A stretch of 64,000 bases of DNA from Novosphingobium kaempferiae. GTDB taxonomy: Bacteria; Pseudomonadota; Alphaproteobacteria; Sphingomonadales; Sphingomonadaceae. The notes under the pieces are model-generated. The model was given only the letters and a program-made list of their open reading frames with translations, did no database searches and was not told where the DNA came from. This document shows, in pieces, positions 1 through 64,000 of the stretch. The position numbers and the translations under genes were made by a program. Where the stretch lies: NCBI RefSeq assembly GCF_021227995.1, contig NZ_CP089301.1, forward strand, positions 4,712,001 to 4,776,000. The letters are read 5' to 3'. Within the stretch, counting starts at the first letter, position 1. Every line of letters starts with the position of its first letter.

Positions 1-2
1 AC

Positions 3-866
3 CACTTTCCCAGCCACCGCCGCGCCTTCGCGCTGTCGGTCTACTCGCTCGGCATCCCGCTCGGCTCGGCGGCGGGCGTCATGGCGGGCGGATACGTCGC
101 GCAGGCGGTGGACTGGCGCACCGCGTTCCTTGTCGTCGGTCTGTGCGGCATCGTCATTGCGCCGCTGTTCAAGATGGTGGTGAAGGACAAGCCGCCCGCC
201 GCCACCGCCCCGACCGTCCGCTTCGGCGAAGTCGCCAGAACGCTGGCCCGCAAGCGCGCGTTCTGGTTCCTGAGCTTCGGCGCGGCTTCCAGCTCCATGC
301 TCGGCTACGGCGTCGCCTTCTGGCTGCCGAGCCTCCTCCAGCGCAGCTTCCACCTCACCCTCGTCGAGACATCGTGGTTCTTCGGCGCGGTACTGCTGCT
401 GGGCGGCACGGTGGGGGTGCTGACCGGCGGTGCGCTGGCGGACCGGCTGGGACAGGCCGACCGCGCCTGGTACGGCCGCGTGCCCGCGATCGGTTTCGTC
501 TGCGCCGTGCCGCTCTACGCGGGCGGCATCTGGACCACGAACGTTCCCGTCGCCTTCGTGCTGTTCCTGATCCCGCAGGTTCTGGCCTACTTCTGGCTCG
601 GCCCTGTGACGGGCGCGATCCAGCACCTCGTCGACCCGCCCGCCCGCGCGACAGCATCGGCGCTGTTCCTGCTGATAAACAACCTGATCGGCCTTGGCGG
701 CGGCATCTATGCGCTGGGTGCGCTGTCGAAGGCGCTGGCGCCGGTCTGGGGCACCGAATCGCTGCGCTACTCGATGCTCTTCGCGCTGGTACTCTACCTG
801 CTCGCCGCGTTGCTGATGACGCTGGCCGGACCGGGCCTGCGCCGGGAATGGGTGGCGGAAAAGTAA
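3..866 (+). CDS. MFS transporter, 5'-truncated by window edge
   Basis: C-terminal part of a major facilitator superfamily permease of the inner membrane. The frame is open from base 3 (reading HFPSHRRAFALSVYSLG) and the real start lies outside the window. The visible 287 residues hold several hydrophobic helices, a loop rich in Lys/Pro/Ala typical of the central cytoplasmic loop (around GEVARTLARKRAFWFL), and a GGALADRLGQADR segment resembling the MFS loop motif G-x-x-x-D-R-x-G-R. The substrate cannot be told; the fold resembles organic-anion or sugar-acid transporters. It is convergent with the next gene. Confidence 0.85.
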   Translation, partial: HFPSHRRAFALSVYSLGIPLGSAAGVMAGGYVAQAVDWRTAFLVVGLCGIVIAPLFKMVVKDKPPAATAPTVRFGEVARTLARKRAFWFLSFGAASSSMLGYGVAFWLPSLLQRSFHLTLVETSWFFGAVLLLGGTVGVLTGGALADRLGQADRAWYGRVPAIGFVCAVPLYAGGIWTTNVPVAFVLFLIPQVLAYFWLGPVTGAIQHLVDPPARATASALFLLINNLIGLGGGIYALGALSKALAPVWGTESLRYSMLFALVLYLLAALLMTLAGPGLRREWVAEK

Positions 867-909
867 GGTAATGGCCGCCGGACGAAAGCCGGCGGCCAAA
901 TTGTCATGC

Positions 910-1431
910 TCAGTAAGGGATCGGCTCGGCAGTGAACGCCGTTACCGTCTGCCCCTGAACCATGACGGCCGAGCGGCCGCTGATCCAGATCGAGCCCAGC
1001 AGCGCGCCAACCGTGTTGCCACGGCCTTCCTGACGATGCTTACCCGTCAGCGGCATTGCGCGACCGTTCACGGTGACGTTCTTGAACTCGACTTCGAACT
1101 TGCCCGATTTGCCACCGATAGCCCGGCCCGTCTTCCAGGTGATGAGCCCGGTTACCGGCGACCCGCGCGGAATCACCACGAAGCCGTTCTCGGTCACGTC
1201 GCCAACCGTGGCGAAGCGGAAGGTCTGCCCGACTTCCACATGCTTGCTCGAGATTTCTTCCAGCGGCGTGACGGTCAAAGTCGTGTTGGCGGGCATGAGC
1301 TTGCCCTGCATCGGTTGCCCGGCCATGTTGACCTTGACCGCCGCCTCGATTGCCGTGCTGCTGGTATTCGTCTGCGCGACTGCAGGAGACGCGCAAAGGC
1401 TGGCGATAATCGCCAGAGAAACATACTTCAT
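910..1431 (-). CDS. Exported hypothetical protein
   Basis: Predicted secreted protein of 173 residues. Start chosen at the Met of MKYVSLAIIASLCASPAVAQ, which is a complete Sec signal peptide with an AVAQ-type cleavage site; the frame is open 33 codons further upstream but that part looks non-coding. The mature part is rich in beta-type sequence and contains a basic, Gly-rich segment (GKHRQEGRGNTVGALLG). No catalytic motif is recognised. It resembles sphingomonad exported hypothetical proteins whose function is unknown. The tRNA-Thr gene lies immediately upstream on the same strand. Confidence 0.6.
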   Translation of the reverse strand: MKYVSLAIIASLCASPAVAQTNTSSTAIEAAVKVNMAGQPMQGKLMPANTTLTVTPLEEISSKHVEVGQTFRFATVGDVTENGFVVIPRGSPVTGLITWKTGRAIGGKSGKFEVEFKNVTVNGRAMPLTGKHRQEGRGNTVGALLGSIWISGRSAVMVQGQTVTAFTAEPIPY

Positions 1432-1531
1432 GATTTGCCCCCGTTGTTTGGCCATCGGCCGATACGGCCAATATCTTACTTTGCGGTCAACGCATCGGGG
1501 GGTTTGCGGACTTACAAAAATGTAAGCCAAA

Positions 1532-1607
<76 letters not shown>

Positions 1608-1669
1608 CCTTGCTGAAACAGCAAGTCCGGCGCCCTTACCGCGAGCGGGGGGCGCCGGTAAAGTCAAAA

Positions 1670-3364
1670 TCAGAAGACCGCGTGCGGAGCGTCTTCCTTC
1701 ATCATCGTCTGGCGTACCAGCGGGATGGGCGGGCCTCCGTGGTTGAGGAACTCGTCGTGGAAGGCCTTCCACGCCTTGCGGTCGCCGCGCGTCGCGGTCC
1801 AGTCGGCGCGCAGCTTGCGGATCATCAGCTTGCCGAGCGTGTAGTTGAGGTAGGCGGCGTCATACGTGCCGCGCGCGGCCTGCTGCTCGGCGGTGCCTTC
1901 GTCCTGGTAGCATTCGTTCATGAACATCTGCTTGGACTGCGCCTGCGTCATTCCCCGCGCATGGAGGCCGATCGCCGAGAGATAGCGGCAGTTGCGCAGC
2001 AGCGCGTTGGAGATCTGGCCGACCTGCACGCCGGGATCGCCGTTTCCGAGGCCCGCCTCCAGCATCATCTCCTCGGCATAGTGCGCCCAGCCTTCGGCGA
2101 AGGCGTAGCCGACGAAGAGCTTGCCCACCAGCGAGGGCGCCGCGTTGGAATGCAGGAACTGGAGGTAGTGCCCCGGCATCACTTCATGCACGGTGGTGAA
2201 CAGCAGGTCCGACTTGCCGGGGATATAGTCCATCTGCATCTGCTTCGACCACGTCGGGTCGGGCGGCGAGATATAGTAGATCGACGAGCCGCCGTTCTCC
2301 AGCGGCCCGGGCGGGTCGATGTAGGCGGAATTGGCGCGGTTGTAGGGCGGGCTTTCCTCCACTTGGGCCATTTTCGGCGTGGGGATCGTCGCGATGTCGT
2401 GCGTGCGGACGAACTCCGCCAGTTCCGGAATCTCGCGCCGCGCTTCGGCGACGGGGCCGTCCTTGGGTTTGTCGGCGCGCATCTTGTCGAAGCACTGCGG
2501 GATCGTCTGGCCGGGGGCGAACTTCGCGCAGGCCTCCTTGAGTGCGATCTGGTTGCGCTTGAGGTCGGCGCGACCGGCGGCCTCCAGCGTGTCGAGCGGG
2601 GCATCGACGCCCTCGGTCGCGGCGACCATGCGGGCGAACCTGTCCGCGCCCAGCGCGAAGTCCTGCGTCGGGGTGGCCTTTGCGACCTTGTCGGCCACGG
2701 CCTGCATGGCGTTGGCAGCGGCTTCTGAGGCGGACTTGAACTCGGCCTGGAGCGCGGGATCGGCGACGTCGGCGAAGGCGGCGCGGGCATCGCCGCGGTA
2801 ATAGGCGGCAAATCCGCCGAAGCCGTCCTTGCCCAGCTTGATGAAGCTGGCGGGCATGGCGGCGGGCAGGTTGGCGCTGATGTTCTTGGCTTGCGCCGGG
2901 ATGGCCTTGAAGAAGGCGATCATTGCCTTCATCCGCGTCGGCTTGTCGGCATAGTCGCGGCTGACGTAGACGTTCGGGTCGAGCCCGCCGTTGATGTAGT
3001 AGGCCGGGTTCCTGTGCGGCTGGTCGGCGTCCTCCAGCCAGAACAGCTGGCCCTTGGCGACCTGCACCAGGTAGTCGCGCTCGAAGCGGTCGGCTTCGGA
3101 GAGGTTGGTGAACTTCGCTGAATCGTCGATCACCGAATGCAGGAAGGCGGCGCGGGCCTTGAGGCCGTTTGCGCTCCAGTCGGGCAGCTTGCCGTCGAAC
3201 TGGTGGGCGCCTTCGTAGACCGCGAAGGACGGGTCGGTGGCGAACCACTTGTCGATGGTGGTCTTGACGAAGGGCTTCCACTCGGCAGTGGGCGGCGGCG
3301 GGGCGGCCGCGTTGCAGGCGGTGAGCGCGAGGCAGGCGAGACCTGCCAGCAGGATGGACTTCAT
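1670..3364 (-). CDS. DUF885 family lipoprotein (predicted zinc metallopeptidase)
   Basis: 564-residue predicted envelope lipoprotein. Start chosen at MKSILLAGLACLALTAC, a lipoprotein signal with lipobox LTAC and an AGGAG ribosome site about 12 bases upstream; the frame extends 14 codons further without support. Near residue 392 it carries HEVMPGHYLQ, the HExxPGHxxQ signature of DUF885 proteins, which are HExxH-like putative metallopeptidases. A downstream EGWAHYAEEM segment supplies the conserved Glu/His cluster of the family. Length is usual for DUF885. The substrate is unknown. It lies downstream of the 3403-4269 gene on the same strand and may be cotranscribed. Confidence 0.88.
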   Translation of the reverse strand: MKSILLAGLACLALTACNAAAPPPPTAEWKPFVKTTIDKWFATDPSFAVYEGAHQFDGKLPDWSANGLKARAAFLHSVIDDSAKFTNLSEADRFERDYLVQVAKGQLFWLEDADQPHRNPAYYINGGLDPNVYVSRDYADKPTRMKAMIAFFKAIPAQAKNISANLPAAMPASFIKLGKDGFGGFAAYYRGDARAAFADVADPALQAEFKSASEAAANAMQAVADKVAKATPTQDFALGADRFARMVAATEGVDAPLDTLEAAGRADLKRNQIALKEACAKFAPGQTIPQCFDKMRADKPKDGPVAEARREIPELAEFVRTHDIATIPTPKMAQVEESPPYNRANSAYIDPPGPLENGGSSIYYISPPDPTWSKQMQMDYIPGKSDLLFTTVHEVMPGHYLQFLHSNAAPSLVGKLFVGYAFAEGWAHYAEEMMLEAGLGNGDPGVQVGQISNALLRNCRYLSAIGLHARGMTQAQSKQMFMNECYQDEGTAEQQAARGTYDAAYLNYTLGKLMIRKLRADWTATRGDRKAWKAFHDEFLNHGGPPIPLVRQTMMKEDAPHAVF

Positions 3365-3402
3365 GGGGGGATGCTCTCCTGATTTATGCAGGAGTTTCTG
3401 CG

Positions 3403-4269
3403 TCACGCCGCGCCGAACGTCCAGCCCTCGGTCATGGCGAGTTCGCGCGTGAGTTCAGCGGGTTTCCACAGGTCCGTTCGGGGCGCGGCGATGCGCAGCC
3501 AGGCGGCGGTGAGGAGGGCGTCGGCGCTGTGATCGTCGATGGGGCCGCTGCCTCCCGTGGGCTGCGAGCCCAGCGCATGCAGCGCGAGATCGAGCGCGGC
3601 GTGGTCGGTTATCTTGGCGCGGCCTGCCGAGCGTCCGGCTTCGACGGCGGCGAGGGTGGTGTAGATCTCGGTCACGACGGAGCCGGTTTCGGGCAACGGA
3701 TCGATCGGCCACACGGGCAGGCGTCCGGCAAGGCGGTGCAGCAGGCGCATGCCCGTCAGGCTGGACTTGCCGACTTGTGCCGCGCCAACGAGGTTGAAGT
3801 TCGAGTAGGGGCGGCACCCCGCGCGCGCCTGCGCTTCCTCGGTCACGCGCATCCGCCCGCGCCGGTGGAGCGCGCCGGGGAGGTGGAAGTGCGCGCCCTC
3901 GCGCCCGCCGTGGCGGCGGAAGTAGGCGCTGAGCAGGGGATGATCGACGAAGCTGCCTGCCGAGAGGTGCGGGTCGTCGGCGCAGATCATGTCGATCAAT
4001 GCCCAGAGGGTGCGGGCGTCCGTCGGGCTGTCTGCCCAGCCGGGGAAGAACGCGCCTGCGTCGGCGAAGGGCAGCGATATGCCGAGGTCGAGACCGACCA
4101 GCGTGTCGGGCGGCAGGCGGTGGAGCAGCAGGTCCAGCACTTCGGCGCGGGACCAGATCGCATAGCCGGATGGGCGGAGCAGGCGGGGTGCTTCGTCACC
4201 GGCGGCGCAGAGGGCGACGGCGATGCCCTTCTGCCGCTCGCCCTGCGCGCCGGACCAGTCGATGGCCAT
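3403..4269 (-). CDS. Conserved hypothetical protein, RNase H-like fold suspected (DUF429-like)
   Basis: 288-residue cytoplasmic protein starting MAIDWSGAQGERQKG. The pattern AIDWSG at the N terminus, GLDLGISLPF in the middle, TEIYTT later and DDHSADALLTA near the C terminus follows the spacing of acidic residues in RNase H/actin-like DUF429 proteins; this is family-level inference, not a firm match. A TTG start six codons upstream, directly after the rarA stop, has a GGAG motif three bases before it and is the main alternative. It is cotranscribed behind rarA and ahead of the DUF885 lipoprotein. Function unknown. Confidence 0.65.
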   Translation of the reverse strand: MAIDWSGAQGERQKGIAVALCAAGDEAPRLLRPSGYAIWSRAEVLDLLLHRLPPDTLVGLDLGISLPFADAGAFFPGWADSPTDARTLWALIDMICADDPHLSAGSFVDHPLLSAYFRRHGGREGAHFHLPGALHRRGRMRVTEEAQARAGCRPYSNFNLVGAAQVGKSSLTGMRLLHRLAGRLPVWPIDPLPETGSVVTEIYTTLAAVEAGRSAGRAKITDHAALDLALHALGSQPTGGSGPIDDHSADALLTAAWLRIAAPRTDLWKPAELTRELAMTEGWTFGAA

Positions 4270-4287
4270 GAAGTGGGAGAAGCGCAA

Positions 4288-5610
4288 TTACTCCGCCCGC
4301 CGCTCGGCCCGCTTCCTGTCCCACCATTCGAGGCGCTTCTTCACCTCGCGCTCGAAGCCGCGTTCGACCGGCTCGTAGAAGGTCTGCGGCCCCATCTCTT
4401 CCGGCCAGTAATCGTCGCCGGAGAAGGCATCGGGCGCGTCGTGGTCGTAGGCGTAGTCCTTGCCGTAGCCGATGTCCTTCATCAGCTTGGTCGGCGCGTT
4501 GAGGATGTTCTGCGGAGGGCTGACCGAGCCGGTCTCGCGCGCCATCTTGAACGAGGACTTGAACGCCATGTAGGCCGCGTTCGACTTGGGCGCGGTGGCG
4601 ACGTAGATGCAGGCCTGCACGATCGCCAGTTCGCCTTCCGGTGAGCCGAGGAACTCGTAGGCCTGCTTGGCGGCGAGGCACTGCACCAGCGCCTGCGGGT
4701 CCGCCATGCCGATGTCCTCGCTGGCCATGCGCACGAGGCGGCGCAGCACGAACAGCGGCTCCTCTCCGGCCGTCAGCATCCGCGCCATGTAGTAGAGCGC
4801 CGCCTGCGGGTCCGACCCGCGCACCGATTTATGCAGCGCGCTGATGAGGTTGTAGTGCCCGTCGCGGTCCTTGTCGTAGACGGCCACGCGCCGCTGGAGG
4901 AACTGGCCGAGCCCCGCCGGGTCCAAGGGTTCCGGGATCTTCGCCGCGTAGAGCGTCTCGGCCTGGTTGAGCAGGAACCGTCCGTCGCCGTCCGCCGACG
5001 CCACCAGCGCCTCGCGCGCCTCGGGGGTGACGGGCAGGGGGCCTTCCAGCGCCTCGCCCTTGTCGAGCAGCGCGTTCAGCGCCTCGGGGCCGAGGCGGTG
5101 GAGGATGAGCACTTGCGCGCGGCTGAGCAGCGCGGCGTTGAGCGCGAAGCTGGGGTTTTCGGTCGTCGCGCCGACCAGTGTCACCGTGCCGCGCTCGACG
5201 AAAGGGAGGAAGCCGTCCTGCTGGGCGCGATTGAAGCGGTGGATCTCGTCCACGAAGAGCAGCGTGCGCTGGCCGGCCTTCGCGGCGACATCGGCCTCGG
5301 CGAAGGCCTTCTTGAGGTCGGCGACGCCCGAGAAAACGGCGGAAACCGCGACGTAGCGCATCCCCACCGCATCGGCGAGCAGGCGCGCGATGCTGGTCTT
5401 GCCGGTGCCGGGCGGCCCCCACAGGATCATCGAGGACAGCCGCCCCGCCGCCACCATGCGCCCGATCGCGCCTTCGGGGCCGGTCAGGTGCTCCTGCCCG
5501 ACGACTTCGGTCAGGTCGTGCGGACGCAGGCGGTCGGCGAGGGGGGCATCCTCGCGCAGCACGTCGGGCTGCGTGGCGGGCGGGAGATCATCGGCGAAAA
5601 GGTCGGCCAT
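4288..5610 (-). CDS. rarA: Replication-associated recombination protein A (AAA+ ATPase)
   Basis: 440-residue AAA+ ATPase of the RarA/MgsA/WRNIP1 family, a clamp-loader-like enzyme acting at stalled replication forks. The sequence shows Walker A GPPGTGKTS near residue 65, Walker B LLFVDEIHRF near 120, sensor 1 GATTENPSF, and a C-terminal oligomerisation domain with AALYYMARML and the conserved NAPTKLMKDIGYGKDY segment near the end. Length matches the family. It heads a minus-strand run with the DUF429-like gene and the DUF885 lipoprotein; the promoter should lie in 5611-5656, beside a large palindrome. Confidence 0.95.
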   Translation of the reverse strand: MADLFADDLPPATQPDVLREDAPLADRLRPHDLTEVVGQEHLTGPEGAIGRMVAAGRLSSMILWGPPGTGKTSIARLLADAVGMRYVAVSAVFSGVADLKKAFAEADVAAKAGQRTLLFVDEIHRFNRAQQDGFLPFVERGTVTLVGATTENPSFALNAALLSRAQVLILHRLGPEALNALLDKGEALEGPLPVTPEAREALVASADGDGRFLLNQAETLYAAKIPEPLDPAGLGQFLQRRVAVYDKDRDGHYNLISALHKSVRGSDPQAALYYMARMLTAGEEPLFVLRRLVRMASEDIGMADPQALVQCLAAKQAYEFLGSPEGELAIVQACIYVATAPKSNAAYMAFKSSFKMARETGSVSPPQNILNAPTKLMKDIGYGKDYAYDHDAPDAFSGDDYWPEEMGPQTFYEPVERGFEREVKKRLEWWDRKRAERRAE

Positions 5611-5656
5611 GCTTTGTACTTAGGGTTTGTTTGGCAATCCGGCTATGGCCGGATTG

Positions 5657-5739
5657 GCGGCACCGGCCCTCTCCCCCACCCGACCTCCCACGAGCGTATC
5701 CTTGATGGGAGGTCGGGTGGGGGAGAGGGCCGGTGCCGC
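5657..5739. repeat. 34-bp perfect inverted repeat (palindrome D)
   Basis: Arms 5657-5690 and 5706-5739 are exact reverse complements around a 15-base loop (CGAGCGTATCCTTGA). The left arm begins GCGGCACCGGCCCTCTCCC. It lies between divergently transcribed rarA and the membrane protein at 5822. There is no T-run, so it is not a classical terminator. It looks like a dispersed intergenic palindrome rather than an operator. Confidence 0.9.
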
Positions 5740-5821
5740 ATAAAATGCGCGGGACGCGCATTTTCAGACGAATTGCATCGCCTTGCGGACGAGCGTAAGT
5801 TTGCGGCCAAGGAGAGGCACC

Positions 5822-6262
5822 ATGGCGACGATCGGAACGGGACGAAGTGCGGGCTGGCTCTACTGGGTCATCTCGGTGCTGGCGGTGCTGTGGAACGCCT
5901 TCGGGTGCCTCGACTTCACGATGACCGTCACGCGCAACGCCGCCTATCTGTCGCAAGTGCCGCCCGAGATCGTCGACTGGCTCGATTCCGCGCCGAGCTG
6001 GACGCTGGTGCCATGGGCGCTCGGCACCTGGGGCGCGCTGCTGGGTTCGCTGTTGCTGCTGGCCCGTTCGCGCCATGCCGTTACGGCATTCGTCGCCTCG
6101 CTTGTCGGACTGGCGATATCGCAGGCCTGGCAGTTCTCCGCCGGGATGCCGCCGAGCATGACGACGCCGGGAATGCTGGCGATGACCGCGATGATCTGGG
6201 TCATCGAACTCGGCCTCCTGTGGTTCGCGTGGGCGAAGCGCCGGGACGGCGTACTGCGCTGA
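5822..6262 (+). CDS. Hypothetical integral membrane protein
   Basis: 146-residue protein with about four hydrophobic segments: WLYWVISVLAVLWNAFGCLDF near the N terminus, LVPWALGTWGALLGSLLLLA, VTAFVASLVGLAISQAW, and MTAMIWVIELGLLWFAW at the C terminus, which ends in a basic tail. Start at MATIGTG is supported by AAGGAGAGG six to eight bases upstream. It resembles small sphingomonad membrane proteins annotated only as hypothetical. No catalytic motif is seen, and the function is unknown. Confidence 0.75.
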   Translation: MATIGTGRSAGWLYWVISVLAVLWNAFGCLDFTMTVTRNAAYLSQVPPEIVDWLDSAPSWTLVPWALGTWGALLGSLLLLARSRHAVTAFVASLVGLAISQAWQFSAGMPPSMTTPGMLAMTAMIWVIELGLLWFAWAKRRDGVLR

Positions 6263-6349
6263 GCCGCAAACTTTCGGTTTATGCCGTTTATCCGTTCATA
6301 GAGGGCGCGGTCGCGGTATAGCCGCGCCGACGGGAGAGGAATCGCATCT

Positions 6350-7162
6350 ATGCCGCATCCGCTTGGCCTCGAACTGCTGACCATGCTCGGGCTCGATCCG
6401 GTCGCCCATGTCACCATGGCGGCGGACCTCGGGTGCAAGGGCGTGTCGATGGGGCTGACCCAGCTGCCCGATCGCTTCAATCCGCACGGCTATCCGGCAT
6501 GGTCGCTGCGCGACGATCCGGCGCTGCGGCGCGAAATGAAGGCGGTGATGGCTGACCGCGGGGTGACGATCTGCCTTGCCGAAGGGCTGGGCGTCTCGCA
6601 CGATACCGATGCCTCGGAGCGGGCGGCGGACATGGACCTTTTCGCCGACCTCGGCGCGCTGCGAGTCAACGCCGTGGACATGGGCGTCGAACGGGAACGC
6701 GCCTTCGACCAGCTTGCCGCACTGGCCGACATGGCGGACGAGCGCGGCATGGAGTTCTCCATCGAGTTCACGCCGGTCTTCACCATCCGCTCGCTGGACG
6801 AGGCACTGGAAGCGGTCGAGCATATCGGGCCGGGCAAGGCGACGGTGCTGATCGACACCATGCATTTCTTCCGCTCGGGCGGGACGGTGAAGCAGGTGGC
6901 GGAACTCGACCCGGCGCTGATCGGCCACGTCCAGCTCTGCGACGTGCCGCGCAAGGGCGACGGCGACTACATGGCCGAGGCGATGAGCGGGCGCATGATC
7001 CCGGGGCAGGGCGAACTGCCCTTGCGCGAATTCGTCGAGGCTCTGCCGCGCGGGCAGGTGCTGGGGCTGGAAGTCCCGCTGATGGCCGCCGCGCAGAGCG
7101 GCCGCGAAGCGCGGGACTACGTGGGCGAGATCGTGAAGCGCACGCGCGAGTTTCTTGTCTGA
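6350..7162 (+). CDS. Sugar phosphate isomerase/epimerase family protein
   Basis: 270-residue protein of the xylose isomerase-like TIM-barrel superfamily (AP endonuclease family 2 fold). Visible hallmarks are an early barrel strand with VAHVTMAADLGCKGVSMGL, a metal-ligand Glu candidate in MEFSIEFTP, TVLIDTMHFFRSGG supplying Asp/His, HVQLCDVP, and a C-terminal LGLEVPL strand; the order fits the family. GGGAGAGGA lies ten bases before the ATG. Substrate unknown; relatives act on inositol derivatives, keto-sugars or hydroxypyruvate. The stop codon sits directly before the promoter-like element at 7164. Confidence 0.82.
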   Translation: MPHPLGLELLTMLGLDPVAHVTMAADLGCKGVSMGLTQLPDRFNPHGYPAWSLRDDPALRREMKAVMADRGVTICLAEGLGVSHDTDASERAADMDLFADLGALRVNAVDMGVERERAFDQLAALADMADERGMEFSIEFTPVFTIRSLDEALEAVEHIGPGKATVLIDTMHFFRSGGTVKQVAELDPALIGHVQLCDVPRKGDGDYMAEAMSGRMIPGQGELPLREFVEALPRGQVLGLEVPLMAAAQSGREARDYVGEIVKRTREFLV

Positions 7163-7163
7163 C

Positions 7164-7192
7164 TTGACATTTTGAACCATTTGGGTTATATG
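7164..7192 (+). promoter_or_regulatory. Near-consensus sigma70-type promoter
   Basis: TTGACA (7164-7169), a 17-base spacer, then TATATG (7187-7192). The -35 box is perfect and the -10 differs from TATAAT at two positions. No protein gene follows, so it is best read as the promoter of the structured RNA candidate that starts near 7199. Confidence 0.72.
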
Positions 7193-7198
7193 GCCCAG

Positions 7199-7608
7199 CA
7201 TCCGGTTCGACGCAGATCACGTCGCATCGGTGTATCGGGTCGGCGTCGTGGGCCGGGATGCGGTATCAAGCCGTAGCTACGCACCACGGTGTCCAATCGA
7301 AGACCCGGACCGTCCTCTAGGCTCTGGCCCGGCCGTTCCCCCAACCGAGTTCTCGGCCTGGGAGCGGCTCTCCCGGAAGTCCCATGACCGATACCGACGC
7401 GAACCCCAACGTCGGTCATACCGGACAGGTCCGATGGAATACAGGTCGAGCCGGGCTGCTCTCCGCACCTACCCGGCCACTCGCAACGCGCTGCGGAAAC
7501 CAAACCCCCGCGTCCCGTCCGGACGCTCACGACGCCGACCCGATGTTCACTCTCGGATCCTCGCGTTTCTTCCCCGGCGTTAGGCCCGCACTCGCCAGCG
7601 GGCGTTTT
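7199..7608 (+). ncRNA. Candidate structured non-coding RNA of about 400 nt, family not recognised
   Basis: The region lies between two convergent protein genes and has its own promoter (7164-7192) and a terminator-like hairpin (7584-7608). Bases 7234-7250 (ATCGGGTCGGCGTCGTG) are the exact reverse complement of 7528-7544, a 17-bp helix closing about 280 bases; it extends by a G-U and two more pairs. Inside are local hairpins: 7394-7399 with 7410-7415, 7450-7455 with 7472-7477, and GGGAG/CTCCC near 7361-7375. I do not find the RNase P signature GAGGAAAGTCC, a tmRNA tag ending in LAA, or an SRP core, so I cannot name it. Open frames here run through the terminator and look non-coding. Confidence 0.55.
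7584..7608 (+). terminator. Intrinsic terminator-like hairpin
   Basis: GCCCGC (7584-7589) pairs with GCGGGC (7598-7603) around an 8-base loop, followed by GTTTT. The T-run is short. It fits the 3' end of the RNA candidate started at 7164. Confidence 0.5.
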
Positions 7609-7627
7609 CGTGTGTCCATTCCCGACG

Positions 7628-7717
7628 TTCGTCATTGCGAGCGCAGCGAAGCAATCCAGCGCAGTTCTATGCCGCTGGATTACTTCCCCCGGCCTTCGCC
7701 GGGGTCGCAATGACGAA
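7628..7717. repeat. Dispersed palindrome family A, copy 1 (diverged right arm)
   Basis: The left arm starts TTCGTCATTGCGAGCGCAGC. The right arm ends TCGCAATGACGAA, but the middle of the right arm is replaced by a CCCCCGGCCTTCGCCGGGG hairpin. Other copies: 12866, 13677, 28836, 30232, 36466, 44254, 48172. Confidence 0.85.
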
Positions 7718-7737
7718 ATGTGGGTGGAGATAACGCC

Positions 7738-7872
7738 AATTCCTCCCCGAGCTTGTCTCGGGGAGGGGGACCGCCGCCGCAGGCGGTGGTGGAGGGGGAT
7801 GGATCGCGCAATTCCCCCTCCGTCAGCCGCTACGCGCCTGCCACCTCTCCGAGACAAGCTCGCGGAGGAATT
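7738..7872. repeat. Dispersed palindrome family B, copy 1
   Basis: The left end AATTCCTCCCCGAGCTTG (7738-7755) is matched in reverse by 7844-7872. Between them are a CCGCC/GGCGG hairpin and a GGTGGTGGAGGGGGA segment. The same architecture recurs at 42811-42942, and its left half at 51037-51087. The right end overlaps the stop codon of the GMC oxidoreductase gene. Confidence 0.85.
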
Positions 7873-9451
7873 AGCGGTCCGCCAGCATCATCTCCGCGCC
7901 CTTTTCGGCGATCATCATCGTCGGCGCATTGGTGTTGCCCGAGGTGATCGTCGGCATCACCGAGGCGTCGATGACGCGCAGGCCGTCCACGCCGATCACC
8001 CGCAGCCGCTCGTCCACCACCGCCCCCATCGCGACCGTACCGACAGGGTGGAAGATGGTCGTGCCGATCTCCCCCGCCGCCCGTTGCAGGTCGTCCTCGG
8101 TCTCGTAGGCGGGGCCGGGGCGCACTTCCTCGGGGTGGTAGCGGGCCAGCGCGGGTTGGGCGACGATGCTGCGGGTGATGCGGATGGCGGCGGCGGCGAC
8201 GCGGCGGTCTTCCTCGGTCGCAAGGTAGTTGGGACGGATCGACGGCGCAGCGGCGGGATCGGCGGTCGTGATCCGCGTGGTCCCCCGGCTTTCGGGCCGC
8301 AGGTTGCAGACGCTGGCGGTGAAGGCCGGGAACGGATCGAGCGCCCCGCCGAAGGCCGCAAGGCTCAGCGGCTGGACGTGATATTCGAGGTTCGGCGTCG
8401 CATAGCGCGCATGGCTGCGGGTGAAGACGCCGAGCTGGCTGGGCGCCATCGCCATCGGTCCGGTCCGCCGCAGCGCATATTCCAGCCCGATCAGCGCCTT
8501 GCCGAGCAGGTTGCTCGCCTTCGCGTTCAGTGTCGCGACGCCGGAGACGCGGTAGGCGCAGCGCAGTTGCAAGTGGTCCTGCAGGTTGCCGCCGACCTCG
8601 GGCCGGTCGAGCACCGGCGCGATGCCGAGATCGCGAAGCCGCGCCGCATCGCCGATGCCGCTGCGTTCGAGGATCGCGGGCGAGCCGATCGCGCCCGCCG
8701 CCAGCACGACCTCGCCGCGCGCCCGCGCCTCGCGCTTGTCGCTGCCAACCGAGTAGGCGACGCCGACCGCGCGACCCGCCTGCACGATCACGCGGTCCAC
8801 CACCGCGCCGGTCTCCACCTTCAGGTTCGCGCGGCTGCGGATGGGCTTGAGGAAGGCGTCGGCCGCGCTCCAGCGCCAGCCGCTGCGCTGCGTGACCTGG
8901 AAGAACCCCGCGCCCTCGTTGTCGCCGGTGTTGAAGTCGGTGGAATGCGGGATGCCGTGCTCCTCGCAGGCGTCGCGGAAGGCTTCGAGGATGTCCCAGC
9001 GCAGGCGCTGCTTCTCCACCCTGATCTCGCCGCCGCCGCCGTGGAAGGCGCTGTTCCCCTCGTAGTGATCCTCGGCGCGGGTGAAATAGGGCAGCACGTC
9101 GTCCCAGCCCCAGCCGGTGTTACCCGCCTGTCGCCAGCCGTCGTAGTCCGCCGCCTGTCCGCGCATGTAGATCATGCCGTTGATCGATGAGCAGCCGCCC
9201 AGCACCCGTCCACGCGGATACTTGAGCGCGCGGCCGCCGAGCCCGGCCTCCGCTTCGGTCGTCATGCACCAGTCGGTGCGCGGATTGCCGATGCAGTAGA
9301 GGTAGCCCACCGGCACGCGGATCCAGATGTAGTCGTCCTTGCCGCCCGCCTCCAGCAGCAGCACGCGGTTTCGCGGATCGGCGCTGAGGCGGTTGGCGAG
9401 CACGCAACCGGCGCTGCCTCCGCCCACGATGATGTAGTCGAACTCTCCCAT
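7871..9451 (-). CDS. GMC family FAD-dependent oxidoreductase (choline dehydrogenase-like)
   Basis: 526-residue flavoenzyme that oxidises an alcohol using FAD. It starts [20 protein letters not shown], the Rossmann dinucleotide-binding motif G-x-G-x-x-G, followed by LLLEAGG. The GMC signature [18 protein letters not shown] is present near residue 85, and the C terminus has [10 protein letters not shown] with the catalytic His and [16 protein letters not shown]. Length matches the BetA/alkanol-dehydrogenase branch; the substrate is unknown. A TTG two codons upstream is a possible alternative start. The stop codon TAA is formed inside dispersed repeat B. Confidence 0.92.
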
Positions 9452-9618
9452 TTCCAAGGGCTATGCCGCAGGTCCGGCGCGATCAAGCGAGCGCTTTGGA
9501 CAGGTGCGTGCGGCGCGCGATTGCCGCTCGGGCGATGGCGGGAGGGCATTGGCGCAAAGTTCTTGAAGGCTTGAGGGCGCGGCGACACCTTCGTTCCGTT
9601 GGGCGAGAGGAGGATGCC

Positions 9619-10482
9619 ATGGCCGTACCCGCGATCGGCAAGCTGGGCGTGTGGTCGCTGGAAATGCGCTTCGGCGACAAGGCGGCGTCGAGCGCGGCTG
9701 CTGTGGAACTGGAGGCGCTGGGCTATGGCGCGATCTGGATCCCCGGCGGCATCGACGACGGCGCGCCCGCCGATGTGGAGCGGTTGCTCGGCGCGACATC
9801 GCGCATCACCATCGCGACCGGCATCCTCAACATCTGGAAGCACGATCCGGCGGAACTGGCGGCATGGTTCCTCGGGTTGCCGGAGGAATGGCGGGCGCGC
9901 ACGCTGCTCGGCCTCGGCATCAGTCACGGGCCACTGATTGGCGAGAAGTGGGGCAAGCCGCTGGAAGTGACCGCCGCGTTTCTTGACGGCCTCAATGCGG
10001 CGGGAATGCCGCGCGAGAACCTGTGCCTCGCCGCGCTGGGACCGAAGATGGTGGCCTTGTCCGGCGAGCGGACGGCGGGCTCGCATCCCTATCTCGTCAC
10101 GCCCGAACACAGCGCGCAGGCGCGGGCGATCCTCGGGACCGGACCCCTGCTCGCGCCGGAACAGGGCGTGGTGCTGGAGAGCGATTCGGCCAAGGCGCGG
10201 GAGATGGCGCTGGCTGCGCTGGGCCATTACCGGCAGCTTCCCAATTATCGAAACAACTGGTTGCGGCTCGGCTTCACGGAGGCCGAGATCGAGGCGGCGG
10301 ACGACCGGCTGCTCGATGCGCTGTTCGCCATCGGCGGGCCGGAAGCGGTTGGCGCGCGGGTTCAGGCGCACCTCGACGCCGGGGCGGACCATGTCTGTGT
10401 TCAGGTGATCGCCGGGCCGCAGGGCGGGAGCTTCGACGTGCTCATGCCGCAATGGCGTGCGATTTCGGAAGCGCTCCTTTGA
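9619..10482 (+). CDS. LLM-class oxidoreductase (TIGR03620-like, F420- or flavin-dependent)
   Basis: 287-residue luciferase-like TIM-barrel protein. ATG at 9619 is preceded by AGGAGG with a five-base spacer, so the longer open frame upstream is not used. Features: GKLGVWSLEM at strand 1, ELEALGYGAIWIPGG, ITIATGILNIWKHDP, LGLGISHGPLIG, and the C-terminal LDAGADHVCVQVI typical of bacterial luciferase-like enzymes. It most resembles the MSMEG_4141/TIGR03620 group of probable F420-dependent oxidoreductases; the cofactor is inferred. It is convergent with the small gene at 10673. Confidence 0.85.
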   Translation: MAVPAIGKLGVWSLEMRFGDKAASSAAAVELEALGYGAIWIPGGIDDGAPADVERLLGATSRITIATGILNIWKHDPAELAAWFLGLPEEWRARTLLGLGISHGPLIGEKWGKPLEVTAAFLDGLNAAGMPRENLCLAALGPKMVALSGERTAGSHPYLVTPEHSAQARAILGTGPLLAPEQGVVLESDSAKAREMALAALGHYRQLPNYRNNWLRLGFTEAEIEAADDRLLDALFAIGGPEAVGARVQAHLDAGADHVCVQVIAGPQGGSFDVLMPQWRAISEALL

Positions 10483-10548
10483 TCGCAGGGTAAGCGTGCC
10501 GTTAACGAGTTCGCAACGCCTTGCCCCTAGAACCGGAATCACAGGAGA

Positions 10549-10650
10549 CGGTGGTTTCGGCCACCGGATTGGCAGGAGCCGCCGGTGAGCCGGTGAGGAT
10601 CGTTCGTCGGGGGGCGAAAGATCCGAAGCCGCACTCCATGGCGGCTCCTG
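10549..10650. other. Structured intergenic element (nested hairpins)
   Basis: CGGTGG (10549-10554) pairs with CCACCG (10561-10566) around TTTCGG. An 11-bp outer stem CAGGAGCCGCC (10573-10583) pairs with 10640-10650, enclosing a GGATC/GATCC plus TTCG/CGAA inner hairpin (10597-10624). It sits between convergent genes and has no T-run. It could be a bidirectional 3'-end structure or an RNA element. Confidence 0.5.
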
Positions 10651-10672
10651 ACATTTCGCCTGTTCCCCGCCC

Positions 10673-10873
10673 TTAGTTGCTCAGCGCATGCTGCTCCGCC
10701 GTGACCGGGGCGCGTTCCGTCCTGTCGGAGAGGGCGCGGGCTATCCAGATCGTCGACATCGCAAGAATTGCCAGCGCAAGGCTGGTGATGAGCACGTAGC
10801 GAACGACATGTGGCGTACTGCCCCCACGCGCTTCGTCGTCGTCGAGATGAACCTCGTCGCCGGAACGATACAT
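10673..10873 (-). CDS. Small single-span membrane protein, paralogue of 11636-11851
   Basis: 66-residue protein: an acidic N terminus (VHLDDDEARGGSTPHVVRYVL), one transmembrane helix (residues about 27-47, LITSLALAILAMSTIWIA), and a short polar tail. It aligns along its length with the 71-residue protein at 11636-11851: both have EVHLD-x-x-EAR-x-G-x-TP-x-VVRYVL before the helix. Similar small proteins are common in sphingomonads; their role is unknown. Confidence 0.75.
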   Translation of the reverse strand: MYRSGDEVHLDDDEARGGSTPHVVRYVLITSLALAILAMSTIWIARALSDRTERAPVTAEQHALSN

Positions 10874-10971
10874 GACTGCTCTCCCGTCGGCCCGACGGTG
10901 GCCTTCATGACCGCGCTATCTATCGGGCCGTCTTCGGGAACGGCGATGCGGGGCGGAAAGTTCCCGGAAGC

Positions 10972-11421
10972 TCACGCCGCGCAGGATGGGGGCGGAGTGC
11001 GGTTCAGCAGGCGGATCGTGCGCTCGTCGCGACGTCCCTGGCAAAAGGCGTCTAGGGCATGAGCGAAGCGGGGAGAGGCTTCGGCGCCGAGCGATGCGGT
11101 CTCGAACAGCGTCATCGAACTGCAGAACTTCATCGCGTCGATCTGGCCGAGGATCGCGACAGCGCTGCAGCGTCCGGCCCAGCCGAGTATCAGTTGCGTC
11201 GCCTCCGCCAGTCGCGTGCCGAGCAGGGGATGGGCAAGGTAACGTCGCGCCTCGTCCAATCCCTCGATCGCGAAATGACGTGCCATCGGGCTTGAGCCGA
11301 GGCCCGCGATCTGCGGGAACACGAACCACATCCAGTGCGTCCGCTTTTCGCCATGGACGAGTTCGCTGCGGACCTGATCGAAGATATTCTCCTGCGCGGT
11401 CACGAAGCGGTCGAGGCTCAT
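10972..11421 (-). CDS. DUF1810 domain protein
   Basis: 149-residue cytoplasmic protein covering one DUF1810 domain. Diagnostic segments are RFVTAQ near the N terminus, KRTHWMWFVFPQIAGLG, S-x-x-ARHFAIEGLDEARRYLAHP.LG and a C-terminal DxMKFCSSMTLFE. DUF1810 proteins are widespread and uncharacterised, with an all-helical fold. Its ATG overlaps the stop of the upstream DUF2945 gene by ATGA, which indicates translational coupling in a three-gene minus-strand unit starting at 11851. Confidence 0.88.
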   Translation of the reverse strand: MSLDRFVTAQENIFDQVRSELVHGEKRTHWMWFVFPQIAGLGSSPMARHFAIEGLDEARRYLAHPLLGTRLAEATQLILGWAGRCSAVAILGQIDAMKFCSSMTLFETASLGAEASPRFAHALDAFCQGRRDERTIRLLNRTPPPSCAA

Positions 11422-11639
11422 CCAGCGCGTACCAGTTCGGAGCCGCTCTTGAGGGCGCGGGCGCCGTCTTCCTGCTCGACGAGGTAGGCGGGGTTGTCGT
11501 GAGAGCCGTTACGCACGATGCGCTTGCCCGCGATGGTGCGGCTGACGCGGCGTTCGAAGCGTTCCGCGATCTTGCCGGTGGCAGTACCGGTGCCCCAGTT
11601 CCAGCGGACCTGCGCGCCCTTGCGGAAGGCGGTGGTCAC
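11418..11639 (-). CDS. DUF2945 (TUDOR-like) small protein
   Basis: 73-residue protein starting at GTG and reading VTTAFRKGAQVRWNWGTGTATG. The KG-x-x-V-x-WNWG-x-GTATGK start, RTI.GK.I.RNGS..NPAYLVEQEDG middle and SELVR end fit DUF2945, a small beta-barrel called hypervirulence-associated TUDOR. The GTG overlaps the stop of the upstream membrane protein (GTGA), and its own stop overlaps the DUF1810 start (ATGA). A longer open frame upstream is the shadow of the membrane-protein gene. Function unknown; possibly general stress. Confidence 0.85.
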   Translation of the reverse strand: MTTAFRKGAQVRWNWGTGTATGKIAERFERRVSRTIAGKRIVRNGSHDNPAYLVEQEDGARALKSGSELVRAG

Positions 11640-11851
11640 TGGGCCTGACCCTGCTGCTCGGCTACGGCTTTCTGCGTGTCGGCGGTCCCGCCGGTTTCCG
11701 GCGTGGTCAGCGCGCCGGTGATCCAGGCCGCCGAAAGGCCGATGATCGCAAGGGCGAGGCTGATGACGAGGACATAGCGAACGACGCCCGGCGTTGCGCC
11801 GCTGCGGGCCTCTTCCTTGTCGAGATGGACTTCCTGTCCACGGGTTTCCAT
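11636..11851 (-). CDS. Small single-span membrane protein
   Basis: 71-residue protein with an acidic/basic N terminus (METRGQEVHLDKEEARSG), one transmembrane helix around residues 25-47 (YVLVISLALAIIGLSAAW) and a Gln/Thr-rich tail. It is a paralogue of the 10673-10873 protein. It leads a coupled unit with the DUF2945 and DUF1810 genes, overlapping the next gene by four bases. Unknown function. Confidence 0.75.
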   Translation of the reverse strand: METRGQEVHLDKEEARSGATPGVVRYVLVISLALAIIGLSAAWITGALTTPETGGTADTQKAVAEQQGQAQ

Positions 11852-11949
11852 GGCGTGTCTCCGATTGCGGGCTGCCTGAAAGCGGCCGTTTCAATCTTCA
11901 ACACGCCAGGGCAGGCGACGTTCCGCCGCCTGCCCCGCGTATCCATGAC

Positions 11950-12783
11950 TTAGTCGCGCAGCAGCTCGTTGATGCCGGTCTTCGAGCGGGTCTGCGCGTC
12001 GACGGTCTTGACGATGACGGCGCAGTACAGCGACGGGCCGGGGGTGCCGTCGGGCAGCGGCTTGCCGGGGAGCGAGCCGGGGACGACTACCGCGTAGGGA
12101 GGGACGCGACCGATGTGGACTTCGCCGGTCGCGCGGTCGATGATCTTGGTCGAGGCGCCGATGAACACGCCCATCGAGAGAACCGCGCCTTCGCCGACGA
12201 TCACGCCTTCGGCCACTTCCGAACGGGCGCCGATGAATGCGCCGTCCTCGATGATGACCGGGCCGGCCTGCAGCGGCTCAAGCACGCCGCCGATGCCCGC
12301 GCCGCCCGAGATATGGACGTTCTTGCCGATCTGCGCGCACGAACCGACGGTTGCCCAGGTATCGACCATCGTGCCCTCGCCGACGTAGGCACCGAGGTTC
12401 ACGAAGCTCGGCATGAGCACCACGCCCTTGGAGATGTGAGCGCTGCGGCGCACCACCGCGCCCGGCACCACGCGCACGCCCGCAGCCTTGAAGCGCGCGT
12501 CGTCCCAGCCCGCGAACTTGAGCGGCACCTTGTCGTAGGCGGGCGCACCGGCCGCGCCGTAGTCGATCACGGCGTTGTCGTTCAGGCGGAAGCTGAGCAG
12601 CACCGCCTTCTTGAGCCACTGGTTGACCACCCACTCGCCGTCCACCTTCTCGGCGACGCGGGCCTGGCCCGAATCGAGCAGTTCCAGCGCCTCGTCGACG
12701 ATCTTGCGCACGTCCGCGCTCGCGGGGGTGACGGTGTCACGCCCGTCGAACGCGGCTTCGATCTGGGCGGCGAGGTCGGACAT
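11950..12783 (-). CDS. dapD: 2,3,4,5-tetrahydropyridine-2,6-dicarboxylate N-succinyltransferase
   Basis: 277-residue enzyme of the succinylase branch of lysine and diaminopimelate synthesis; it transfers succinyl from succinyl-CoA to tetrahydrodipicolinate. Start [16 protein letters not shown] chosen because it matches DapD N termini; the upstream frame runs into a dispersed repeat. The C-terminal half is a left-handed beta helix of hexapeptide repeats ([20 protein letters not shown], then [21 protein letters not shown]). Length is that of the family. Cytoplasmic. Confidence 0.96.
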
Positions 12784-12865
12784 TGTGTGGTCTCCGGAAG
12801 CGATGAATCTGTCGCGGCGCGGCCTAGAGGGAGATGGGGCGCGGGGCAAGGCCGTCTGTCCGATC

Positions 12866-12943
12866 TCGTCATTGCGAGCGCAGCGAAGCAATCCGGGGCA
12901 GCTTCCTCGGCCCTGGATTGCTTCGCTGCGCTCGCAATGACGA
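12866..12943. repeat. Dispersed palindrome family A, copy 2
   Basis: Perfect 29-bp inverted repeat, arms 12866-12894 and 12915-12943, with a 20-base loop. The variable core in the arms reads GCGCAGC / GCTGCGC. Confidence 0.92.
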
Positions 12944-12954
12944 ATTGTGTGTAG

Positions 12955-13620
12955 TCAGTCGTCAGGCTGCATCAGTTCGCGCACGAAGCCGATAAGCCCG
13001 GTCTGGCGTGCGCGGCGAAGGCGCTCGGCGTGGAGGATCTTCTTCACTTCCTCGAAGCAGCTGGCGATATCGTCGTTGACGACCACGTAGTCGTAGCCGT
13101 CCCAGTGGCTGATCTCCGAGCGCGCGCGCTCCATGCGGCCGTGGATCACCTCGGCGCTGTCGGTGCCGCGCCCGGTCAGGCGGCGGCGCAGTTCCTCGAT
13201 GCTGGGGGGGAGCAGGAACACGCGCACAACGTCGCGCTCCAGCTTCTGGTAGAGCTGCTGCGTGCCCTGCCAGTCGATGTCGAACATGTAGTCGATGCCG
13301 TCCTTGAGGCCGGCCTTCACCTGCGCCTTGGGCGTGCCGTAGCTCTGGCCGAACACGGTTGCCCATTCGAGGAACTCGCCGGCTTCGACCATGCGATCGA
13401 ACTGTTCGTGGCTGACGAAGTGATAATGCTCGCCGTCGATCTCGCCGGGGCGGGGCGCGCGGGTGGTGCAGGACACGGAGTTGCGCAAGTGCGGGTCATG
13501 CTCGATCAGCATGCGCGCGATCGTCGTCTTGCCCGCGCCCGAGGGGGAGGACAGGATGAACATGAGGCCGCGCCGTGCCAGCGCGCGAGTCTTTTCGGGG
13601 GAGGGTGCAGTCTGGACCAT
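12955..13620 (-). CDS. gmk: Guanylate kinase
   Basis: 221-residue GMP kinase making GDP from GMP and ATP. It has the P-loop SSPSGAGKTT near residue 25, the GMP-binding SCTTRAPRPGEIDGEHYHF segment, EWATVFGQSYGTPK, and DIDWQGTQQL, all in family order. The ATG at 13620 leaves a short N-terminal extension (MVQTAPSPEKTRALARRG) before the kinase core; a Met within MFILSSPSG is the alternative. It sits between two copies of repeat family A. Confidence 0.96.
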   Translation of the reverse strand: MVQTAPSPEKTRALARRGLMFILSSPSGAGKTTIARMLIEHDPHLRNSVSCTTRAPRPGEIDGEHYHFVSHEQFDRMVEAGEFLEWATVFGQSYGTPKAQVKAGLKDGIDYMFDIDWQGTQQLYQKLERDVVRVFLLPPSIEELRRRLTGRGTDSAEVIHGRMERARSEISHWDGYDYVVVNDDIASCFEEVKKILHAERLRRARQTGLIGFVRELMQPDD

Positions 13621-13676
13621 GGCCTCCGATGGCGATGGTCGGCCCGCAAATCAAGGCGCAACCTGATCCATATCGT

Positions 13677-13752
13677 TCGTCATTGCGAGCAAAGCGAAGC
13701 AATCCAAGACTGCGTCGGTCGCCCGATTGCTTCGCTTTGCTCGCAATGACGA
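13677..13752. repeat. Dispersed palindrome family A, copy 3
   Basis: Arms 13677-13704 and 13725-13752 are a 28-bp inverted repeat with a 20-base loop. The variable core is GCAAAGC / GCTTTGC, a compensated change relative to the other copies. Confidence 0.92.
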
Positions 13753-13763
13753 GGCGGGAAGCG

Positions 13764-14213
13764 TTACTCCTCCGCGCCGTCCTCGGCCATGTCCTGAAGC
13801 TGTTCGGCCCCTTCGGCGCGCGCCTGTCTGGCGCGGCTGCGGTCGTAGAGCGTCTTGGCGACAAGCGCCCCGCCGACGACCAGTGCGCCGGGAACGGAGG
13901 TCAGCGCGACTCGGGCAAGGGCGCCATGCAGCAGCGTCTCGCCCATCGTGCGGCCCTTGAGGATCGACTTGGCCTTGCGCGGCGAATAGCTCGCGCCCAG
14001 CACGCCGCGTTCGACGGCGCGGCGGGCGATGGTGGTCGCGGTGCGCAGCGCGATGTCGGCGATGACGAGGTTGGTGGCGGGGTTCGGGCTCGGCCCGTGG
14101 AGTTCCCCGCCGTTGTCGGCAAGCGTCTTGAGGCCCTTCGCGGGCGCGGAGACGACGCTCGCCGCCTTCTTCGCCTGTGCCTTCAGAACCTTGCCGGTCG
14201 GCTTGATCGCCAT
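13764..14213 (-). CDS. Conserved hypothetical protein, Ala/Lys-rich
   Basis: 149-residue protein beginning MAIKPTGKVLKAQAKKAASV. It has a basic Ala-rich N terminus, a possible hydrophobic helix near residues 95-117 (ALARVALTSVPGALVVGGALV), and a C terminus rich in Ala, Glu, Arg. No known domain is recognised. It lies 27 bases downstream of sspB on the same strand and is probably cotranscribed. Function unknown. Confidence 0.62.
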   Translation of the reverse strand: MAIKPTGKVLKAQAKKAASVVSAPAKGLKTLADNGGELHGPSPNPATNLVIADIALRTATTIARRAVERGVLGASYSPRKAKSILKGRTMGETLLHGALARVALTSVPGALVVGGALVAKTLYDRSRARQARAEGAEQLQDMAEDGAEE

Positions 14214-14240
14214 TTTCGCCCTATCTCCGGGCGAGCCCGG

Positions 14241-14738
14241 TCACTTCTTCTTGCCGAAATCCACGGAGACGACGTTGGAGCCGTCTTCGCTGGGAGTAAT
14301 GCGCGAGGCGATATCGCGTTCCGCATCGTTCTCCGCCGGAGCGACTTCCTCGGCCTCGTCGTCGGCCATGGCCTGGAACTGGAGGCCGAAATCGACCGCC
14401 GGGTCCACGAAGGCGGTGATCGCCGAGAACGGGATGTCCAGCTTGGCGGGCATCTGGTTGAACGAGAGGCTGACCGTGAAGCCGTTCTCCGAAACGCCGA
14501 GATCCCAGAACTTGTTCTGGAGCACGATCGTCATCTCGTCCGGGAAGCGGGCCTTGAGGTCGGCGGGAATGCTGACCCCGGGCGCTCCGGTCTTGAACGT
14601 GATGTAGAAGTGGTGGCCGCCCGGAAGGACGCCGCCGGAGCTTTCCACCTGTCCGAGTACGCGGCCGACGACGGCGCGCAGCGCTTCCTGCACGATCTCG
14701 TCGTAGGGGATCAGGCTGTCTTGCGTGGTATCGTTCAT
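14241..14738 (-). CDS. sspB: ClpXP adaptor SspB, alphaproteobacterial type
   Basis: 165-residue adaptor that tethers ssrA-tagged or other substrates to ClpXP. The folded domain shows IPYDEIVQEALRAVVGRVLG, GGHHFYITFKT, GVSIP..LKARFPDEMTIVLQ.KFWDL, and SFNQMPAKLDIPFSAITAFVDPA, as in alphaproteobacterial SspB. An acidic linker (DDEAEEVAPAENDAE) leads to a short C-terminal tail VVSVDFGKKK, the expected ClpX-binding peptide region. It is divergent from hisB. Confidence 0.93.
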   Translation of the reverse strand: MNDTTQDSLIPYDEIVQEALRAVVGRVLGQVESSGGVLPGGHHFYITFKTGAPGVSIPADLKARFPDEMTIVLQNKFWDLGVSENGFTVSLSFNQMPAKLDIPFSAITAFVDPAVDFGLQFQAMADDEAEEVAPAENDAERDIASRITPSEDGSNVVSVDFGKKK

Positions 14739-14932
14739 CGCGCCCTACGTGCTCATGGTTCCTTGGCCGGTCAAGCGTGTTCGAACGGAAAATAGCATGG
14801 CTCACCGGGTTTTCCCTAGCTTGCCGTCCTGACGACCGAAGATTACTCATGAAACGCCGTTGGCGCATTCTTGTGCCACGCAGGCAGGGCGGGCAATTGA
14901 TTCCGGCGTATACGAGTATATAGGCACGGGCC

Positions 14933-15535
14933 ATGCGCACCGCCTCGATCACCCGCAAGACCCACGAGACCGACATCGCAGTCGAGGTCAACCTCGACGG
15001 CAGCGGAGCTTATGACGTCTCCACCGGCATCGGTTTCCTCGATCACATGATCGAGCAGTTCAGCCGTCATTCGCTGATCGACATCAAGTGCCACATCAAG
15101 GGCGACCTCCACGTCGACCAGCATCACACGACCGAGGACAGCGCCATCGCCATCGGGCAGGCGATCACCAAGGCGCTCGGCGACAAGGCCGGGATCGGCC
15201 GCTACGGCGATGTGAACTCCCCGATGGACGAGGCGCTGAGCCGGGTGTCGCTCGACATCTCGGGCCGCCCCTGGCTCGTGTGGAAGGCGGCCTTCACGCA
15301 GGAAAAGCTGGGCGAGTTCGATACCGAGATGGTGGAGCACTGGTTCCACTCGATCGCGCAGGCGGTGGGCATCACGCTCCACATCGAACTGCTCTACGGC
15401 ACCAACAACCACCACATCTGCGAAGGTATCTTCAAGGGCTTCGCGCGCGCCATGCGCACGGCGGTGGAACTCGATCCGCGCAAGGGCGGGGCGATCCCCT
15501 CGACCAAGGGCATTCTCGGACAGGAGTCCCTGTAA
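14933..15535 (+). CDS. hisB: Imidazoleglycerol-phosphate dehydratase
   Basis: 200-residue monofunctional HisB that dehydrates imidazole glycerol phosphate to imidazole acetol phosphate in histidine synthesis. It contains the paired metal-binding motifs [13 protein letters not shown] and [12 protein letters not shown] in the first half, and the repeated motif [11 protein letters not shown] plus [14 protein letters not shown] in the second. It opens the his cluster; its TAA is followed immediately by the ATG of the YciI-like gene. Confidence 0.97.
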
Positions 15536-15829
15536 ATGAGCAGCTTCATCGTTTCGCTGACCTACACCGCCCCGATCGAGGCGGTGGACGCGCTGCTCGA
15601 AGCGCACGTCGCCTGGCTGCGCGAGCAGCACGCGGCGGGGCACCTGCTGGGCTGGGGCCGCAAGGTTCCGCGCGAGGGCGGCATCCTGCTGGCGAAGGGC
15701 GAGAGCCGCGCGGCGGTGGAAGCGCTCGCTTCGCAGGATCCCTTCGTCACCGGCGGCGTCGCGACCATCGAGGTGATCGAGTGGGCGCACGGCTTCCTCG
15801 ACGATAGCGTGGCAGGCCTCGGCGGATGA
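15536..15829 (+). CDS. YciI-like protein in the his operon
   Basis: 97-residue alpha/beta barrel protein of the YCII family. It has a beta-strand start FIVSLTYTAPIEAVDALLEAH, VAWLREQHAAGHLLGWG and DPFVTGGVATIEVIEW, with the conserved Asp-Pro-Phe of YciI domains. The biochemical role is unknown; related domains are proposed enzymes or small-molecule binders. It sits with zero spacing after hisB and overlaps hisH by ATGA, so it is cotranslated with histidine enzymes. Confidence 0.88.
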   Translation: MSSFIVSLTYTAPIEAVDALLEAHVAWLREQHAAGHLLGWGRKVPREGGILLAKGESRAAVEALASQDPFVTGGVATIEVIEWAHGFLDDSVAGLGG

Positions 15830-16449
15830 CGCTGGCGCTGGTCGACTACGGCGCGGGGAACCTGCACTCGGTCGCCAATGCCTTGCGCGCGGCGGGGTGC
15901 GAGGATCTTGCGGTCACGGCCAGCCCCGACGTGGTGCGCGCGGCGGATCGCGTCGTCCTGCCCGGTGTCGGCTCGTTCAAGGCCTGCGCCGAGGGCCTGC
16001 GCGCGATCCCCGGCATGGTCGAGGCGATGACCGAGCGGGTCCACGTCGGCGCCGCGCCGTTCCTCGGTATCTGTGTCGGCATGCAGTTGCTCGCCACGCG
16101 CGGGCTGGAGCATGGCGTCACGCGCGGACTCGACTGGATCGAGGGCGAAGTCCGCCTGATCGAGCGTACCGACCGCGAGATCAAGATCCCGCACATGGGC
16201 TGGAACGATGTTTCGCTCGGCCGCAAGGATCCGGCACAGGGCCTGATCGACGCGGGCGAGGCCTATTTCCTGCACTCCTATCACTTCCAGCCCGATGACG
16301 GCGCGACTGTGGCGGCGATGACCGACCATGGCGGCGGCCTCGTCGCGGCGGTGGCGAAGGACAATGTCGTCGGCGTGCAGTTCCACCCCGAGAAGAGCCA
16401 GCAATACGGCCTCTCGCTGTTGTCCCGTTTCCTCGAATGGAAGCCCTGA
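15826..16449 (+). CDS. hisH: Imidazole glycerol phosphate synthase, glutaminase subunit
   Basis: 207-residue class I glutamine amidotransferase that supplies ammonia to HisF. The nucleophile Cys lies in FLGICVGMQLLATRG, and the catalytic His-x-Glu is in GVQFHPEKSQ near the C terminus. N-terminal LVDYGAGNLHSV and LPGVGSFKAC are standard HisH motifs. It overlaps the YciI-like gene by four bases. Confidence 0.97.
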   Translation: MTLALVDYGAGNLHSVANALRAAGCEDLAVTASPDVVRAADRVVLPGVGSFKACAEGLRAIPGMVEAMTERVHVGAAPFLGICVGMQLLATRGLEHGVTRGLDWIEGEVRLIERTDREIKIPHMGWNDVSLGRKDPAQGLIDAGEAYFLHSYHFQPDDGATVAAMTDHGGGLVAAVAKDNVVGVQFHPEKSQQYGLSLLSRFLEWKP

Positions 16450-16453
16450 GATC

Positions 16454-17185
16454 ATGATCGTCTTTCCCGCCATCGACCTCAAGCAAGGGCAGGTCGTCCG
16501 CCTCGCCGAAGGCGACATGGCGCGCGCCACCGTCTATGGCGACAACCCCGCCGCGCAGGCCATGCTGTTTGCCGAGGCCGGGTCGCAGTTCCTCCATGTC
16601 GTCGATCTCGACGGCTCCTTCGCGGGCCGGGCCGAGAACCGCGAGGCGGTGGAAGCGATCCTCGAAGTGTTCCCCGGCCACGTCCAGCTCGGCGGCGGCA
16701 TCCGCACGCCCGAGGCTGTGGCAGGCTGGTTCGACCTTGGCGTGTCGCGCGTAGTCATGGGCACTGCCGCGCTGAAGGATCCGCAGTTCGTCAAGGACAT
16801 GGCGAAGGAGTTCCCCGGCGGCATCGTCGTCGCCGTGGACGCGCGCGACGGCATGGTCGCGACCGAGGGCTGGGCGGAAGTTTCCGACGTCTCGATCGTC
16901 GACATGGCCCGCCGGTTCGAGGACGCGGGCGTCGCCTCGCTGCTGTTCACCGACATCGGCCGCGACGGTCTGCTCAAGGGCGTGAACATCGACGCCACCG
17001 TGGACCTTGCCCGCCGCACCGACCTGCCGGTGATCGCATCGGGCGGCGTGAAGGGCCTCGACGACATCCGCCTGCTGGCGCTTCATGCCAAGGACGGGAT
17101 CGAGGGCGTCATCACCGGTCGTGCGCTTTACGACGGTCGCCTCGACCTTGCCGCCGCGATCCAGTTCGCGGAGCGCGAAGGGTGA
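16454..17185 (+). CDS. hisA: ProFAR isomerase
   Basis: 243-residue (beta/alpha)8 barrel that isomerises ProFAR to PRFAR. Start MIVFPAIDLKQGQVVRLAEG matches HisA N termini; the longer open frame is a hisH shadow. The catalytic Asp pair is visible as the first Asp in PAIDL and the second in FTDIGRDG; phosphate-binding loops GGGIR and ASGGV are present. It lies four bases after hisH and overlaps the next small gene by GTGA. Confidence 0.97.
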   Translation: MIVFPAIDLKQGQVVRLAEGDMARATVYGDNPAAQAMLFAEAGSQFLHVVDLDGSFAGRAENREAVEAILEVFPGHVQLGGGIRTPEAVAGWFDLGVSRVVMGTAALKDPQFVKDMAKEFPGGIVVAVDARDGMVATEGWAEVSDVSIVDMARRFEDAGVASLLFTDIGRDGLLKGVNIDATVDLARRTDLPVIASGGVKGLDDIRLLALHAKDGIEGVITGRALYDGRLDLAAAIQFAEREG

Positions 17186-17424
17186 ACGAGAACCGCCTCA
17201 TGGCGGTGCTGGCGCTCGCCATCTTCGTGCCCGGAGCGCTGTTCGCGTTCCGGGACTGGCGCGAGGGCAAGGCAAGGCTGATGCTGTTCAGCCGCGCGCG
17301 TTCGAAGGTGGAAACGACGCAGGCCGAAAACCCGCGCAAGTTCGCGCTATACACCGCGTTCAACGTCGCGCTCTGCGCCGTGGTCGCGGTCTTCGCCGTG
17401 CTGCTGTTCTTCAAGCCGGAGTGA
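17182..17424 (+). CDS. Small two-helix membrane protein within the his cluster
   Basis: 80-residue protein starting at GTG that overlaps the hisA stop (GTGA). Two hydrophobic segments, [18 protein letters not shown] near the N terminus and [18 protein letters not shown] at the C terminus, flank a basic cytoplasmic-type loop ([21 protein letters not shown]). No known domain. It is followed after four bases by hisF. Homologues in this position occur in sphingomonads, as far as I recall; function unknown. Confidence 0.72.
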
Positions 17425-17428
17425 CACC

Positions 17429-18190
17429 ATGACCGTCCGCATCCGCGTCATCCCCTGCCTCGACGTCCGTGACGGGCGCGTGGTCAAGGGCGTCAACTTC
17501 GTCGACCTCAAGGACGCCGGCGATCCGGTGGAGCAGGCCCGCGCCTATGACGCCGCCGGGGCGGACGAACTGTGCTTCCTCGACATCTCCGCGAGCCACG
17601 AGGGACGCGGCACCCTGCTCGACGTGGTGCAGCGCACGGCCGAAGTCTGCTTCATGCCGCTGACGGTTGGCGGCGGCGTGCGCACGGCCGAGGATGCGCG
17701 TGCCCTGCTGCTGGCGGGCGCGGACAAGGTGGCGGTGAACTCCGCCGCCGTCTCGCGCCCCGAAGTCGTGGCCGACATCGCCGAGAAGTTCGGCTCGCAG
17801 TGCATCGTCGCCTCGGTGGACGCGCGACGGACGGCTCCCGGCAAGTGGGAGATATTCACCCACGGAGGGCGCAAGGCCACCGGCATCGATGCGCTGGAGC
17901 ATGCGGTGAAGCTGGCGGACTACGGCGCGGGCGAACTGCTCGTCACCTCGATGGATGGCGACGGTACGCAGAACGGTTACGATCTCGCACTGACCCGCGC
18001 CATTGCCGAAGCCGTCTCGGTGCCGGTGGTGGCGAGCGGTGGCGTCGGCAATCTGGACCACCTCGTCGCAGGCGTGACGCAAGGCAAGGCGAGCGCGGTC
18101 CTGGCCGCCTCGATCTTCCACTTCGGCAAGCATACCGTTGCCGAAGCGCACGCGGCCCTGCGCGCAGCGGGCCTGCCAGCGCGCGGGTGA
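17429..18190 (+). CDS. hisF: Imidazole glycerol phosphate synthase, cyclase subunit
   Basis: 253-residue barrel that uses HisH-derived ammonia to cyclise PRFAR to IGP and AICAR. Catalytic Asp residues are in [14 protein letters not shown] near the N terminus and in [14 protein letters not shown]; phosphate loops are GGGVRT and ASGGVG. It is coded directly after the small membrane protein. Confidence 0.97.
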
Positions 18191-18335
18191 ACGCACGCAA
18201 GCGTTAACGGTTCATGGCGGATTACCGCCGAGTTACGAACTGATCCGTATCGGGACACGGCCGGAACCGCGCTTGCTGGCGCGCGCCCTCTCGTCAATGG
18301 CGAATGCGGCCATCGGATCAACAGGAGGATTCGCG

Positions 18336-18509
18336 GTGCCTTTTTTGAAGTATCTTCCGGCGTTCGCCGCGGCCTTTGCCGTGCCGGTTCCCGCCTTTGC
18401 CGCAGGAGGCATCCCGCTTCCCGAACCCAGCAGCATGCTGCTGCTCGGCCTTGGCGTCGTCGGCGTCGCCGTGGGCCGCAAGCTGTCGTCCAAGCGCCGC
18501 GAGGACTGA
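18336..18509 (+). CDS. Minimal PEP-CTERM sorting-signal protein
   Basis: 57-residue exported protein with GTG start, preceded by a perfect AGGAGG seven bases upstream. It has an N-terminal signal peptide (FLKYLPAFAAAFAVPVPAFA) and a C-terminal PEP-CTERM sorting signal: the Pro-Glu-Pro motif in GIPLPEPSSM, a transmembrane helix LLLGLGVVGVAVG, and a basic tail RKLSSKRRED. Almost nothing remains between the two signals. PEP-CTERM proteins are processed by exosortases and linked to exopolysaccharide. No exosortase gene is in the window. Confidence 0.72.
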   Translation: MPFLKYLPAFAAAFAVPVPAFAAGGIPLPEPSSMLLLGLGVVGVAVGRKLSSKRRED

Positions 18510-18551
18510 CGCGCTCTTGACCGTGCGTGCGTGAGCCCGCATGGCCGCATC

Positions 18552-18878
18552 ATGAGCAGCCCCGACACTCTCGCGCGTCTCGAAGCCACGATTGCCGAGC
18601 GGCGCTCGGCCGATCCCGATTCCAGCTACGTCGCCAAGCTGAACGCCCGCGGCCTCGGCAAGATCGCGCAGAAGCTGGGCGAGGAAGCGACCGAAACGGT
18701 GATCGCCGCGCTGACCGAGGATGAGAAGGCCCTCGTCGGAGAGGCTGCGGACCTGTTGTTCCACCTCATGGTCCTGCTCGGCGCCAAGGGCGTGCCGCTG
18801 GCCGATGTGATGGCCGAGCTTGACCGTCGCGAAGGCGTCTCGGGGATCGCCGAGAAGGCTGCCCGCAAATCATCCTGA
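18552..18878 (+). CDS. hisE: Phosphoribosyl-ATP pyrophosphatase
   Basis: 108-residue MazG-like helical enzyme hydrolysing PR-ATP to PR-AMP, the second step of histidine synthesis. Motifs LEATIAERRSADPDSSYVAKL, GLGKIAQKLGEEATETVIAA and GEAADLLFHLMVLL carry the Glu/Asp metal ligands. ATG at 18552 (MSSPDTLARLE) is preferred; a GTG seven codons upstream is possible. It is the last his gene of the cluster; hisG, hisD, hisI and hisC are not here. Confidence 0.94.
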   Translation: MSSPDTLARLEATIAERRSADPDSSYVAKLNARGLGKIAQKLGEEATETVIAALTEDEKALVGEAADLLFHLMVLLGAKGVPLADVMAELDRREGVSGIAEKAARKSS

Positions 18879-18903
18879 TCTCGTCATCTCAGTGGAGACC
18901 GCG

Positions 18904-19281
18904 ATGCCCATCGACCCGAAGCTGCCCTACGACGACGCCAACATCTTCGCGAAGATCCTGCGCGGCGAACTGCCGTGCTCGAAGGTTTACGAGGATGACC
19001 ACGCGCTCGCCTTCAACGATATCCGCCCGCAGGCGCCGATCCACGTTCTGGTGATTCCCAAGGGCAAGTACGTGTCGTGGGACGACTTCACCGCCAAGGC
19101 CGATGACGCCGAGATCGCCGCGTTCATGCGCGCAGTCGGCAACGTCACGCGCCAGCTCGAACTCGACGGGCCGGGCTATCGGCTGATGGTCAACATGGGT
19201 GGCAACGGCCATCAGGAAGTGCCGCATCTGCACGTCCACATCTTCGGCGGTCGCCAGTTCTTCCAGATGATCGCCGACTGA
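18904..19281 (+). CDS. HIT family nucleotide-binding protein (HinT-like)
   Basis: 125-residue purine nucleoside phosphoramidase-type protein. It has the start ANIFAKILRGELPCSKVYEDD, AFNDIRPQAPIHVLVIPK, and the histidine triad HLHVHIFGG close to the C terminus, with the catalytic middle His. Start MPIDPKLPYDD fits the family; the longer frame is a hisE shadow. It follows hisE by 25 bases and is probably cotranscribed. Confidence 0.93.
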   Translation: MPIDPKLPYDDANIFAKILRGELPCSKVYEDDHALAFNDIRPQAPIHVLVIPKGKYVSWDDFTAKADDAEIAAFMRAVGNVTRQLELDGPGYRLMVNMGGNGHQEVPHLHVHIFGGRQFFQMIAD

Positions 19282-19398
19282 TCGCCGACCGATTTCTGGC
19301 AATCCACGGAAAATTTACCCTGCAAATCAGCCCTCGACGCCGCTTATTGGCGGCCCGGGGTTGAAGTCGCCCGCCTGCCCGTTACACAACCGGCCCCA

Positions 19399-19884
19399 AT
19401 GACGGACGCACCAGTTCCCCCCCTCGCGCCGGTTTCCGGCGTGATCGACGGCGAAGTCCACCGCTATCCCCTTCGCGTGTTCTACGAGGACACCGACGCG
19501 GGCGGCGTGGTCTATCACGCCAACTATTTGCGCTGGTTCGAACGCGCCCGGTCCGACCTGCTCGACGTGCTCGGCATCGACCAGCGCAAGGCGCTCGACG
19601 ACGGCACCGGGCTCTACACCGTAGCCGAGGCGAACCTGCGCTATCTCGCGCCCGCCCGGCTCGGCGATACCGTCGTGATCGAGACTTCGGCGGTCAATGT
19701 GGGCCGGGTCGCCTGTACCTTGCGCCAGACCGCTTGGCGGGAGGGTGTCCGACTTTGCGAGGCGCTCGTAAAGGTCGGGTTCATCGGCCCTGAAGGACGA
19801 CCGCGCCGACAGCCCGAAGCCTGGCAACAGGCCTTCACAACCCTAATTCCCATCGCCGCTCCGGCCCCGGAAGGACCAGAATGA
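19399..19884 (+). CDS. ybgC: Acyl-CoA thioesterase of the Tol-Pal operon
   Basis: 161-residue hotdog-fold thioesterase. VFYEDTDAGGVVYHANYLRWFERAR carries the conserved Asp/His of the 4-hydroxybenzoyl-CoA thioesterase family and is the classical YbgC signature. It hydrolyses short acyl-CoA or acyl-ACP esters at the inner membrane. It opens the operon and overlaps tolQ by ATGA. The unusually long Pro/Ala N terminus (MTDAPVPPLAPVSGVIDG) could be partly untranslated. Confidence 0.94.
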   Translation: MTDAPVPPLAPVSGVIDGEVHRYPLRVFYEDTDAGGVVYHANYLRWFERARSDLLDVLGIDQRKALDDGTGLYTVAEANLRYLAPARLGDTVVIETSAVNVGRVACTLRQTAWREGVRLCEALVKVGFIGPEGRPRRQPEAWQQAFTTLIPIAAPAPEGPE

Positions 19885-20588
19885 CGCTCGACCTGCTTGC
19901 CTCGACCATCAGCTTCGCCGGCGACAACGACCATCTCAACCCGGTGAAACTGTTCCTCGATGCCGACATCGTCGTGCAGGCGATCATGGCCGGCCTGATC
20001 CTCGCCAGCGTGTGGGTCTGGACGATCATCATCACCTTCATGCTGCGCATCGGCGCGGTCAACCGCCGCTGTGACGAGTACGAAGAAGGCTTCTGGGAAG
20101 CCCAGAACTTCGACGTCTACCAGAAAGAGCGCAAGCGCGGCGACGTGCCCATGGGCAAGGTCGCGGGCGCGGGCCTCGGCGAATTCAAGCGCAACGTCGG
20201 TGCCGGTATCGACATCGAAGGCGCCCGTCAGCGCATCGCGACGATCCTGAACTCGTCCGTGGGCGAGGAAGCGGAGAAGCTTTCCGATCGTCTGAACTTC
20301 CTTGCGACCGTCGGTTCGGTGGCGCCCTTCGTCGGCCTGTTCGGCACCGTCTGGGGCATCATGAACAGCTTCTTCCAGATCGGGCAGCAGCAGAATTCTT
20401 CGCTCGCGGTCGTCGCGCCGGGCATTTCTGAGGCGCTCTTCGCCACCGCCATCGGCCTGTTCGCGGCGATCCCGGCGGTCATCGCCTATAACCGCTTCTC
20501 GCACCGCGTTAACGGCTTCGAGGCGCGCCTCCAGCGCTTCGCCGATCACCTCCACGCCGCGCTGACCCGCCAGCTGGAGCAGCGCTGA
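19881..20588 (+). CDS. tolQ: Tol-Pal protein TolQ
   Basis: 235-residue inner-membrane proton-channel subunit of the Tol machine, of the MotA/TolQ/ExbB family. One helix lies near residues 30-53 (IVVQAIMAGLILASVWVWTI); two more lie in the C-terminal third (FLATVGSVAPFVGLFGTVWG and ISEALFATAIGLFAAIPAVI). The GTVWGIMNSF and ATAIGLFAAIPAV motifs are the conserved channel helices. It overlaps ybgC and tolR (TGATG). Confidence 0.97.
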   Translation: MTLDLLASTISFAGDNDHLNPVKLFLDADIVVQAIMAGLILASVWVWTIIITFMLRIGAVNRRCDEYEEGFWEAQNFDVYQKERKRGDVPMGKVAGAGLGEFKRNVGAGIDIEGARQRIATILNSSVGEEAEKLSDRLNFLATVGSVAPFVGLFGTVWGIMNSFFQIGQQQNSSLAVVAPGISEALFATAIGLFAAIPAVIAYNRFSHRVNGFEARLQRFADHLHAALTRQLEQR

Positions 20589-21034
20589 TGGCCATGGGAA
20601 TGTCCGGAGGCGGCGGCGGTCGCCGTCGCGGGCGCGGCGGTCGTGGCCCGATGGCGGAGATCAACGTCACGCCGCTGGTCGACGTGATGCTGGTGCTCCT
20701 CATCATCTTCATGGTCACCGCGCCGCTGCTCAAGGCGGCGGTGCCGATCGAACTGCCAGAAAGCCGCGCCAAGGCGATGAGCGAGGAGCAGGGCCAGATC
20801 ACGATCACCCTGCGCCGCGATGGCGCGGTATTCTACGAGACCGACGAACTTGCCCCCGGTGAACTGGCGGATCGCCTCGCCGCGACCCAGCCGGGTCCCG
20901 ATGGCAAGCCGCCGCTGGTGACGCTGCGCGCCGACAAGGCGCTCGACTACGGCCGCGTGATGGAAGTGATGGGCGAATTGAACCGCGCCGGATTCACCTC
21001 GATCTCGCTGGTGACCGATGTCAGCGGCGGTTAA
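20588..21034 (+). CDS. tolR: Tol-Pal protein TolR
   Basis: 148-residue ExbD/TolR protein. The single helix VDVMLVLLIIFMVTAPLL contains the conserved proton-carrying Asp just after NVTPLVDV; the periplasmic domain has QITITLRRDG and VTLRADKALDYGRVMEVM. The N terminus is Gly/Arg-rich (MSGGGGGRRRGRGGRGPMAE). It works with TolQ to energise TolA. Confidence 0.96.
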   Translation: MAMGMSGGGGGRRRGRGGRGPMAEINVTPLVDVMLVLLIIFMVTAPLLKAAVPIELPESRAKAMSEEQGQITITLRRDGAVFYETDELAPGELADRLAATQPGPDGKPPLVTLRADKALDYGRVMEVMGELNRAGFTSISLVTDVSGG

Positions 21035-21058
21035 GGCGCGTCGGGTAGGGTCGGCCTG

Positions 21059-22075
21059 ATGGCATCGGCAGCAGGACATCCGACCAAGCATTCCGGCGGG
21101 ATGCGCAAGGAAGAGCGGATCGGCCTCGTCGTCGCGGTGCTTCTGCACGTCGCGGTGCTGGGCCTGATCCTGTTCGGCCCACGCTCGAACGACGTGGTCA
21201 AGCCGCCCGAGCGCATCGAGGTGACGATCAGCGACGAGGTCGGCATGACCTCCACCGCGCCCGATCCCGGCGAGGCGAGCCCCGACAAGAGCCCGGAACA
21301 GGGCGAACCCGCGCCGGAGGCTGCACCGCCGCCGCCTGAACCTGCGCCGGTGGCAGAGCCGGAACCCGCTCCTGCGCCTGAGCCCGCACCGCGCGCGGTC
21401 GAGAAGCCGCGTCCGGAGCCGAAGCCGGAACCCAAGCCCGTTCCGAAGCCCAAGCCGAAGCCGGTCGAGAAGCCGAAGCCTCAGCCGAAGCCGCAACCGA
21501 AGCCCGCGCCGCCCAAGCCGAAGCCTGCGCCGCCAAAGCCTGCTTCCAAGCCGGCCCAGCCCCCGCGCAAGTCGAACGCCATCGACGCCATCGTCAACAA
21601 GCCGTCGCCGAAGCCTGCGACCACCGGCCAGAGCTCGTCCAGCAAGGCGAACACCCCGCCGAAGAAGGCCGGCACGAGCGCGTTCGACGATGCCTTCAAG
21701 GCGGGTACTCCCGGAGCGAGCGCGCCCAAGCAGACGGGCACGCCCGCAGCGGCCATCGGCGCCTCGGCGCGCTCGGCGCTGGGTGCGGCGATCAATCGGC
21801 AGTTGAAGCCGCACTGGCAGGCGCCGCAGGGCGCGGACGTCGAACTGCTCGTCACCCGCGTGCGGTTCCGCCTCAACCGCGATGGCAGTCTGGCCAGTGC
21901 GCCCGAGGTGATCGGCACCAGCGGCGTCACCGCTTCCAACCAGGCGCAGGTGGCCCGCCACCAGGAACAGGCCGTGCGCGCCGTGAAGCTCGCTGCACCA
22001 TTTGATTTGCCCGACGACCTCTACGAGGGCTGGAAGGTCGTCACGACCACGTTTGACAGAAGGCTATCGCAATGA
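21059..22075 (+). CDS. tolA: Tol-Pal protein TolA (TonB-like C terminus)
   Basis: 338-residue envelope-spanning protein. N-terminal anchor helix GLVVAVLLHVAVLGLILFG, then a long periplasmic rod rich in Pro, Lys, Glu and Ala built of KP and EP repeats (residues about 70-180), and a C-terminal globular TolA/TonB domain (INRQLKPHWQAPQGADVELL ... AVKLAAPFDLPDDLYEGWK). It links TolQR in the inner membrane with TolB and Pal. Its stop overlaps the tolB start. Confidence 0.93.
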   Translation: MASAAGHPTKHSGGMRKEERIGLVVAVLLHVAVLGLILFGPRSNDVVKPPERIEVTISDEVGMTSTAPDPGEASPDKSPEQGEPAPEAAPPPPEPAPVAEPEPAPAPEPAPRAVEKPRPEPKPEPKPVPKPKPKPVEKPKPQPKPQPKPAPPKPKPAPPKPASKPAQPPRKSNAIDAIVNKPSPKPATTGQSSSSKANTPPKKAGTSAFDDAFKAGTPGASAPKQTGTPAAAIGASARSALGAAINRQLKPHWQAPQGADVELLVTRVRFRLNRDGSLASAPEVIGTSGVTASNQAQVARHQEQAVRAVKLAAPFDLPDDLYEGWKVVTTTFDRRLSQ

Positions 22076-23448
22076 AGATAACCCGCATTATCGCAATGGG
22101 ATTGATGCTTACGGTATCGGGCGCGGCTTTCGCCCAGCAGGCGCCCGTGGTGAATGCACCGCCGCCGCAGGAAGACGGCGGGCTTGAGGTCACCGTTTCC
22201 GACGAAAGCGCCTGGAACGATCTCGGCATCGCCATTACCACTTTCGCGACCGATCAGGACGTGCCGACCCGCACCAATGCCGGCACCACCGGCCAGCTCG
22301 GCCGCGCGCTTGCGCAGGTCGTCGCGGGAGACCTCAAGAACAACGGCCTGTTCAAGCCCTCCGGTCCGGACGGCCTGCCGCAGCCCGCCTATGCGCAGGT
22401 GCAGGCGCCTGACTACGCCACGTGGTCCTCGCGTAGCGCGGACATGCTGGTGCAGGGCTTCGTGCGCTCGGGCGGGGACGGCAACCTGACGATCGGGTGC
22501 TATCTCTACGACGTGCAGCTCAAGCAGCAGCTGGTGAAGGGTGGCTGGCAGGTTCCGCCGTCCGACTGGCGCCGCGCCGCGCACAAATGCGCCGACATGG
22601 TCTACTCGCGCCTGTCGGGCGAGAGTCCGTTCTTCGACTCCAAGATTGCCTATATCGCCGAGACCGGTCCCAAGGACCGCCGCATGAAGCGCCTCGCGAT
22701 CATGGATTCGGACGGCGCGAACCACCGCTTCCTGACCAGCGGTCAGTCGATGGCGCTGACGCCGCGCTATTCGCCGGACTACAGCAAGATCCTCTACCTG
22801 TCCTACCTCAACGGGCAGCCGAGCATCTATGCGTATGATCTGGCGACCGATCGCCAGACCCTGATCGCCCGCACCGGCGCGCCGACGCTGGCGCCGCGCT
22901 GGTCGCCGGACGGCAAGTGGGTGCTCTACTCGATGGCGCGTGGCGGCACGACCGACATCTACCGCATCTCCTCGGCCGGTGGCGGCACGCCGCAGCGCCT
23001 GACCAACGGCCCGGGCATCAACATCGGCGGCAGCTATTCGCCGGACGGCTCGCAGATCGTGTTCGAGAGCGACCGCTCGGGTTCGCAGCAGGTCTACGTG
23101 ATGAACGCCGACGGCTCGAACCAGCGCCGCATCAGCTTCTTTGGCGGCCGTGCGGCCACGCCCGAATGGAGCCCGCGCGGGGACCAGATCGCCTTCACGC
23201 ACATCGCCGGAAACCTGCGCGTCGCGGTCATGAACCCGAACGGCGGAGGCATGCGCCACCTCACGGATTCGTGGCAGGACGAAGCGCCGACGTGGTCGCC
23301 CAACGGCCGCATCGTGCAGTTCTTCCGCACCACCAAGAGCACCGGCGTCGCCTCCATCTGGCAGGTCGACCTGACCGGCCGCAACGAGCGCAAGCTGCCC
23401 ACCCCCGTGGGGGCATCGGACCCGGCCTGGGGCCCTATCCGGCCTTGA
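22072..23448 (+). CDS. tolB: Tol-Pal protein TolB
   Basis: 458-residue periplasmic beta-propeller. Signal peptide MKITRIIAMGLMLTVSGAAFA, an N-terminal domain with ITTFATDQDVPTR, then WD40-like PD40 blades with recurring (Y/W)SPDGSxI motifs such as PRYSPDYSKILYLS, PRWSPDGKWVLYS and YSPDGSQIVFESD. It binds Pal and TolA. The start overlaps the tolA stop by ATGA. Confidence 0.97.
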   Translation: MKITRIIAMGLMLTVSGAAFAQQAPVVNAPPPQEDGGLEVTVSDESAWNDLGIAITTFATDQDVPTRTNAGTTGQLGRALAQVVAGDLKNNGLFKPSGPDGLPQPAYAQVQAPDYATWSSRSADMLVQGFVRSGGDGNLTIGCYLYDVQLKQQLVKGGWQVPPSDWRRAAHKCADMVYSRLSGESPFFDSKIAYIAETGPKDRRMKRLAIMDSDGANHRFLTSGQSMALTPRYSPDYSKILYLSYLNGQPSIYAYDLATDRQTLIARTGAPTLAPRWSPDGKWVLYSMARGGTTDIYRISSAGGGTPQRLTNGPGINIGGSYSPDGSQIVFESDRSGSQQVYVMNADGSNQRRISFFGGRAATPEWSPRGDQIAFTHIAGNLRVAVMNPNGGGMRHLTDSWQDEAPTWSPNGRIVQFFRTTKSTGVASIWQVDLTGRNERKLPTPVGASDPAWGPIRP

Positions 23449-23585
23449 TATCGCTTGCATAAGGCAGCGAGCTCGAAGAAATTCGGGCTCGTTGGCTTGT
23501 GTTCAGGTTCGCTGTGTAGAAAATTGAACGGAACTATCACGCCTGCCGCCCATTCTATCGGGTCGAGCAGCTTAGGAGACTGTCG

Positions 23586-24122
23586 ATGCCTTCCTCCCTC
23601 TCATCCCTGCATATCAGCCGCGTTGGCGCCACGGCGCTCGTCGTGGCAGGCGCGCTGGCGATCTCCGCTTGCGGCAAGAAGGCTCTGGCGCAGCTTCCCC
23701 CCGATCCGGGCCCTGCGACCTCGACCACGCAGCCGACCGAATCCTACGGTCCGGCCGCCGGCAGCCAGGCTGACTTCGTCGCCAAGATGATGGGTGCCGA
23801 CACCATCTACTTCGACCTCGACAAGTCGGACGTCGATGCGCAGGATCAGGCTTCGCTCGCCAAGCAGGCGCAGTGGCTGCAGCAGTATCCGAACAAGCGC
23901 GCCACCATCGAAGGCCACTGCGACGAGCGCGGCACCCGCGAATACAACATCGCGCTGGGCGAGCGCCGTGCCAATGCCGCCAAGAACTATCTGGCGAGCC
24001 TCGGCATCGACCCCTCGCGCATCACCACCGTAAGCTACGGCAAGGAGCGCCCGATCGCGCTTGGCTCGGACGAGGCATCGTGGGCGCAGAACCGCCGCGC
24101 GGTGACCGTCACGATCGACTGA
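23586..24122 (+). CDS. pal: Peptidoglycan-associated lipoprotein Pal
   Basis: 178-residue outer-membrane lipoprotein. A lipobox ending in Cys29 (ISAC) follows a signal sequence; the OmpA-like peptidoglycan-binding domain has [11 protein letters not shown], the canonical [14 protein letters not shown] motif with the DAP-contacting Asp and Arg, and NRRAVTVTI at the end. TAGGAG lies nine bases before the ATG. It is the last gene of the Tol-Pal unit, with a strong terminator after it. Confidence 0.97.
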
Positions 24123-24147
24123 TCGGCCGACTGGTCGAACAGCGAAG

Positions 24148-24175
24148 GGCCCGGCGTGCTGCGCCGGGCCTTTTT
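24148..24175 (+). terminator. Rho-independent terminator after pal
   Basis: GGCCCGGCG (24148-24156) pairs with CGCCGGGCC (24162-24170) around a 5-base loop, followed by five T. It ends the ybgC-tol-pal transcript. Confidence 0.9.
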
Positions 24176-24247
24176 GCATTCGGGCTTCGTAATTTTGCAG
24201 CCGCGAAGGGTTGCATCGCAGTCGATTCGCAGCGTATCGCCGACCGG

Positions 24248-24784
24248 ATGAGCCGCGCACGCCGATCCGCAGACTGGGGTTTTCCGCGCTGGCGCGGCTA
24301 CGGCAGCTCGCGCGAGGCAGCGCAGGTGCGCCTGTGCGACCGGCACGGCTGCAATGAACCGGGCGATTGTCCTGCGCCCAAAAGCCCGAACAGCCCCGAT
24401 CGCTGGATGTTCTGCCAGAAGCACGCCGCCGAATACAACGCGGGCTGGGACTACTTCGCCGGTCTCGACGCCGAGGAAGCCGCGGCGCGCGAGGCGAGCG
24501 AGCAGGCGGAGACTTCGGGCTACAAGGAATCCGCGCATTACGGTTGGGGCGGCTCCGGCGACGGCACCCGCAGTCGCGATGAACTGCGGGCACTTGAAGC
24601 TCTCGGCCTCGATCCCGATGCGGATTTCGACGCAGTGCGCAAGGCGTGGCGCAGCCGGGCCAAGGAAGTCCACCCCGACGTCAAGCCCAACGACCCGGAG
24701 GCCGCCAAGGCGTTCCAGACCTATCAGCTTGCCTACGAAGTCCTGCGCGCAGCGGAAGAGCGCCGCGAGTGGAAGGGTAACTGA
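24248..24784 (+). CDS. J-domain protein (DnaJ-like, C-terminal J domain)
   Basis: 178-residue protein. The N-terminal part has pairs of Cys/His (LCDRHGCNEPGDCPAPK, then FCQKHAAEYNAGWDYF) that could bind zinc. The C-terminal 60 residues are a J domain with LEALGLDPDADFDAVRKAWR, the HPD tripeptide in KEVHPDVKPND, and the final helix FQTYQLAYEVLRAA. Such proteins stimulate a DnaK-type ATPase. A longer frame upstream runs through pal and its terminator and is rejected. Start MSRARRSADW is the first in-frame ATG after the terminator. Confidence 0.87.
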   Translation: MSRARRSADWGFPRWRGYGSSREAAQVRLCDRHGCNEPGDCPAPKSPNSPDRWMFCQKHAAEYNAGWDYFAGLDAEEAAAREASEQAETSGYKESAHYGWGGSGDGTRSRDELRALEALGLDPDADFDAVRKAWRSRAKEVHPDVKPNDPEAAKAFQTYQLAYEVLRAAEERREWKGN

Positions 24785-25016
24785 GCGTCTCGAATCGGGG
24801 TATCCAGGCTACGATACCTAAGTGTAGCGGGCTTGCGTCGGTCGCAAACCTTGCTACTCCGAAATGGACGGTATCAATCGATTGCCGATCCCGGGCTCGC
24901 GCTGATGATCGAATAGTGGCTTGCCGCCGGATGTTCCGGCGGAGCGTTCGGGCGGGTTCGCATAAGCAGAACATCTGATCCCCCGGATGACGCCCAGGCG
25001 CCTGGAAGGAGTCGGG

Positions 25017-25529
25017 ATGAACTATGATGTGCAGAGCCTCGCAGCCGTGATCGAGCAGCGGCGCGACATCATGCTCACGCCGCATTTCCGCCTTTCCGAA
25101 CTCATCAGGACCACGCACGGCGCGGACAACTGGCCCTCCAGTCCGGACGAGATCCTGCGGCTGCAATATATCTGCCACTGGGTTCTGGAGAGAGTGCGCG
25201 GCCAGTTCGGGCGGTCGGTCAAGGTCAATAGCGGCTATCGTTCGAAGGCGGTCAACGATCTCGTCGGTGGCTCGGTCAAGTCGCAACACATGAAAGCCGA
25301 GGCCGTCGACTTCGAGGTGCCGGGCATCGCGAATGCGGAGATCGCGCTCTGGATCAAGGGCAACCTTGTGTTCGACCAACTCATCCTCGAGTTCTACACC
25401 GCCGGAGAGCCGTCGTCCGGGTGGGTTCACTGCTCGCTGGTCCGGCAGGGCAACCGCCGCTCCGTGCTGACCGCGCAGAAGAACCGCAAGACAGGGCGGA
25501 TCACCTACCTGCCGGGGTTGCAGACATGA
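25017..25529 (+). CDS. Peptidase M15 (D-Ala-D-Ala carboxypeptidase-like), phage endolysin type
   Basis: 170-residue protein of the M15 zinc peptidase group. It has LTPHFRLSELIRT at the N terminus, the substrate/metal segment VNSGYRSKAVNDLVGGS..SQHMKAEAVDFEV with the first His and Asp zinc ligands, and WVHCSL supplying the last His. No signal peptide is seen. AAGGAG lies five to six bases before the ATG. This architecture is common in phage tail or lysis modules, but no other phage genes are here. It overlaps the next lipoprotein gene by ATGA. Confidence 0.88.
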   Translation: MNYDVQSLAAVIEQRRDIMLTPHFRLSELIRTTHGADNWPSSPDEILRLQYICHWVLERVRGQFGRSVKVNSGYRSKAVNDLVGGSVKSQHMKAEAVDFEVPGIANAEIALWIKGNLVFDQLILEFYTAGEPSSGWVHCSLVRQGNRRSVLTAQKNRKTGRITYLPGLQT

Positions 25530-26023
25530 GTGGCCGGACCACGTGGGCCCTGCTGTTCCTTGCGGGCGCGCTGTCGCTGGAGGGATGCTCTCCCGCCGCT
25601 ACGAGGCTGACGCCGGATTGCCACATTGCCGATTTCCTCGGCGACTGGGTCAACGGAACGCGCCCGGACGAAGGCATCTCGGTTCATGCCAAGATCGTGA
25701 CGGTGATGGCGGGGAGGGCGCAGACACGCATCGCCTTCGTTACGAACCGCGATTTCGGACCGGTGACGCGACAGGTGCTGCGGCAGGAGTTCGGCAACCT
25801 GACCGCGCTCGGAGTACTGCCGACGAAGCAGTCCGAACTGGGCGAGATGCGCTGCGCGCTTCACCTGATCCGGCCCCAGGGCGCTGCGGCGCTGGTGCTG
25901 GAGGGGAAGGGGCTGGTGTTTCTCGAGGAGACCGACGGCGCAGATCCGCCCGCCGTCATGCGCTTGCGCCGGGGCAAACCGAAGCCGGGCACGCCGCCGG
26001 ATCTGTCCACGCCGCCGACCTGA
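25526..26023 (+). CDS. Lipoprotein coupled to the M15 peptidase gene
   Basis: 165-residue predicted lipoprotein: signal TTWALLFLAGALSLEGC with a lipobox-like LEGC, then a small domain containing ISVHAKIVTVMAGRAQTRIAFVTNRDFG and a Pro-rich C terminus (KPKPGTPPDLSTPPT). No family recognised. Its start overlaps the M15 stop, suggesting that the two products work together at the envelope, for instance as a lytic or remodelling pair. That is inference. Confidence 0.68.
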   Translation: MSGRTTWALLFLAGALSLEGCSPAATRLTPDCHIADFLGDWVNGTRPDEGISVHAKIVTVMAGRAQTRIAFVTNRDFGPVTRQVLRQEFGNLTALGVLPTKQSELGEMRCALHLIRPQGAAALVLEGKGLVFLEETDGADPPAVMRLRRGKPKPGTPPDLSTPPT

Positions 26024-26044
26024 CAGGGCTGCTGCCGGAAACGA

Positions 26045-26075
26045 CGAAGGGCGCAGCCACCGGCCGCGCCCTTCG
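26045..26075. terminator. Bidirectional hairpin between convergent genes
   Basis: CGAAGGGCGC (26045-26054) pairs with GCGCCCTTCG (26066-26075) around an 11-base loop. Short T tracts follow on each strand. It can serve both the lipoprotein gene and infC. Confidence 0.7.
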
Positions 26076-26102
26076 CATTTGCCTTCCACTGGCGAGCGTC
26101 GC

Positions 26103-26624
26103 TTACTTCGGCGACAGCACCATCAGCATCTGGCGGCCTTCCATGCGGGGATAGGCCTCGATCTTGGCGATTTCCTCGACGTCCTGCTGGACGCGGCGGA
26201 GGAGGTCCATGCCGAGCTGCTGGTGCGAAAGCTCGCGCCCGCGGAAGCGCAGCGTCACCTTGACCTTGTCTCCGTCCTCGATGAAGCGCACGACATTGCG
26301 CATCTTCGTGTCGTAGTCATGGTCGTCGATGTTCGGACGCATCTTGATCTCCTTGATCTCCTGCGTCTTCTGCGTCTTGCGAGCGGCGTTGGCCTTCTTC
26401 TGCGCCTCGTACCGGTACTTGCCCACGTCGAGGAACTTGCACACCGGCGGGTCGGCGTTCGGCGAAACCTCAACGAGGTCGAGGCCGACATCCATGGCCT
26501 GCTCGATCGCCTGGCGCGTGTACATGACGCCGAGGTTCTCACCGTTCTCGTCGATGACGCGAACCTTGTCGGTCTGGATCATGTTGTTGTAGCGCGGTCC
26601 ACTCTTGACCGGTGGCGTCATCAT
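26103..26624 (-). CDS. infC: Translation initiation factor IF-3
   Basis: 173-residue factor that binds the 30S subunit and proofreads initiation. The N domain has [14 protein letters not shown] and [19 protein letters not shown]; the linker helix is [15 protein letters not shown]; the C domain has [19 protein letters not shown] and [18 protein letters not shown]. Tandem ATG ATG codons open the frame, unlike the AUU used in enterobacteria. No rpmI or rplT follows downstream; the gene stands alone here. Confidence 0.97.
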
Positions 26625-26789
26625 GCGCCGGGGTGGGGGTGCTATATGCGTTCTCCTGAGTCGTTACTGTCGACGTGGCGGGATTCGGCGGTCATTAATG
26701 CGATTCGTGCTCCCGCGCAAAGCGGGATTTCGCAACGCTGCATCTGGGGCCCCGAGCCGGTTTCCCGGCAAGGCGCGCGATATAGGTAT

Positions 26790-27482
26790 TCATGCCGCCT
26801 TTCGCCAGAGCGGATAACGCACAAGCTGCCCGCGCGCCGGAACCAGCGCCTCGATCGCCTCCACCGGTTGCAGGGCGGAGAGGATCGCCGGATCGCCCGC
26901 GTTCATGCCCCCGGTCAGCGCACCGAAGGCGGGGAGGATCAGCCGGTTGCCGCCGCGCACCGCGCAGGGCCGTGCGATCCGCCGACCGCGCGCCTCAATC
27001 ATCAGGCGCGGGTGGAAATGGCCCGAGACTTCCGCCTCCTGCGTCCCCGGCAGTGCCTGATGCCGCAGCGCCAACCCGCCGAGCACCAGTTCCTCCAGCC
27101 GCGTCCCGCCTGCCTCGGCGCCCAGATGCGGATCATGGTTGCCGGTGATCCACACCCAGTCGAGCGCGCGGGTGAGGGCGGCCAGCATCCCTGCCGCGTG
27201 GGGTTCCAGCCGGTCCGGCCCGCGGCTGTCGTGGAAATTGTCCCCCAGCGCGAAGACCCGCCGCGCCCCCGTAGCCCGCACTGCCGATGCTAAACGCTCC
27301 AGCGTTTCGCGGCTGTCGTAGGGCGGCAGCATCTGGCCGGTGCGGGCGAAGAAGCTGGCCTTCTCCAGATGGAGGTCCGCCACCAGCAGTGCCTGTTCGC
27401 GCGGCCAGTAGAGTGCGCTCGCGCCTTTGCCGCCGCCGTCGAGCAGCAGCATTTCCTCACCGCAGAACGAAAAGGGAACCAT
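26790..27482 (-). CDS. pdeM: Ligase-associated DNA damage response endonuclease PdeM
   Basis: 230-residue calcineurin-like metallophosphoesterase. Motifs are ALLVADLHLEKASFF (D-x-H), VFALGDNFHD (GDNFHD), WITGNHDP (GNHD), and VSGHFHPR (GHxHP), which together form the di-metal site. The N terminus MVPFSFCGEEMLLLDGGG fits PdeM. In other bacteria it accompanies a ligase-exonuclease set (LigB-LigD type), which is not here. The frame is open far upstream through hemF antisense, but that part is a shadow. Confidence 0.9.
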   Translation of the reverse strand: MVPFSFCGEEMLLLDGGGKGASALYWPREQALLVADLHLEKASFFARTGQMLPPYDSRETLERLASAVRATGARRVFALGDNFHDSRGPDRLEPHAAGMLAALTRALDWVWITGNHDPHLGAEAGGTRLEELVLGGLALRHQALPGTQEAEVSGHFHPRLMIEARGRRIARPCAVRGGNRLILPAFGALTGGMNAGDPAILSALQPVEAIEALVPARGQLVRYPLWRKAA

Positions 27483-27572
27483 GGCTTTCCCTTGCCGCAG
27501 CCTGTCCGATTTGGCAAGCGCCGCGCAAAGCAAAGGCTGCCAGAACGGGCGGACCCTGCCATGAGGACACCG

Positions 27573-28436
27573 ATGACTGACTGGACCCCTTTCACCGCCC
27601 GCGCCAGCGACTGGTTCCGCACCCTGCGCGACCGCATCTGCGCCGAGTTCGAGGCGATCGAGCGCGAGGCCGGTTCGGACTCCGCCTTCGACTACACCCC
27701 CTGGCAGCGCGCCGCCGTCGAGGGTGAGGGCGCCGAGACCGGGGGCGGCACGCGGGGCCTGATGAAAGGGCGCGTGTTCGAAAAGGTCGGCGTCAACATC
27801 TCCACCGTATCGGGCGGGCTGGCGAAGGACTTCGCCGCGACCATCAGCGGTGCTTCGGCCGAGAACAACGCCTTTTCGGCCACCGGTATCAGCCTTGTCG
27901 CGCATATGGCGAACCCGCATGTCCCGGCGGTCCACATGAACACCCGCTTCCTGACCACCACCAAGGCGTGGTTCGGTGGCGGGGCCGACCTCAACCCGCC
28001 GCTGCCCTATGCCGAGGATACCGAGGCATTCCACGCCGAGTTCAAGGCGGCCTGCGATGCCCACGGCGCGGACTACTACGACCGCTTCCGGGCCTGGGCC
28101 GACGAGTATTTCTACATCCCCCACCGCAAGGTCCATCGCGGCGTCGGCGGCATCTTCTACGACCACCTCGAATGCGCCGACGAGGCCGCGTGGGAGGCCA
28201 ACTTCGCCTTCACGCAGGCCGTAGGCGAGGCGTTCCTCGCCGTGTTCCCTCGCCTCGTCCGTCGCCGCATGGGGATGGAGTTCACTCCCGCCGACAAGGC
28301 GACCCAGCTGGAATGGCGCGGGCGCTACGCCGAGTTCAACCTCGTCTACGACCGGGGGACGCTGTTCGGCCTGAAGACCGGCGGCAACATCGACGCCATC
28401 CTGATGAGCCTGCCGCCCGAGGCCACCTGGAGCTGA
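27573..28436 (+). CDS. hemF: Aerobic coproporphyrinogen III oxidase
   Basis: 287-residue oxygen-dependent enzyme converting coproporphyrinogen III to protoporphyrinogen IX. Motifs include EGEGAETGGGTRGLMKGRVF, HMNTRFL, WFGGGADLNPPLPY, and HRGVGGIFYDHLE, all in HemF order. ATG at 27573 has GAGG six bases upstream; an ATG four codons earlier (27561) is the alternative. It is divergent from pdeM with a 90-base spacer. Confidence 0.96.
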   Translation: MTDWTPFTARASDWFRTLRDRICAEFEAIEREAGSDSAFDYTPWQRAAVEGEGAETGGGTRGLMKGRVFEKVGVNISTVSGGLAKDFAATISGASAENNAFSATGISLVAHMANPHVPAVHMNTRFLTTTKAWFGGGADLNPPLPYAEDTEAFHAEFKAACDAHGADYYDRFRAWADEYFYIPHRKVHRGVGGIFYDHLECADEAAWEANFAFTQAVGEAFLAVFPRLVRRRMGMEFTPADKATQLEWRGRYAEFNLVYDRGTLFGLKTGGNIDAILMSLPPEATWS

Positions 28437-28717
28437 GGGTTTCGTTGAATAAAAACGGGCTGTTTGTGTCGGGGATCTGAGCGGCGCGGAGCCGGTTTTG
28501 CAGGTCAGGAATGGCGGAAAACATCGGTTTTTGGTTGCCGTCGGATGCGGTTTCCGTGTGCGGACGGTGTGACCTTCCGCGTGCAGCGCTTTTCCGGCCG
28601 CTCGATGCCGGTACGCGAAAGGGGGGAGGGCGAGCCTTCGCGGCATCAGATCACATTCGGGCCGTGTAGGAAAATGGGGCGCGCGTGCGCCGCATTTCAA
28701 CCTGACCTCTACGCCGT

Positions 28718-28806
28718 CTGCGCAGGCAGGGGCCTATCCCAAGCTCGCGTCCTTACGGTGAGCAAGGTGTCGTGCCGAAAGACCTGATGGGCCCCTGCCT
28801 GCGCAG
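28718..28806. repeat. Dispersed palindrome family C, copy 1
   Basis: A 17-bp inverted repeat: CTGCGCAGGCAGGGGCC (28718-28734) and its complement 28790-28806, spacer 55 bases. The second copy is at 50694-50800. Confidence 0.85.
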
Positions 28807-28835
28807 GGGCGAGGGGCGGAGAGAGCGCTTCTTCA

Positions 28836-28916
28836 TTTCGTCATTGCGAGCGTAGCGAAGCAATCCAGCGTCACGGGCCGACCTTGGATTGCTTCGCTGC
28901 GCTCGCAATGACGAAA
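28836..28916. repeat. Dispersed palindrome family A, copy 4
   Basis: Arms 28836-28866 and 28886-28916, 31 bp with one mismatch in the variable core (GCGTAGC versus GCTGCGC). Confidence 0.92.
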
Positions 28917-28965
28917 CGGGGAGCCCCGGTTGCCCGCGCACACTCCCCCCGTTACGCTTGCGCCC

Positions 28966-30231
28966 ATGATCTCCCGCCCGCTCGCCCCCCGCTCGCTGGA
29001 TAGGCGCTCGCTCGCGCTGGCGGCGCTTTCGACCGTGGTGGAGTGGTACGACTTCACGCTCTACCTCTACCTCGCGACGGTGCTGTCGCGGGTGTTCTTC
29101 CTTGGCGAGGACGCGGTGCTGACGGCGCTGCTGGGCTTCGCCATGGCCTATCTCATGCGGCCCGTCGGGGCGATGGTGTTCGGCCATTTCGGCGACCGGC
29201 ACGGACGGCGCGCGACGCTGCTGGCATCGATGGCGCTGATGACGGCGGCGATGCTCGTCACCGCGCTGCTGCCGACCGCCGCCCAGATCGGGCCGATGGC
29301 AGGCGTGCTGCTGCTGGCCCTGCGCTGCGTGATGGGCTTCGCGGTGGGCGGCGAGTACACCGGGGTCGTCGCCTACCTGCTCGAAGGCGCACCCCGGCAC
29401 CGGCGCGGGCTGGTGACGTCGCTGGCGGCGGCGACCAGCGAGATCGGCGGGCTACTGGCGGCGGGCGTCTCGGCGCTGACCGTCAGCCTGCTGCCGACGC
29501 CCGCGCTCGACGGCTGGGGCTGGCGCATCCCGTTCCTGTTCGGCGCGGCGCTGGCGGGCGTGATCCTGCTGGCCCGCGCCGCCATGGCCGAATCGCCCGA
29601 GTTCGAGGAACGGCGCGAGGCGGGCACGCTAGAGAAGCGCCCGCTCGGCCATGCCCTGTCGCGCCACCGCGCCGGGATAGCGCGCGGTTTCGCGATCTCG
29701 GCGCTGGGCTCGATCACGTACTACGTCGGGATCACCTATGTGCCGGTCTACCTGACTTCGGCGGGCAGCCTGACCGAGGCGGAGGCCCTGCAACTGGCGA
29801 CGATCGCGGCGGCGGCGGTGATCGTGGTGACGCCCTTCGTGGGCCTCGCCTCCGACCGCTTCGGGCGCCGCCCGGTGCTGGTGGCGCTGGCGATCCTGTG
29901 CGCCGCGCTGCCCTTCACGCTGTTCAGCCTGCTGGCGGGCGCCTCCGCAGGCGCGGCGCTGACCGGCGCGGTCGTGCTGGCGATGCTGGCGGGCGGCGTC
30001 AGCGCCGTCGGCGCGGTGGCGACGGCCGAACAGATGCCCGCCGAAGGTCGCCTCAGCGGCCTCGCGCTCGGCGCAACGACGGCGACCGCGCTGTTCGGCG
30101 GCCTCACCCCATGGCTGGCGCAAGTCCTGACCGAACGCACCGCTGCGCCAACTGCGCCGGGAGTGATGATCGCACTGGTGGCGCTGGGCGTGCTGCCGGT
30201 GCTGTGGAGGTTGCCGGAGACGCGGCCCTAG
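28966..30231 (+). CDS. MFS transporter, metabolite:H+ symporter (MHS) type
   Basis: 421-residue 12-helix permease. The MHS subfamily signature is visible: ALSTVVEWYDFTLYLYLA near residue 20, then YLMRPVGAMVFGHFGDRHGRR (MFS motif A), CVMGFAVGGEYTGVVAYLLE and, in the second half, GLASDRFGRRPVLV. Relatives carry proline/betaine, citrate or alpha-ketoglutarate; the substrate is not decided by sequence. Start MISRPLAPRS chosen at the ATG nearest the first helix. Repeat family A flanks it on both sides. Confidence 0.9.
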   Translation: MISRPLAPRSLDRRSLALAALSTVVEWYDFTLYLYLATVLSRVFFLGEDAVLTALLGFAMAYLMRPVGAMVFGHFGDRHGRRATLLASMALMTAAMLVTALLPTAAQIGPMAGVLLLALRCVMGFAVGGEYTGVVAYLLEGAPRHRRGLVTSLAAATSEIGGLLAAGVSALTVSLLPTPALDGWGWRIPFLFGAALAGVILLARAAMAESPEFEERREAGTLEKRPLGHALSRHRAGIARGFAISALGSITYYVGITYVPVYLTSAGSLTEAEALQLATIAAAAVIVVTPFVGLASDRFGRRPVLVALAILCAALPFTLFSLLAGASAGAALTGAVVLAMLAGGVSAVGAVATAEQMPAEGRLSGLALGATTATALFGGLTPWLAQVLTERTAAPTAPGVMIALVALGVLPVLWRLPETRP

Positions 30232-30310
30232 TTCGTCATTGCGAGCGCAGCGAAGCAATCCAAGGTCGGCCCACGTCGCTGGATTGATTCGCTGCGCTCG
30301 CAATGACGAA
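30232..30310. repeat. Dispersed palindrome family A, copy 5
   Basis: Arms 30232-30261 and 30281-30310, 30 bp with one mismatch. The loop sequence (AAGGTCGGCCCACGTCGCT) is the reverse orientation of the GCCGACC-type loop of other copies, so this copy is inverted. Core GCGCAGC / GCTGCGC. Confidence 0.92.
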
Positions 30311-30318
30311 CTGGGGTA

Positions 30319-30609
30319 TCACGCCGCCGGCTTCTGCACCGTCAGTTCGAGGCCGAGCGCGGTCAGGACCGAAGTCAGGGTTTCCAGCGTCGGATTGCCG
30401 TTCTCCGAAAGCGCGGCATACAGCGCCTGTCGCCCCATACCGGTCTTGCGCGCGATTTCGGTCATGCCCTTCGAGCGTGCCACGTCGCCGAGGGCGCTGG
30501 CGATATGCTTGGGGTCGTTCCCCTCCATCGCCGCTTCGAGGTAGTAGAGGATGTCCTCTTCCGTCTCGAGGTGCCTCGCGGGATCAAAAGGATACAATTT
30601 CAAAGCCAT
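30319..30609 (-). CDS. HigA-type antitoxin (addiction module antidote)
   Basis: 96-residue helix-turn-helix protein starting MALKLYPFDPARHLETEEDI. HTH segment MTEIARKTGMGRQALYAAL followed by SENGNPTLETLTSVLTALGLEL is typical of the putative addiction module antidote family (TIGR02684). It has an AGGGAGATACGAG ribosome site. It overlaps the end of the toxin gene by 26 bases, so the two are translationally coupled, with toxin first. It should bind its own promoter and neutralise the toxin. Confidence 0.9.
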   Translation of the reverse strand: MALKLYPFDPARHLETEEDILYYLEAAMEGNDPKHIASALGDVARSKGMTEIARKTGMGRQALYAALSENGNPTLETLTSVLTALGLELTVQKPAA

Positions 30610-30946
30610 CTCGTATCTCCCTGGCCATCTCCCTGGCCTTGGCGATATCACGGAACTGGGAATCCTTGTCACCGCCGTTCAGCAGGATGACGAGGACGTC
30701 TTCCTGCCACATGAAGTAAATCCGGTAGCCCGGACCGAAATGCAGGCGCAGTTCCTGCACGCCTTCGCCGACCGGCTTGGCATCTCCCGCATGTCCATCG
30801 GCGAGGCGCCTGAGCCGATCGTTTATGCGGACTCTCGCTCGTCGATCTCGAAGGTCATCGAGCCAGGTTCTGAACACTCCTGACTCGATGATCTCGACTT
30901 GTCCTTTGTAAAGGACATTCAGTTTGTCGTCAAATTCGTCCGGCAT
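30584..30946 (-). CDS. HigB/RelE-type toxin (addiction module killer protein)
   Basis: 120-residue member of the RelE/ParE superfamily, killer-protein subgroup (TIGR02683). It contains FRTWLDDLRDRRARVRINDRLRRL, then VQELRLHFGPGYRIYFMW and LVILLNGGDKDSQFRDIAKAREM, with the conserved GGDK and basic patches of ribosome-dependent mRNA interferases. The N-terminal 15 residues (MPDEFDDKLNVLYKG) are longer than usual; no other start codon in frame gives a typical 100-residue form. Confidence 0.9.
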   Translation of the reverse strand: MPDEFDDKLNVLYKGQVEIIESGVFRTWLDDLRDRRARVRINDRLRRLADGHAGDAKPVGEGVQELRLHFGPGYRIYFMWQEDVLVILLNGGDKDSQFRDIAKAREMAREIRDGFEIVSF

Positions 30947-31014
30947 CGTGATTGCGGATCATCACCGCTACGCTGCGACGATGAAGTTAAAACCGTGAAA
31001 GCGGCCCTCGTCCT

Positions 31015-33201
31015 CTACCTCCCGAACTTCCGCTGCGTCTTGCCGAACCGCATCTTGCGCGTTCCCGGCTTGCCCTCGTTGCTGCGCCCGACCCTCGGTG
31101 CCTTGTGTTCGGCCTCGGGCAGTCCGAGTTCGCTCTGTTCCAGGCGCCTGATCTCGTCGCGCAGTCTGCCGGCTTCCTCGAACTCCAGGTCCGCTGCCGC
31201 TGCGCGCATGCGTTTTTCGAGGTCTTCGATGTAGGCGCGCAGGTTGTGGCCGACGAGGTTGTTGGTGCTGTCGTCCTCGAGGTCCACGACCACGCCGTCG
31301 CGGCTGGCGGTGTCGGCCACGATGTCGGCGATGCGGCGCTTGATCGTCTGCGGGGTGATGCCGTGTTCGAGGTTGTATTCCTCCTGCTTGGCGCGGCGGC
31401 GGTCGGTTTCCGCCATCGCCCGTTCCATCGAGCCGGTGATGCGGTCGGCGTAGAGGATCACGCGCCCGTCGACGTTGCGCGCGGCGCGGCCGATGGTCTG
31501 GATGAGCGAGGTTTCCGAGCGCAGGAAGCCTTCCTTGTCGGCATCGAGAATGCAGACGAGGCCGCATTCGGGGATGTCGAGGCCCTCGCGCAGCAGGTTG
31601 ATGCCGATCAGCACGTCGTACACGCCCATGCGCAGGTCGCGGATCAGCTCGATGCGCTCCAGCGTCTCGACGTCGGAGTGCATGTAGCGCACGCGCACGC
31701 CCTGTTCGTGCATGAACTCGGTCAAATCCTCGGCCATACGCTTGGTGAGGGTGGTGACGAGCGTGCGGTAGCCCTTGGCGGCCACTTCCTTGCACTGGGC
31801 GATGCAGTCCTGCACCTGATCCTCGACCGGGCGAATCTCCACCGGCGGGTCGATCAGGCCCGTCGGGCGGATGACCTGCTCGGCGAAGACGCCGCCGGTC
31901 TGTTCCATCTCCCACCCGCCGGGCGTGGCGGAAACCGCGAAAGTCTGCGGGCGCATCGCGTCCCACTCGTTGAACCTCAAGGGCCGATTGTCGATGCAGC
32001 TGGGCAGGCGGAAGCCGTACTCGGCCAGCGTGATCTTGCGACGGTGGTCGCCGCGCGCCATCGCGCCGATCTGCGGCACCGTCTGGTGGCTCTCGTCGAT
32101 GAAGAGGAGCGCGTTGTCGGGCAGGTATTCGAACAGCGTCGGCGGCGGCTCGCCGGGGAGGCGGCCGGTCAGGAAGCGGCTGTAGTTCTCGATCCCGTTG
32201 CACGATCCGGTGGCGGCGATCATTTCGAGGTCGAAGTTGGTGCGCTGTTCGAGGCGCTGCGCTTCCAGCAGCTTGCCCTCGATCTCAAGCTCCTTCAGCC
32301 GCTCGGTCAGCTCGAATTTGATCGCCTCGCTCGCCTGCCGCATCGTCGGGCCGGGGGTGACGTAGTGCGAGTTCGCATAGACGCGCACCTTCTCCAGCAC
32401 CGCGCCCTTCTTGCCGGTGAGGGGATCGAATTCGGCGATCTCCTCGATCTCGTCGCCGAAGAAGCTGATGCGCCAGGCCACGTCCTCCAGATGGCTGGGG
32501 AACAGTTCCAAGTTGTCGCCGCGCACGCGGAAGTTGCCGCGCGCGAAGGCCACGTCGTTGCGCTTGTACTGGAGGGCGACGAGCTTGCGGATGATCTCGG
32601 TCTGGTCCTGCGCCTTGCCGGTGATCAGGTCGAAGATCATCGCCGAATACGTCTCGACCGAGCCGATGCCGTAGAGGCACGACACGGACGCGACGATGAT
32701 GACGTCGTCCCGTTCCAGCAGCGCGCGGGTGGCCGAGTGGCGCATCCGGTCGATCGCCTCGTTCACCGAGCTTTCCTTCTCGATGTAGGTGTCCGACCGG
32801 GGCACGTAGGCTTCGGGCTGGTAGTAGTCGTAGTAGGAGACGAAATACTCGACCGCGTTGTCCGGGAAGAAGTCCTTGAACTCGCCATAGAGCTGCGCGG
32901 CCAGGATCTTGTTGGGGGCAAGGATCAGCGCGGGGCGCTGCAGGTGCTCGATCACCTTGGCCATCGTGAAGGTCTTGCCCGAGCCGGTCACGCCCAGCAG
33001 CACCTGCGTCTTCTCGCCTTCCTCGGCCGTCGCGACGAGGTCGGCGATGGCGGTCGGCTGGTCGCCGGCGGGGGCGTAGTCCGAGACGATCTTGAACGGC
33101 CGTCCGGGCATCGACTTGTCGGGGCGTTGCGGCTTGTGGGGGACGAAGGCGCCCGTGGTATCGGGTTCTTCAAGGCCGCGGCGAATGATGAGCTCTGCCA
33201 T
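31015..33201 (-). CDS. uvrB: Excinuclease ABC subunit B
   Basis: 728-residue helicase-like damage-verification subunit of nucleotide excision repair. P-loop LLGVTGSGKTFTMAKV near residue 70, the beta-hairpin YYDYYQPEAYVPRSDTYIEK, DEAD-like LLFIDESHQT, C-terminal helicase motifs (LVTTLTKRMAEDLTEF, GINLLREGLD, QTIGRAARN), and a UvrC-binding UVR motif at the C terminus (EKRMRAAAADLEFEEAGRLR). Start MAELIIRRG; the N terminus is extended by about 30 residues over E. coli UvrB. Confidence 0.97.
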   Translation of the reverse strand: MAELIIRRGLEEPDTTGAFVPHKPQRPDKSMPGRPFKIVSDYAPAGDQPTAIADLVATAEEGEKTQVLLGVTGSGKTFTMAKVIEHLQRPALILAPNKILAAQLYGEFKDFFPDNAVEYFVSYYDYYQPEAYVPRSDTYIEKESSVNEAIDRMRHSATRALLERDDVIIVASVSCLYGIGSVETYSAMIFDLITGKAQDQTEIIRKLVALQYKRNDVAFARGNFRVRGDNLELFPSHLEDVAWRISFFGDEIEEIAEFDPLTGKKGAVLEKVRVYANSHYVTPGPTMRQASEAIKFELTERLKELEIEGKLLEAQRLEQRTNFDLEMIAATGSCNGIENYSRFLTGRLPGEPPPTLFEYLPDNALLFIDESHQTVPQIGAMARGDHRRKITLAEYGFRLPSCIDNRPLRFNEWDAMRPQTFAVSATPGGWEMEQTGGVFAEQVIRPTGLIDPPVEIRPVEDQVQDCIAQCKEVAAKGYRTLVTTLTKRMAEDLTEFMHEQGVRVRYMHSDVETLERIELIRDLRMGVYDVLIGINLLREGLDIPECGLVCILDADKEGFLRSETSLIQTIGRAARNVDGRVILYADRITGSMERAMAETDRRRAKQEEYNLEHGITPQTIKRRIADIVADTASRDGVVVDLEDDSTNNLVGHNLRAYIEDLEKRMRAAAADLEFEEAGRLRDEIRRLEQSELGLPEAEHKAPRVGRSNEGKPGTRKMRFGKTQRKFGR

Positions 33202-33302
33202 GGCGGAACATATGGGGTATATCCCGGCGCTCGGCAACAGGACGTTGGTGTGTGCGCAGGGGAGGTGATACCTCGCCCTTATCTCTTGGAGAGGAGAACA
33301 CG

Positions 33303-33851
33303 ATGAAGGGCAGGATCATGATCGCCGCAGCCGCCGCACTGGCGCTGGCTGCATGCGGATCGAAGGACGACACCGCCGCCGAAGGGCCGAAATCTGCCGA
33401 GGCGGTGAAGCAGGAGGCCGCCAAGCTCGAAACCCCCGACCCGGGCGAATACAAACAGACGGTCGAGATCACCCGCTTCGAGGTGCCGGGCATGCCCAAG
33501 GAAGCCGCCGACCAGATGAAGGCGATGATGACCGCGAAGCAGGAAAGCACCCTGTGCCTGACGAAAGCCGACGCCGAAAAGGGCTATCGCGACATGTTCA
33601 AGGGCGTCGGCAAGGGGAACGAGTGTTCTTATTCGAAGTTCGACGTTGATGGCGGCCGTCTCGATGCCCAGATGGATTGCCAGTCCGCGCAGGAAGGCAA
33701 GGCGGTCATGAAGCTTAAGGGTACGGTCAGCCGCGACGGTTCAGACGTCACGGTGGACATGGACACCAGCGGCGGCACCGCGCCGATGGGCACGATGAAG
33801 ATGACGATGCACCTGACGACCACCCGCCTCGGCGAGTGCCCGACATCGTAG
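33303..33851 (+). CDS. DUF3617 family lipoprotein
   Basis: 182-residue predicted lipoprotein. Signal MKGRIMIAAAAALALAAC with lipobox; the mature protein has GEYKQTVEITRFEVPGMP and TLCLTKADAEKGY, the DUF3617 pattern, and conserved Cys residues (NECSYSKF, AQMDCQS, GECPTS). GGAGAGGAGAA lies before the ATG. DUF3617 proteins are envelope proteins of unknown function, frequent in sphingomonads. Divergent from uvrB. Confidence 0.88.
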   Translation: MKGRIMIAAAAALALAACGSKDDTAAEGPKSAEAVKQEAAKLETPDPGEYKQTVEITRFEVPGMPKEAADQMKAMMTAKQESTLCLTKADAEKGYRDMFKGVGKGNECSYSKFDVDGGRLDAQMDCQSAQEGKAVMKLKGTVSRDGSDVTVDMDTSGGTAPMGTMKMTMHLTTTRLGECPTS

Positions 33852-33882
33852 TGAAAGACATCATGAGGTAACGCGAAGGCCG

Positions 33883-34647
33883 ATGGATCCGCTGGACGAG
33901 GAACAGGAACGCTTCGCAGGATCCCTGCGCGACGCCATCGCGCGTCGCGCCGCCTTTGCCCGCGAACAGCACCCCGAAGGCGTGCGCAAGCCCCCTATCG
34001 AGCTGATGTGGGCCGAACTGCGCTCGCTCTATCGCGGTGGGCATCGCGGGCAAGCGGTCAAGTCGGCCGTGAGCCCGATGCCGGTCATGCTGCTGCCGGG
34101 CTTCGGCTCGCATCCCAAGCGGATGAAGCCGATGGCCGATGCGCTCGCGGCCGCGGGGCACCATGTCCACCAGTGGGGGCTGGGGCTCAACCTCGGGCCG
34201 AACGAACGCAATTTCTCGTACCTGATGCGGCGCGTCTCGATCATCGCACGGGAGAACTGGCACCCGGTCGCGCTCGTCGGCTGGTCGCTCGGCGGCCTGT
34301 TCGCGCGTGAGATCGCCCGGCGCGAGCCGCACCTCGTCGCCAAGGTCATCACCATGGGCACGCCGTTTTCCGGCGACCCGCGCGCCAACAATGCGTGGAA
34401 GGCCTATCAGGTGGTAACGGGGCATTCGGTGGACCGCCCGCCGATCGACTGCGATTTCTCGGTCAAGCCGCCGGTGCCGACGGTGGCGCTGTGGAGCCCG
34501 CGCGACGGCATCATCCAGCCCCGCGCCGCCGCCGGCTGGCCCCACGAACGCGACCGCGCCGTGGCCATCCGCTGCAGCCACCTCGACTTCGCCAGCTCGC
34601 CCAAGGTGGTGGCGGAGGTGCTGCGCCAGCTGGACGTGAAGGAGTAG
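33883..34647 (+). CDS. Alpha/beta hydrolase, lipase-like
   Basis: 254-residue hydrolase. Oxyanion-region PVMLLPGFGSHPKRM, nucleophile elbow LVGWSLGGLFARE (G-x-S-x-G with Ser), VITMGTPFSGDPR, acid region LWSPRDGIIQP, and HLDFASSP with the catalytic His. The pattern is close to triacylglycerol lipase or PGAP1-like esterases. No signal peptide, so probably cytoplasmic or peripheral. It follows the DUF3617 gene by 31 bases and may be cotranscribed. Confidence 0.87.
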   Translation: MDPLDEEQERFAGSLRDAIARRAAFAREQHPEGVRKPPIELMWAELRSLYRGGHRGQAVKSAVSPMPVMLLPGFGSHPKRMKPMADALAAAGHHVHQWGLGLNLGPNERNFSYLMRRVSIIARENWHPVALVGWSLGGLFAREIARREPHLVAKVITMGTPFSGDPRANNAWKAYQVVTGHSVDRPPIDCDFSVKPPVPTVALWSPRDGIIQPRAAAGWPHERDRAVAIRCSHLDFASSPKVVAEVLRQLDVKE

Positions 34648-34809
34648 CGGCGTTCCGCCGTCACGCGGTTGTCGTCATCGAGATGCATGGCTACCCCGCA
34701 CACGGCTCGTCCCGCGCGGGGCTCGCGTTTTCGCAATTGCTTTGGAAATGGCGAAGATCCAGCGGCTTAGGCCCGCCCGTACAGATACCCCGAAGGAGAT
34801 CGTTTCCCG

Positions 34810-36444
34810 ATGTTGCGCAAGGTGGCCCGCGGCTGGGCGCTGGCATGGTTCGCCCTGATCGTCTCGCCCGCGCAGGCGCAGCTGATCCCCACTCCCGCAG
34901 CCGAGGAATCCAAGGCGGCCGAGACGTCCGCCCCGACGCCTGCCGCAGCGCCCGCGCCCGTGGCCGATCCCTATGGCCGCGAGACGCCGCGCGATGCCGT
35001 GTCCGGGCTGCTTTCGGCGCTGGCCGAGCGGGACTATGCGCTGGCCGCGCACTATTTCGATGCGCGCTCCAACGGCGAGCAACTGGCGAAGGAAATGCAG
35101 GCGGTGCTCGACGCGGGCGGCTCGCTGCTGCCGTTCGGCGCGCTGTCGGACGATGCGGCGGGCGTGCTCGACGATGGCCTGAAACCGAACGAGGAGCGCG
35201 TCGGCAACCTTGCCGATCCTGACAAGACCCCGATCGTCCTGACCCACGGCACCACCCGCTCGGGCGCGCGGGTATGGCGCATTTCGCGCGAGACGAGCGC
35301 GGCGGCGCATACGCTCCAGCCGAAGACCGCGCCGGAGGCCGATGAAGGGCCGGAGATCGCGGGCGCGTCGCTGGAGGACTGGGTCCGCCTGTTGGGCATT
35401 GCCGCACTGGTGTTCCTCGGCTTCCAGGCGGTCAACGCGGGCATTCTGTTCGCGATGGGCCGCATGATCGCGGACAAGGAGAACAGCCGCGTCTACCGGC
35501 TGACGCAGGCGGCGATGCCGCCGCTCAGCCTGTTCTTCGCCTCGGTTGTCTTCACGATCTGGGCGGGCTCGATGCCGGTCTCGATCGTCGCGCGCCAGTT
35601 GCTGCTGCGCTACGTCGGCGTCTTCGCGTGGGTGGCGCTGGCCTGGTTCCTGTTCCGCATGGTCGATTCGGTATCGGGCCTGCTCATCAGCCGCATGGTC
35701 GGGCAGGAGCGGCGGCAGGCGGTCTCCGTCGTCACCCTGATCCGCCGCGCGGCCAAGATCCTGCTGCTGTTCATCGCCGTGGTGGCGGTGCTCGACACCT
35801 TCGGCATCGACGTGACGACGGGCGTCGCCGCGCTCGGCATCGGCGGTATCGCGCTGGCGCTCGGCGCGCAGAAGACGGTCGAGAACCTCGTCGGCAGCGT
35901 CACCCTGATCGCCGACAAGCCGGTGCAGGTGGGCGACTTCTGCAAGGTGGGCACCGTTACCGGCACGATCGAGGACATCGGCATCCGCTCCACCCGCATC
36001 CGCACGCTGGAGCGCACCGTCGTCACCATTCCCAACGGCGATTTCTCCTCGCGCCAGATCGAGAACTACGCCCAGCGCGACCGCTTCCTGTTCAACCCGC
36101 TGATCGGGGTGGAATACGGCATCGGCTCGGCCAAGCTGCTGGAGGCGGTGGAGCTGATCGAGGACATCCTGAACGGCCACGACCGCATCATCAAGCCGGG
36201 CGCGCGGGCGCGGTTCAAGAACTTCGGGGCCAGTTCGCTCGATATCGAGGTGTTCTCCTACATCGAGGCGGCGGACTTCGACGAGAGCCTGGTGATCCGG
36301 CAGGACTTGCTGCTGTTGATCTTCGCCGGACTGGAAAAGGCCGAGATCGGCATCGCCTTCCCGACCAGCACCGTTCACCTCACGCCGCACAAGGCCCCAA
36401 CCGAGCGGCCCGCCTCGCTGGCGGTGGACGCGGAGCCTTCGTGA
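34810..36444 (+). CDS. Mechanosensitive ion channel of the MscS family
   Basis: 544-residue channel with a signal peptide (MLRKVARGWALAWFALIVSPAQAQ), an Ala/Pro-rich periplasmic segment, and four or more helices between residues about 195 and 350. The pore helix GVAALGIGGIALALGAQKTVENLVGSV matches the TM3 signature of MscS, followed by the beta domain DKPVQVGDFCKVG...GTIEDIGIRSTRIRTLE..VVTIPNGDFSS and the C-terminal alpha/beta domain. It is larger than MscS, closer to MscM/YbdG-like forms. It would release solutes on hypo-osmotic shock. Confidence 0.93.
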   Translation: MLRKVARGWALAWFALIVSPAQAQLIPTPAAEESKAAETSAPTPAAAPAPVADPYGRETPRDAVSGLLSALAERDYALAAHYFDARSNGEQLAKEMQAVLDAGGSLLPFGALSDDAAGVLDDGLKPNEERVGNLADPDKTPIVLTHGTTRSGARVWRISRETSAAAHTLQPKTAPEADEGPEIAGASLEDWVRLLGIAALVFLGFQAVNAGILFAMGRMIADKENSRVYRLTQAAMPPLSLFFASVVFTIWAGSMPVSIVARQLLLRYVGVFAWVALAWFLFRMVDSVSGLLISRMVGQERRQAVSVVTLIRRAAKILLLFIAVVAVLDTFGIDVTTGVAALGIGGIALALGAQKTVENLVGSVTLIADKPVQVGDFCKVGTVTGTIEDIGIRSTRIRTLERTVVTIPNGDFSSRQIENYAQRDRFLFNPLIGVEYGIGSAKLLEAVELIEDILNGHDRIIKPGARARFKNFGASSLDIEVFSYIEAADFDESLVIRQDLLLLIFAGLEKAEIGIAFPTSTVHLTPHKAPTERPASLAVDAEPS

Positions 36445-36465
36445 GGGTTCCGACGTCTCCTTGAA

Positions 36466-36554
36466 TCGTCATTGCGAGCGTAGCGAAGCAATCCCGCGGT
36501 CCAACCCAGCATAGGAGCCGACCATGGATTGCTTCGCTACGCTCGCAATGACGA
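36466..36554. repeat. Dispersed palindrome family A, copy 6
   Basis: Perfect 29-bp arms 36466-36494 and 36526-36554, 31-base loop. Core GCGTAGC / GCTACGC, compensated relative to copies with GCGCAGC. Confidence 0.92.
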
Positions 36555-36574
36555 AAGAGGGAATGAGGCGTTGC

Positions 36575-38083
36575 TCAGTTCACCGGCGCGCGGCGGCGGT
36601 AGCTCAGCGCTTCGGCGACGTGGATGCGCGTGACTGCTTCCGACCCGGCGAGGTCGGCGATCGTGCGGGAAACCCTGAGGATCCGGGTGTAGCCGCGCGC
36701 GGACAGGCGCATCGCCTCCGCCGCCTGCATCAGCAGCCGCCGTCCCGCCTCGTCCGGGGTGGCGTGGGCTTCGAGCAGGTCGCCGTCGAGTTCGGCGTTG
36801 GAGCGGGCCTTGGTGCCTGACAGCCGCGCGGTCTGGACCTGCCGGGCGCGCGCGACCCTTGCCGCGACTTCGGCGCTGCCTTCGGCAGGCGGGGGCAGGG
36901 CAAGGTCGGCGGCGCGCACCGGGTCCACTTCCACATGCAGGTCGATGCGGTCGAGCAGCGGGCCGGACACCTTGCTCTGGTAATCCGCCGCGCAGCGCGG
37001 CGCGCGGGAGCAGGCGAGGGCGGGGTCGCCGAGATGCCCGCAGCGGCACGGGTTCATCGCCGCCACCAGCTGCACCCGCGCCGGATAGGTGAGGTGCGCA
37101 TTGGCCCGCGCGACGGTGACTTCGCCGGTCTCCAGCGGCTGGCGTAGCGAATCGAGGGCCTGGCGCTGGAACTCGGGCAGTTCGTCGAGGAACAGCACGC
37201 CCAGATGCGCCATCGAGACTTCGCCGGGGCGCACCTTGATGCCCCCGCCGGTCAGCGCGGCGATCGAGGCGGAGTGGTGCGGCGCCCGGTAGGGCCGCGC
37301 CCGGCTGATGCGTCCGCCCTCCAGCGTGCCCGCGACCGAGGCCACCATCGATACCTCCAGCGCCTCTGCCGGGGTGAGTTCGGGCAGGACGCCGGGCAGG
37401 CACGAGGCGAGCAGCGACTTGCCCGCGCCGGGAGGGCCGACCATCAGCAGGTTGTGCGCACCCGCCGCCGCGATCTCCAGCGCGCGGCGGGCGGTTTCCT
37501 GCCCCTTGACCCGGCGCAGGTCGGGGCCGTGCGTGGGCGCCTCCACCTCCCCCGGCGGGGGCGGGAGCAGCACCTGCTGGCCGCGCAGGTGGTTGAGCAG
37601 GCTGATGAGGTTTGGCGCGGCGACCACCGGCACCCCGCTCGCCCAACGGGCCTCCGACCCTTGCGAGGCAGGGCAGATCAGCCCCCGGCCATGCTCGCTG
37701 GCATGAAGCGCGGCGAGCAGCACGCCGGGGGAGGGGATTACCCGCCCGTCGAGCGCGAGTTCGCCCACCGCCACGAAATCGCCCAGTTGCTCGGCGTCGA
37801 TCACCCCCATCGCGGCAAGGAGGGAGAGCGCCACCGGCAGGTCGAAGTGGCTGCCTTCCTTGGGAAGGTCGGCGGGGGAGAGGTTCACGATGATCCGCTT
37901 GGGCGGCAGCGCAAGGCCCATCGCGGTGAGGGCCGCGCTGACCCGCTGCTGGCTTTCGCGCACTGCCTTGTCGGGCAGGCCGACGAGCGTGAAGCCCGGC
38001 ATCCCCGGCGCGATCTGGCACTGCACCTCGACGGCGCGCGCCTCCAGCCCGAGGTACGCGACAGTCGAGACGATGGCGACCAC
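36575..38083 (-). CDS. comM: YifB/ComM family Mg-chelatase-like AAA+ ATPase
   Basis: 502-residue ATPase; ComM is a helicase that promotes branch migration in natural transformation. It starts at GTG and reads VVAIVSTVAYLGLEARAVEV, the usual family N terminus, with AGAGAGG seven bases before it; an ATG 24 codons upstream is the alternative. It has GMPGFTLVGLPDKAVRES (N-terminal Lon-type fold), Walker A MVGPPGAGKSLLA, Walker B LGVLFLDELPEF, VAAMNPCRCGH, and the C-terminal Mg_chelatase_C region MRLSARGYTRILRVSRTIADL. Confidence 0.94.
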   Translation of the reverse strand: MVAIVSTVAYLGLEARAVEVQCQIAPGMPGFTLVGLPDKAVRESQQRVSAALTAMGLALPPKRIIVNLSPADLPKEGSHFDLPVALSLLAAMGVIDAEQLGDFVAVGELALDGRVIPSPGVLLAALHASEHGRGLICPASQGSEARWASGVPVVAAPNLISLLNHLRGQQVLLPPPPGEVEAPTHGPDLRRVKGQETARRALEIAAAGAHNLLMVGPPGAGKSLLASCLPGVLPELTPAEALEVSMVASVAGTLEGGRISRARPYRAPHHSASIAALTGGGIKVRPGEVSMAHLGVLFLDELPEFQRQALDSLRQPLETGEVTVARANAHLTYPARVQLVAAMNPCRCGHLGDPALACSRAPRCAADYQSKVSGPLLDRIDLHVEVDPVRAADLALPPPAEGSAEVAARVARARQVQTARLSGTKARSNAELDGDLLEAHATPDEAGRRLLMQAAEAMRLSARGYTRILRVSRTIADLAGSEAVTRIHVAEALSYRRRAPVN

Positions 38084-38220
38084 GGACGAGCCTCTCTTGC
38101 AGAACGGCCCCGGTCTATCCGCGATCCGCCGCGCTTCGGCCATCGCCAAATTCATGCCTTACAGCACTTTAACCGCACCCGTGAGGTCGTGGGTAAGGGT
38201 ATCCTCGGCATAGGCTGTCA

Positions 38221-38904
38221 ATGCGCTCGCTTACCGCATGTCTCGCACTTGGCTGCCTGTTCGCTGTGTCCCCCCTGTCGGCACAGGTGATCGAGTACGA
38301 GAGCGTCGATGGTTATGCCGATTCCGTCGTCACCGGTAGCGAGCGCACCCTCTTCACCACCGCTGTCGAAACCGCCGCGCTGCCGGACGGCCCCGCCTAC
38401 GGCCCGTTCCGCGTGCTCGACGAAGGCCGCGCCGCGCTCGTCGACGTCACCGACACGCGCACGCCCGGCCAGTTCGCGGCGATGCTGCGCGACCATCCCG
38501 GCATCGGCATGATCGAGATGATCGACTGCCCCGGCACCGAGGACGACCTCGCGAACCTCGAAGTCGGCCGCATGATCCGCGCGAAGGGCATCGCCACGCA
38601 TGTCCCGAGCGGCGGCTCGGTGCGATCGGGCGGGGTGGAGCTGTTCCTTGCCGGATCGCGCCGCTATGCCGATGCGGGCTCCGAGTTCGCGGTGCATTCC
38701 TGGCAGGACGACACCGGCCTCGAACCCTCGGACTACGCCGCCACCGCGCCCGAGAATCGCCGCTACACCGATTACTACCGCCAGATGGGCATGAGCCCGA
38801 GCGAGGCGGAGGCGTTCTATGCCATGACCAATTCGGTGCCGTTCTCCTCCGCCCGCTGGTTCGGCGCGGGCGAGATGAGCCTGTGGGTGCCGTTGGGCAC
38901 CTGA
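38221..38904 (+). CDS. Exported ClpP/crotonase-fold-like protein (COG3904-like)
   Basis: 227-residue secreted protein with signal peptide MRSLTACLALGCLFAVSPLSA. The centre reads LEVGRMIRAKGIATHVPSGG, then SVRSGGVELFLAGSRRYADA and SEFAVHSW, which follows COG3904 periplasmic proteins (GR-x-IR-x-x-G-x-x-T-x-V, CxSAC, AG..R, GVHSF). Here the usual Cys-flanked Ser-Ala site is SGG, so a serine is kept but the Cys pair is lost. It may be an active serine hydrolase or a non-catalytic relative. Confidence 0.6.
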   Translation: MRSLTACLALGCLFAVSPLSAQVIEYESVDGYADSVVTGSERTLFTTAVETAALPDGPAYGPFRVLDEGRAALVDVTDTRTPGQFAAMLRDHPGIGMIEMIDCPGTEDDLANLEVGRMIRAKGIATHVPSGGSVRSGGVELFLAGSRRYADAGSEFAVHSWQDDTGLEPSDYAATAPENRRYTDYYRQMGMSPSEAEAFYAMTNSVPFSSARWFGAGEMSLWVPLGT

Positions 38905-38911
38905 TTTCCAA

Positions 38912-39205
38912 TCAGCCGAACAGCGACGCCAGCCAGCCGCGCTTCCTTGGCGGCGGCGTCGACCCCGAGGCCCTGATGAGATAGTTAGCCAGTACCGCCG
39001 CCTGGCTCTTGGTCATCATGATGCGGGTGACGGCGGGCGCGTCCTTGTGCGCCCAGGTGTCCCGCTCATGCGTCTGGACCGAGAGCATCATGCGCGAGCC
39101 GAGATCCTGCGAGGTCCAGCCGACCAGCACCCCGAAGCGTTCGCTGGCATCGTCCTGCAAAATCGATCCCCTGCCTGCCATCCGTGCGCGGGCATGATCG
39201 GTCAT
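38912..39205 (-). CDS. Conserved hypothetical protein
   Basis: 97-residue cytoplasmic protein. The core SERFGVLVGWTSQDLGSRMM, LSVQTHERDT and VTRIMMTKSQAAVLANYLIRAS looks like one small beta-alpha domain, ending in a basic Trp-containing tail (KRGWLASLFG). None of the three in-frame ATGs (39205, 39223, 39247) has a clear ribosome site; 39205 is chosen because the shared core starts after it. It is convergent with the ClpP-like gene and divergent from rpmH. Unknown function. Confidence 0.55.
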   Translation of the reverse strand: MTDHARARMAGRGSILQDDASERFGVLVGWTSQDLGSRMMLSVQTHERDTWAHKDAPAVTRIMMTKSQAAVLANYLIRASGSTPPPRKRGWLASLFG

Positions 39206-39302
39206 CGGCCGGGCGCGCGCCATACTGGTAAATGGGGAAGTGACCATGGCTTGCGACGGACCGCCTTTCGCGACGGATGAAGCATTCGCGGGGCACTCGG
39301 CC

Positions 39303-39331
39303 TTGACTCTCGAACGGCGCTTCAGTATCGG
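39303..39331 (+). promoter_or_regulatory. Predicted promoter of the rpmH operon
   Basis: TTGACT (39303-39308), 17-base spacer, TATCGG (39326-39331). It is followed by a G/C-rich hairpin (about 39351-39370) and TTTTT shortly before rpmH, which could be a leader attenuator. Confidence 0.55.
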
Positions 39332-39396
39332 CGCCCCACGAGTTCAGCGGTCGTCCGGTTCGGGCGGCCCTTTTTGTTCGATTTTCGAGGTTTGAC

Positions 39397-39531
39397 ATGA
39401 AGCGCACTTTCCAGCCGAGCAACCTTGTTCGCGCCCGCCGTCACGGCTTCCGCGCCCGTACCGCGACTGTCGGTGGCCGCAAGGTTCTCCGCGCCCGTCG
39501 CGCTCGCGGCCGCGCCAAGCTGTCGGCCTGA
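39397..39531 (+). CDS. rpmH: 50S ribosomal protein L34
   Basis: 44-residue ribosomal protein. The sequence [20 protein letters not shown] continues to [16 protein letters not shown], the invariant L34 pattern. It is preceded by CGAGG. It begins the conserved rpmH-rnpA-yidD-yidC-engB gene order. Confidence 0.98.
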
Positions 39532-39679
39532 TTCGCCGGTAACGGCAGGGGTTCGCCCCTGCCAAAAGCGGCGCCATCCCACGCTTTCGCCTTGCGCGAG
39601 GGCTTGGGCTGGCGCCGTTTTGCTTTGGCGCGAATCGCTCCCGTAGTATTTGCGCCGGGCAATGCCTAGCTTGCCCGCG

Positions 39680-40066
39680 ATGCCCGACGCCTACGCGATC
39701 CTGACCCGTCGTTCGGACTTCCTTGCCGCCAATCGCGGCCTGCGAGTCGCGCGTCCGGGCTTCGTGCTGCTCGCCAACCGGAACGAGGGGCTGGGGCGGC
39801 GCGCCGGAATCACGGTGACGAAGAAGATCGGCAACGCCGTCGTGCGCAATCGCATGAAGCGGCGCTTCCGGGCGCTGCTGCGCGAACTGCTTCCCGAGCA
39901 TGGCCTGAACGACACCGACCATGTGCTGATCGGCCGTGAGAGCGGCGTGGAGCGCGACTTCGACAAGCTGCGCGGCGAACTGATCGCCGCCCTTGGCCGC
40001 GCGCGCGACGGCAAGGGCGATCCGCCCCGAAATCCCAACAATCGCAAGCGCGGTCCGCGCAAGTGA
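39680..40066 (+). CDS. rnpA: Ribonuclease P protein component
   Basis: 128-residue basic protein that binds RNase P RNA and helps mature tRNA 5' ends. It has [14 protein letters not shown], the signature [20 protein letters not shown] (RNR motif), and [21 protein letters not shown] at 39680 chosen; ATG at 39662 (MPSLPAMPD...) is equally possible because neither has a clear ribosome site. The C terminus is lengthened by a basic [13 protein letters not shown] tail. Overlaps yidD by GTGA. Confidence 0.94.
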
Positions 40067-40326
40067 CGCAGCGCTCGCCCTTGAAGCGAATCGGGGGCTT
40101 CCTCGTCTCGCTGCCGGGGCTGGCGCTGATCGGCATCGCGCGGCTCTGGCAGATCGGCCCTTCGGCGATCATGCCGCCCACCTGCCGCTATTCGCCGTCC
40201 TGTTCGCAGTACGCCATCGAGGCGGTGCGACGGCATGGTGCGATCAAGGGTGGATTGCTGGCGCTGTGGCGTCTATTGCGCTGCAACCCGTGGGGCGGGC
40301 ACGGGCACGATCCCGTGCCGGACTGA
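40063..40326 (+). CDS. yidD: Membrane protein insertion efficiency factor YidD
   Basis: 87-residue protein with GTG start overlapping the rnpA stop. [16 protein letters not shown] is an amphipathic/membrane segment; [19 protein letters not shown] is the YidD signature, and it ends [15 protein letters not shown]. It supports YidC-dependent membrane insertion. Confidence 0.96.
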
Positions 40327-40398
40327 CCGGAACCAGCAGAACAAGCCGGTGGCCTTCGCGCCGCCGCCGACCGGAATACGAGCAGGAAACAGGCTTTC

Positions 40399-42162
40399 GT
40401 GGAAAACCAGCGTAATATCATCCTTGCGGTCCTGCTGACCGCGCTCGTGCTGTTCGGCTGGGAGGCCGGGGTCGGCTATTTCTATCCGCAGGCCAAGACG
40501 CCGACGCAGACGGTTGCGGCGGGCGGTGCGGAAAACGCCACCAAGCCGACCAAGCCCACCCGCGAGGGCGGCCTGATCGACGCCGCCGACCGCACGCTGG
40601 AAGCCACCGACCTCAAGACCGAACTGGCTTCGGCCGGTCGCGTCAAGATCGCGGCGCCGGGCCTGTCGGGCTCGATCAACCTGACCGGCGCGGTGGTCGA
40701 CGACCTCGTCATCAACCGCCACCGCGAGACGGTGGAGAAGAACTCCGGCCCGGTGCGCATCTTCTCGCCCGCCGGAACTCCGGCGCAGCAGTTCGCGCAG
40801 GTCGGCTGGCTGGGTGAGGGCGGCGTCGCCGCGCCGACCGCCGCGACCGTCTGGACCGCGCCCGCGAATGCCGTGCTCACGCCCAGCACCCCGGTCACGC
40901 TGACCTGGGCCAACCCCACCGGCCAGCGCTTCGCGATCACCTATTCGATCGACCAGAACTACATGATTACCGCGAAGCAGACCGTGGAGAACGCGGGCGG
41001 CAACGCGGTTTCGGTCAAGCCCTTCGCCCTCGTCAACCGCACCGAGAAGACCGCCAGCCTCGACACCTGGAACGTCCACTCCGGCCCGATCGGCGCCTTC
41101 GACGGCTCGGTGAGCTTCGCCACCAACTATTCCAACGTCGCCGAGGCCGGCACCGTCAACGAGGCAGGCCGCACCGACTGGATCGGCTTCACCGACGTCT
41201 ACTGGATGTCCGCGCTGATCCCGGTCGGCGCGAAGGCGCAAAGCACTTTCCGCTCGATGGGCAACCAGATCTTCCGCGCCGACATCGTCTACGACCAGTC
41301 GGTGATCCAGCCGCGCACGCGCCAGAGCGTGACCACCAAGATCTTCGCGGGCGCCAAGGAGCACAAGGTGCTCGACGCCTATGAAGCGCAGGGCATCGCC
41401 AACTTCGGCCTCGCCATCGACTGGGGCTGGTTCCGCTGGTTCGAAAAGCCGATCTTCTGGCTGCTCACCAAGCTGTTCAGCCTCGTCGGCAACTTCGGCG
41501 TCGCCATCATTCTGCTGACCGTCATCGTGCGCGGCATGATGTTCCCGGTAGCCCAGCGCCAGTTCGCCTCGATGGCCGCCATGAAGGCGATCCAGCCGAA
41601 GATGAAGGCGCTGCAGGAGCGCTACAAGGACGACAAGCAGAAGCAGCAGCAGGAGATCATGGCCCTCTACAAGCAGGAGAAGGTCAATCCGCTGGCGGGC
41701 TGCCTGCCGATGTTCCTGCAGATTCCGGTGTTCTTCGCGCTCTACAAGACGCTGATCCTTGCGATCGAGATGCGCCACCAGCCCTTCGTGCTGTGGATCA
41801 AGGATCTCTCCGCACCCGATCCGCTGCACATCCTGAACCTGTTCGGCCTGCTGCCGTTCGACCCGCCCAGCTTCCTGGCGATCGGCCTGCTCGCGCTGCT
41901 GCTCGGCGTGACGATGTACCTGCAGTTCCAGCTTAACCCGGCCCAGATGGACCCGGCGCAGCAGCAGGTGTTCAAGCTGATGCCGTGGTTCATGATGTTC
42001 GTCATGGCGCCGTTCGCGTCGGGCCTGCTGGTCTACTGGATCACGTCCAACATCCTGACCATCGGCCAGCAGAAGTTCCTCTACAGCCGCCACCCGCAGC
42101 TGAAGGCGCAGGCCGAGAAGGACGCGGCGGACAAGGCGCGCGCGGAGGCTCGCGCCAAGTGA
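40399..42162 (+). CDS. yidC: Membrane protein insertase YidC
   Basis: 587-residue insertase/chaperone for inner-membrane proteins. GTG start with AGGAAAC upstream; N-terminal helix NIILAVLLTALVLFGWEAG, a large periplasmic beta-domain (residues about 60-340), then the five-helix conserved core with PIFWLLTKLFSLVGNFGVAI, IILLTVIVRGMMFPVAQRQF, AGCLPMFLQIPVFFALYKT, and a basic Ala/Lys C terminus. Overlaps engB by GTGA. Confidence 0.97.
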   Translation: MENQRNIILAVLLTALVLFGWEAGVGYFYPQAKTPTQTVAAGGAENATKPTKPTREGGLIDAADRTLEATDLKTELASAGRVKIAAPGLSGSINLTGAVVDDLVINRHRETVEKNSGPVRIFSPAGTPAQQFAQVGWLGEGGVAAPTAATVWTAPANAVLTPSTPVTLTWANPTGQRFAITYSIDQNYMITAKQTVENAGGNAVSVKPFALVNRTEKTASLDTWNVHSGPIGAFDGSVSFATNYSNVAEAGTVNEAGRTDWIGFTDVYWMSALIPVGAKAQSTFRSMGNQIFRADIVYDQSVIQPRTRQSVTTKIFAGAKEHKVLDAYEAQGIANFGLAIDWGWFRWFEKPIFWLLTKLFSLVGNFGVAIILLTVIVRGMMFPVAQRQFASMAAMKAIQPKMKALQERYKDDKQKQQQEIMALYKQEKVNPLAGCLPMFLQIPVFFALYKTLILAIEMRHQPFVLWIKDLSAPDPLHILNLFGLLPFDPPSFLAIGLLALLLGVTMYLQFQLNPAQMDPAQQQVFKLMPWFMMFVMAPFASGLLVYWITSNILTIGQQKFLYSRHPQLKAQAEKDAADKARAEARAK

Positions 42163-42806
42163 GTGACGACAAAGACCTTGCCGAACTGACGGAGCGTGCG
42201 CGCAAGCTGTTCTCGGGACCGGTGACGTTCCTGAAGTCGGCCCCGTCGCTCCAGTTCCTCCCCGATCCCAGCGCGCCCGAGATCGCCTTCGCGGGCCGGT
42301 CGAACGTGGGCAAGTCGTCGCTGGTGAACGCGCTGGTGGGCCGCAAGGCCATCGCGCGCACTTCGGTGACGCCGGGCCGCACGCAGGAGTTGAACTTCTT
42401 CGACGTGGCCGAACCGCTCAGGTTCCGCCTCGTCGACATGCCCGGCTACGGCTTCGCCAAGGCCCCGCCCAAGGTGGTGGAGACCTGGCGCCGTCTGGTA
42501 CGCGATTACCTGCGCGGCCGCGTGGTGCTCAAGCGCACGCTCGTCCTCATCGATTCGCGCCATGGCGTGAAGCAGGTCGATCTCGACATGATGGAGATGC
42601 TGGACCAGGCCGCGGTGGGTTACCGCCTCGTCCTGACCAAGGCGGACAAGATCAAGGCCACCGAACTGGAGGCCGTCCACGCCGCCACCGTGGCCGAGGC
42701 GCGTAAGCATCCGGCGGCGTTCCCGGTCGTTCACATCACCAGCTCGGAAAAGGGCATGGGGATCGATGAACTGCGCGCCGCCGTGCTGGGCGATTCGGAG
42801 CTCTGA
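42159..42806 (+). CDS. engB: Ribosome biogenesis GTPase EngB (YihA/YsxC)
   Basis: 215-residue GTPase acting in 50S assembly. G1 GRSNVGKSS, G2 Thr in SVTPGRTQELNFF, G3 DMPGYGFA, G4 TKAD, G5 ITSSEKG. GTG start overlaps the yidC stop. The 3' end is followed directly by dispersed repeat B. Confidence 0.97.
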   Translation: MSDDKDLAELTERARKLFSGPVTFLKSAPSLQFLPDPSAPEIAFAGRSNVGKSSLVNALVGRKAIARTSVTPGRTQELNFFDVAEPLRFRLVDMPGYGFAKAPPKVVETWRRLVRDYLRGRVVLKRTLVLIDSRHGVKQVDLDMMEMLDQAAVGYRLVLTKADKIKATELEAVHAATVAEARKHPAAFPVVHITSSEKGMGIDELRAAVLGDSEL

Positions 42807-42810
42807 ACCC

Positions 42811-42942
42811 AATTCCTCCCCGAGCTTGCTCGGGGAGGGGGACCGCCGCGAAGCGGTGGTGGAGGGGGAGCACCTCGCGCCAATCCCCCTCCGTCAGCCC
42901 TGACGGGCTGCCACCTCCCCGAGACAAGCTCGGGGAGGAATT
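42811..42942. repeat. Dispersed palindrome family B, copy 2
   Basis: Left hairpin arm begins AATTCCTCCCCGAGCTTG (42811-42828); 42914-42942 is its inverted partner, with CCGCC.GCGAAGCGG and CCCTCCGTCAG segments in between. Same layout as 7738-7872. Confidence 0.88.
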
Positions 42943-43087
42943 AATTTACGAAGATCGCCGGAAACCGCATCTTCACCTCTACACTGTACCATCGAACAGC
43001 GATTTCCGTTTATGACGATTGCGTGACACCGCGTGGTCCCCTATGGGGCGCGGCTTCACGCGCAGGGATGAAAAGGAGATCTCGCCG

Positions 43088-44221
43088 GTGCGCCAGATTG
43101 CCGTTCTTCCCTACCGCACCGTCGGGCCTGCCGTTGACGCGCCGATCCAGATCCTGCTCATCACGTCCCGCCAGTCCCGCCGCTGGGTGATTCCCAAGGG
43201 CGGGCTGATGAAGGGGCTCCAGCCCCACGCCGCCGCCTCGAAGGAAGCGGAAGAGGAAGCGGGCGTGCTGGGCGCGACCTGTCCGGTGCCGCTGGGCTCC
43301 TATCGCTACCGCAAGCAGCGCAATTCCGGGGCCTATGTCTGGGCCGACGTCGACGTCTATCCCTTCGCCGTCACCGACGAGCTTTCCACATGGGACGAAC
43401 AGCACCAGCGCGAACGCCGCTGGTTCTCGCTCGCGGAAGCGTCTACGGCGGTCGACGAAGAGGATCTTCGGGCCCTCATACGTTCCTTTGGCGCAAGAGA
43501 ATTCCGCGCCGCCGCCAGTCCCGCGCGCCTGTTCGGCGCTGCCGTGGATACGGTGGCCAGCAAGACAGGGGTCAATGCCATGTTCGCCTGGTTCCAGAAG
43601 CTGCTGCCCGAGCAGGGCAACTTCTTCGACCTGTTCGAGAAGCAGGCCGCGACGCTCGTCGCCGGTGCCGACGCGCTGGCGCGTCTGGCGCAGGGTGGCC
43701 CGGGTCGCGCCCAGCACATCCGCGAGATCGCCGAGCGTGAGCACGACGCCGACGACATCACCCGCGAAGTGCTCCAGACGGTGCGCCGCAGCTTCCTGAC
43801 GCCGTTCGACCGCTCGGCCATCACCAGCCTCATCAACACGATGGACGATGCCATCGACGAGATGCAGCAGACGGCCAACGCCTCGGACCTCTACGACGTC
43901 ACCGAGTTCGAGCCCGAGATGATCGACATGACCGCGATCATCGTCGACGCCGCGCGCCTGACCGCAGAGGCGATCCCGCTGTTGCGCAAGATCGGCGACA
44001 ACGGCCACCGCCTCCACGAACTGACCGAGCGCCTCGTGCGCATGGAAGGCCACGCGGACGAGATTCACGCCGCGGGCCTCAAGCGCCTGTTCAAGGCGGA
44101 CCTCAAGGAGCCGATGCACTTCTTCGTCCGTCAGGAGATGTTCAAGCGCCTCGAGCGCGTGGTCGACCGTTTCGAAGACCTCGCGAACGAGATCGATGGG
44201 CTGGTCATCGACCACTCGTAA
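43088..44221 (+). CDS. Nudix hydrolase - DUF47 (PhoU-like) fusion protein
   Basis: 377-residue protein with two domains in one uninterrupted frame. Residues 1-140 are Nudix: QIAVLPYR, then the Nudix box 38-60 (GGLMKGLQPHAAASKEAEEE plus AGV) with the catalytic EAEEE glutamates intact, Leu in place of the first box Glu and Lys in place of Arg. The layout is DIPP-like. From Met165 (MFAWFQKLLPEQGNFFDLFE) it is a full DUF47/PhoU-like helical domain, the usual partner of Pit phosphate transporters; pitA follows. GTG 43088 has AAGGAG nine bases upstream; TTG 43019 and ATG 43043 lack one. AGGGG before codon 165 (43580) might also give a separate DUF47 product. Confidence 0.85.
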   Translation: MRQIAVLPYRTVGPAVDAPIQILLITSRQSRRWVIPKGGLMKGLQPHAAASKEAEEEAGVLGATCPVPLGSYRYRKQRNSGAYVWADVDVYPFAVTDELSTWDEQHQRERRWFSLAEASTAVDEEDLRALIRSFGAREFRAAASPARLFGAAVDTVASKTGVNAMFAWFQKLLPEQGNFFDLFEKQAATLVAGADALARLAQGGPGRAQHIREIAEREHDADDITREVLQTVRRSFLTPFDRSAITSLINTMDDAIDEMQQTANASDLYDVTEFEPEMIDMTAIIVDAARLTAEAIPLLRKIGDNGHRLHELTERLVRMEGHADEIHAAGLKRLFKADLKEPMHFFVRQEMFKRLERVVDRFEDLANEIDGLVIDHS

Positions 44222-44253
44222 GACGATGGCGCAAGCAACCGTGAACACCACAC

Positions 44254-44341
44254 TTCGTCATTGCGAGCGTAGCGAAGCAATCCATGGCGGTATGCAACGC
44301 CGGGGATTGCTTCGTCGGCTTCGCCTCCTCGCAATGACGAA
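44254..44341. repeat. Dispersed palindrome family A, copy 7 (diverged right arm)
   Basis: Left arm 44254-44283 is canonical (core GCGTAGC). The right arm 44304-44341 reads GGATTGCTTCG, then an 18-base altered segment, then CTCGCAATGACGAA, so the stem is interrupted. It separates the Nudix-DUF47 gene from pitA. Confidence 0.88.
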
Positions 44342-44358
44342 CGGTTGGGCCTGATCCG

Positions 44359-45360
44359 ATGGACCACAGTCTCGCCCTGCCGCTGCTGATCGGCCTTGTC
44401 GCGCTCGCGCTGGCCTTCGATTTCCTCAACGGCCTGCACGACGCCGCCAACGCCATCGCGACGGTGGTGGCGACGCGGCTGCTCTCGCCGGTATTCGCGG
44501 TGCTGTTCGCGGCGGCGGGCAATTTCGCGGCCTATTTCTTCGTCGGCCTCCACGTCGCGGAGACGGTGGGCAAAGGCATCATCCAGGTCGATGCGGTGAC
44601 GCCCGCCGTGGTGTTCGGCGCACTGGTGGGCGCGATGTTCTGGAACGTGCTGACCTGGATCAAGGGCATCCCCTCCAGCTCCAGCCACGCGCTGATCGGT
44701 GGCCTGCTCGGCGCGGGAATGGCCCACGGCGGCTTCGCGGTCGTCGAAAGCTCGGGTACGGTGAAGACTATCGCGGCGATCTTTGTCTCGCCGGTGCTGG
44801 GCTTCGGCATCGCCATGGCCCTGATGCTGGTGACGAGCTGGCTGTTCAAGGGCACCTCGCCCCGCCAGTCGAACGGTATCTTCAAGAGCCTGCACCTGCT
44901 GTCGAGCGCGGCCTATTCGATCAGCCACGGCGGCAACGACGCGCAGAAGACCATGGGCATCATCGCGGTGCTGCTCTATTCCACCGGGCACATGCAGGGC
45001 GGCTTCCACGTGCCCCACTGGGTCGTGTTGTCGTGCTACGTCGCGATTTCGCTCGGTACGCTGTCGGGCGGGTGGAAGATCATCAAGACGATGGGTTCCA
45101 AGCTGACCAAGCTGAACCACCACTCCGGCTTCTGCGCCTCCACCGCCGGTTCGATCGTGGTGTTCGGCGCCTCGGCGCTGGGCATCCCGGTGTCCACCAC
45201 CCACGCCATCACCGGCTCCATCGTCGGCACCGGCGCGGCGCGCCGTTCCAGCGCCGTGCGCTGGTCGGTGGCGAGCCGGGTGATCGTGGCCTGGTTCGTG
45301 ACCATCCCTGCCAGCGCGGCGGTGGGCGCGGCGTTCTACCTGCTGACGCGGGCGTTCTGA
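44359..45360 (+). CDS. pitA: Inorganic phosphate transporter, PitA family
   Basis: 333-residue low-affinity phosphate:H+ symporter of the inner membrane. It contains the two family repeats: DFLNGLHDAANAIATVVATR near residue 20 and ISHGGNDAQKTMGIIAVLLYS near 190, plus IKGIPSSSSHALIGGLLG and GIPVSTTHAITGSIVGTGAAR. About ten hydrophobic helices. Downstream of the Nudix-DUF47 fusion, whose PhoU-like half is expected to gate or regulate it. Confidence 0.95.
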   Translation: MDHSLALPLLIGLVALALAFDFLNGLHDAANAIATVVATRLLSPVFAVLFAAAGNFAAYFFVGLHVAETVGKGIIQVDAVTPAVVFGALVGAMFWNVLTWIKGIPSSSSHALIGGLLGAGMAHGGFAVVESSGTVKTIAAIFVSPVLGFGIAMALMLVTSWLFKGTSPRQSNGIFKSLHLLSSAAYSISHGGNDAQKTMGIIAVLLYSTGHMQGGFHVPHWVVLSCYVAISLGTLSGGWKIIKTMGSKLTKLNHHSGFCASTAGSIVVFGASALGIPVSTTHAITGSIVGTGAARRSSAVRWSVASRVIVAWFVTIPASAAVGAAFYLLTRAF

Positions 45361-45365
45361 TCTTT

Positions 45366-45515
45366 CACCCCCATCCAAGCTACGCCAGGCCCTGACGGAC
45401 CAGGCTTCGCTATCCTTCCCCCATCAAGGGGGAAGGGCGGGAAACCTTCCCCCTTGATGGGGGAAGGATACGCAGGCTTGGCAGCTTGCTGCCTAGCCGC
45501 AGTTGGATGGGGGTG
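45366..45515. repeat. Nested inverted repeat between pitA and GST gene
   Basis: Outer 13-bp arms CACCCCCATCCAA (45366-45378) and 45503-45515; inner perfect 26-bp arms 45411-45436 and 45445-45470 (left arm begins TATCCTTCCCCCATCAAGGG) around an 8-base loop. No T-run. Confidence 0.88.
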
Positions 45516-45601
45516 ACGCTCCCCACCCTCGACACATCGCCCGCCAGCGCCTAGGCCCGGCTTTCAGCCAAATTGGCAGCCATCCCGAGGAACGCCGCCC
45601 C

Positions 45602-46270
45602 GTGAAGCTCATCATCGGCAACAAGAACTATTCGAGCTGGTCGCTGCGCGGCTGGCTCGCGTGCAGGCAGTCGGGCCTGCACTTCGACGAGATCACCGTT
45701 CCGCTGTTCGGCGAGGAATGGGAAGCGTTCAAGAAAGCCTCCGACGACCTCGCCCCCAGCCACGGCAAGGTGCCGATCCTGTGGGACGGCGACGCGGTGG
45801 TGTGGGACAGCCTGGCCATCGTCGACTACCTTGCGGACAAGGTCGGCCGCGACCGCTTCTGGCCCAAGGAGGACGCCGCGCGCGCCATGGCGCGTTCGAT
45901 GGTCGCGGAGATGCACTCCAGCTACCTCGCCCTGCGCCGTACCTGCCCGATGAACATCCGCGCGCGGGTGGAACTGCCCGGCCTCGACGACGAGACGCGC
46001 GGCGACATCGTGCGCATCCTGACCCTGTGGGCAGAGGCGCGGGCGCGCTTCGGCAAGGGCGGGCCGTTCCTGTTCGGCACCTTCGGCGCGGCGGACGTGT
46101 TCTACGCGCCCGTGGTCAGCCGCTTCCTGACTTACGGCATCGGCGTCCCCGGCTTCGCGCAGGCTTACATGCAGGCGGTGTGGGAACACGAATGGATGCA
46201 GGCGTGGATCGCCGCCGCCGAGGCGGAGGACTGGGTGATCGAGCAGTACGAACATCCGGTGGCCGGCTGA
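45602..46270 (+). CDS. Glutathione S-transferase family protein
   Basis: 222-residue GST. The N-terminal thioredoxin-like domain starts KLIIGNKNYSSWSLRGWLAC with the active-site Ser motif of zeta/maleylacetoacetate-like forms and has GKVPIL.DGDAVVWDSLAIVDYLAD for glutathione binding; the C-terminal helical domain follows (FGTFGAADVFYAPVVSRFLTY). GTG start with AGGA upstream. The stop overlaps the nuclease start (TGATG). Confidence 0.92.
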   Translation: MKLIIGNKNYSSWSLRGWLACRQSGLHFDEITVPLFGEEWEAFKKASDDLAPSHGKVPILWDGDAVVWDSLAIVDYLADKVGRDRFWPKEDAARAMARSMVAEMHSSYLALRRTCPMNIRARVELPGLDDETRGDIVRILTLWAEARARFGKGGPFLFGTFGAADVFYAPVVSRFLTYGIGVPGFAQAYMQAVWEHEWMQAWIAAAEAEDWVIEQYEHPVAG

Positions 46271-47127
46271 TGCGCAAGTTCGCACTGCTACTGGCCGCGC
46301 TGGCGACGCTCGTTTCCACGCCGTCGTTCGCGTGGGGCTACCTCGGCCACGGCACCATCGGCGCGATCGCATGGGCCAACGTCAAGCCGAGCACCCGCGC
46401 GGCGATGCGCCGCCTGATGGCGCACCAGGCCGAACTCGATACGCCCGAATGCGCCATGACCTCGATCGAGAAGGTCGCCACCTGGCCCGACTGCATCAAG
46501 GGCGAGAAGGGCCGCTGGTCCTACCAGAGTTCGTGGCATTACCACGACCAGCCGATCTGCGGGACGTTCGACCTCAAGCAGCTTTGCCGCGACGGCATGT
46601 GCGCGACCGCGCAGATCATCCGCAACGAGAAGCTGCTGGCGAACCGCAAGCTGGCTCCGGTGCTGCGGCTGGAGGCGCTCTCGCTCGTCGTGCATTTCGT
46701 CGGCGACATCCACCAGCCGCTGCATGTGGGCGAGAACGAGGACATGGGCGGCAACGCGGTGAAGGCCGACTACGGCGATGCGCCGGGCCGCAACCTGCAC
46801 TCGATCTGGGATACCACGCTGGCCGAGCGTGCCATCACCTCGGCCCGCCCGCCGCTGGTGCGCGTCTACAGCGCGGCGGAAAAGGCGCAGCTCGCCACCG
46901 GCGGGCTGGAGGACTGGACGCGCGAGAGCTACGAGATCAGCCGCGATTTCCTCTATCCGCTGGCCTTCGGCGGCAAGCTGCCCTGTAACGTAGGGGGTGG
47001 GGTCAAGGAGCCGCAGAAGGTCGTCTGGACCAACGCCGCAATCGAGCAGGCCATCCCCGTGGTGGACGAACGCATCGAGCGCGCCGGGCTGCGGCTGGCG
47101 CAGATGCTGGACAAGGCGCTGGGGTGA
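46270..47127 (+). CDS. S1/P1 nuclease (secreted zinc endonuclease)
   Basis: 285-residue exported single-strand nuclease. Signal MRKFALLLAALATLVSTPSFA is followed by mature WGYLGHGTIGAIAW, where the N-terminal Trp and the following His are zinc ligands in this family. Further ligands appear in SSWHYHDQPIC, VHFVGDIHQPLHVGENEDMGGN (H-x-x-x-D) and NLHSIWDTTL. Conserved trinuclear zinc site complete. Coupled to the GST gene. Confidence 0.94.
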   Translation: MRKFALLLAALATLVSTPSFAWGYLGHGTIGAIAWANVKPSTRAAMRRLMAHQAELDTPECAMTSIEKVATWPDCIKGEKGRWSYQSSWHYHDQPICGTFDLKQLCRDGMCATAQIIRNEKLLANRKLAPVLRLEALSLVVHFVGDIHQPLHVGENEDMGGNAVKADYGDAPGRNLHSIWDTTLAERAITSARPPLVRVYSAAEKAQLATGGLEDWTRESYEISRDFLYPLAFGGKLPCNVGGGVKEPQKVVWTNAAIEQAIPVVDERIERAGLRLAQMLDKALG

Positions 47128-47233
47128 CGTCGTCCCGGACCTGATCCGGGACCGCTGGCCGTGAACGGCCGAGTGTGCCGCCAACACCTGCCTAAAGACA
47201 GCCACCGGTCCCGGGTCGAGCCCGGGACGACGT
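47127..47233. repeat. Intergenic palindrome with GTCGTCCCGG ends (family F)
   Basis: ACGTCGTCCCGG (47127-47138) is the complement of 47222-47233; inner segments CCGGGACCG and CGGTCCCGG (near 47147 and 47205) also pair. It lies between the nuclease gene and the EamA gene. One copy in the window. Confidence 0.8.
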
Positions 47234-47251
47234 TACGCTCAGAAGGTAGTC

Positions 47252-48160
47252 ATGCCCAAATCCGGCTCCAACACCCGCGCGTTCCTGCTGCTTGGTCTCG
47301 TCATGCTGTTCTGGGCGGGGAACTCGATCACCGGCCGGGCGGTGCGCGATGACATCCCGCCGTTCACGCTGGCCTTCGGGCGCTGGCTGATCGCGGTGCT
47401 GGTGCTGCTGCCTTTTGCCGCGCGTCAGGTCTGGGCGGAGCGGGCGGCGGCGCTGGCCGGATGGCGCTGGATTCTGGCGCTCGGCTTCCTCGGCATCGTT
47501 TGCTTCAATTCGTTCATCTATTCCGGCCTCCACCATACCAGCGCGGCCAATGCCCTGCTGTTGCAGGCTTCGATCCCGGCGCTGGTGCTGGTGCTTGACC
47601 GGGTGATCTTCGGCGGACGGGCGGGGGCGATGCACACGCTCGGCGTGGTGGCCTCGACCATCGGCGTCGTCGCCATCGTGTTCCGGGGCGACATGTCCGC
47701 ACTGACTACCCTGAGGCTGGGCGCGGGCGATGCGCTGATCCTGTGCGGCGTGGTGGTCTGGGGCCTCTACACCGTGCTCCTGCGCAAGAAGCCGCCGATC
47801 GCCTCGGGCAGTTTCCTGCTGCTGGTCTTCCTGATCGGCGCACTGGCCATGGCCCCGCTCGCTGCGTGGGAGGCGTCGCAGGGGCTGGCGGTGCACTGGA
47901 GCCCCGGGGTCATCGCGGCCTTCGCCTATGTCGGCGTGTTCCCCTCGGTGCTGGCGTACTTCATCTACAACGCGGCGACGGCAAGGCTGGGCGCGGCGCG
48001 TTCGGGGCAGGCCATCACGCTGATGCCGCTGTTCGGCGCGCTGCTCTCCGCATTGCTGCTGGGCGAGACGCTGGAGGGCTACCACTTCCTCGGCATGGCG
48101 CTGATCCTTGCCGGGATCATGCTGTCGGCGGTGGATCTGGGGCGCCAGCGCAGCAGCTGA
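47252..48160 (+). CDS. EamA-domain (DMT superfamily) transporter
   Basis: 302-residue permease with ten hydrophobic helices in two EamA repeats. The first repeat has LVMLFWAGNSITGRAV and FGRWLIAVLVLLPFA; the second has LCGVVVWGLYTVLLRKKPP and, at the end, LMPLFGALLSALLLGETLEGYHFLGMALILAGI, the typical P-x-F-x-x-L-x-S-x-L-x-L-GE motif. Probably a drug/metabolite exporter; substrate unknown. Confidence 0.91.
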   Translation: MPKSGSNTRAFLLLGLVMLFWAGNSITGRAVRDDIPPFTLAFGRWLIAVLVLLPFAARQVWAERAAALAGWRWILALGFLGIVCFNSFIYSGLHHTSAANALLLQASIPALVLVLDRVIFGGRAGAMHTLGVVASTIGVVAIVFRGDMSALTTLRLGAGDALILCGVVVWGLYTVLLRKKPPIASGSFLLLVFLIGALAMAPLAAWEASQGLAVHWSPGVIAAFAYVGVFPSVLAYFIYNAATARLGAARSGQAITLMPLFGALLSALLLGETLEGYHFLGMALILAGIMLSAVDLGRQRSS

Positions 48161-48171
48161 GTTACCCTCAT

Positions 48172-48250
48172 TTCGTCATTGCGAGCACAGCGAAGCAATC
48201 CAGCGTCGCGAGCCGACCGTGGATTGCTTCGCTGTGCTCGCAATGACGAA
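48172..48250. repeat. Dispersed palindrome family A, copy 8
   Basis: Perfect 30-bp arms 48172-48201 and 48221-48250, 19-base loop. Core GCACAGC / GCTGTGC, again compensated. Confidence 0.92.
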
Positions 48251-48258
48251 CGACGACG

Positions 48259-49041
48259 TCAGTTGCCGGCCAACCGCCGCATCCCCTCCGCCATGCCCGC
48301 CAGCGCCTCGCGCCTCGGCCTTGCCCGGAGCGCCTCGAACATCGCCCGGTAATGCGCATGGGGCACGAAAGTCGGCCCTTCACTGATGTGGTCCAGCGCG
48401 AGGCGGGCGACTTCGGCGGGGCTTTGCAGGTTGGCGAGGCCCTCCATCCCGGCGGTGGCTTCGGTGTCGGTGGCGCCGGGGCAGAGCGTCAGCACGTCGA
48501 TCCCGGTGCCCAGCATCTCGCCCCACAGCGCTTCGCCGAGCGCCACGACCAGCGCCTTGGTGGCCGAATAGGCGGCGGAATAGGGACAGCCGATCAGTCC
48601 CTCGACCGAGGCGGTGAACAGCAGCCCGCCCTTGCCGCGGGCCCTCAGGCGCGGGATCAGGCCGTGGGCGAGCTGCATCGGCGCGTGGCAGTTGACGGTG
48701 AGCATCCGCGCCATGGCAGCGGCGTCCAGCGCCTCGAACGCGCCCTTGATGTTGAACCCGGCGTTGCTGACGACGAGGCCGATGTCGATCCCGTCGGTCT
48801 CCTCAAGGATGCGCGTAGGCGTGCCGGGATCGCCGAGGTCGGCGCCGACCACCGTGGTGCGCACGCCGTGGGAGGAGAACAGCCGCTCCGCCAGCGCGTC
48901 CAGCCGGTCGGTGCGCCGCGCGGTGAGCACCAGTTCGAAACCGCGTGCGGCCAGTTCCTCCGCGAAGGCGAGCCCAATGCCCGAGGATGCGCCCGTCACC
49001 AGCGCGACGGGGCCGTAATGCTCGCGGAATCGGTCGGTCAT
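48259..49041 (-). CDS. Short-chain dehydrogenase/reductase
   Basis: 260-residue classical SDR. NAD(P) motif ALVTGASSGIG near residue 12, VSNAGFN, catalytic Ser in LFTASVEGLIG, and YSATK (Tyr-x-x-x-Lys). The ARRTDRLDAL segment favours NADP. Start MTDRFREHYG; ORF extension upstream rejected. Substrate unknown; the group includes DltE-like and fatty acyl oxidoreductases. Confidence 0.92.
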   Translation of the reverse strand: MTDRFREHYGPVALVTGASSGIGLAFAEELAARGFELVLTARRTDRLDALAERLFSSHGVRTTVVGADLGDPGTPTRILEETDGIDIGLVVSNAGFNIKGAFEALDAAAMARMLTVNCHAPMQLAHGLIPRLRARGKGGLLFTASVEGLIGCPYSAAYSATKALVVALGEALWGEMLGTGIDVLTLCPGATDTEATAGMEGLANLQSPAEVARLALDHISEGPTFVPHAHYRAMFEALRARPRREALAGMAEGMRRLAGN

Positions 49042-49110
49042 GGTCCTCTCCTTTGCAGCGGAGAAGACGGGTCCGGCTGGCGCTTGTCCAGCCGAGAACC
49101 ACAAGATCGC

Positions 49111-50436
49111 TCAGACGGCGGTGAGGAACAGGCCCGCCAGCGCCGCGCTCATCAGGTTGGAGAGGCTGCCCGCCGCCAGCGCGCGGATGCCGAGCCGGGC
49201 GATGATCGGGCGCTGGTTGGGCGCGAGGCCGCCGGTCACGGCCATCTGGATCGCGATCGAGGAGAAGTTGGCGAAGCCGCACAGGGCGAACGTCACCACC
49301 GCGACGGTGCGCGGGGAGAGGCCCGAATCCTTGCCCAGTTCGATGAACGAGACGAACTCGTTCAGCACGATCTTGGTGCCGAACAGGCCACCCGCGTGCA
49401 TCGCCTCGGTCCAGTCGGGCGTGGCGAGGAGATAGAAGACGGGCGCGAAGACGTAGCCGAGCAGCGCCTGGAACGTCACGCCCTGGAAGCCCAGCAACCC
49501 GCCAAGCCAGCCGACCACGCCATTGGCGAGCGCGATCAGCGCCACGAAGGCGAGCACCATGGCGCCGACCGCGACCGCCAGCTTGACGCCGGTCTGCGCA
49601 CCCTGCGAGGCGGCCATGATGATGTTGGCGGGCTTTTCTTCCTCATGCTCCACCGCCTCGGGCTCGTCGACGTGGACGCCGGGGAGGTGAGTCACGTCGG
49701 CGCGGTTCATCGCGGCGGCGGCGGCGCCTGCCGGGGGCAGGGTGCTCTCGTGGACCTCGCCCTCTTCCACTGCCACGGGGCGCGGATCGGGCATGATCAT
49801 CTTGGCCATGAAGATGCCGCCCGGCGCCGACATGAACGCGGCGGCGACGAGGTAGTCGATGCGGATGCCCATCGAGGCATAGGCGGCGAGGATCGTGCCC
49901 GCCACGCCCGCAAGGCCCACCGTCATCACGCAGAACAGCTGCGAGGGGTTGAGCGAGGCGAGGTAGGGCCGGATCACCAGCGGGGCCTCGCTCTGGCCGA
50001 CGAAGATGTTCGACGCGGCGCACAGGCTCTCGACCTTGCTGATCCCCGTCACCTTCTCAAGCGCGCCGCCGATCCAGCGGACCACCAGCGGCATGATCTT
50101 GAGGTAATAGAGAATCGAGATCAGCGAGGCGAAGAAGATGATGACGGGCAGCGCCGCGATGGCGAAGCTGGTGCCGCCGATCTCGGGCGAGGCGAGCGGG
50201 CCGAACAGGAACGCCACGCCTTCGTGCGCATAGCTCAGCAGTCCCTCTACGCCGCTGGCCGCGCCGCGCAGCATGCGGTTGCCGAACGGCACGTAGAGCA
50301 CCAGCGCGGCAAGCCCGGCCTGCAATGCGAAGGCCGCGCCCACCACGCGCGGGCGGATCGCCTTGCGGTCGGTGGAAAGCAGGAAGGCTGCCGCCATGAT
50401 GAGAACGATGCCGATCAGGCTATAGGCGACATGCAT
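49111..50436 (-). CDS. Concentrative nucleoside transporter (NupC/CNT family)
   Basis: 441-residue Na+ or H+-coupled nucleoside importer. N-terminal helices, then the core PVIIFFASLISILYYLKIMP, FVGQSEAPLVIRPYL (conserved GQSEAPL), MSAPGGIFMAKMIMPD, and C-terminal GTKIVLNEFVSFIELG and ALCGFANFSSIAIQMAVTGGLAP. A hydrophilic acidic insertion (around residues 215-265, VEEGEVHESTLPPAGAAAA onward to EAVEHEEEKPA) sits between the two halves. Convergent with nothing; transcribed toward the SDR gene and probably independent of it. Confidence 0.93.
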   Translation of the reverse strand: MHVAYSLIGIVLIMAAAFLLSTDRKAIRPRVVGAAFALQAGLAALVLYVPFGNRMLRGAASGVEGLLSYAHEGVAFLFGPLASPEIGGTSFAIAALPVIIFFASLISILYYLKIMPLVVRWIGGALEKVTGISKVESLCAASNIFVGQSEAPLVIRPYLASLNPSQLFCVMTVGLAGVAGTILAAYASMGIRIDYLVAAAFMSAPGGIFMAKMIMPDPRPVAVEEGEVHESTLPPAGAAAAAMNRADVTHLPGVHVDEPEAVEHEEEKPANIIMAASQGAQTGVKLAVAVGAMVLAFVALIALANGVVGWLGGLLGFQGVTFQALLGYVFAPVFYLLATPDWTEAMHAGGLFGTKIVLNEFVSFIELGKDSGLSPRTVAVVTFALCGFANFSSIAIQMAVTGGLAPNQRPIIARLGIRALAAGSLSNLMSAALAGLFLTAV

Positions 50437-50821
50437 CGAGGCGCTTGGCTCCGGTAGAAAGTTTGGGGGGAAGCAGCCGCCGACCCTAGAGGGCCGGGAA
50501 GCGCAGGGCTAGAGCCTTTTGAGCCGCCGTCCCGCAAGGCGACAGGTTTACACGGTTTACACGGTGCAGGGGGAACATGGTGTCGCCTTGGGCGGGATGT
50601 GTCGCCTTGTGTGTGTGGCAGGGGAGCGTTCGGGGATCATCGGGGCGGAGGATACCGGAGCGGGGAGGCTGTAGGAAAGCAAGGTCGTTTGCCCCCGTCG
50701 CCCCTGCAGGCAGGGGCCCATCAGATCCATCGCCCTGACACCTTCTTCACTGCGAAGCGGCCAGCTTGGGATGGGCCCCTGCCTGAGCAGGGGCGACGGG
50801 GAGTGGGATGAAAAGTCGGGC
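50437..50821. other. Intergenic stretch without a gene
   Basis: Upstream of the CNT gene. 50437-50690 shows no ORF or RNA that I recognise apart from a TTTACACGGTTTACACGG direct repeat at about 50546-50563; 50694-50800 is palindrome family C, copy 2. Confidence 0.5.
50694..50800. repeat. Dispersed palindrome family C, copy 2
   Basis: Arm 50694-50721 pairs with 50771-50800 over 28 bp with a two-base bulge. Core GGCAGGGGCCCAT / ATGGGCCCCTGCC is shared with the copy at 28718-28806. Confidence 0.85.
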
Positions 50822-51019
50822 CTATCCCGCCTGTCGCTTCATCTCCTGATAGGCCGCCTCGCGCGCTTCTTCGGTCAGGGTCAGGAGATAGCGGCTGGCC
50901 TCCTTGTAGGTCAGGAAGGCCAACCCCTCGACGACGATCGGCTCCGTCCGGCCATTGTAGATACGGCGCAGCAGGCGGCGCTGCGGGCGGGAGAGGGCGG
51001 TTTCGTCGTCTTCGGTCAT
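50822..51019 (-). CDS. Small hypothetical protein
   Basis: 65-residue basic/acidic cytoplasmic protein starting MTEDDETALSRPQRRLLRRI and ending EEAREAAYQEMKRQAG. The centre NGRTEPIVVEGLAFLTYKEASRYLLTL suggests a small winged or ribbon fold, but no family is recognised. The frame is open further upstream only through repeat B and the start of the adhesin antisense, so the ATG at 51019 is chosen. Function unknown. Confidence 0.55.
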   Translation of the reverse strand: MTEDDETALSRPQRRLLRRIYNGRTEPIVVEGLAFLTYKEASRYLLTLTEEAREAAYQEMKRQAG

Positions 51020-51036
51020 CGGCGGCCGATAGCACC

Positions 51037-51087
51037 ATTCCTCCCCCGTGGGGGAGGGGGACCATGCGCAGCATGGTGGAGGGGCAC
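51037..51087. repeat. Half copy of palindrome family B
   Basis: ATTCCTCCCCCGTGGGGGAG, then GGGGGACCATGCGCAGCATG and GTGGAGGGGCAC, matches the left half of the copies at 7738 and 42811. The right half with CCCTCCGTCAG is missing; the adhesin ORF begins about 70 bases later. Confidence 0.7.
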
Positions 51088-51156
51088 CCTCGGGATCGCC
51101 GGACCTCGATCGGCGTGTCTTGCCGCAAGGCGTCTGGACGAGAGACTCCGCGATCC

Positions 51157-54100
51157 ATGGCTGCATTGATCGTCACTCTGGCGGCAGACACCGGGCCTTC
51201 CACCAGCGACCGGATCACCAACGACGCAACGATCGTCATCGGCAATCTGGAACCAGCAGCAACCTGGCAATACAGCCTCGATGGGGGGGCGACCTGGACG
51301 ACAGGTTCCGGCACGAGCTTTGAGCTCGCCGATGGAACTTATGCCGACGTGCAGGTGCGCCAGACCGACCTAGCGGGCAATATCAGCGCGGCGACGGCTC
51401 TCGCACCGTTTACGATCGACACCGAAGTTGTGACGTTGAGTGCGGTTCTGGCGAACGACACCGGCGCCAGCGGCAGCGACGGCGTTACCAGCGACGGCAC
51501 AATCCTCGTTGGCGATCTGGAGCCGGGCGCCACATGGCAGTTCAGCACCGACGGCGGAGTGACTTGGGTATCCGGTGCCGGCAACGGCTTTGTTCTGGCC
51601 GAAGGTACCTACGACGATGTACAGGTTCGGCAGACGGATGTGGCGGGCAATGTAAGTGCGGTCACCTCGCTGGGCGCGGTGACCGTGGACAGCACCGTAC
51701 CGGGGCCGCTGACAATCGCCCTGGTCAACGACACCGGCATCTCCGCAAGTGATCAGATCACCAGCGACGGCCGAGTCATGGTGGGCGGCCTGGAAGAAGG
51801 TGCCGGCTTTGAATACAGCCTTGATGGCGGTGTAACCTGGCAGGTCGGCAGCGGCGATGGTTTCACATTGCCGGAAGGCAATTACGCCGATGTCCGAGTC
51901 CGCCAGATCGACCTTGCTGGCAACGGCGGAGACGATTCCTCGATGGGCGCGGCCACGGTCGATGCAAGCGTCGCCGCTCCTGGAGTGGCGCTGGTGACGG
52001 ACACCGGGGTTTCGAACAGTGATGGAGTGACCGGCAACGGCGCAGTTGCGGTCACCGGGCTGGAGGCGGGATCCCGATTCGAGTACAGTCTCGATGGTGG
52101 AAGCACCTGGACTGCAGGAACCGGCTCGGGCTTTACGCTGGCCGAAGGAACCTTCTCGAATGTGCAAGTGCGGCAGATCGATGTCGCGGGCAACATCAGC
52201 GCGGCAATGCAATTGGGCACCGTAACCGTCGACACGAGTGTAGCGGCTCCGACGCTGTCGCTGGCGTCTGATACCGGCTCGTCGGCGACAGACCTTGTTA
52301 CCAGCGATGGAACGGTCGTCGTCGGTGCGCTGGAACCGGGAGGAAGCTGGGAGTACAGCCTCGATGCGGGCGTGACCTGGCAGCAGGGCACCGGCAGCAG
52401 CTTCGAACTGGCAGAGGGTACGTATGCAAGCGTGCAAGTGCGCCAGACCGACGTTGCAGGCAATCTCAGTACTACAACCTCCCTCGGACCGATCGTGGTC
52501 GAGACAAGCGCCGGTGAACTGACGGTTGTGCTGGAAAACGACACCGGCGCTTCGGTGGCCGATGGCGTGACCAGCGACGGCACGGTTCTGGTAGGCGCGA
52601 TCGAACCGGGTGCGACGTTCCAGTACAGTCTAGATGGCGGTGCGAACTGGCAGGCAGGTACGGGCAGCAGCTTTGAACTGGCGCCCGGCACCTACACCGA
52701 TGTTCAGGTGCGGCAGATAGACAGCGCGGGCAATATCGGCGCAGCGACGTCGCTGGGCGCCGTGACAGTGGACACCACCGCGCCTGGCGCCCTGACCCCG
52801 TCCCTGACCAACGACACAGGCGCTTCGGGCACGGATCGTGTCACCAGCAACGGTGCAGTATCGGTGAGCGGCCTCGAAGCGAACGCCAGCTTCGAATACA
52901 GCACCGATGGCGGGGCAATCTGGACGACTGGCACCGGCACCGGATTTACCCTGACGCCGGGAAGCTACGCCGACGTGCAAGTCCGCCAGATCGACCTTGC
53001 GGGTAACCCTGGTCCCGCAACGTCGCTGGGGGCAGTGGTCGTCGATGTCACCGTGGCACCGCTGACCGTCGCACTGGTCGCCGACACTGGAGCATCGGGC
53101 ACCGACAGGGTGACGAGCGATGCCACCGTAACGATCGGAAACCTGGAATCAGGCGCCTCCTGGCAGTACAGCCTGAATGGCGGCACCAGCTGGATCGGCG
53201 GTACGGGCGCAAGCTTCGAGCTTGCCGACGGCAGCTACGTCAACGTACAGGTCCGCCAGATCGACCGGGCCGGCAACGTGAGCAGTACAACTGCGCTGGC
53301 ACCCGTCACCATCGATACGACGATCCTCGCGCCGACGATAGCGCTGGTCGCCGATACCGGGACATCTCCGACTGACCGCATAACCAATGATGCGACGGTG
53401 ACAGTGGGAAGCATCGAGCCAGGTGCGAGCTGGCAATACAGCCTGAATGGCGGGACGACCTGGCTTACGGGAACCGGCGGCAGCTTCGAGCTGGCAGAAG
53501 GCGTCAACGCCAGTGTGCAGGTGCGCCAGACCGACCTGGCGGGCAACATCAGTGCCGTGGCGGTGCTGGCTCCGGTCACGGTTGATACTGTCATCGCGCC
53601 GCTAACTCTGGGTCTGGTGACAGACACCGGCACTTCGGCGACCGATCGCGTCACGAGCGATGGCACTGTTGGCATCGGCAATCTGGAAGCAGGCGCGACC
53701 TGGCAGTACAGCACCAACGGCGGCGCGACCTGGATCAACGGTACCGGCACCAGCTTCGAACTGGCCGAAGGGACCTACTTCAACGTTCAGGTTCGCCAGA
53801 CGGATCGCGCCGGCAACGTGAGTGCGGTGACCTCGATCGGCACCGTGACCATTGACCTGCCGGTCGCTGTAGACGATGTCGCCACGCTGAACATGGGGGC
53901 GCAGACCAGCGTTACCCGCCCGAGCGCAACCGACAGCAGCGTGACGGTGGTGGGACTGCTCGAATCCGACGTGGGTGCGGACGAAAGCACGACGATCATC
54001 GTCCCCGACGATCGCACCGGATCGGTTCGTATCGAGGTCAGCCAGACGGCTCTTGTCGCGGTGGCCGATGCGTTCCGGCTCGACGTGATCGATGCCGCGG

Positions 54101-56043
54101 GCAACGTGGTGTACTCGGCCGTCACCCAGAATTCCCTGGTCGGCGATGTCGCCGGGCTTGAGGTGCTCGGGCTTACCGGCGACAACCGGTTGGTCGCCAT
54201 CGTCGAAGGCTTGCCTCCGGGCGAGTACCGCGTCGTCGTGCGCAACGATGAAAGCACGCTGGAGCAATTGCTCGATACCGATGGCGGGGGCGTGTCCCTG
54301 ACCGAATTGGGTCAGGCAGGCGTGGTGCTGGGCCCGCAGAACCAGACGCTCGTGCTGGATGCAGTGGAGCAGGCGCTTGGCGGCGGGGTTCTGGGGGCGA
54401 CCGCGCGTGGTCTGCTGGCAACGACGCTGGGCCTGACGACGAACCTTGGCGTCGGCGGCCTGGTGGGGATCCTCACCAACCTGCTCAGCAATCCGCTGGT
54501 CAACGCGCCGCAACTGCTCAATACCGTGCTGGGCGCGGTTTCGGACACCCTGCTCAGCAATACGCTGACCCTGCTGCAATCGACGGCGGTCACGACGCAG
54601 GTCACCGAATACGAGTATGCCAACGAGACGCTGAGCGGCAACGCCATCCTCGGCAACACGGCGGGCGGTCGCGACGACCTCGGCGGCGGTGCGGTGATCA
54701 CGCAGGTCACCAACAGCGATGGCGATACGGTCGGCCTGCCGGGCAGCGGCAGCATCTCCATCGCGGGCGAGTACGGTGTACTCACGATCGCGGCCAACGG
54801 GGCGTACAGCTACGAGGCTTACGGCAACCCCAACGCGATCGGGCGCTCGGAAGTGTTCACCTACACGCTTTCCGACGGCGTGGTGTCGGATACCGCGACG
54901 ATCACCATCGGCCTTCAGGGCACCGCCGTGAGTGCCGGAGACGACGTCGCGGCGGCGGCGGTGCGCTGGAGCTATGTTGCCAACAACGAATACTTCAACG
55001 CCAGCGGAACGTTGGTGGGCATTGCCGCGACCCGGACCTACAACAGCGCCAACTTCGTCATCGGCGACAATGAAGCGGTGTCGGGCTCGGCTTCGATCGT
55101 TTCCACGGCAACGGTGGCGGGCAGCGGTACGCTTCTGGTCCAGGAGCTTGTCGGTACCACCTGGATCACCGTGCGGACAGTGCCCTACTCCGTGCTTGCG
55201 GGTGTTCTTGGCGAAGTGGTCCGCATCGACCTGTCCACGCTCAACCTCGATGAAGGCACCTACCGGGTGCAGGCAACCTTGCGCGGTCTGCTTTCAGCGG
55301 TAACCATCAATACCGACGTGAATGTCACCTATCTGGACCAGTTCGTCCACAATGGGTCCACCAACGCCTCCGGCAACATCCTCACCAACGATCATCCCGG
55401 CTCACTACTGACCGAACTGGAAGTCTACAGCCGCTCGACCGGGACGTTCCTCGACGTCGATGCGGGCAATCCGGTGACGGTCAACGGTCTCTACGGCACC
55501 CTGACGCTCAATTCGGACGGCAGTTACGTGTATCGACCGTTTGAGACCCTCTCTTACTTCAATACGCCGCGCGTCGATTCCTTCGATTACCATCTCGTCC
55601 ATCCTTCCGGCCAGGTCGCGGAAGGAACGCTGGATGTGACCGTCCAGCCGAATGGGGCAGGCGTGACAAGCACATTCCAGGCATCGGCGTTCAGCGCCGA
55701 ACCGGAGATCGTGGATACGGACAGCGTTCACATCGACAGCCTGTTGGCGACGGCGTCCGCTGACGAGCACTCGGCTCTGGCGGCCAGGAGCGCCTCCGAA
55801 CCCAACGCCGTGACTGTCTACGACATGTTCGAAGGGCAAGGCACGATCGAGAGCGTGCTGGAGAACTACCTGAAGACAAGCCAGTCGCATCAAGACCATT
55901 CGACAAGTTCACTGCCTAACGCAGCTAACGATACGTCGGATACGGGCATAGCTGCTGCCCCCGAAACAGACCCGCTTGGGTATCTCGTCCTACACCCGAG
56001 TGATCCCAACGCAGATCAATGGCACCACCAGTCGTTCGTTTAG
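51157..56043 (+). CDS. Large repeat adhesin (ten Ig-like repeats), type I secretion substrate candidate
   Basis: 1628-residue protein built of ten tandem Ig-like repeats of about 90 residues (51157 to about 53865), each with DTG-x-S-x-x-D, V-x-x-LEPGATWQYSLDGG, SFELAEGTY-x-x-VQVRQ and D-x-AGN. Then come a segment with WAP-like hydrophobic stretches (GATARGLLATTLGLTTNLGV) and two VCBS/cadherin-like blocks (GEYGVLTIAANGAYSYEAYG; LYGTLTLNSDGSYVYRPFE). Layout fits BapA/LapA-type biofilm adhesins, but no N-terminal retention or prefix domain and no RTX nonapeptides are seen: the protein starts inside repeat 1. The start is uncertain (weak ribosome site; frame open to 51064). Export by the TolC-ABC-HlyD genes downstream is inferred from position. 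Confidence 0.82.
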   Translation: MAALIVTLAADTGPSTSDRITNDATIVIGNLEPAATWQYSLDGGATWTTGSGTSFELADGTYADVQVRQTDLAGNISAATALAPFTIDTEVVTLSAVLANDTGASGSDGVTSDGTILVGDLEPGATWQFSTDGGVTWVSGAGNGFVLAEGTYDDVQVRQTDVAGNVSAVTSLGAVTVDSTVPGPLTIALVNDTGISASDQITSDGRVMVGGLEEGAGFEYSLDGGVTWQVGSGDGFTLPEGNYADVRVRQIDLAGNGGDDSSMGAATVDASVAAPGVALVTDTGVSNSDGVTGNGAVAVTGLEAGSRFEYSLDGGSTWTAGTGSGFTLAEGTFSNVQVRQIDVAGNISAAMQLGTVTVDTSVAAPTLSLASDTGSSATDLVTSDGTVVVGALEPGGSWEYSLDAGVTWQQGTGSSFELAEGTYASVQVRQTDVAGNLSTTTSLGPIVVETSAGELTVVLENDTGASVADGVTSDGTVLVGAIEPGATFQYSLDGGANWQAGTGSSFELAPGTYTDVQVRQIDSAGNIGAATSLGAVTVDTTAPGALTPSLTNDTGASGTDRVTSNGAVSVSGLEANASFEYSTDGGAIWTTGTGTGFTLTPGSYADVQVRQIDLAGNPGPATSLGAVVVDVTVAPLTVALVADTGASGTDRVTSDATVTIGNLESGASWQYSLNGGTSWIGGTGASFELADGSYVNVQVRQIDRAGNVSSTTALAPVTIDTTILAPTIALVADTGTSPTDRITNDATVTVGSIEPGASWQYSLNGGTTWLTGTGGSFELAEGVNASVQVRQTDLAGNISAVAVLAPVTVDTVIAPLTLGLVTDTGTSATDRVTSDGTVGIGNLEAGATWQYSTNGGATWINGTGTSFELAEGTYFNVQVRQTDRAGNVSAVTSIGTVTIDLPVAVDDVATLNMGAQTSVTRPSATDSSVTVVGLLESDVGADESTTIIVPDDRTGSVRIEVSQTALVAVADAFRLDVIDAAGNVVYSAVTQNSLVGDVAGLEVLGLTGDNRLVAIVEGLPPGEYRVVVRNDESTLEQLLDTDGGGVSLTELGQAGVVLGPQNQTLVLDAVEQALGGGVLGATARGLLATTLGLTTNLGVGGLVGILTNLLSNPLVNAPQLLNTVLGAVSDTLLSNTLTLLQSTAVTTQVTEYEYANETLSGNAILGNTAGGRDDLGGGAVITQVTNSDGDTVGLPGSGSISIAGEYGVLTIAANGAYSYEAYGNPNAIGRSEVFTYTLSDGVVSDTATITIGLQGTAVSAGDDVAAAAVRWSYVANNEYFNASGTLVGIAATRTYNSANFVIGDNEAVSGSASIVSTATVAGSGTLLVQELVGTTWITVRTVPYSVLAGVLGEVVRIDLSTLNLDEGTYRVQATLRGLLSAVTINTDVNVTYLDQFVHNGSTNASGNILTNDHPGSLLTELEVYSRSTGTFLDVDAGNPVTVNGLYGTLTLNSDGSYVYRPFETLSYFNTPRVDSFDYHLVHPSGQVAEGTLDVTVQPNGAGVTSTFQASAFSAEPEIVDTDSVHIDSLLATASADEHSALAARSASEPNAVTVYDMFEGQGTIESVLENYLKTSQSHQDHSTSSLPNAANDTSDTGIAAAPETDPLGYLVLHPSDPNADQWHHQSFV

Positions 56044-56087
56044 TAGAAGGTGATGGAAACATGGGAATTTCCGTCAACAGACGGCCC

Positions 56088-56103
56088 TTGCGTTCTATAT
56101 AAG
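56088..56103 (+). promoter_or_regulatory. AT-rich promoter-like motif before the secretion operon
   Basis: TTGCGTTCTATATAAG in a locally AT-rich gap between the adhesin and tolC-like gene. TATATA/TATAAG could serve as a -10 box; the -35 match is poor. The 10-mer TTGCGTTCTA recurs at 60811-60820 upstream of the MarR-like gene. Confidence 0.3.
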
Positions 56104-56130
56104 TTAATTAATCGGGTGGCAGGGAGAGTT

Positions 56131-57456
56131 ATGGGGCGGCAGGGTCGGCGGCGACGAGTCAGGTACTCGTATTCAATTCTGGTGCTGGTTGTCGCGGCTG
56201 GATCGCCATTCACCGGCGTTGCCCAGATGATTGCTCCGAACGGGCCAATGACGCTGGAAGAGGCGGCCCGCCGTGCGGTCGAATGGCATCCCTCGGTGCA
56301 GCAGGCGATCGCCCAGCTGAAGGCCCGCGGTTCCGACGTGGACGTAGCAAAGGCCGGTTATCGCCCGGAAATCAATGCCGGGGCGAGCACCGGCTATGAC
56401 AACCTCACGGGAGCAGGCTGGCGGCCGCGTGCCAACATTTCCGCGACCCAGATGCTTTACGATTTCGGAAAAGTGTCGAGCACCGTTGAAATCGCCAGGG
56501 CGGGAACACGGATCAGCGCCGCCGAAGTGCTGCTGGCGGTGGACAATCTCGTGCGTGATACCGGCTATGCCATCGTCGAGATCCAGCGCAATGCAGCACT
56601 GCATCAGATCGCGGTGGAGCAGCTGGAGACAATTCGCGGGATCAGCCATCTGGTCGATCAGCGATTTCAGCGGGGCGCCGCCACCCGTTCCGATGCCATC
56701 CAGGCAGTCGCCCGGGTACAGTCGGCGCAGGCGACCATCGAACAGATCGAGGCCGAGCAGCGCCGGTGGAGCAGCAACCTTGCCCATCTGCTGGGCCAGC
56801 CTGCGGCGCCGACCGTCGACACGGACATGTCCGAACGGTTGCTCCATGCATGTGAGCAGGGCGAGCCGGACTGGGACCGCATTCCGGCGATGATGCAGAT
56901 TGCCGGGGCCCGGGACCAGGCGAAGGCCGAACTCGATCTGAGCCGCGCGGAAGGCTTGCCTACCGTCTCCGTGGGAGCCGGAGCATCGGGTGACGTCAAC
57001 GACCCGTTCTCGCGCCGGGCCGAATACAACTTCGGCCTCAACGTTTCCAGCTCGCTCTACAGGGGTGGGGCCAACCGCGCACGCACCCGGGGCGCGGCCT
57101 TTTCGCTAAGCGCGGCAGACGCTGCCGAAGCCGGGGTACGTAATGAGGTCAGCCGGCAACTGTCCGAAGCGCAGCGGCAGGTGGACAGCCTGGAACAGCT
57201 CGTCACCACTCTGTCCGCGCGTCAAGGCAGCATGCAGGAGACCGGAATGCTCTACCGCCTCCAGTACCTGGAAATGGGCACGCGCACTCTGGTGGACCTG
57301 CTCAACGCGCAGCAGGAACTGCATCAGGTGCGCTTCCAGCTTGCCAACACCCGGCACGACCTGCGCCGACTTAACATTGACTGTCTGTTTACGGCCGGGA
57401 AGGAGCGTGACGCCTTCCGGCTCAGCGGGATGGTCGTGGAAGGGGTTGCGCTGTGA
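56131..57456 (+). CDS. TolC-family outer membrane efflux protein
   Basis: 441-residue outer-membrane channel of a type I secretion system. Basic N terminus (MGRQGRRRRVRYSYSILVLV) with signal-type helix, then two TolC repeats: MTLEEAARRAVEWHPSVQQA...GYRPEINAGASTGYD and, later, ARDQAKAELDLSRAEGLPTV...LNVSSSLYRGGANRARTRGA, with long helical regions and EMGTRTLVDLLNAQQELHQV near the end. AGGGAG lies five bases before ATG 56131; the GTG/ATG pair at 56050 is less likely. Overlaps the ABC gene by GTGA. Pairs with HlyD and ABC below. Confidence 0.92.
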   Translation: MGRQGRRRRVRYSYSILVLVVAAGSPFTGVAQMIAPNGPMTLEEAARRAVEWHPSVQQAIAQLKARGSDVDVAKAGYRPEINAGASTGYDNLTGAGWRPRANISATQMLYDFGKVSSTVEIARAGTRISAAEVLLAVDNLVRDTGYAIVEIQRNAALHQIAVEQLETIRGISHLVDQRFQRGAATRSDAIQAVARVQSAQATIEQIEAEQRRWSSNLAHLLGQPAAPTVDTDMSERLLHACEQGEPDWDRIPAMMQIAGARDQAKAELDLSRAEGLPTVSVGAGASGDVNDPFSRRAEYNFGLNVSSSLYRGGANRARTRGAAFSLSAADAAEAGVRNEVSRQLSEAQRQVDSLEQLVTTLSARQGSMQETGMLYRLQYLEMGTRTLVDLLNAQQELHQVRFQLANTRHDLRRLNIDCLFTAGKERDAFRLSGMVVEGVAL

Positions 57457-59594
57457 ACGAGGCCGTCCATCCCGAAGCCGATTTCCGCGTCGACGCGTGG
57501 CTGGAAGCGTTCCGGCACGTTGCACAGCACTACCGCATTCCCGTTTCGGCAGAGAACGTGCGCATCGCCGGACTGTGGGCCACCGACAAGGGAGATGAGG
57601 AGCGTGTCCGCAACCTGGCGCGCGGCACAGGGTTGCGCGTGCGCTTCGCGCCGGTGACAGGCTTTGCGATGACAAGCGGGCGGCTGCCGGTCATCGCGCA
57701 ATTGATCAGCGGTGAACTGGCGGTCATTACCGCGATCAGCCTGGAAAACGACGCGGCGGTGATCGTCACTGGCGAAGGCGGGCTTCCCAACGCGTTGTCG
57801 CTGGACGAAGTCGTCCGCCAGACGGTGCGCTTCGTGATTGCGCGCCCTTCACGCGCGGCGCCCGACGCTCGCGTCGACACATATATCCGGCCATACCAGG
57901 AGCACTGGCTGCGCCGTACCCTGCTCAAGGATGCGCGCTCCTACACGCATGTGGCGCTGGCATCGCTGATCACCAATCTGCTGGGACTGGGCACCGTGCT
58001 GTTTTCCATGCAGGTCTATGATCGGGTGGTCCCGGCCGAATCCTACCCCACGCTCTACGTGCTGTTCATCGGCGTGATGCTGGCGATCGGGTTCGACTTC
58101 GTCCTGCGGCGCTTGCGAATGAGCATCATCGATGTTCTCGGGAAGCGCGCCGACTTGCGGGTTTCCGATCAGGTGTTCGGCCACGCGATCCGCGTCCGTA
58201 ACCGGGAGCGTCCGGCTTCGACTGGCACGTTCATCGCCCAGCTGCGCGATCTGGAGCAGGTGCGCGAGTTGCTCACCTCCACGACCGTGGCGGCATTGGT
58301 GGACCTCCCGTTCTTCTTCCTGTTTCTGGTGATCTTCTGGTTCATCGCCGGCTCGTTGATGCTGGTGCCCCTGGGAGGTCTGTTCCTGCTGATCGTACCA
58401 GGCGTGCTGGCGCAGCCCCGCCTGCGCAGCTACGCGACCGAAGCCATGCGCGAATCCTCGCTGCGCAACGCCATGCTGGTGGAGGCGGTGCAGCGGCTGG
58501 GCGACATCAAGACGTTGCAGGCGGAAAGCCGGTTCCAGCAGCAATGGAACCACTTCAACGCGGTGGCGGGCGAAGCGCAGCTCAAACTCAGGGGTCTGAC
58601 CAATGGGCTGACCGTATGGACCCAGAACGTCCAGAATATCGCCTATGCCGCGGTGATCTTCTTCGGCGCGCCGATGGTGATGGCCGGTGACATGACGACC
58701 GGGGCTCTCGTCGCGGCCTCGATCCTGGGTTCGCGCATGATGGCGCCGCTGTCGCAGATGACGCAAGTGCTCAGCCGGTTCCAACAGGCAAAGGTCGGGA
58801 TGAAGAGCATCGACCAGATCATGGCCTTGCCCGTAGACAACCCGGATGACGAGCATCGCATTCAGGTGCCTTCGATCGCGGGTAAGTTTGCGCTGCGCTC
58901 TGCCGTATTTCGATATGGCGATGCCAATTCCGCTCCAGCACTGAGCGTCAATGACCTGCAGATCGCTGCCGGGGAAAAGGTGGCGCTGCTGGGGCGAAAC
59001 GGTGCTGGGAAGTCGACGTTGCTCCAAGGCCTGTCGGGTCTCCTACATCCCGCAGCGGGGGAAGTGCTGCTGGACGATCTGGCGCTGCACCAGATCGATC
59101 CGGGCGATGTACGACGGGATGTGGGTTTGCTGACGCAGAACAGCCGCCTGTTCCACGGTACCTTGCGCGAGAACCTTCTTCTGGGAGCGCCCCAGGCATC
59201 CACCGAGGAACTGGTCGAGGTGTTGACGATGGTCGGTGCCGACGAGTTCATCCGCCGCACTCAGGCCGGGCTGGAGTATGTCGTCCAGGAAGGCGGCGAA
59301 GGTCTGTCGGGGGGACAGGTCCAGTCGCTGCTGCTCGCGCGCCTGCTCATCCGCCAGCCATCGGTCGTCCTGCTGGATGAGCCGACCGCGTCGATGGACG
59401 ATGCTACCGAACGCCTGTTCATCGATCGGTTCAAGGCGTGGAGCGCCAACCGCACTGTCGTCGTCGCCACGCACCGGTTGCGCGTCCTTGACCTGGTGGA
59501 CCGGGTGATCGTCATCCACAATGGGCTCGTCACGCTCGACCAGAGCAAGGATGAGGCACTGCACACCATGCGGGGCAAGGGGAAAGAGGCGTGA
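57453..59594 (+). CDS. Type I secretion ABC transporter permease/ATPase (LapB/HlyB-like)
   Basis: 713-residue inner-membrane exporter. The N-terminal 130 residues are a C39-peptidase-like domain without an obvious catalytic Cys (substrate docking), then six helices between residues about 160 and 440, then the ATPase domain with Walker A GRNGAGKST near 514-522, LSGGQ at 618-622, Walker B VVLLDEPTASMD and the switch ATHRLRVLD. GTG start overlapping the tolC-like stop. Together with TolC and HlyD it should export the adhesin. Confidence 0.94.
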   Translation: MNEAVHPEADFRVDAWLEAFRHVAQHYRIPVSAENVRIAGLWATDKGDEERVRNLARGTGLRVRFAPVTGFAMTSGRLPVIAQLISGELAVITAISLENDAAVIVTGEGGLPNALSLDEVVRQTVRFVIARPSRAAPDARVDTYIRPYQEHWLRRTLLKDARSYTHVALASLITNLLGLGTVLFSMQVYDRVVPAESYPTLYVLFIGVMLAIGFDFVLRRLRMSIIDVLGKRADLRVSDQVFGHAIRVRNRERPASTGTFIAQLRDLEQVRELLTSTTVAALVDLPFFFLFLVIFWFIAGSLMLVPLGGLFLLIVPGVLAQPRLRSYATEAMRESSLRNAMLVEAVQRLGDIKTLQAESRFQQQWNHFNAVAGEAQLKLRGLTNGLTVWTQNVQNIAYAAVIFFGAPMVMAGDMTTGALVAASILGSRMMAPLSQMTQVLSRFQQAKVGMKSIDQIMALPVDNPDDEHRIQVPSIAGKFALRSAVFRYGDANSAPALSVNDLQIAAGEKVALLGRNGAGKSTLLQGLSGLLHPAAGEVLLDDLALHQIDPGDVRRDVGLLTQNSRLFHGTLRENLLLGAPQASTEELVEVLTMVGADEFIRRTQAGLEYVVQEGGEGLSGGQVQSLLLARLLIRQPSVVLLDEPTASMDDATERLFIDRFKAWSANRTVVVATHRLRVLDLVDRVIVIHNGLVTLDQSKDEALHTMRGKGKEA

Positions 59595-60778
59595 GCACTT
59601 GGGCCGACAATGAAGACTGGCTCTTCGGTGACGAGAAGGACAAGCGCTTCACTCTGGCCGCGCGAATGATCTGGACGGTTGCCGCGCTTTTTGTTGCGGG
59701 CCTGATCTGGGCTTGGTTCGGGCAACTCGATGAAGTGGCAACCGGCACCGGGCGCGTCGTTCCGACATCGCGAGAGCAGGTCATCCAGTCGCTGGAGGGC
59801 GGTATTCTTGCCAAGATGTTCGTGCGCCAGGACGATATTGTGGAGCCGGGGCAGGTGATTGCGCAGCTTGACCCTACGCAGGCCGGTTCCACGGTGGAGG
59901 AAAGCGCGGCCAAGTATCACGCGGGCCTTGCCGCGGCTGCCCGCCTGCGAGCCGAGATCAATCGCACGCCGATCAGCTTCCCTTCGGAACTGGACGATCA
60001 TCCCGAACTCAAGGCTAACGAAACCCGCCTTTATGAAGACCGGCGGCGCAGTCTTTCAAGTTCGTTGGCGCTCGTCGATGAATCGCTCGCTCTAATTCAA
60101 AAGGAAGTCGCGATAGGCGAATCGCTCATCGACGTGGGCGCCGCCAGCAGCGTGGAAGTCATCCGGCTCAAGCGACAACGCGCGGACCTGGAACTGAAAA
60201 AGAACGATTTGCGCTCTCAATACGTCGTCGAAGCGCAGCAGGATCTGGCCAAGGTAAACGAGGAGGTCAACGCGCTGGCCCCGGTGGTGCGTGGCCGGTC
60301 CGATACGCTCCGCCGCTTGACGCTGCATTCGCCGGTGCACGGTGTGGTCAAGAGCATCGAGGTCTCAACCGTCGGCGGCGTGATCCCGCCCAATGGCGAA
60401 CTCATGCAGATCATTCCGCTGGGTGACCAACTGCTGATCGAAGCACGGATGTCGCCGCGCGACATCGCCTTTATCCACCCGGGACAGCGCGCGACTGTCA
60501 AAGTGACTGCGTACGATTATGCCATTTACGGCGGTCTGGAAGGCAAAGTCGCAACGATTTCACCGGACACGATCCGGGATGAGGTGAAGCCTGAAATCTA
60601 CTACTATCGGGTTTTTATCCGCACGACTTCGGACGCGCTTGTCAACAAGGCAGGCAAGCGCCTGCCGATCGTGCCCGGCATGATTGCCACGGTGGACGTG
60701 CATACCGGATCGAAGACCGTTCTGGAGTATCTGCTCAAGCCGTTCAACCGCGCGCGAGAAGCCCTGCGCGAACGCTGA
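59591..60778 (+). CDS. HlyD-family periplasmic adaptor of type I secretion
   Basis: 395-residue membrane fusion protein. One N-terminal helix (MIWTVAALFVAGLIWAWFGQ), lipoyl-type barrel start GTGRVVPTSREQVIQSLEGGILA, a long coiled-coil region (residues about 95-230 rich in Ala, Glu, Arg), second barrel half LHSPVHGVVKSIEVSTVGGVI, and IEARMSPRDIAFIHPGQRATVKV, VPGMIATVDVHTGSKTVLEYLL at the end. GTG start overlapping the ABC gene (GTGA). Confidence 0.94.
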   Translation: MSTWADNEDWLFGDEKDKRFTLAARMIWTVAALFVAGLIWAWFGQLDEVATGTGRVVPTSREQVIQSLEGGILAKMFVRQDDIVEPGQVIAQLDPTQAGSTVEESAAKYHAGLAAAARLRAEINRTPISFPSELDDHPELKANETRLYEDRRRSLSSSLALVDESLALIQKEVAIGESLIDVGAASSVEVIRLKRQRADLELKKNDLRSQYVVEAQQDLAKVNEEVNALAPVVRGRSDTLRRLTLHSPVHGVVKSIEVSTVGGVIPPNGELMQIIPLGDQLLIEARMSPRDIAFIHPGQRATVKVTAYDYAIYGGLEGKVATISPDTIRDEVKPEIYYYRVFIRTTSDALVNKAGKRLPIVPGMIATVDVHTGSKTVLEYLLKPFNRAREALRER

Positions 60779-60810
60779 GCCTGACGAGGAAGCTGTTTTT
60801 GGCTCCGCGA

Positions 60811-60820
60811 TTGCGTTCTA
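60811..60820. promoter_or_regulatory. TTGCGTTCTA motif, second copy
   Basis: Same 10-mer as at 56088-56097. It lies in the AT-rich gap between the HlyD gene and the MarR-like regulator; it could be a shared operator or chance. Confidence 0.2.
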
Positions 60821-60924
60821 AATGGTTGTTTTACCTGAGTAGCATCCACAAGAAATAAAGATTCTGTTAATACTTGGATGACCAGTGTGACCTTCAGACG
60901 AAACGAAAGTGGCGTATCCCCCCT

Positions 60925-61401
60925 ATGCCCTCCGCCAAGTCCAGCGACATTGATTGCAATGCCTCTCCCTCATCCCTGAGGACGGTGAAATCTTTCGTGC
61001 AAGCCGCCAAAGGCCGAACCGTGAAGGATCGCCGGTTGGTAGAATCTGCTCGACAGCTGCTTCAGGCTCGCAAGAAGTTTGCTGCCCTCAGTCCAAGGGG
61101 TTTGTTCCGGGATTCCGCTTGGGACATGATGCTTGAACTGTTCATCTGTGGCGAAGAGGGCGGCATCCTCTACGTCAAGCAGATGGTGATCGCCTCGGGC
61201 GAGTCTCCGGCCGCGGCGATGCGCCGAATTGACCGGCTTGACGAGGCGGAATTCATCAATCGTATTCCTGATTTGCTGGACCAACGGCGTGTTATCGTCC
61301 GGTTGACCGAGCGTGGCCGCAGCGCCATGCTCGCGATGCTGAAGCACGTGTACGACCCCCCTATACCTTCGTCGCCGGTCGCGTTCGATCCCCGCCGTTG
61401 A
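60925..61401 (+). CDS. MarR-like winged-helix transcription regulator
   Basis: 158-residue predicted DNA-binding protein. The C-terminal two thirds form a winged helix: LSPRGLFRDSAWDMMLELFI, LYVKQMVIASGESPAAAMRRIDRLDEAEFINRI (recognition region) and RVIVRLTERGRSAMLAML (wing and dimer helix). The pattern of ...AWDMLLDLF... followed by IAS...P..TALRWI is typical of MarR-like regulators in sphingomonads. ATG 60925 chosen; no clear ribosome site. Position after the secretion operon suggests it controls it; inference. Confidence 0.82.
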   Translation: MPSAKSSDIDCNASPSSLRTVKSFVQAAKGRTVKDRRLVESARQLLQARKKFAALSPRGLFRDSAWDMMLELFICGEEGGILYVKQMVIASGESPAAAMRRIDRLDEAEFINRIPDLLDQRRVIVRLTERGRSAMLAMLKHVYDPPIPSSPVAFDPRR

Positions 61402-61556
61402 TACATCATATTGTTCATCCCATCTTGGCGACGTGGTTCCTCGCTTCGATTTGGGCCCGATCGCTGCGACTCGACGGTTTATTACAATCCCGATAGTCGG
61501 CCCCAAGGCAGCCGCTCGTAATTTCGAAGGCTCGATCGCTCCCCATCGTCCCTGCT

Positions 61557-61584
61557 TTGTTACGAAATCAAACCATCATAAATT
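61557..61584 (+). promoter_or_regulatory. Candidate promoter upstream of the GGDEF-EAL gene
   Basis: TTGTTA (61557-61562), 16-base spacer, TAAATT (61579-61584), in a strikingly AT-rich stretch. About 100 bases before the start codon. Predicted only. Confidence 0.35.
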
Positions 61585-61683
61585 AGATCGACCAGTAATA
61601 CCTCCGGATCGGACATAGTTCTGTCGGCGTCTTGGCCGGTCGTTATCGTTTAGGTTGGTAGGCCGGAGCGATCAGGGAGCGGG

Positions 61684-63525
61684 TTGGGCTTGAGGTCGGA
61701 CGTGACGGGACTGCAGAACACCATCCTGGAGATGATTGCGACGGGCGAGCCGCTCTCCGCAACGATGGTCAGGCTGTGCCGAGAGGTCGAGCGGATGGTC
61801 CCCGGGGTCATCTGCTCCGTCCTTACCGTGGATAGTGCGGGAGAGCTGTGTACGCTCGCCGGGCCAAGCCTTCCAGCGCACTACAGTTCGGCGATCGATG
61901 GGTTGGCCATCGGCCCGAGTGTCGGCGCCTGCGGCACGGCGGCTTACCTCGGCGAAGAAGTCGTATGCAGCGACATCGCGACGGACCCGCGTTGGGAACG
62001 GTTCCGGGACCTCGCCCTTCCACTGGGCCTGCGGGCATGCTGGTCCAGTCCGATCTTCGGATCGCAGCCTCGTGCAGTCGCGACGTTTGCATTTTATTAC
62101 CGCGAGTGCCGCGGACCGTCCCCGCTGGAGCGAGAGATCGTGGCCCAGTGCGTGCACCTCTGCGCCATTGCACTCGATCGCCATCGTCGGGTGCTCGAGC
62201 ATGAGAGGCGCGCCAATACCGATGTGATGACCGGCATGGGCAACCGTGCCGCGTTTGACGGTGCGCTGGCGGAGCTCGACTGCAAAGTGCCGGGTGGTTG
62301 GGCACTGTGCCTTGTCGACCTCGATAACCTGAAAGTGGTGAACGACACTTTCGGGCATCAGGCCGGGGACCATGTTCTGCGACATGTCGCGGAGAGGCTC
62401 TTCCGTGCAGCCGGATCGGATCGCGTGTTCCGTATCGGCGGGGATGAGTTCGCGTTGATCATCACCCAGACCGCGACGCTGCGTAATATGGAAAGTTCGA
62501 TGGAGAGCTTCCTGGCAGCGGTGAGCCCTCCTGTCGATTGTGGCAGCAGCGTTATCGTCCCGCGTGCGACGATCGGCTTTGCGGTATGCTCTGCTGGAGA
62601 CCGGGTCGCAGAGCGGGTGCGGCAGAACGCCGACTTCGCGCTTTATCACGCGAAGGAGACCGGGCGCGGCGGGTATGTGCGGTACTGGCCGGGCATCGGA
62701 TCCCGTATGACGCGCAGGCTGACAGCCATCCGGGATGTCGATGCGGCTTTGCGCGAGGATCGTATCAAGGCCCATTATCAACCGATCATCAAGCTGGAGA
62801 CCGGCGAGGTGGTTGGTATGGAGGCGTTGTGCCGCATGCACATCGGCAAGTCCGTATTGCCTGCACATCTTTTCCACGAGGCCACGACCGACGCCAGCAT
62901 TGCTAGTGCGCTCACCGCGAACATGATCGCGCAAGTTGCCGCAGACGTGCGCTACTGGCTGGATCTGGGCATCCCTTTCCAGCATGTCGGCATCAATGTG
63001 TCCTCAGCCGACTTTCATAATGGTGCGATATACGCGCTGGTTGCGGAGGCGTTCGGGAAGCATGACGTGCCGTTGAAGCACGTTATCCTGGAGGTCACCG
63101 AATCCGTTTACATGGACGACGACGCCGGGGTTGTGCGCACGGCGATGGCCGCCATGCGAGCCAAGGGTCTGAAGATCGCGCTGGATGACTTCGGCACCGG
63201 CTTCGCTTCACTGACCCATTTGTTGCAGGTGCCGGTCGATATCATCAAGATCGACAAGTCCTTCGTCGATGGTGTGGTGTATTCCCCACCCAGCGCCGCG
63301 ATCGTGGGCGGGCTGATCCGGATCGCTGATGATCTTGGCATCAAGGTGGTTGCCGAAGGGGTCGAGACGCGTGAACAGCAGGACCGACTTCTCAAGCTGG
63401 GATGTCTGTTGGGACAGGGATACCTCTACTGGCCAGCCATGGATCCGGTGGAAGCTGGTGCCATCATGCTCGAGCGTGGGCAAGGCGCCGTCGTTGCACA
63501 GCAGGCAGTAGCGGGTTCGAGCTGA
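61684..63525 (+). CDS. GAF-GGDEF-EAL c-di-GMP turnover protein
   Basis: 613-residue cytoplasmic enzyme. N-terminal GAF domain (residues about 20-165, IGPSVGACGTAAYLGEEV and SPIFG); GGDEF domain with GGDEF at 252-256 preceded by MTGMGNRAAFD; EAL domain with EAL at 380-382, NVSSADF, LEVTESV, the DDFGTG motif at 501-506, KIDKSF and EGVET. Both catalytic centres look complete, so it could make or degrade c-di-GMP depending on the GAF ligand. TTG start with AGGGAG five bases upstream. Adjacent to the adhesin export locus, which fits biofilm control. Confidence 0.93.
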   Translation: MGLRSDVTGLQNTILEMIATGEPLSATMVRLCREVERMVPGVICSVLTVDSAGELCTLAGPSLPAHYSSAIDGLAIGPSVGACGTAAYLGEEVVCSDIATDPRWERFRDLALPLGLRACWSSPIFGSQPRAVATFAFYYRECRGPSPLEREIVAQCVHLCAIALDRHRRVLEHERRANTDVMTGMGNRAAFDGALAELDCKVPGGWALCLVDLDNLKVVNDTFGHQAGDHVLRHVAERLFRAAGSDRVFRIGGDEFALIITQTATLRNMESSMESFLAAVSPPVDCGSSVIVPRATIGFAVCSAGDRVAERVRQNADFALYHAKETGRGGYVRYWPGIGSRMTRRLTAIRDVDAALREDRIKAHYQPIIKLETGEVVGMEALCRMHIGKSVLPAHLFHEATTDASIASALTANMIAQVAADVRYWLDLGIPFQHVGINVSSADFHNGAIYALVAEAFGKHDVPLKHVILEVTESVYMDDDAGVVRTAMAAMRAKGLKIALDDFGTGFASLTHLLQVPVDIIKIDKSFVDGVVYSPPSAAIVGGLIRIADDLGIKVVAEGVETREQQDRLLKLGCLLGQGYLYWPAMDPVEAGAIMLERGQGAVVAQQAVAGSS

Positions 63526-63675
63526 CGACCAACTCGTCAGCATCGATAATCCCGGGCCATCTTCTCTCAAGGCCCTACTGCGGTAGGGAAGGCCGGTAGC
63601 GGACGACGGGTGAAGCTTCTTTCAAGGCTTCCGGTCGTCCACCGGCCGTCCACGCTGAGATTTCAGAAAACTCGA

Positions 63676-63921
63676 TCAGCGGCAGACGCGGACCTTGCGG
63701 TGGTGCCGCCACTCCGTCCAGCAACGGCGATGATTGCCGCGATATCGGCGGTCGCTCCAGTGGCGCGGACGCTCGTAGCGACGATGGTCTCGGTAATGGC
63801 GGTCGTAGTGGCGCTGCTCGTAACGATGTCGATCTCCACGCGGATGAGCCTCCGCCGTCGCCACCACGCCGATGCTGCTGGCGACCATCGCAAGTGCTAG
63901 AGATATTTTGAGAATTTTCAT
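63676..63921 (-). CDS. Small exported Arg/His-rich protein
   Basis: 81-residue protein. Signal peptide MKILKISLALAMVASSIGVVATAEA, then a mature part made of Arg, His, Tyr and Asp (for example RHRYEQRHYDRHYRDHRRYE), ending with HHRKVRVCR. GGAGG lies close before ATG 63921. Similar small RcnB-like or nickel/cobalt-homeostasis-type exported proteins exist in this order; metal or polyanion binding is possible but not shown. Confidence 0.65.
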   Translation of the reverse strand: MKILKISLALAMVASSIGVVATAEAHPRGDRHRYEQRHYDRHYRDHRRYERPRHWSDRRYRGNHRRCWTEWRHHRKVRVCR

Positions 63922-64000
63922 CAAGACCTCCGGGTTGAAAGCTATCAGAACCGCTCACAGGATGAATTGCCGATGTACGTCGCGCTGAGCGGCATCGGTC

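Follow-up and report, generated by a model that had tools for sequence, protein, structure and literature searches.

The element at positions 7164-7612 of the window (the whole 64,000-nt stretch of Novosphingobium kaempferiae DNA analysed here) is one of ten dispersed, near-identical full-length copies in the 5.7-Mb genome, and from sequence comparison we consider it somewhat probable (roughly 0.58) that they belong to a family of structured noncoding RNAs that act in trans, are transcribed independently and are maintained in many dispersed and homogenised copies. A promoter, a long-range stem and a 3' hairpin recur together in homologues of several genera, so these features exceed what chance would give.

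At the window locus a stop codon, TGA at 7160-7162 as read from the sequence, lies directly 5' of a plus-strand promoter (7164-7192), made up of a -35 box TTGACA (7164-7169), a 17-nt spacer and a -10 box TATATG (7187-7192). This arrangement is present as the original prediction described it, and every one of the genome's ten copies keeps the promoter. On the same strand, AACC-N5-GGTT reaches across the spacer and the -10 box (AACC 7175-7178, GGTT 7184-7187), and 7164-7188 is an exact match to the motif TTGACn6AACCn3TnGGTTA; the AACC half deviates from the motif in seven of the ten copies. A generic promoter scan, whose -10 rule requires a final T, returned no site at the locus. The predicted noncoding transcript would cover about 410 nt on the plus strand (7199-7612), its 5' end being placed by the promoter. 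The fold of the plus strand is better than that of 99 of 100 shuffles (z -3.1), while the fold of the minus strand is weaker (z -2.0, with 3 of 100 shuffles equally good). The perfect 17-bp plus-strand complement that had been pointed out between 7234-7250 and 7528-7544 is also present, and its pairing, named helix P1 (5' and 3' strands, respectively), is kept in relatives. Elsewhere in the window, the space between two genes contains an inverted repeat whose 33-nt arms (5657-5689 and 5707-5739) match perfectly.

Four probes, taken from the promoter, the middle and the P1 3' strand (up to three mismatches each) and from the 3' hairpin (exact), all led to the same ten loci and to nothing else in the genome, thus no truncated copy containing any of the probes is left there; at up to three mismatches the promoter occurs at the ten copies only. 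Model R2, described below, likewise returns ten copies. In the alignment, similarity between the copies sets in abruptly at TTGACA, the preceding flanks being unrelated, and the shared part ends just past the 3' hairpin. A dispersed palindromic repeat (CGTTCGTCATTGCGAGC...GGTCGCAATGACGAA, without strand) follows 3' of eight of the ten copies and adjoins the window copy at 7626-7717. Additionally, a palindromic 8-mer at 7273-7280 (GTAGCTAC here, GCGATCGC in other copies) has been swapped as a unit between copies; it could form a self-complementary loop, by which RNA dimers might arise.

Over the whole window, the sole match to Rfam 15 at gathering score is a tRNA gene (1535-1607, minus strand). 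No family reached its gathering score for 7100-7720, where a search to E<=5 returned only anti-hemB at 13.6 bits (cutoff 49.5), a chance match, and 14 divergent member loci gave no match either. RNase P RNA, tmRNA, 6S, HEARO and other known families were rejected because none matches at gathering score; RNase P RNA and tmRNA have only their size in common with this RNA, which is multi-copy, and the earlier view that it is neither of them stands. Literature searches found no mention of the RNA family, and term searches in the main texts of the discovery surveys PMC11109978, PMC8632094, PMC2864571 and PMC6429828 found neither Novosphingobium nor Erythrobacter, although their supplements may still list these genera. 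The proposal of an undescribed structured RNA is thus upheld by the lack of an Rfam family, by the conservation of the locus in relatives and by covarying pairs, with expression predicted from the DNA.

Structurally, the central domain folds as a plus-strand three-way junction, made of Pa (GCGA 7399-7402 with TCGC 7481-7484, i.e., GCGA/UCGC in the RNA), Pb (ACC 7403-7405 with GGT 7444-7446) and Pc (GCCGGG 7450-7455 with CCCGGC 7472-7477). On alignment A2 (36 sequences, including L079 and L131, which were retained despite misplaced 3' ends) 86.6% of the cells are paired and 11 of 17 pairs have changed on both sides; for Pc this holds for seven of eight pairs, and the first Pb pair is G-C in 28 sequences, A-U in four and G-U in four. 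The covariation score of the junction is 0.221 against 0.095 when shuffled (none of 500 shuffles reaches 0.221) and at most 0.100 when the structure is slid, and RNAalifold predicts the same junction de novo. The window copy itself has the junction, and R2 recovers all ten copies by this domain. Since the ends of the domain were chosen via the Pa motifs and, where several were possible, the best Pc energy, the choice favours Pa and Pc; Pa also lies within the motif used for searching, whereby its constancy cannot count as separate evidence, and it is Pb and the changing Pc pairs that carry the argument for the junction.

For the longer-range pairings, 68 domain sequences were grouped into 22 clusters for mate-swap tests (36 for A2). 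Helix P1 gave p = 5e-5, the lowest value that the test allows, with 20 of 22 clusters above the row median, and the putative pseudoknot between TCCGCA in the Pc loop (7462-7467) and its plus-strand complement TGCGGA (7492-7497) gave p = 0.004, with 16 of 22 clusters above the row median. These values come from a second scoring, by ungapped helices; the first and cruder swap tests, scored by duplex energy over wide windows, were not significant (p = 0.12 for P1 and p = 0.13 for the pseudoknot). The long-range helix P1 is kept through many sequence changes, and the pseudoknot, less strongly supported than P1, is probably part of the conserved architecture. The GCGA junction strand could have two alternative partners, the UCGC of Pa and the YUCGCC loop at the 3' end, which, if real, would amount to a switch within the RNA or a contact between molecules.

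This 3' hairpin (plus strand, 7584-7603, with the following GTTTT reaching 7608) has the loop core CTCGCC, which in the family reads YTCGCC and is constant while the stem sequence varies. Of 120 distinct promoters with sufficient sequence downstream, 97 are followed by it, a count in which many loci had been collected by the hairpin itself. The G/C hairpin with GTTTT had been taken for a terminator, and in all ten copies of this genome that is plausible; it does not extend to the family, where within ten bases after the hairpin TTTT follows in seven of 97 elements and at least five T in 16 of 97 (all genomes). As a T-run is rare there, the hairpin of most members is no canonical terminator but a conserved 3' domain.

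Homologues are found in Novosphingobium, Altererythrobacter and Porphyrobacter, with up to about 20 per genome. Model R1, which covers the 3' part of the element, matches 18 of 397 Sphingomonadaceae genomes, and R2, which covers the central domain, 17 of 377 (at least two copies in 15 of the 17), each in five of 96 genera; across the wider class R2 returned only the N. kaempferiae genome among 337. Divergent members are missed by R2, as in G399, which has nine promoter matches and no R2 match. The pattern of the 3' hairpin occurs in at least 80 named stretches, all from Sphingomonadales where the title specifies (some titles say just Pseudomonadota or Proteobacteria), and R2 confirms 46 of the 80 listed, including stretches from Novosphingobium, Altererythrobacter and Porphyrobacter. 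For Croceibacterium the hairpin is the sole sign of membership, since its single listed stretch (L101) has no R2 match. The promoter motif is present in 66 of 195 Novosphingobium genomes, with 314 sites against one for a reversed-pattern control, which is lenient because a reversed pattern is no promoter; at least two sites occur in 47 genomes and at least ten in six. Among 30 Novosphingobium promoter loci listed, one per genome, a regular expression finds the 3' hairpin in 19, ten show family motifs by eye and one is cut by a contig end. In N. silvae (G025) the promoter pattern gives 21 sites and the 3' hairpin 18 exact matches, and by the same pattern counts one draft genome (G601) has 42 promoter sites versus nine exact hairpins. 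A lone family 3' hairpin stands behind a protein gene in N. silvae (L023), without promoter or body in front, so solo hairpins exist in that genome. N. resinovorum (G029) has at least ten copies by DNA search and may have more, since that search scored at most ten candidates per genome. Among plasmid records there is one match, to the 1.76-Mb replicon of N. resinovorum, in two places, and no annotated feature is listed at the better of them. A phage origin was rejected, as the hairpin pattern has no match in viral contigs and the element none in phage records.

The copies are more alike within a species than between species. Mean identity is 92.0% within N. kaempferiae and 82.7% among ten N. 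resinovorum copies (45 pairs each), but 73.2% between the two (100 pairs), and the copies fall into one clade per species, with a support of 1.000. At four orthologous sites, established by the flanks (on both sides for three, upstream only for one), the RNA copies of the two species are 70.1-72.8% identical while the flanks are 82-90% identical; at one of these sites the upstream flank runs right up to the element in both genomes, and at the other three the flank alignment ends up to about 160 nt from the element. Since within-species identity exceeds between-species identity even at orthologous sites with similar flanks, the pattern is one of concerted evolution. At an orthologous site represented by L031 and L040, the TGA of the upstream frame lies inside the TTGACA box in both species. 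The window site is empty in five relatives, four in which both flanks align (N. resinovorum, N. silvae, G032 and G006) and one that aligns upstream only (G031), thus copies have been gained or lost. In the empty site of N. resinovorum the isomerase gene is joined to the next region, and the missing block (7164-7738) takes in both the element and the adjacent palindromic repeat.

It seems unlikely that the element acts on a gene next to it. The 164 neighbouring ORFs of 99 elements form no cluster of more than four members and the orientations are even, which disfavours a cis-acting role and by which a cis-regulatory leader was ruled out; in seven of 43 same-strand upstream ORFs, the TGA lies inside TTGACA. 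Multi-copy, dispersed type I toxin loci exist, and seven ORFs of 30-117 codons are readable in the window copy, so that a small protein gene or a hok-type toxin-antitoxin locus had to be considered. Each of these ORFs, however, is kept in at most four of the nine other copies of the genome, and in the N. resinovorum copies six are kept in none of nine and the seventh in one; with none kept among copies, a protein gene is ruled out for ORFs of at least 25 codons, and we give this explanation hardly any credence. Barely more credible to us is a repeat that works as DNA, as a recombination or chromosome-organising site, with promoter and RNA structure incidental. The dispersed and homogenised copies, and the other dispersed palindrome after eight of the ten, would agree with it, but conserved -35 and -10 boxes, conserved loops and pairing kept through change over about 280 nt point to selection on an RNA.

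Patchy presence and insertion polymorphism also fit a mobile repeat, and this counts against our main reading. Here the family would be a non-autonomous, selfish element that requires its transcript in order to spread and whose movement at the DNA level depends on an enzyme encoded elsewhere, so that structure would be conserved for mobility and not for the host. The empty sites in five relatives, the widely varying copy number, the occurrence in any orientation without recurring neighbours, and the stop codons within TTGACA, which fit insertion at gene ends, all speak for it, and site turnover and patchiness keep it alive. The survey PMC11109978 regards motifs that occur in many copies and without a consistent orientation as possible components of transposable systems. 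On the other hand, neither terminal inverted repeats nor a target-site duplication could be clearly made out by eye (one empty site examined), no neighbour ORF cluster exceeds four of 164, which disfavours a linked mobility enzyme, and four sites are common with N. resinovorum. Copying through RNA alone would lose the promoter, as it lies upstream of the RNA; the four probes found no truncated copy in this genome, and viral contigs and phage records gave no match to the hairpin and the element, respectively. Since these probes met no truncated copies, the promoter is conserved and changes in the helices compensate each other, a multi-copy RNA gene with a function is favoured over a repeat in decay, and we consider the mobile element unlikely, yet an explanation to be taken seriously.

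The promoter motif reaches further than the RNA models, since TTGACn6AACCn3TnGGTTA is found in 49 of 337 Sphingomonadaceae genomes and in 23 of 96 genera (two for the reversed control), against five of 96 genera for the models. Twenty of the promoter loci examined were hand-picked from the lists of motif matches. In other genera the motif lies 54-62 nt upstream of holin genes in three genomes (L296, L297, L303); two of the three holins were run against Pfam, and both are GTA_holin_3TM (L296 6e-32, L303 1.4e-29). It lies 135-233 nt upstream of Clp-type chaperone (clpB-like) genes in two genomes of one genus (L312, L326), and also upstream of nuoH in two genomes (L311, L314), of ilvC (L325) and of an aromatic lyase gene (L295), and once inside a coding sequence (L305). 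At three loci of other genera (L298, L299, L306) the sequence behind the motif looks like a more distant RNA of this type that lacks the 3' hairpin motif. The motif may have one common regulator, of stress or of gene transfer. CtrA half-sites resemble AACC, but are arranged otherwise. RogA was rejected as the regulator, because its site, as reported in the passages of PMC9632790 that deal with it, is GGAA-N4-TTCC and unlike AACC-N5-GGTT, and passages of PMC13236601 hold nothing on a motif.

The holin loci also suggest an RNA specific to the production of gene-transfer agents or to lysis, for instance in DNA packaging or release, and expressed in producer cells together with the holin. One of the three holin genomes (G335) indeed has the RNA family as well, with nine R2 matches. 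In the other two (G110, G288), however, the holin is the sole promoter match and neither R1 nor R2 matches, so holin and RNA are separable; there are just three such cases, the motif also stands before housekeeping genes, and we know of no RNA in the packaging of gene-transfer agents. We therefore regard so specialised a role as improbable.

To return to a trans-acting RNA family as the preferred reading, the copies would be transcribed together, with one regulator reading AACC-N5-GGTT in the promoter; their number would serve dosage, as for rRNA genes, and gene conversion may keep them alike. Because the promoter motif also precedes holin and clpB-like genes, a stress or gene-transfer/lysis response would be the most likely setting. 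There the RNA would work in bulk, probably as the RNA component of an RNP or within an assembly of RNAs. This step is speculative, and the shared-promoter link is drawn from three holin and two clpB-like loci (the latter of one genus), all in other genomes. Taken as a whole, a new large RNA class that some Sphingomonadaceae keep like rRNA, in co-regulated and gene-converted sets of many copies, induced in bulk in stress or gene-transfer/lysis and housed in an RNP or multimeric assembly is a tentative proposal, and a rather doubtful one.

Large standalone structured RNAs of bacteria are represented by OLE, GOLLD, ROOL and HEARO. The present family is like them in size class, in the lack of an ORF, in its long-range helix with junctions and in its patchy taxonomic spread, and unlike them in its homogenised copy sets with a promoter for each copy, and in having neither an Rfam match nor a recurring neighbour gene. 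With rRNA operons it shares the mode of evolution only, that is, multiple copies, concerted evolution and a likely dosage logic; the RNA is unrelated, its copies diverge between species more than the flanking DNA, and its sites are gained and lost. Mobile or repeat sequences such as REP elements are similarly dispersed, multi-copy and variable in orientation, and the window copy does lie beside a palindromic repeat, but each member here has a promoter to itself and is predicted to form a complete transcription unit of about 410 nt, a mobility gene linked to it was not seen and, for the four probes in this genome, there are no truncated copies.

An RNA family without an Rfam 15 match, present as ten or more conserved predicted transcription units in several genomes, would be a large blind spot among bacteria that are well sequenced. 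Its mix of features, namely a structured RNA, a shared type of promoter, concerted evolution and site turnover, brings it nearer to rRNA genes than to known regulatory RNAs, and the family could serve as an entry point to a possible regulon, in which the RNA would be joined with chaperone and gene-transfer lysis genes.
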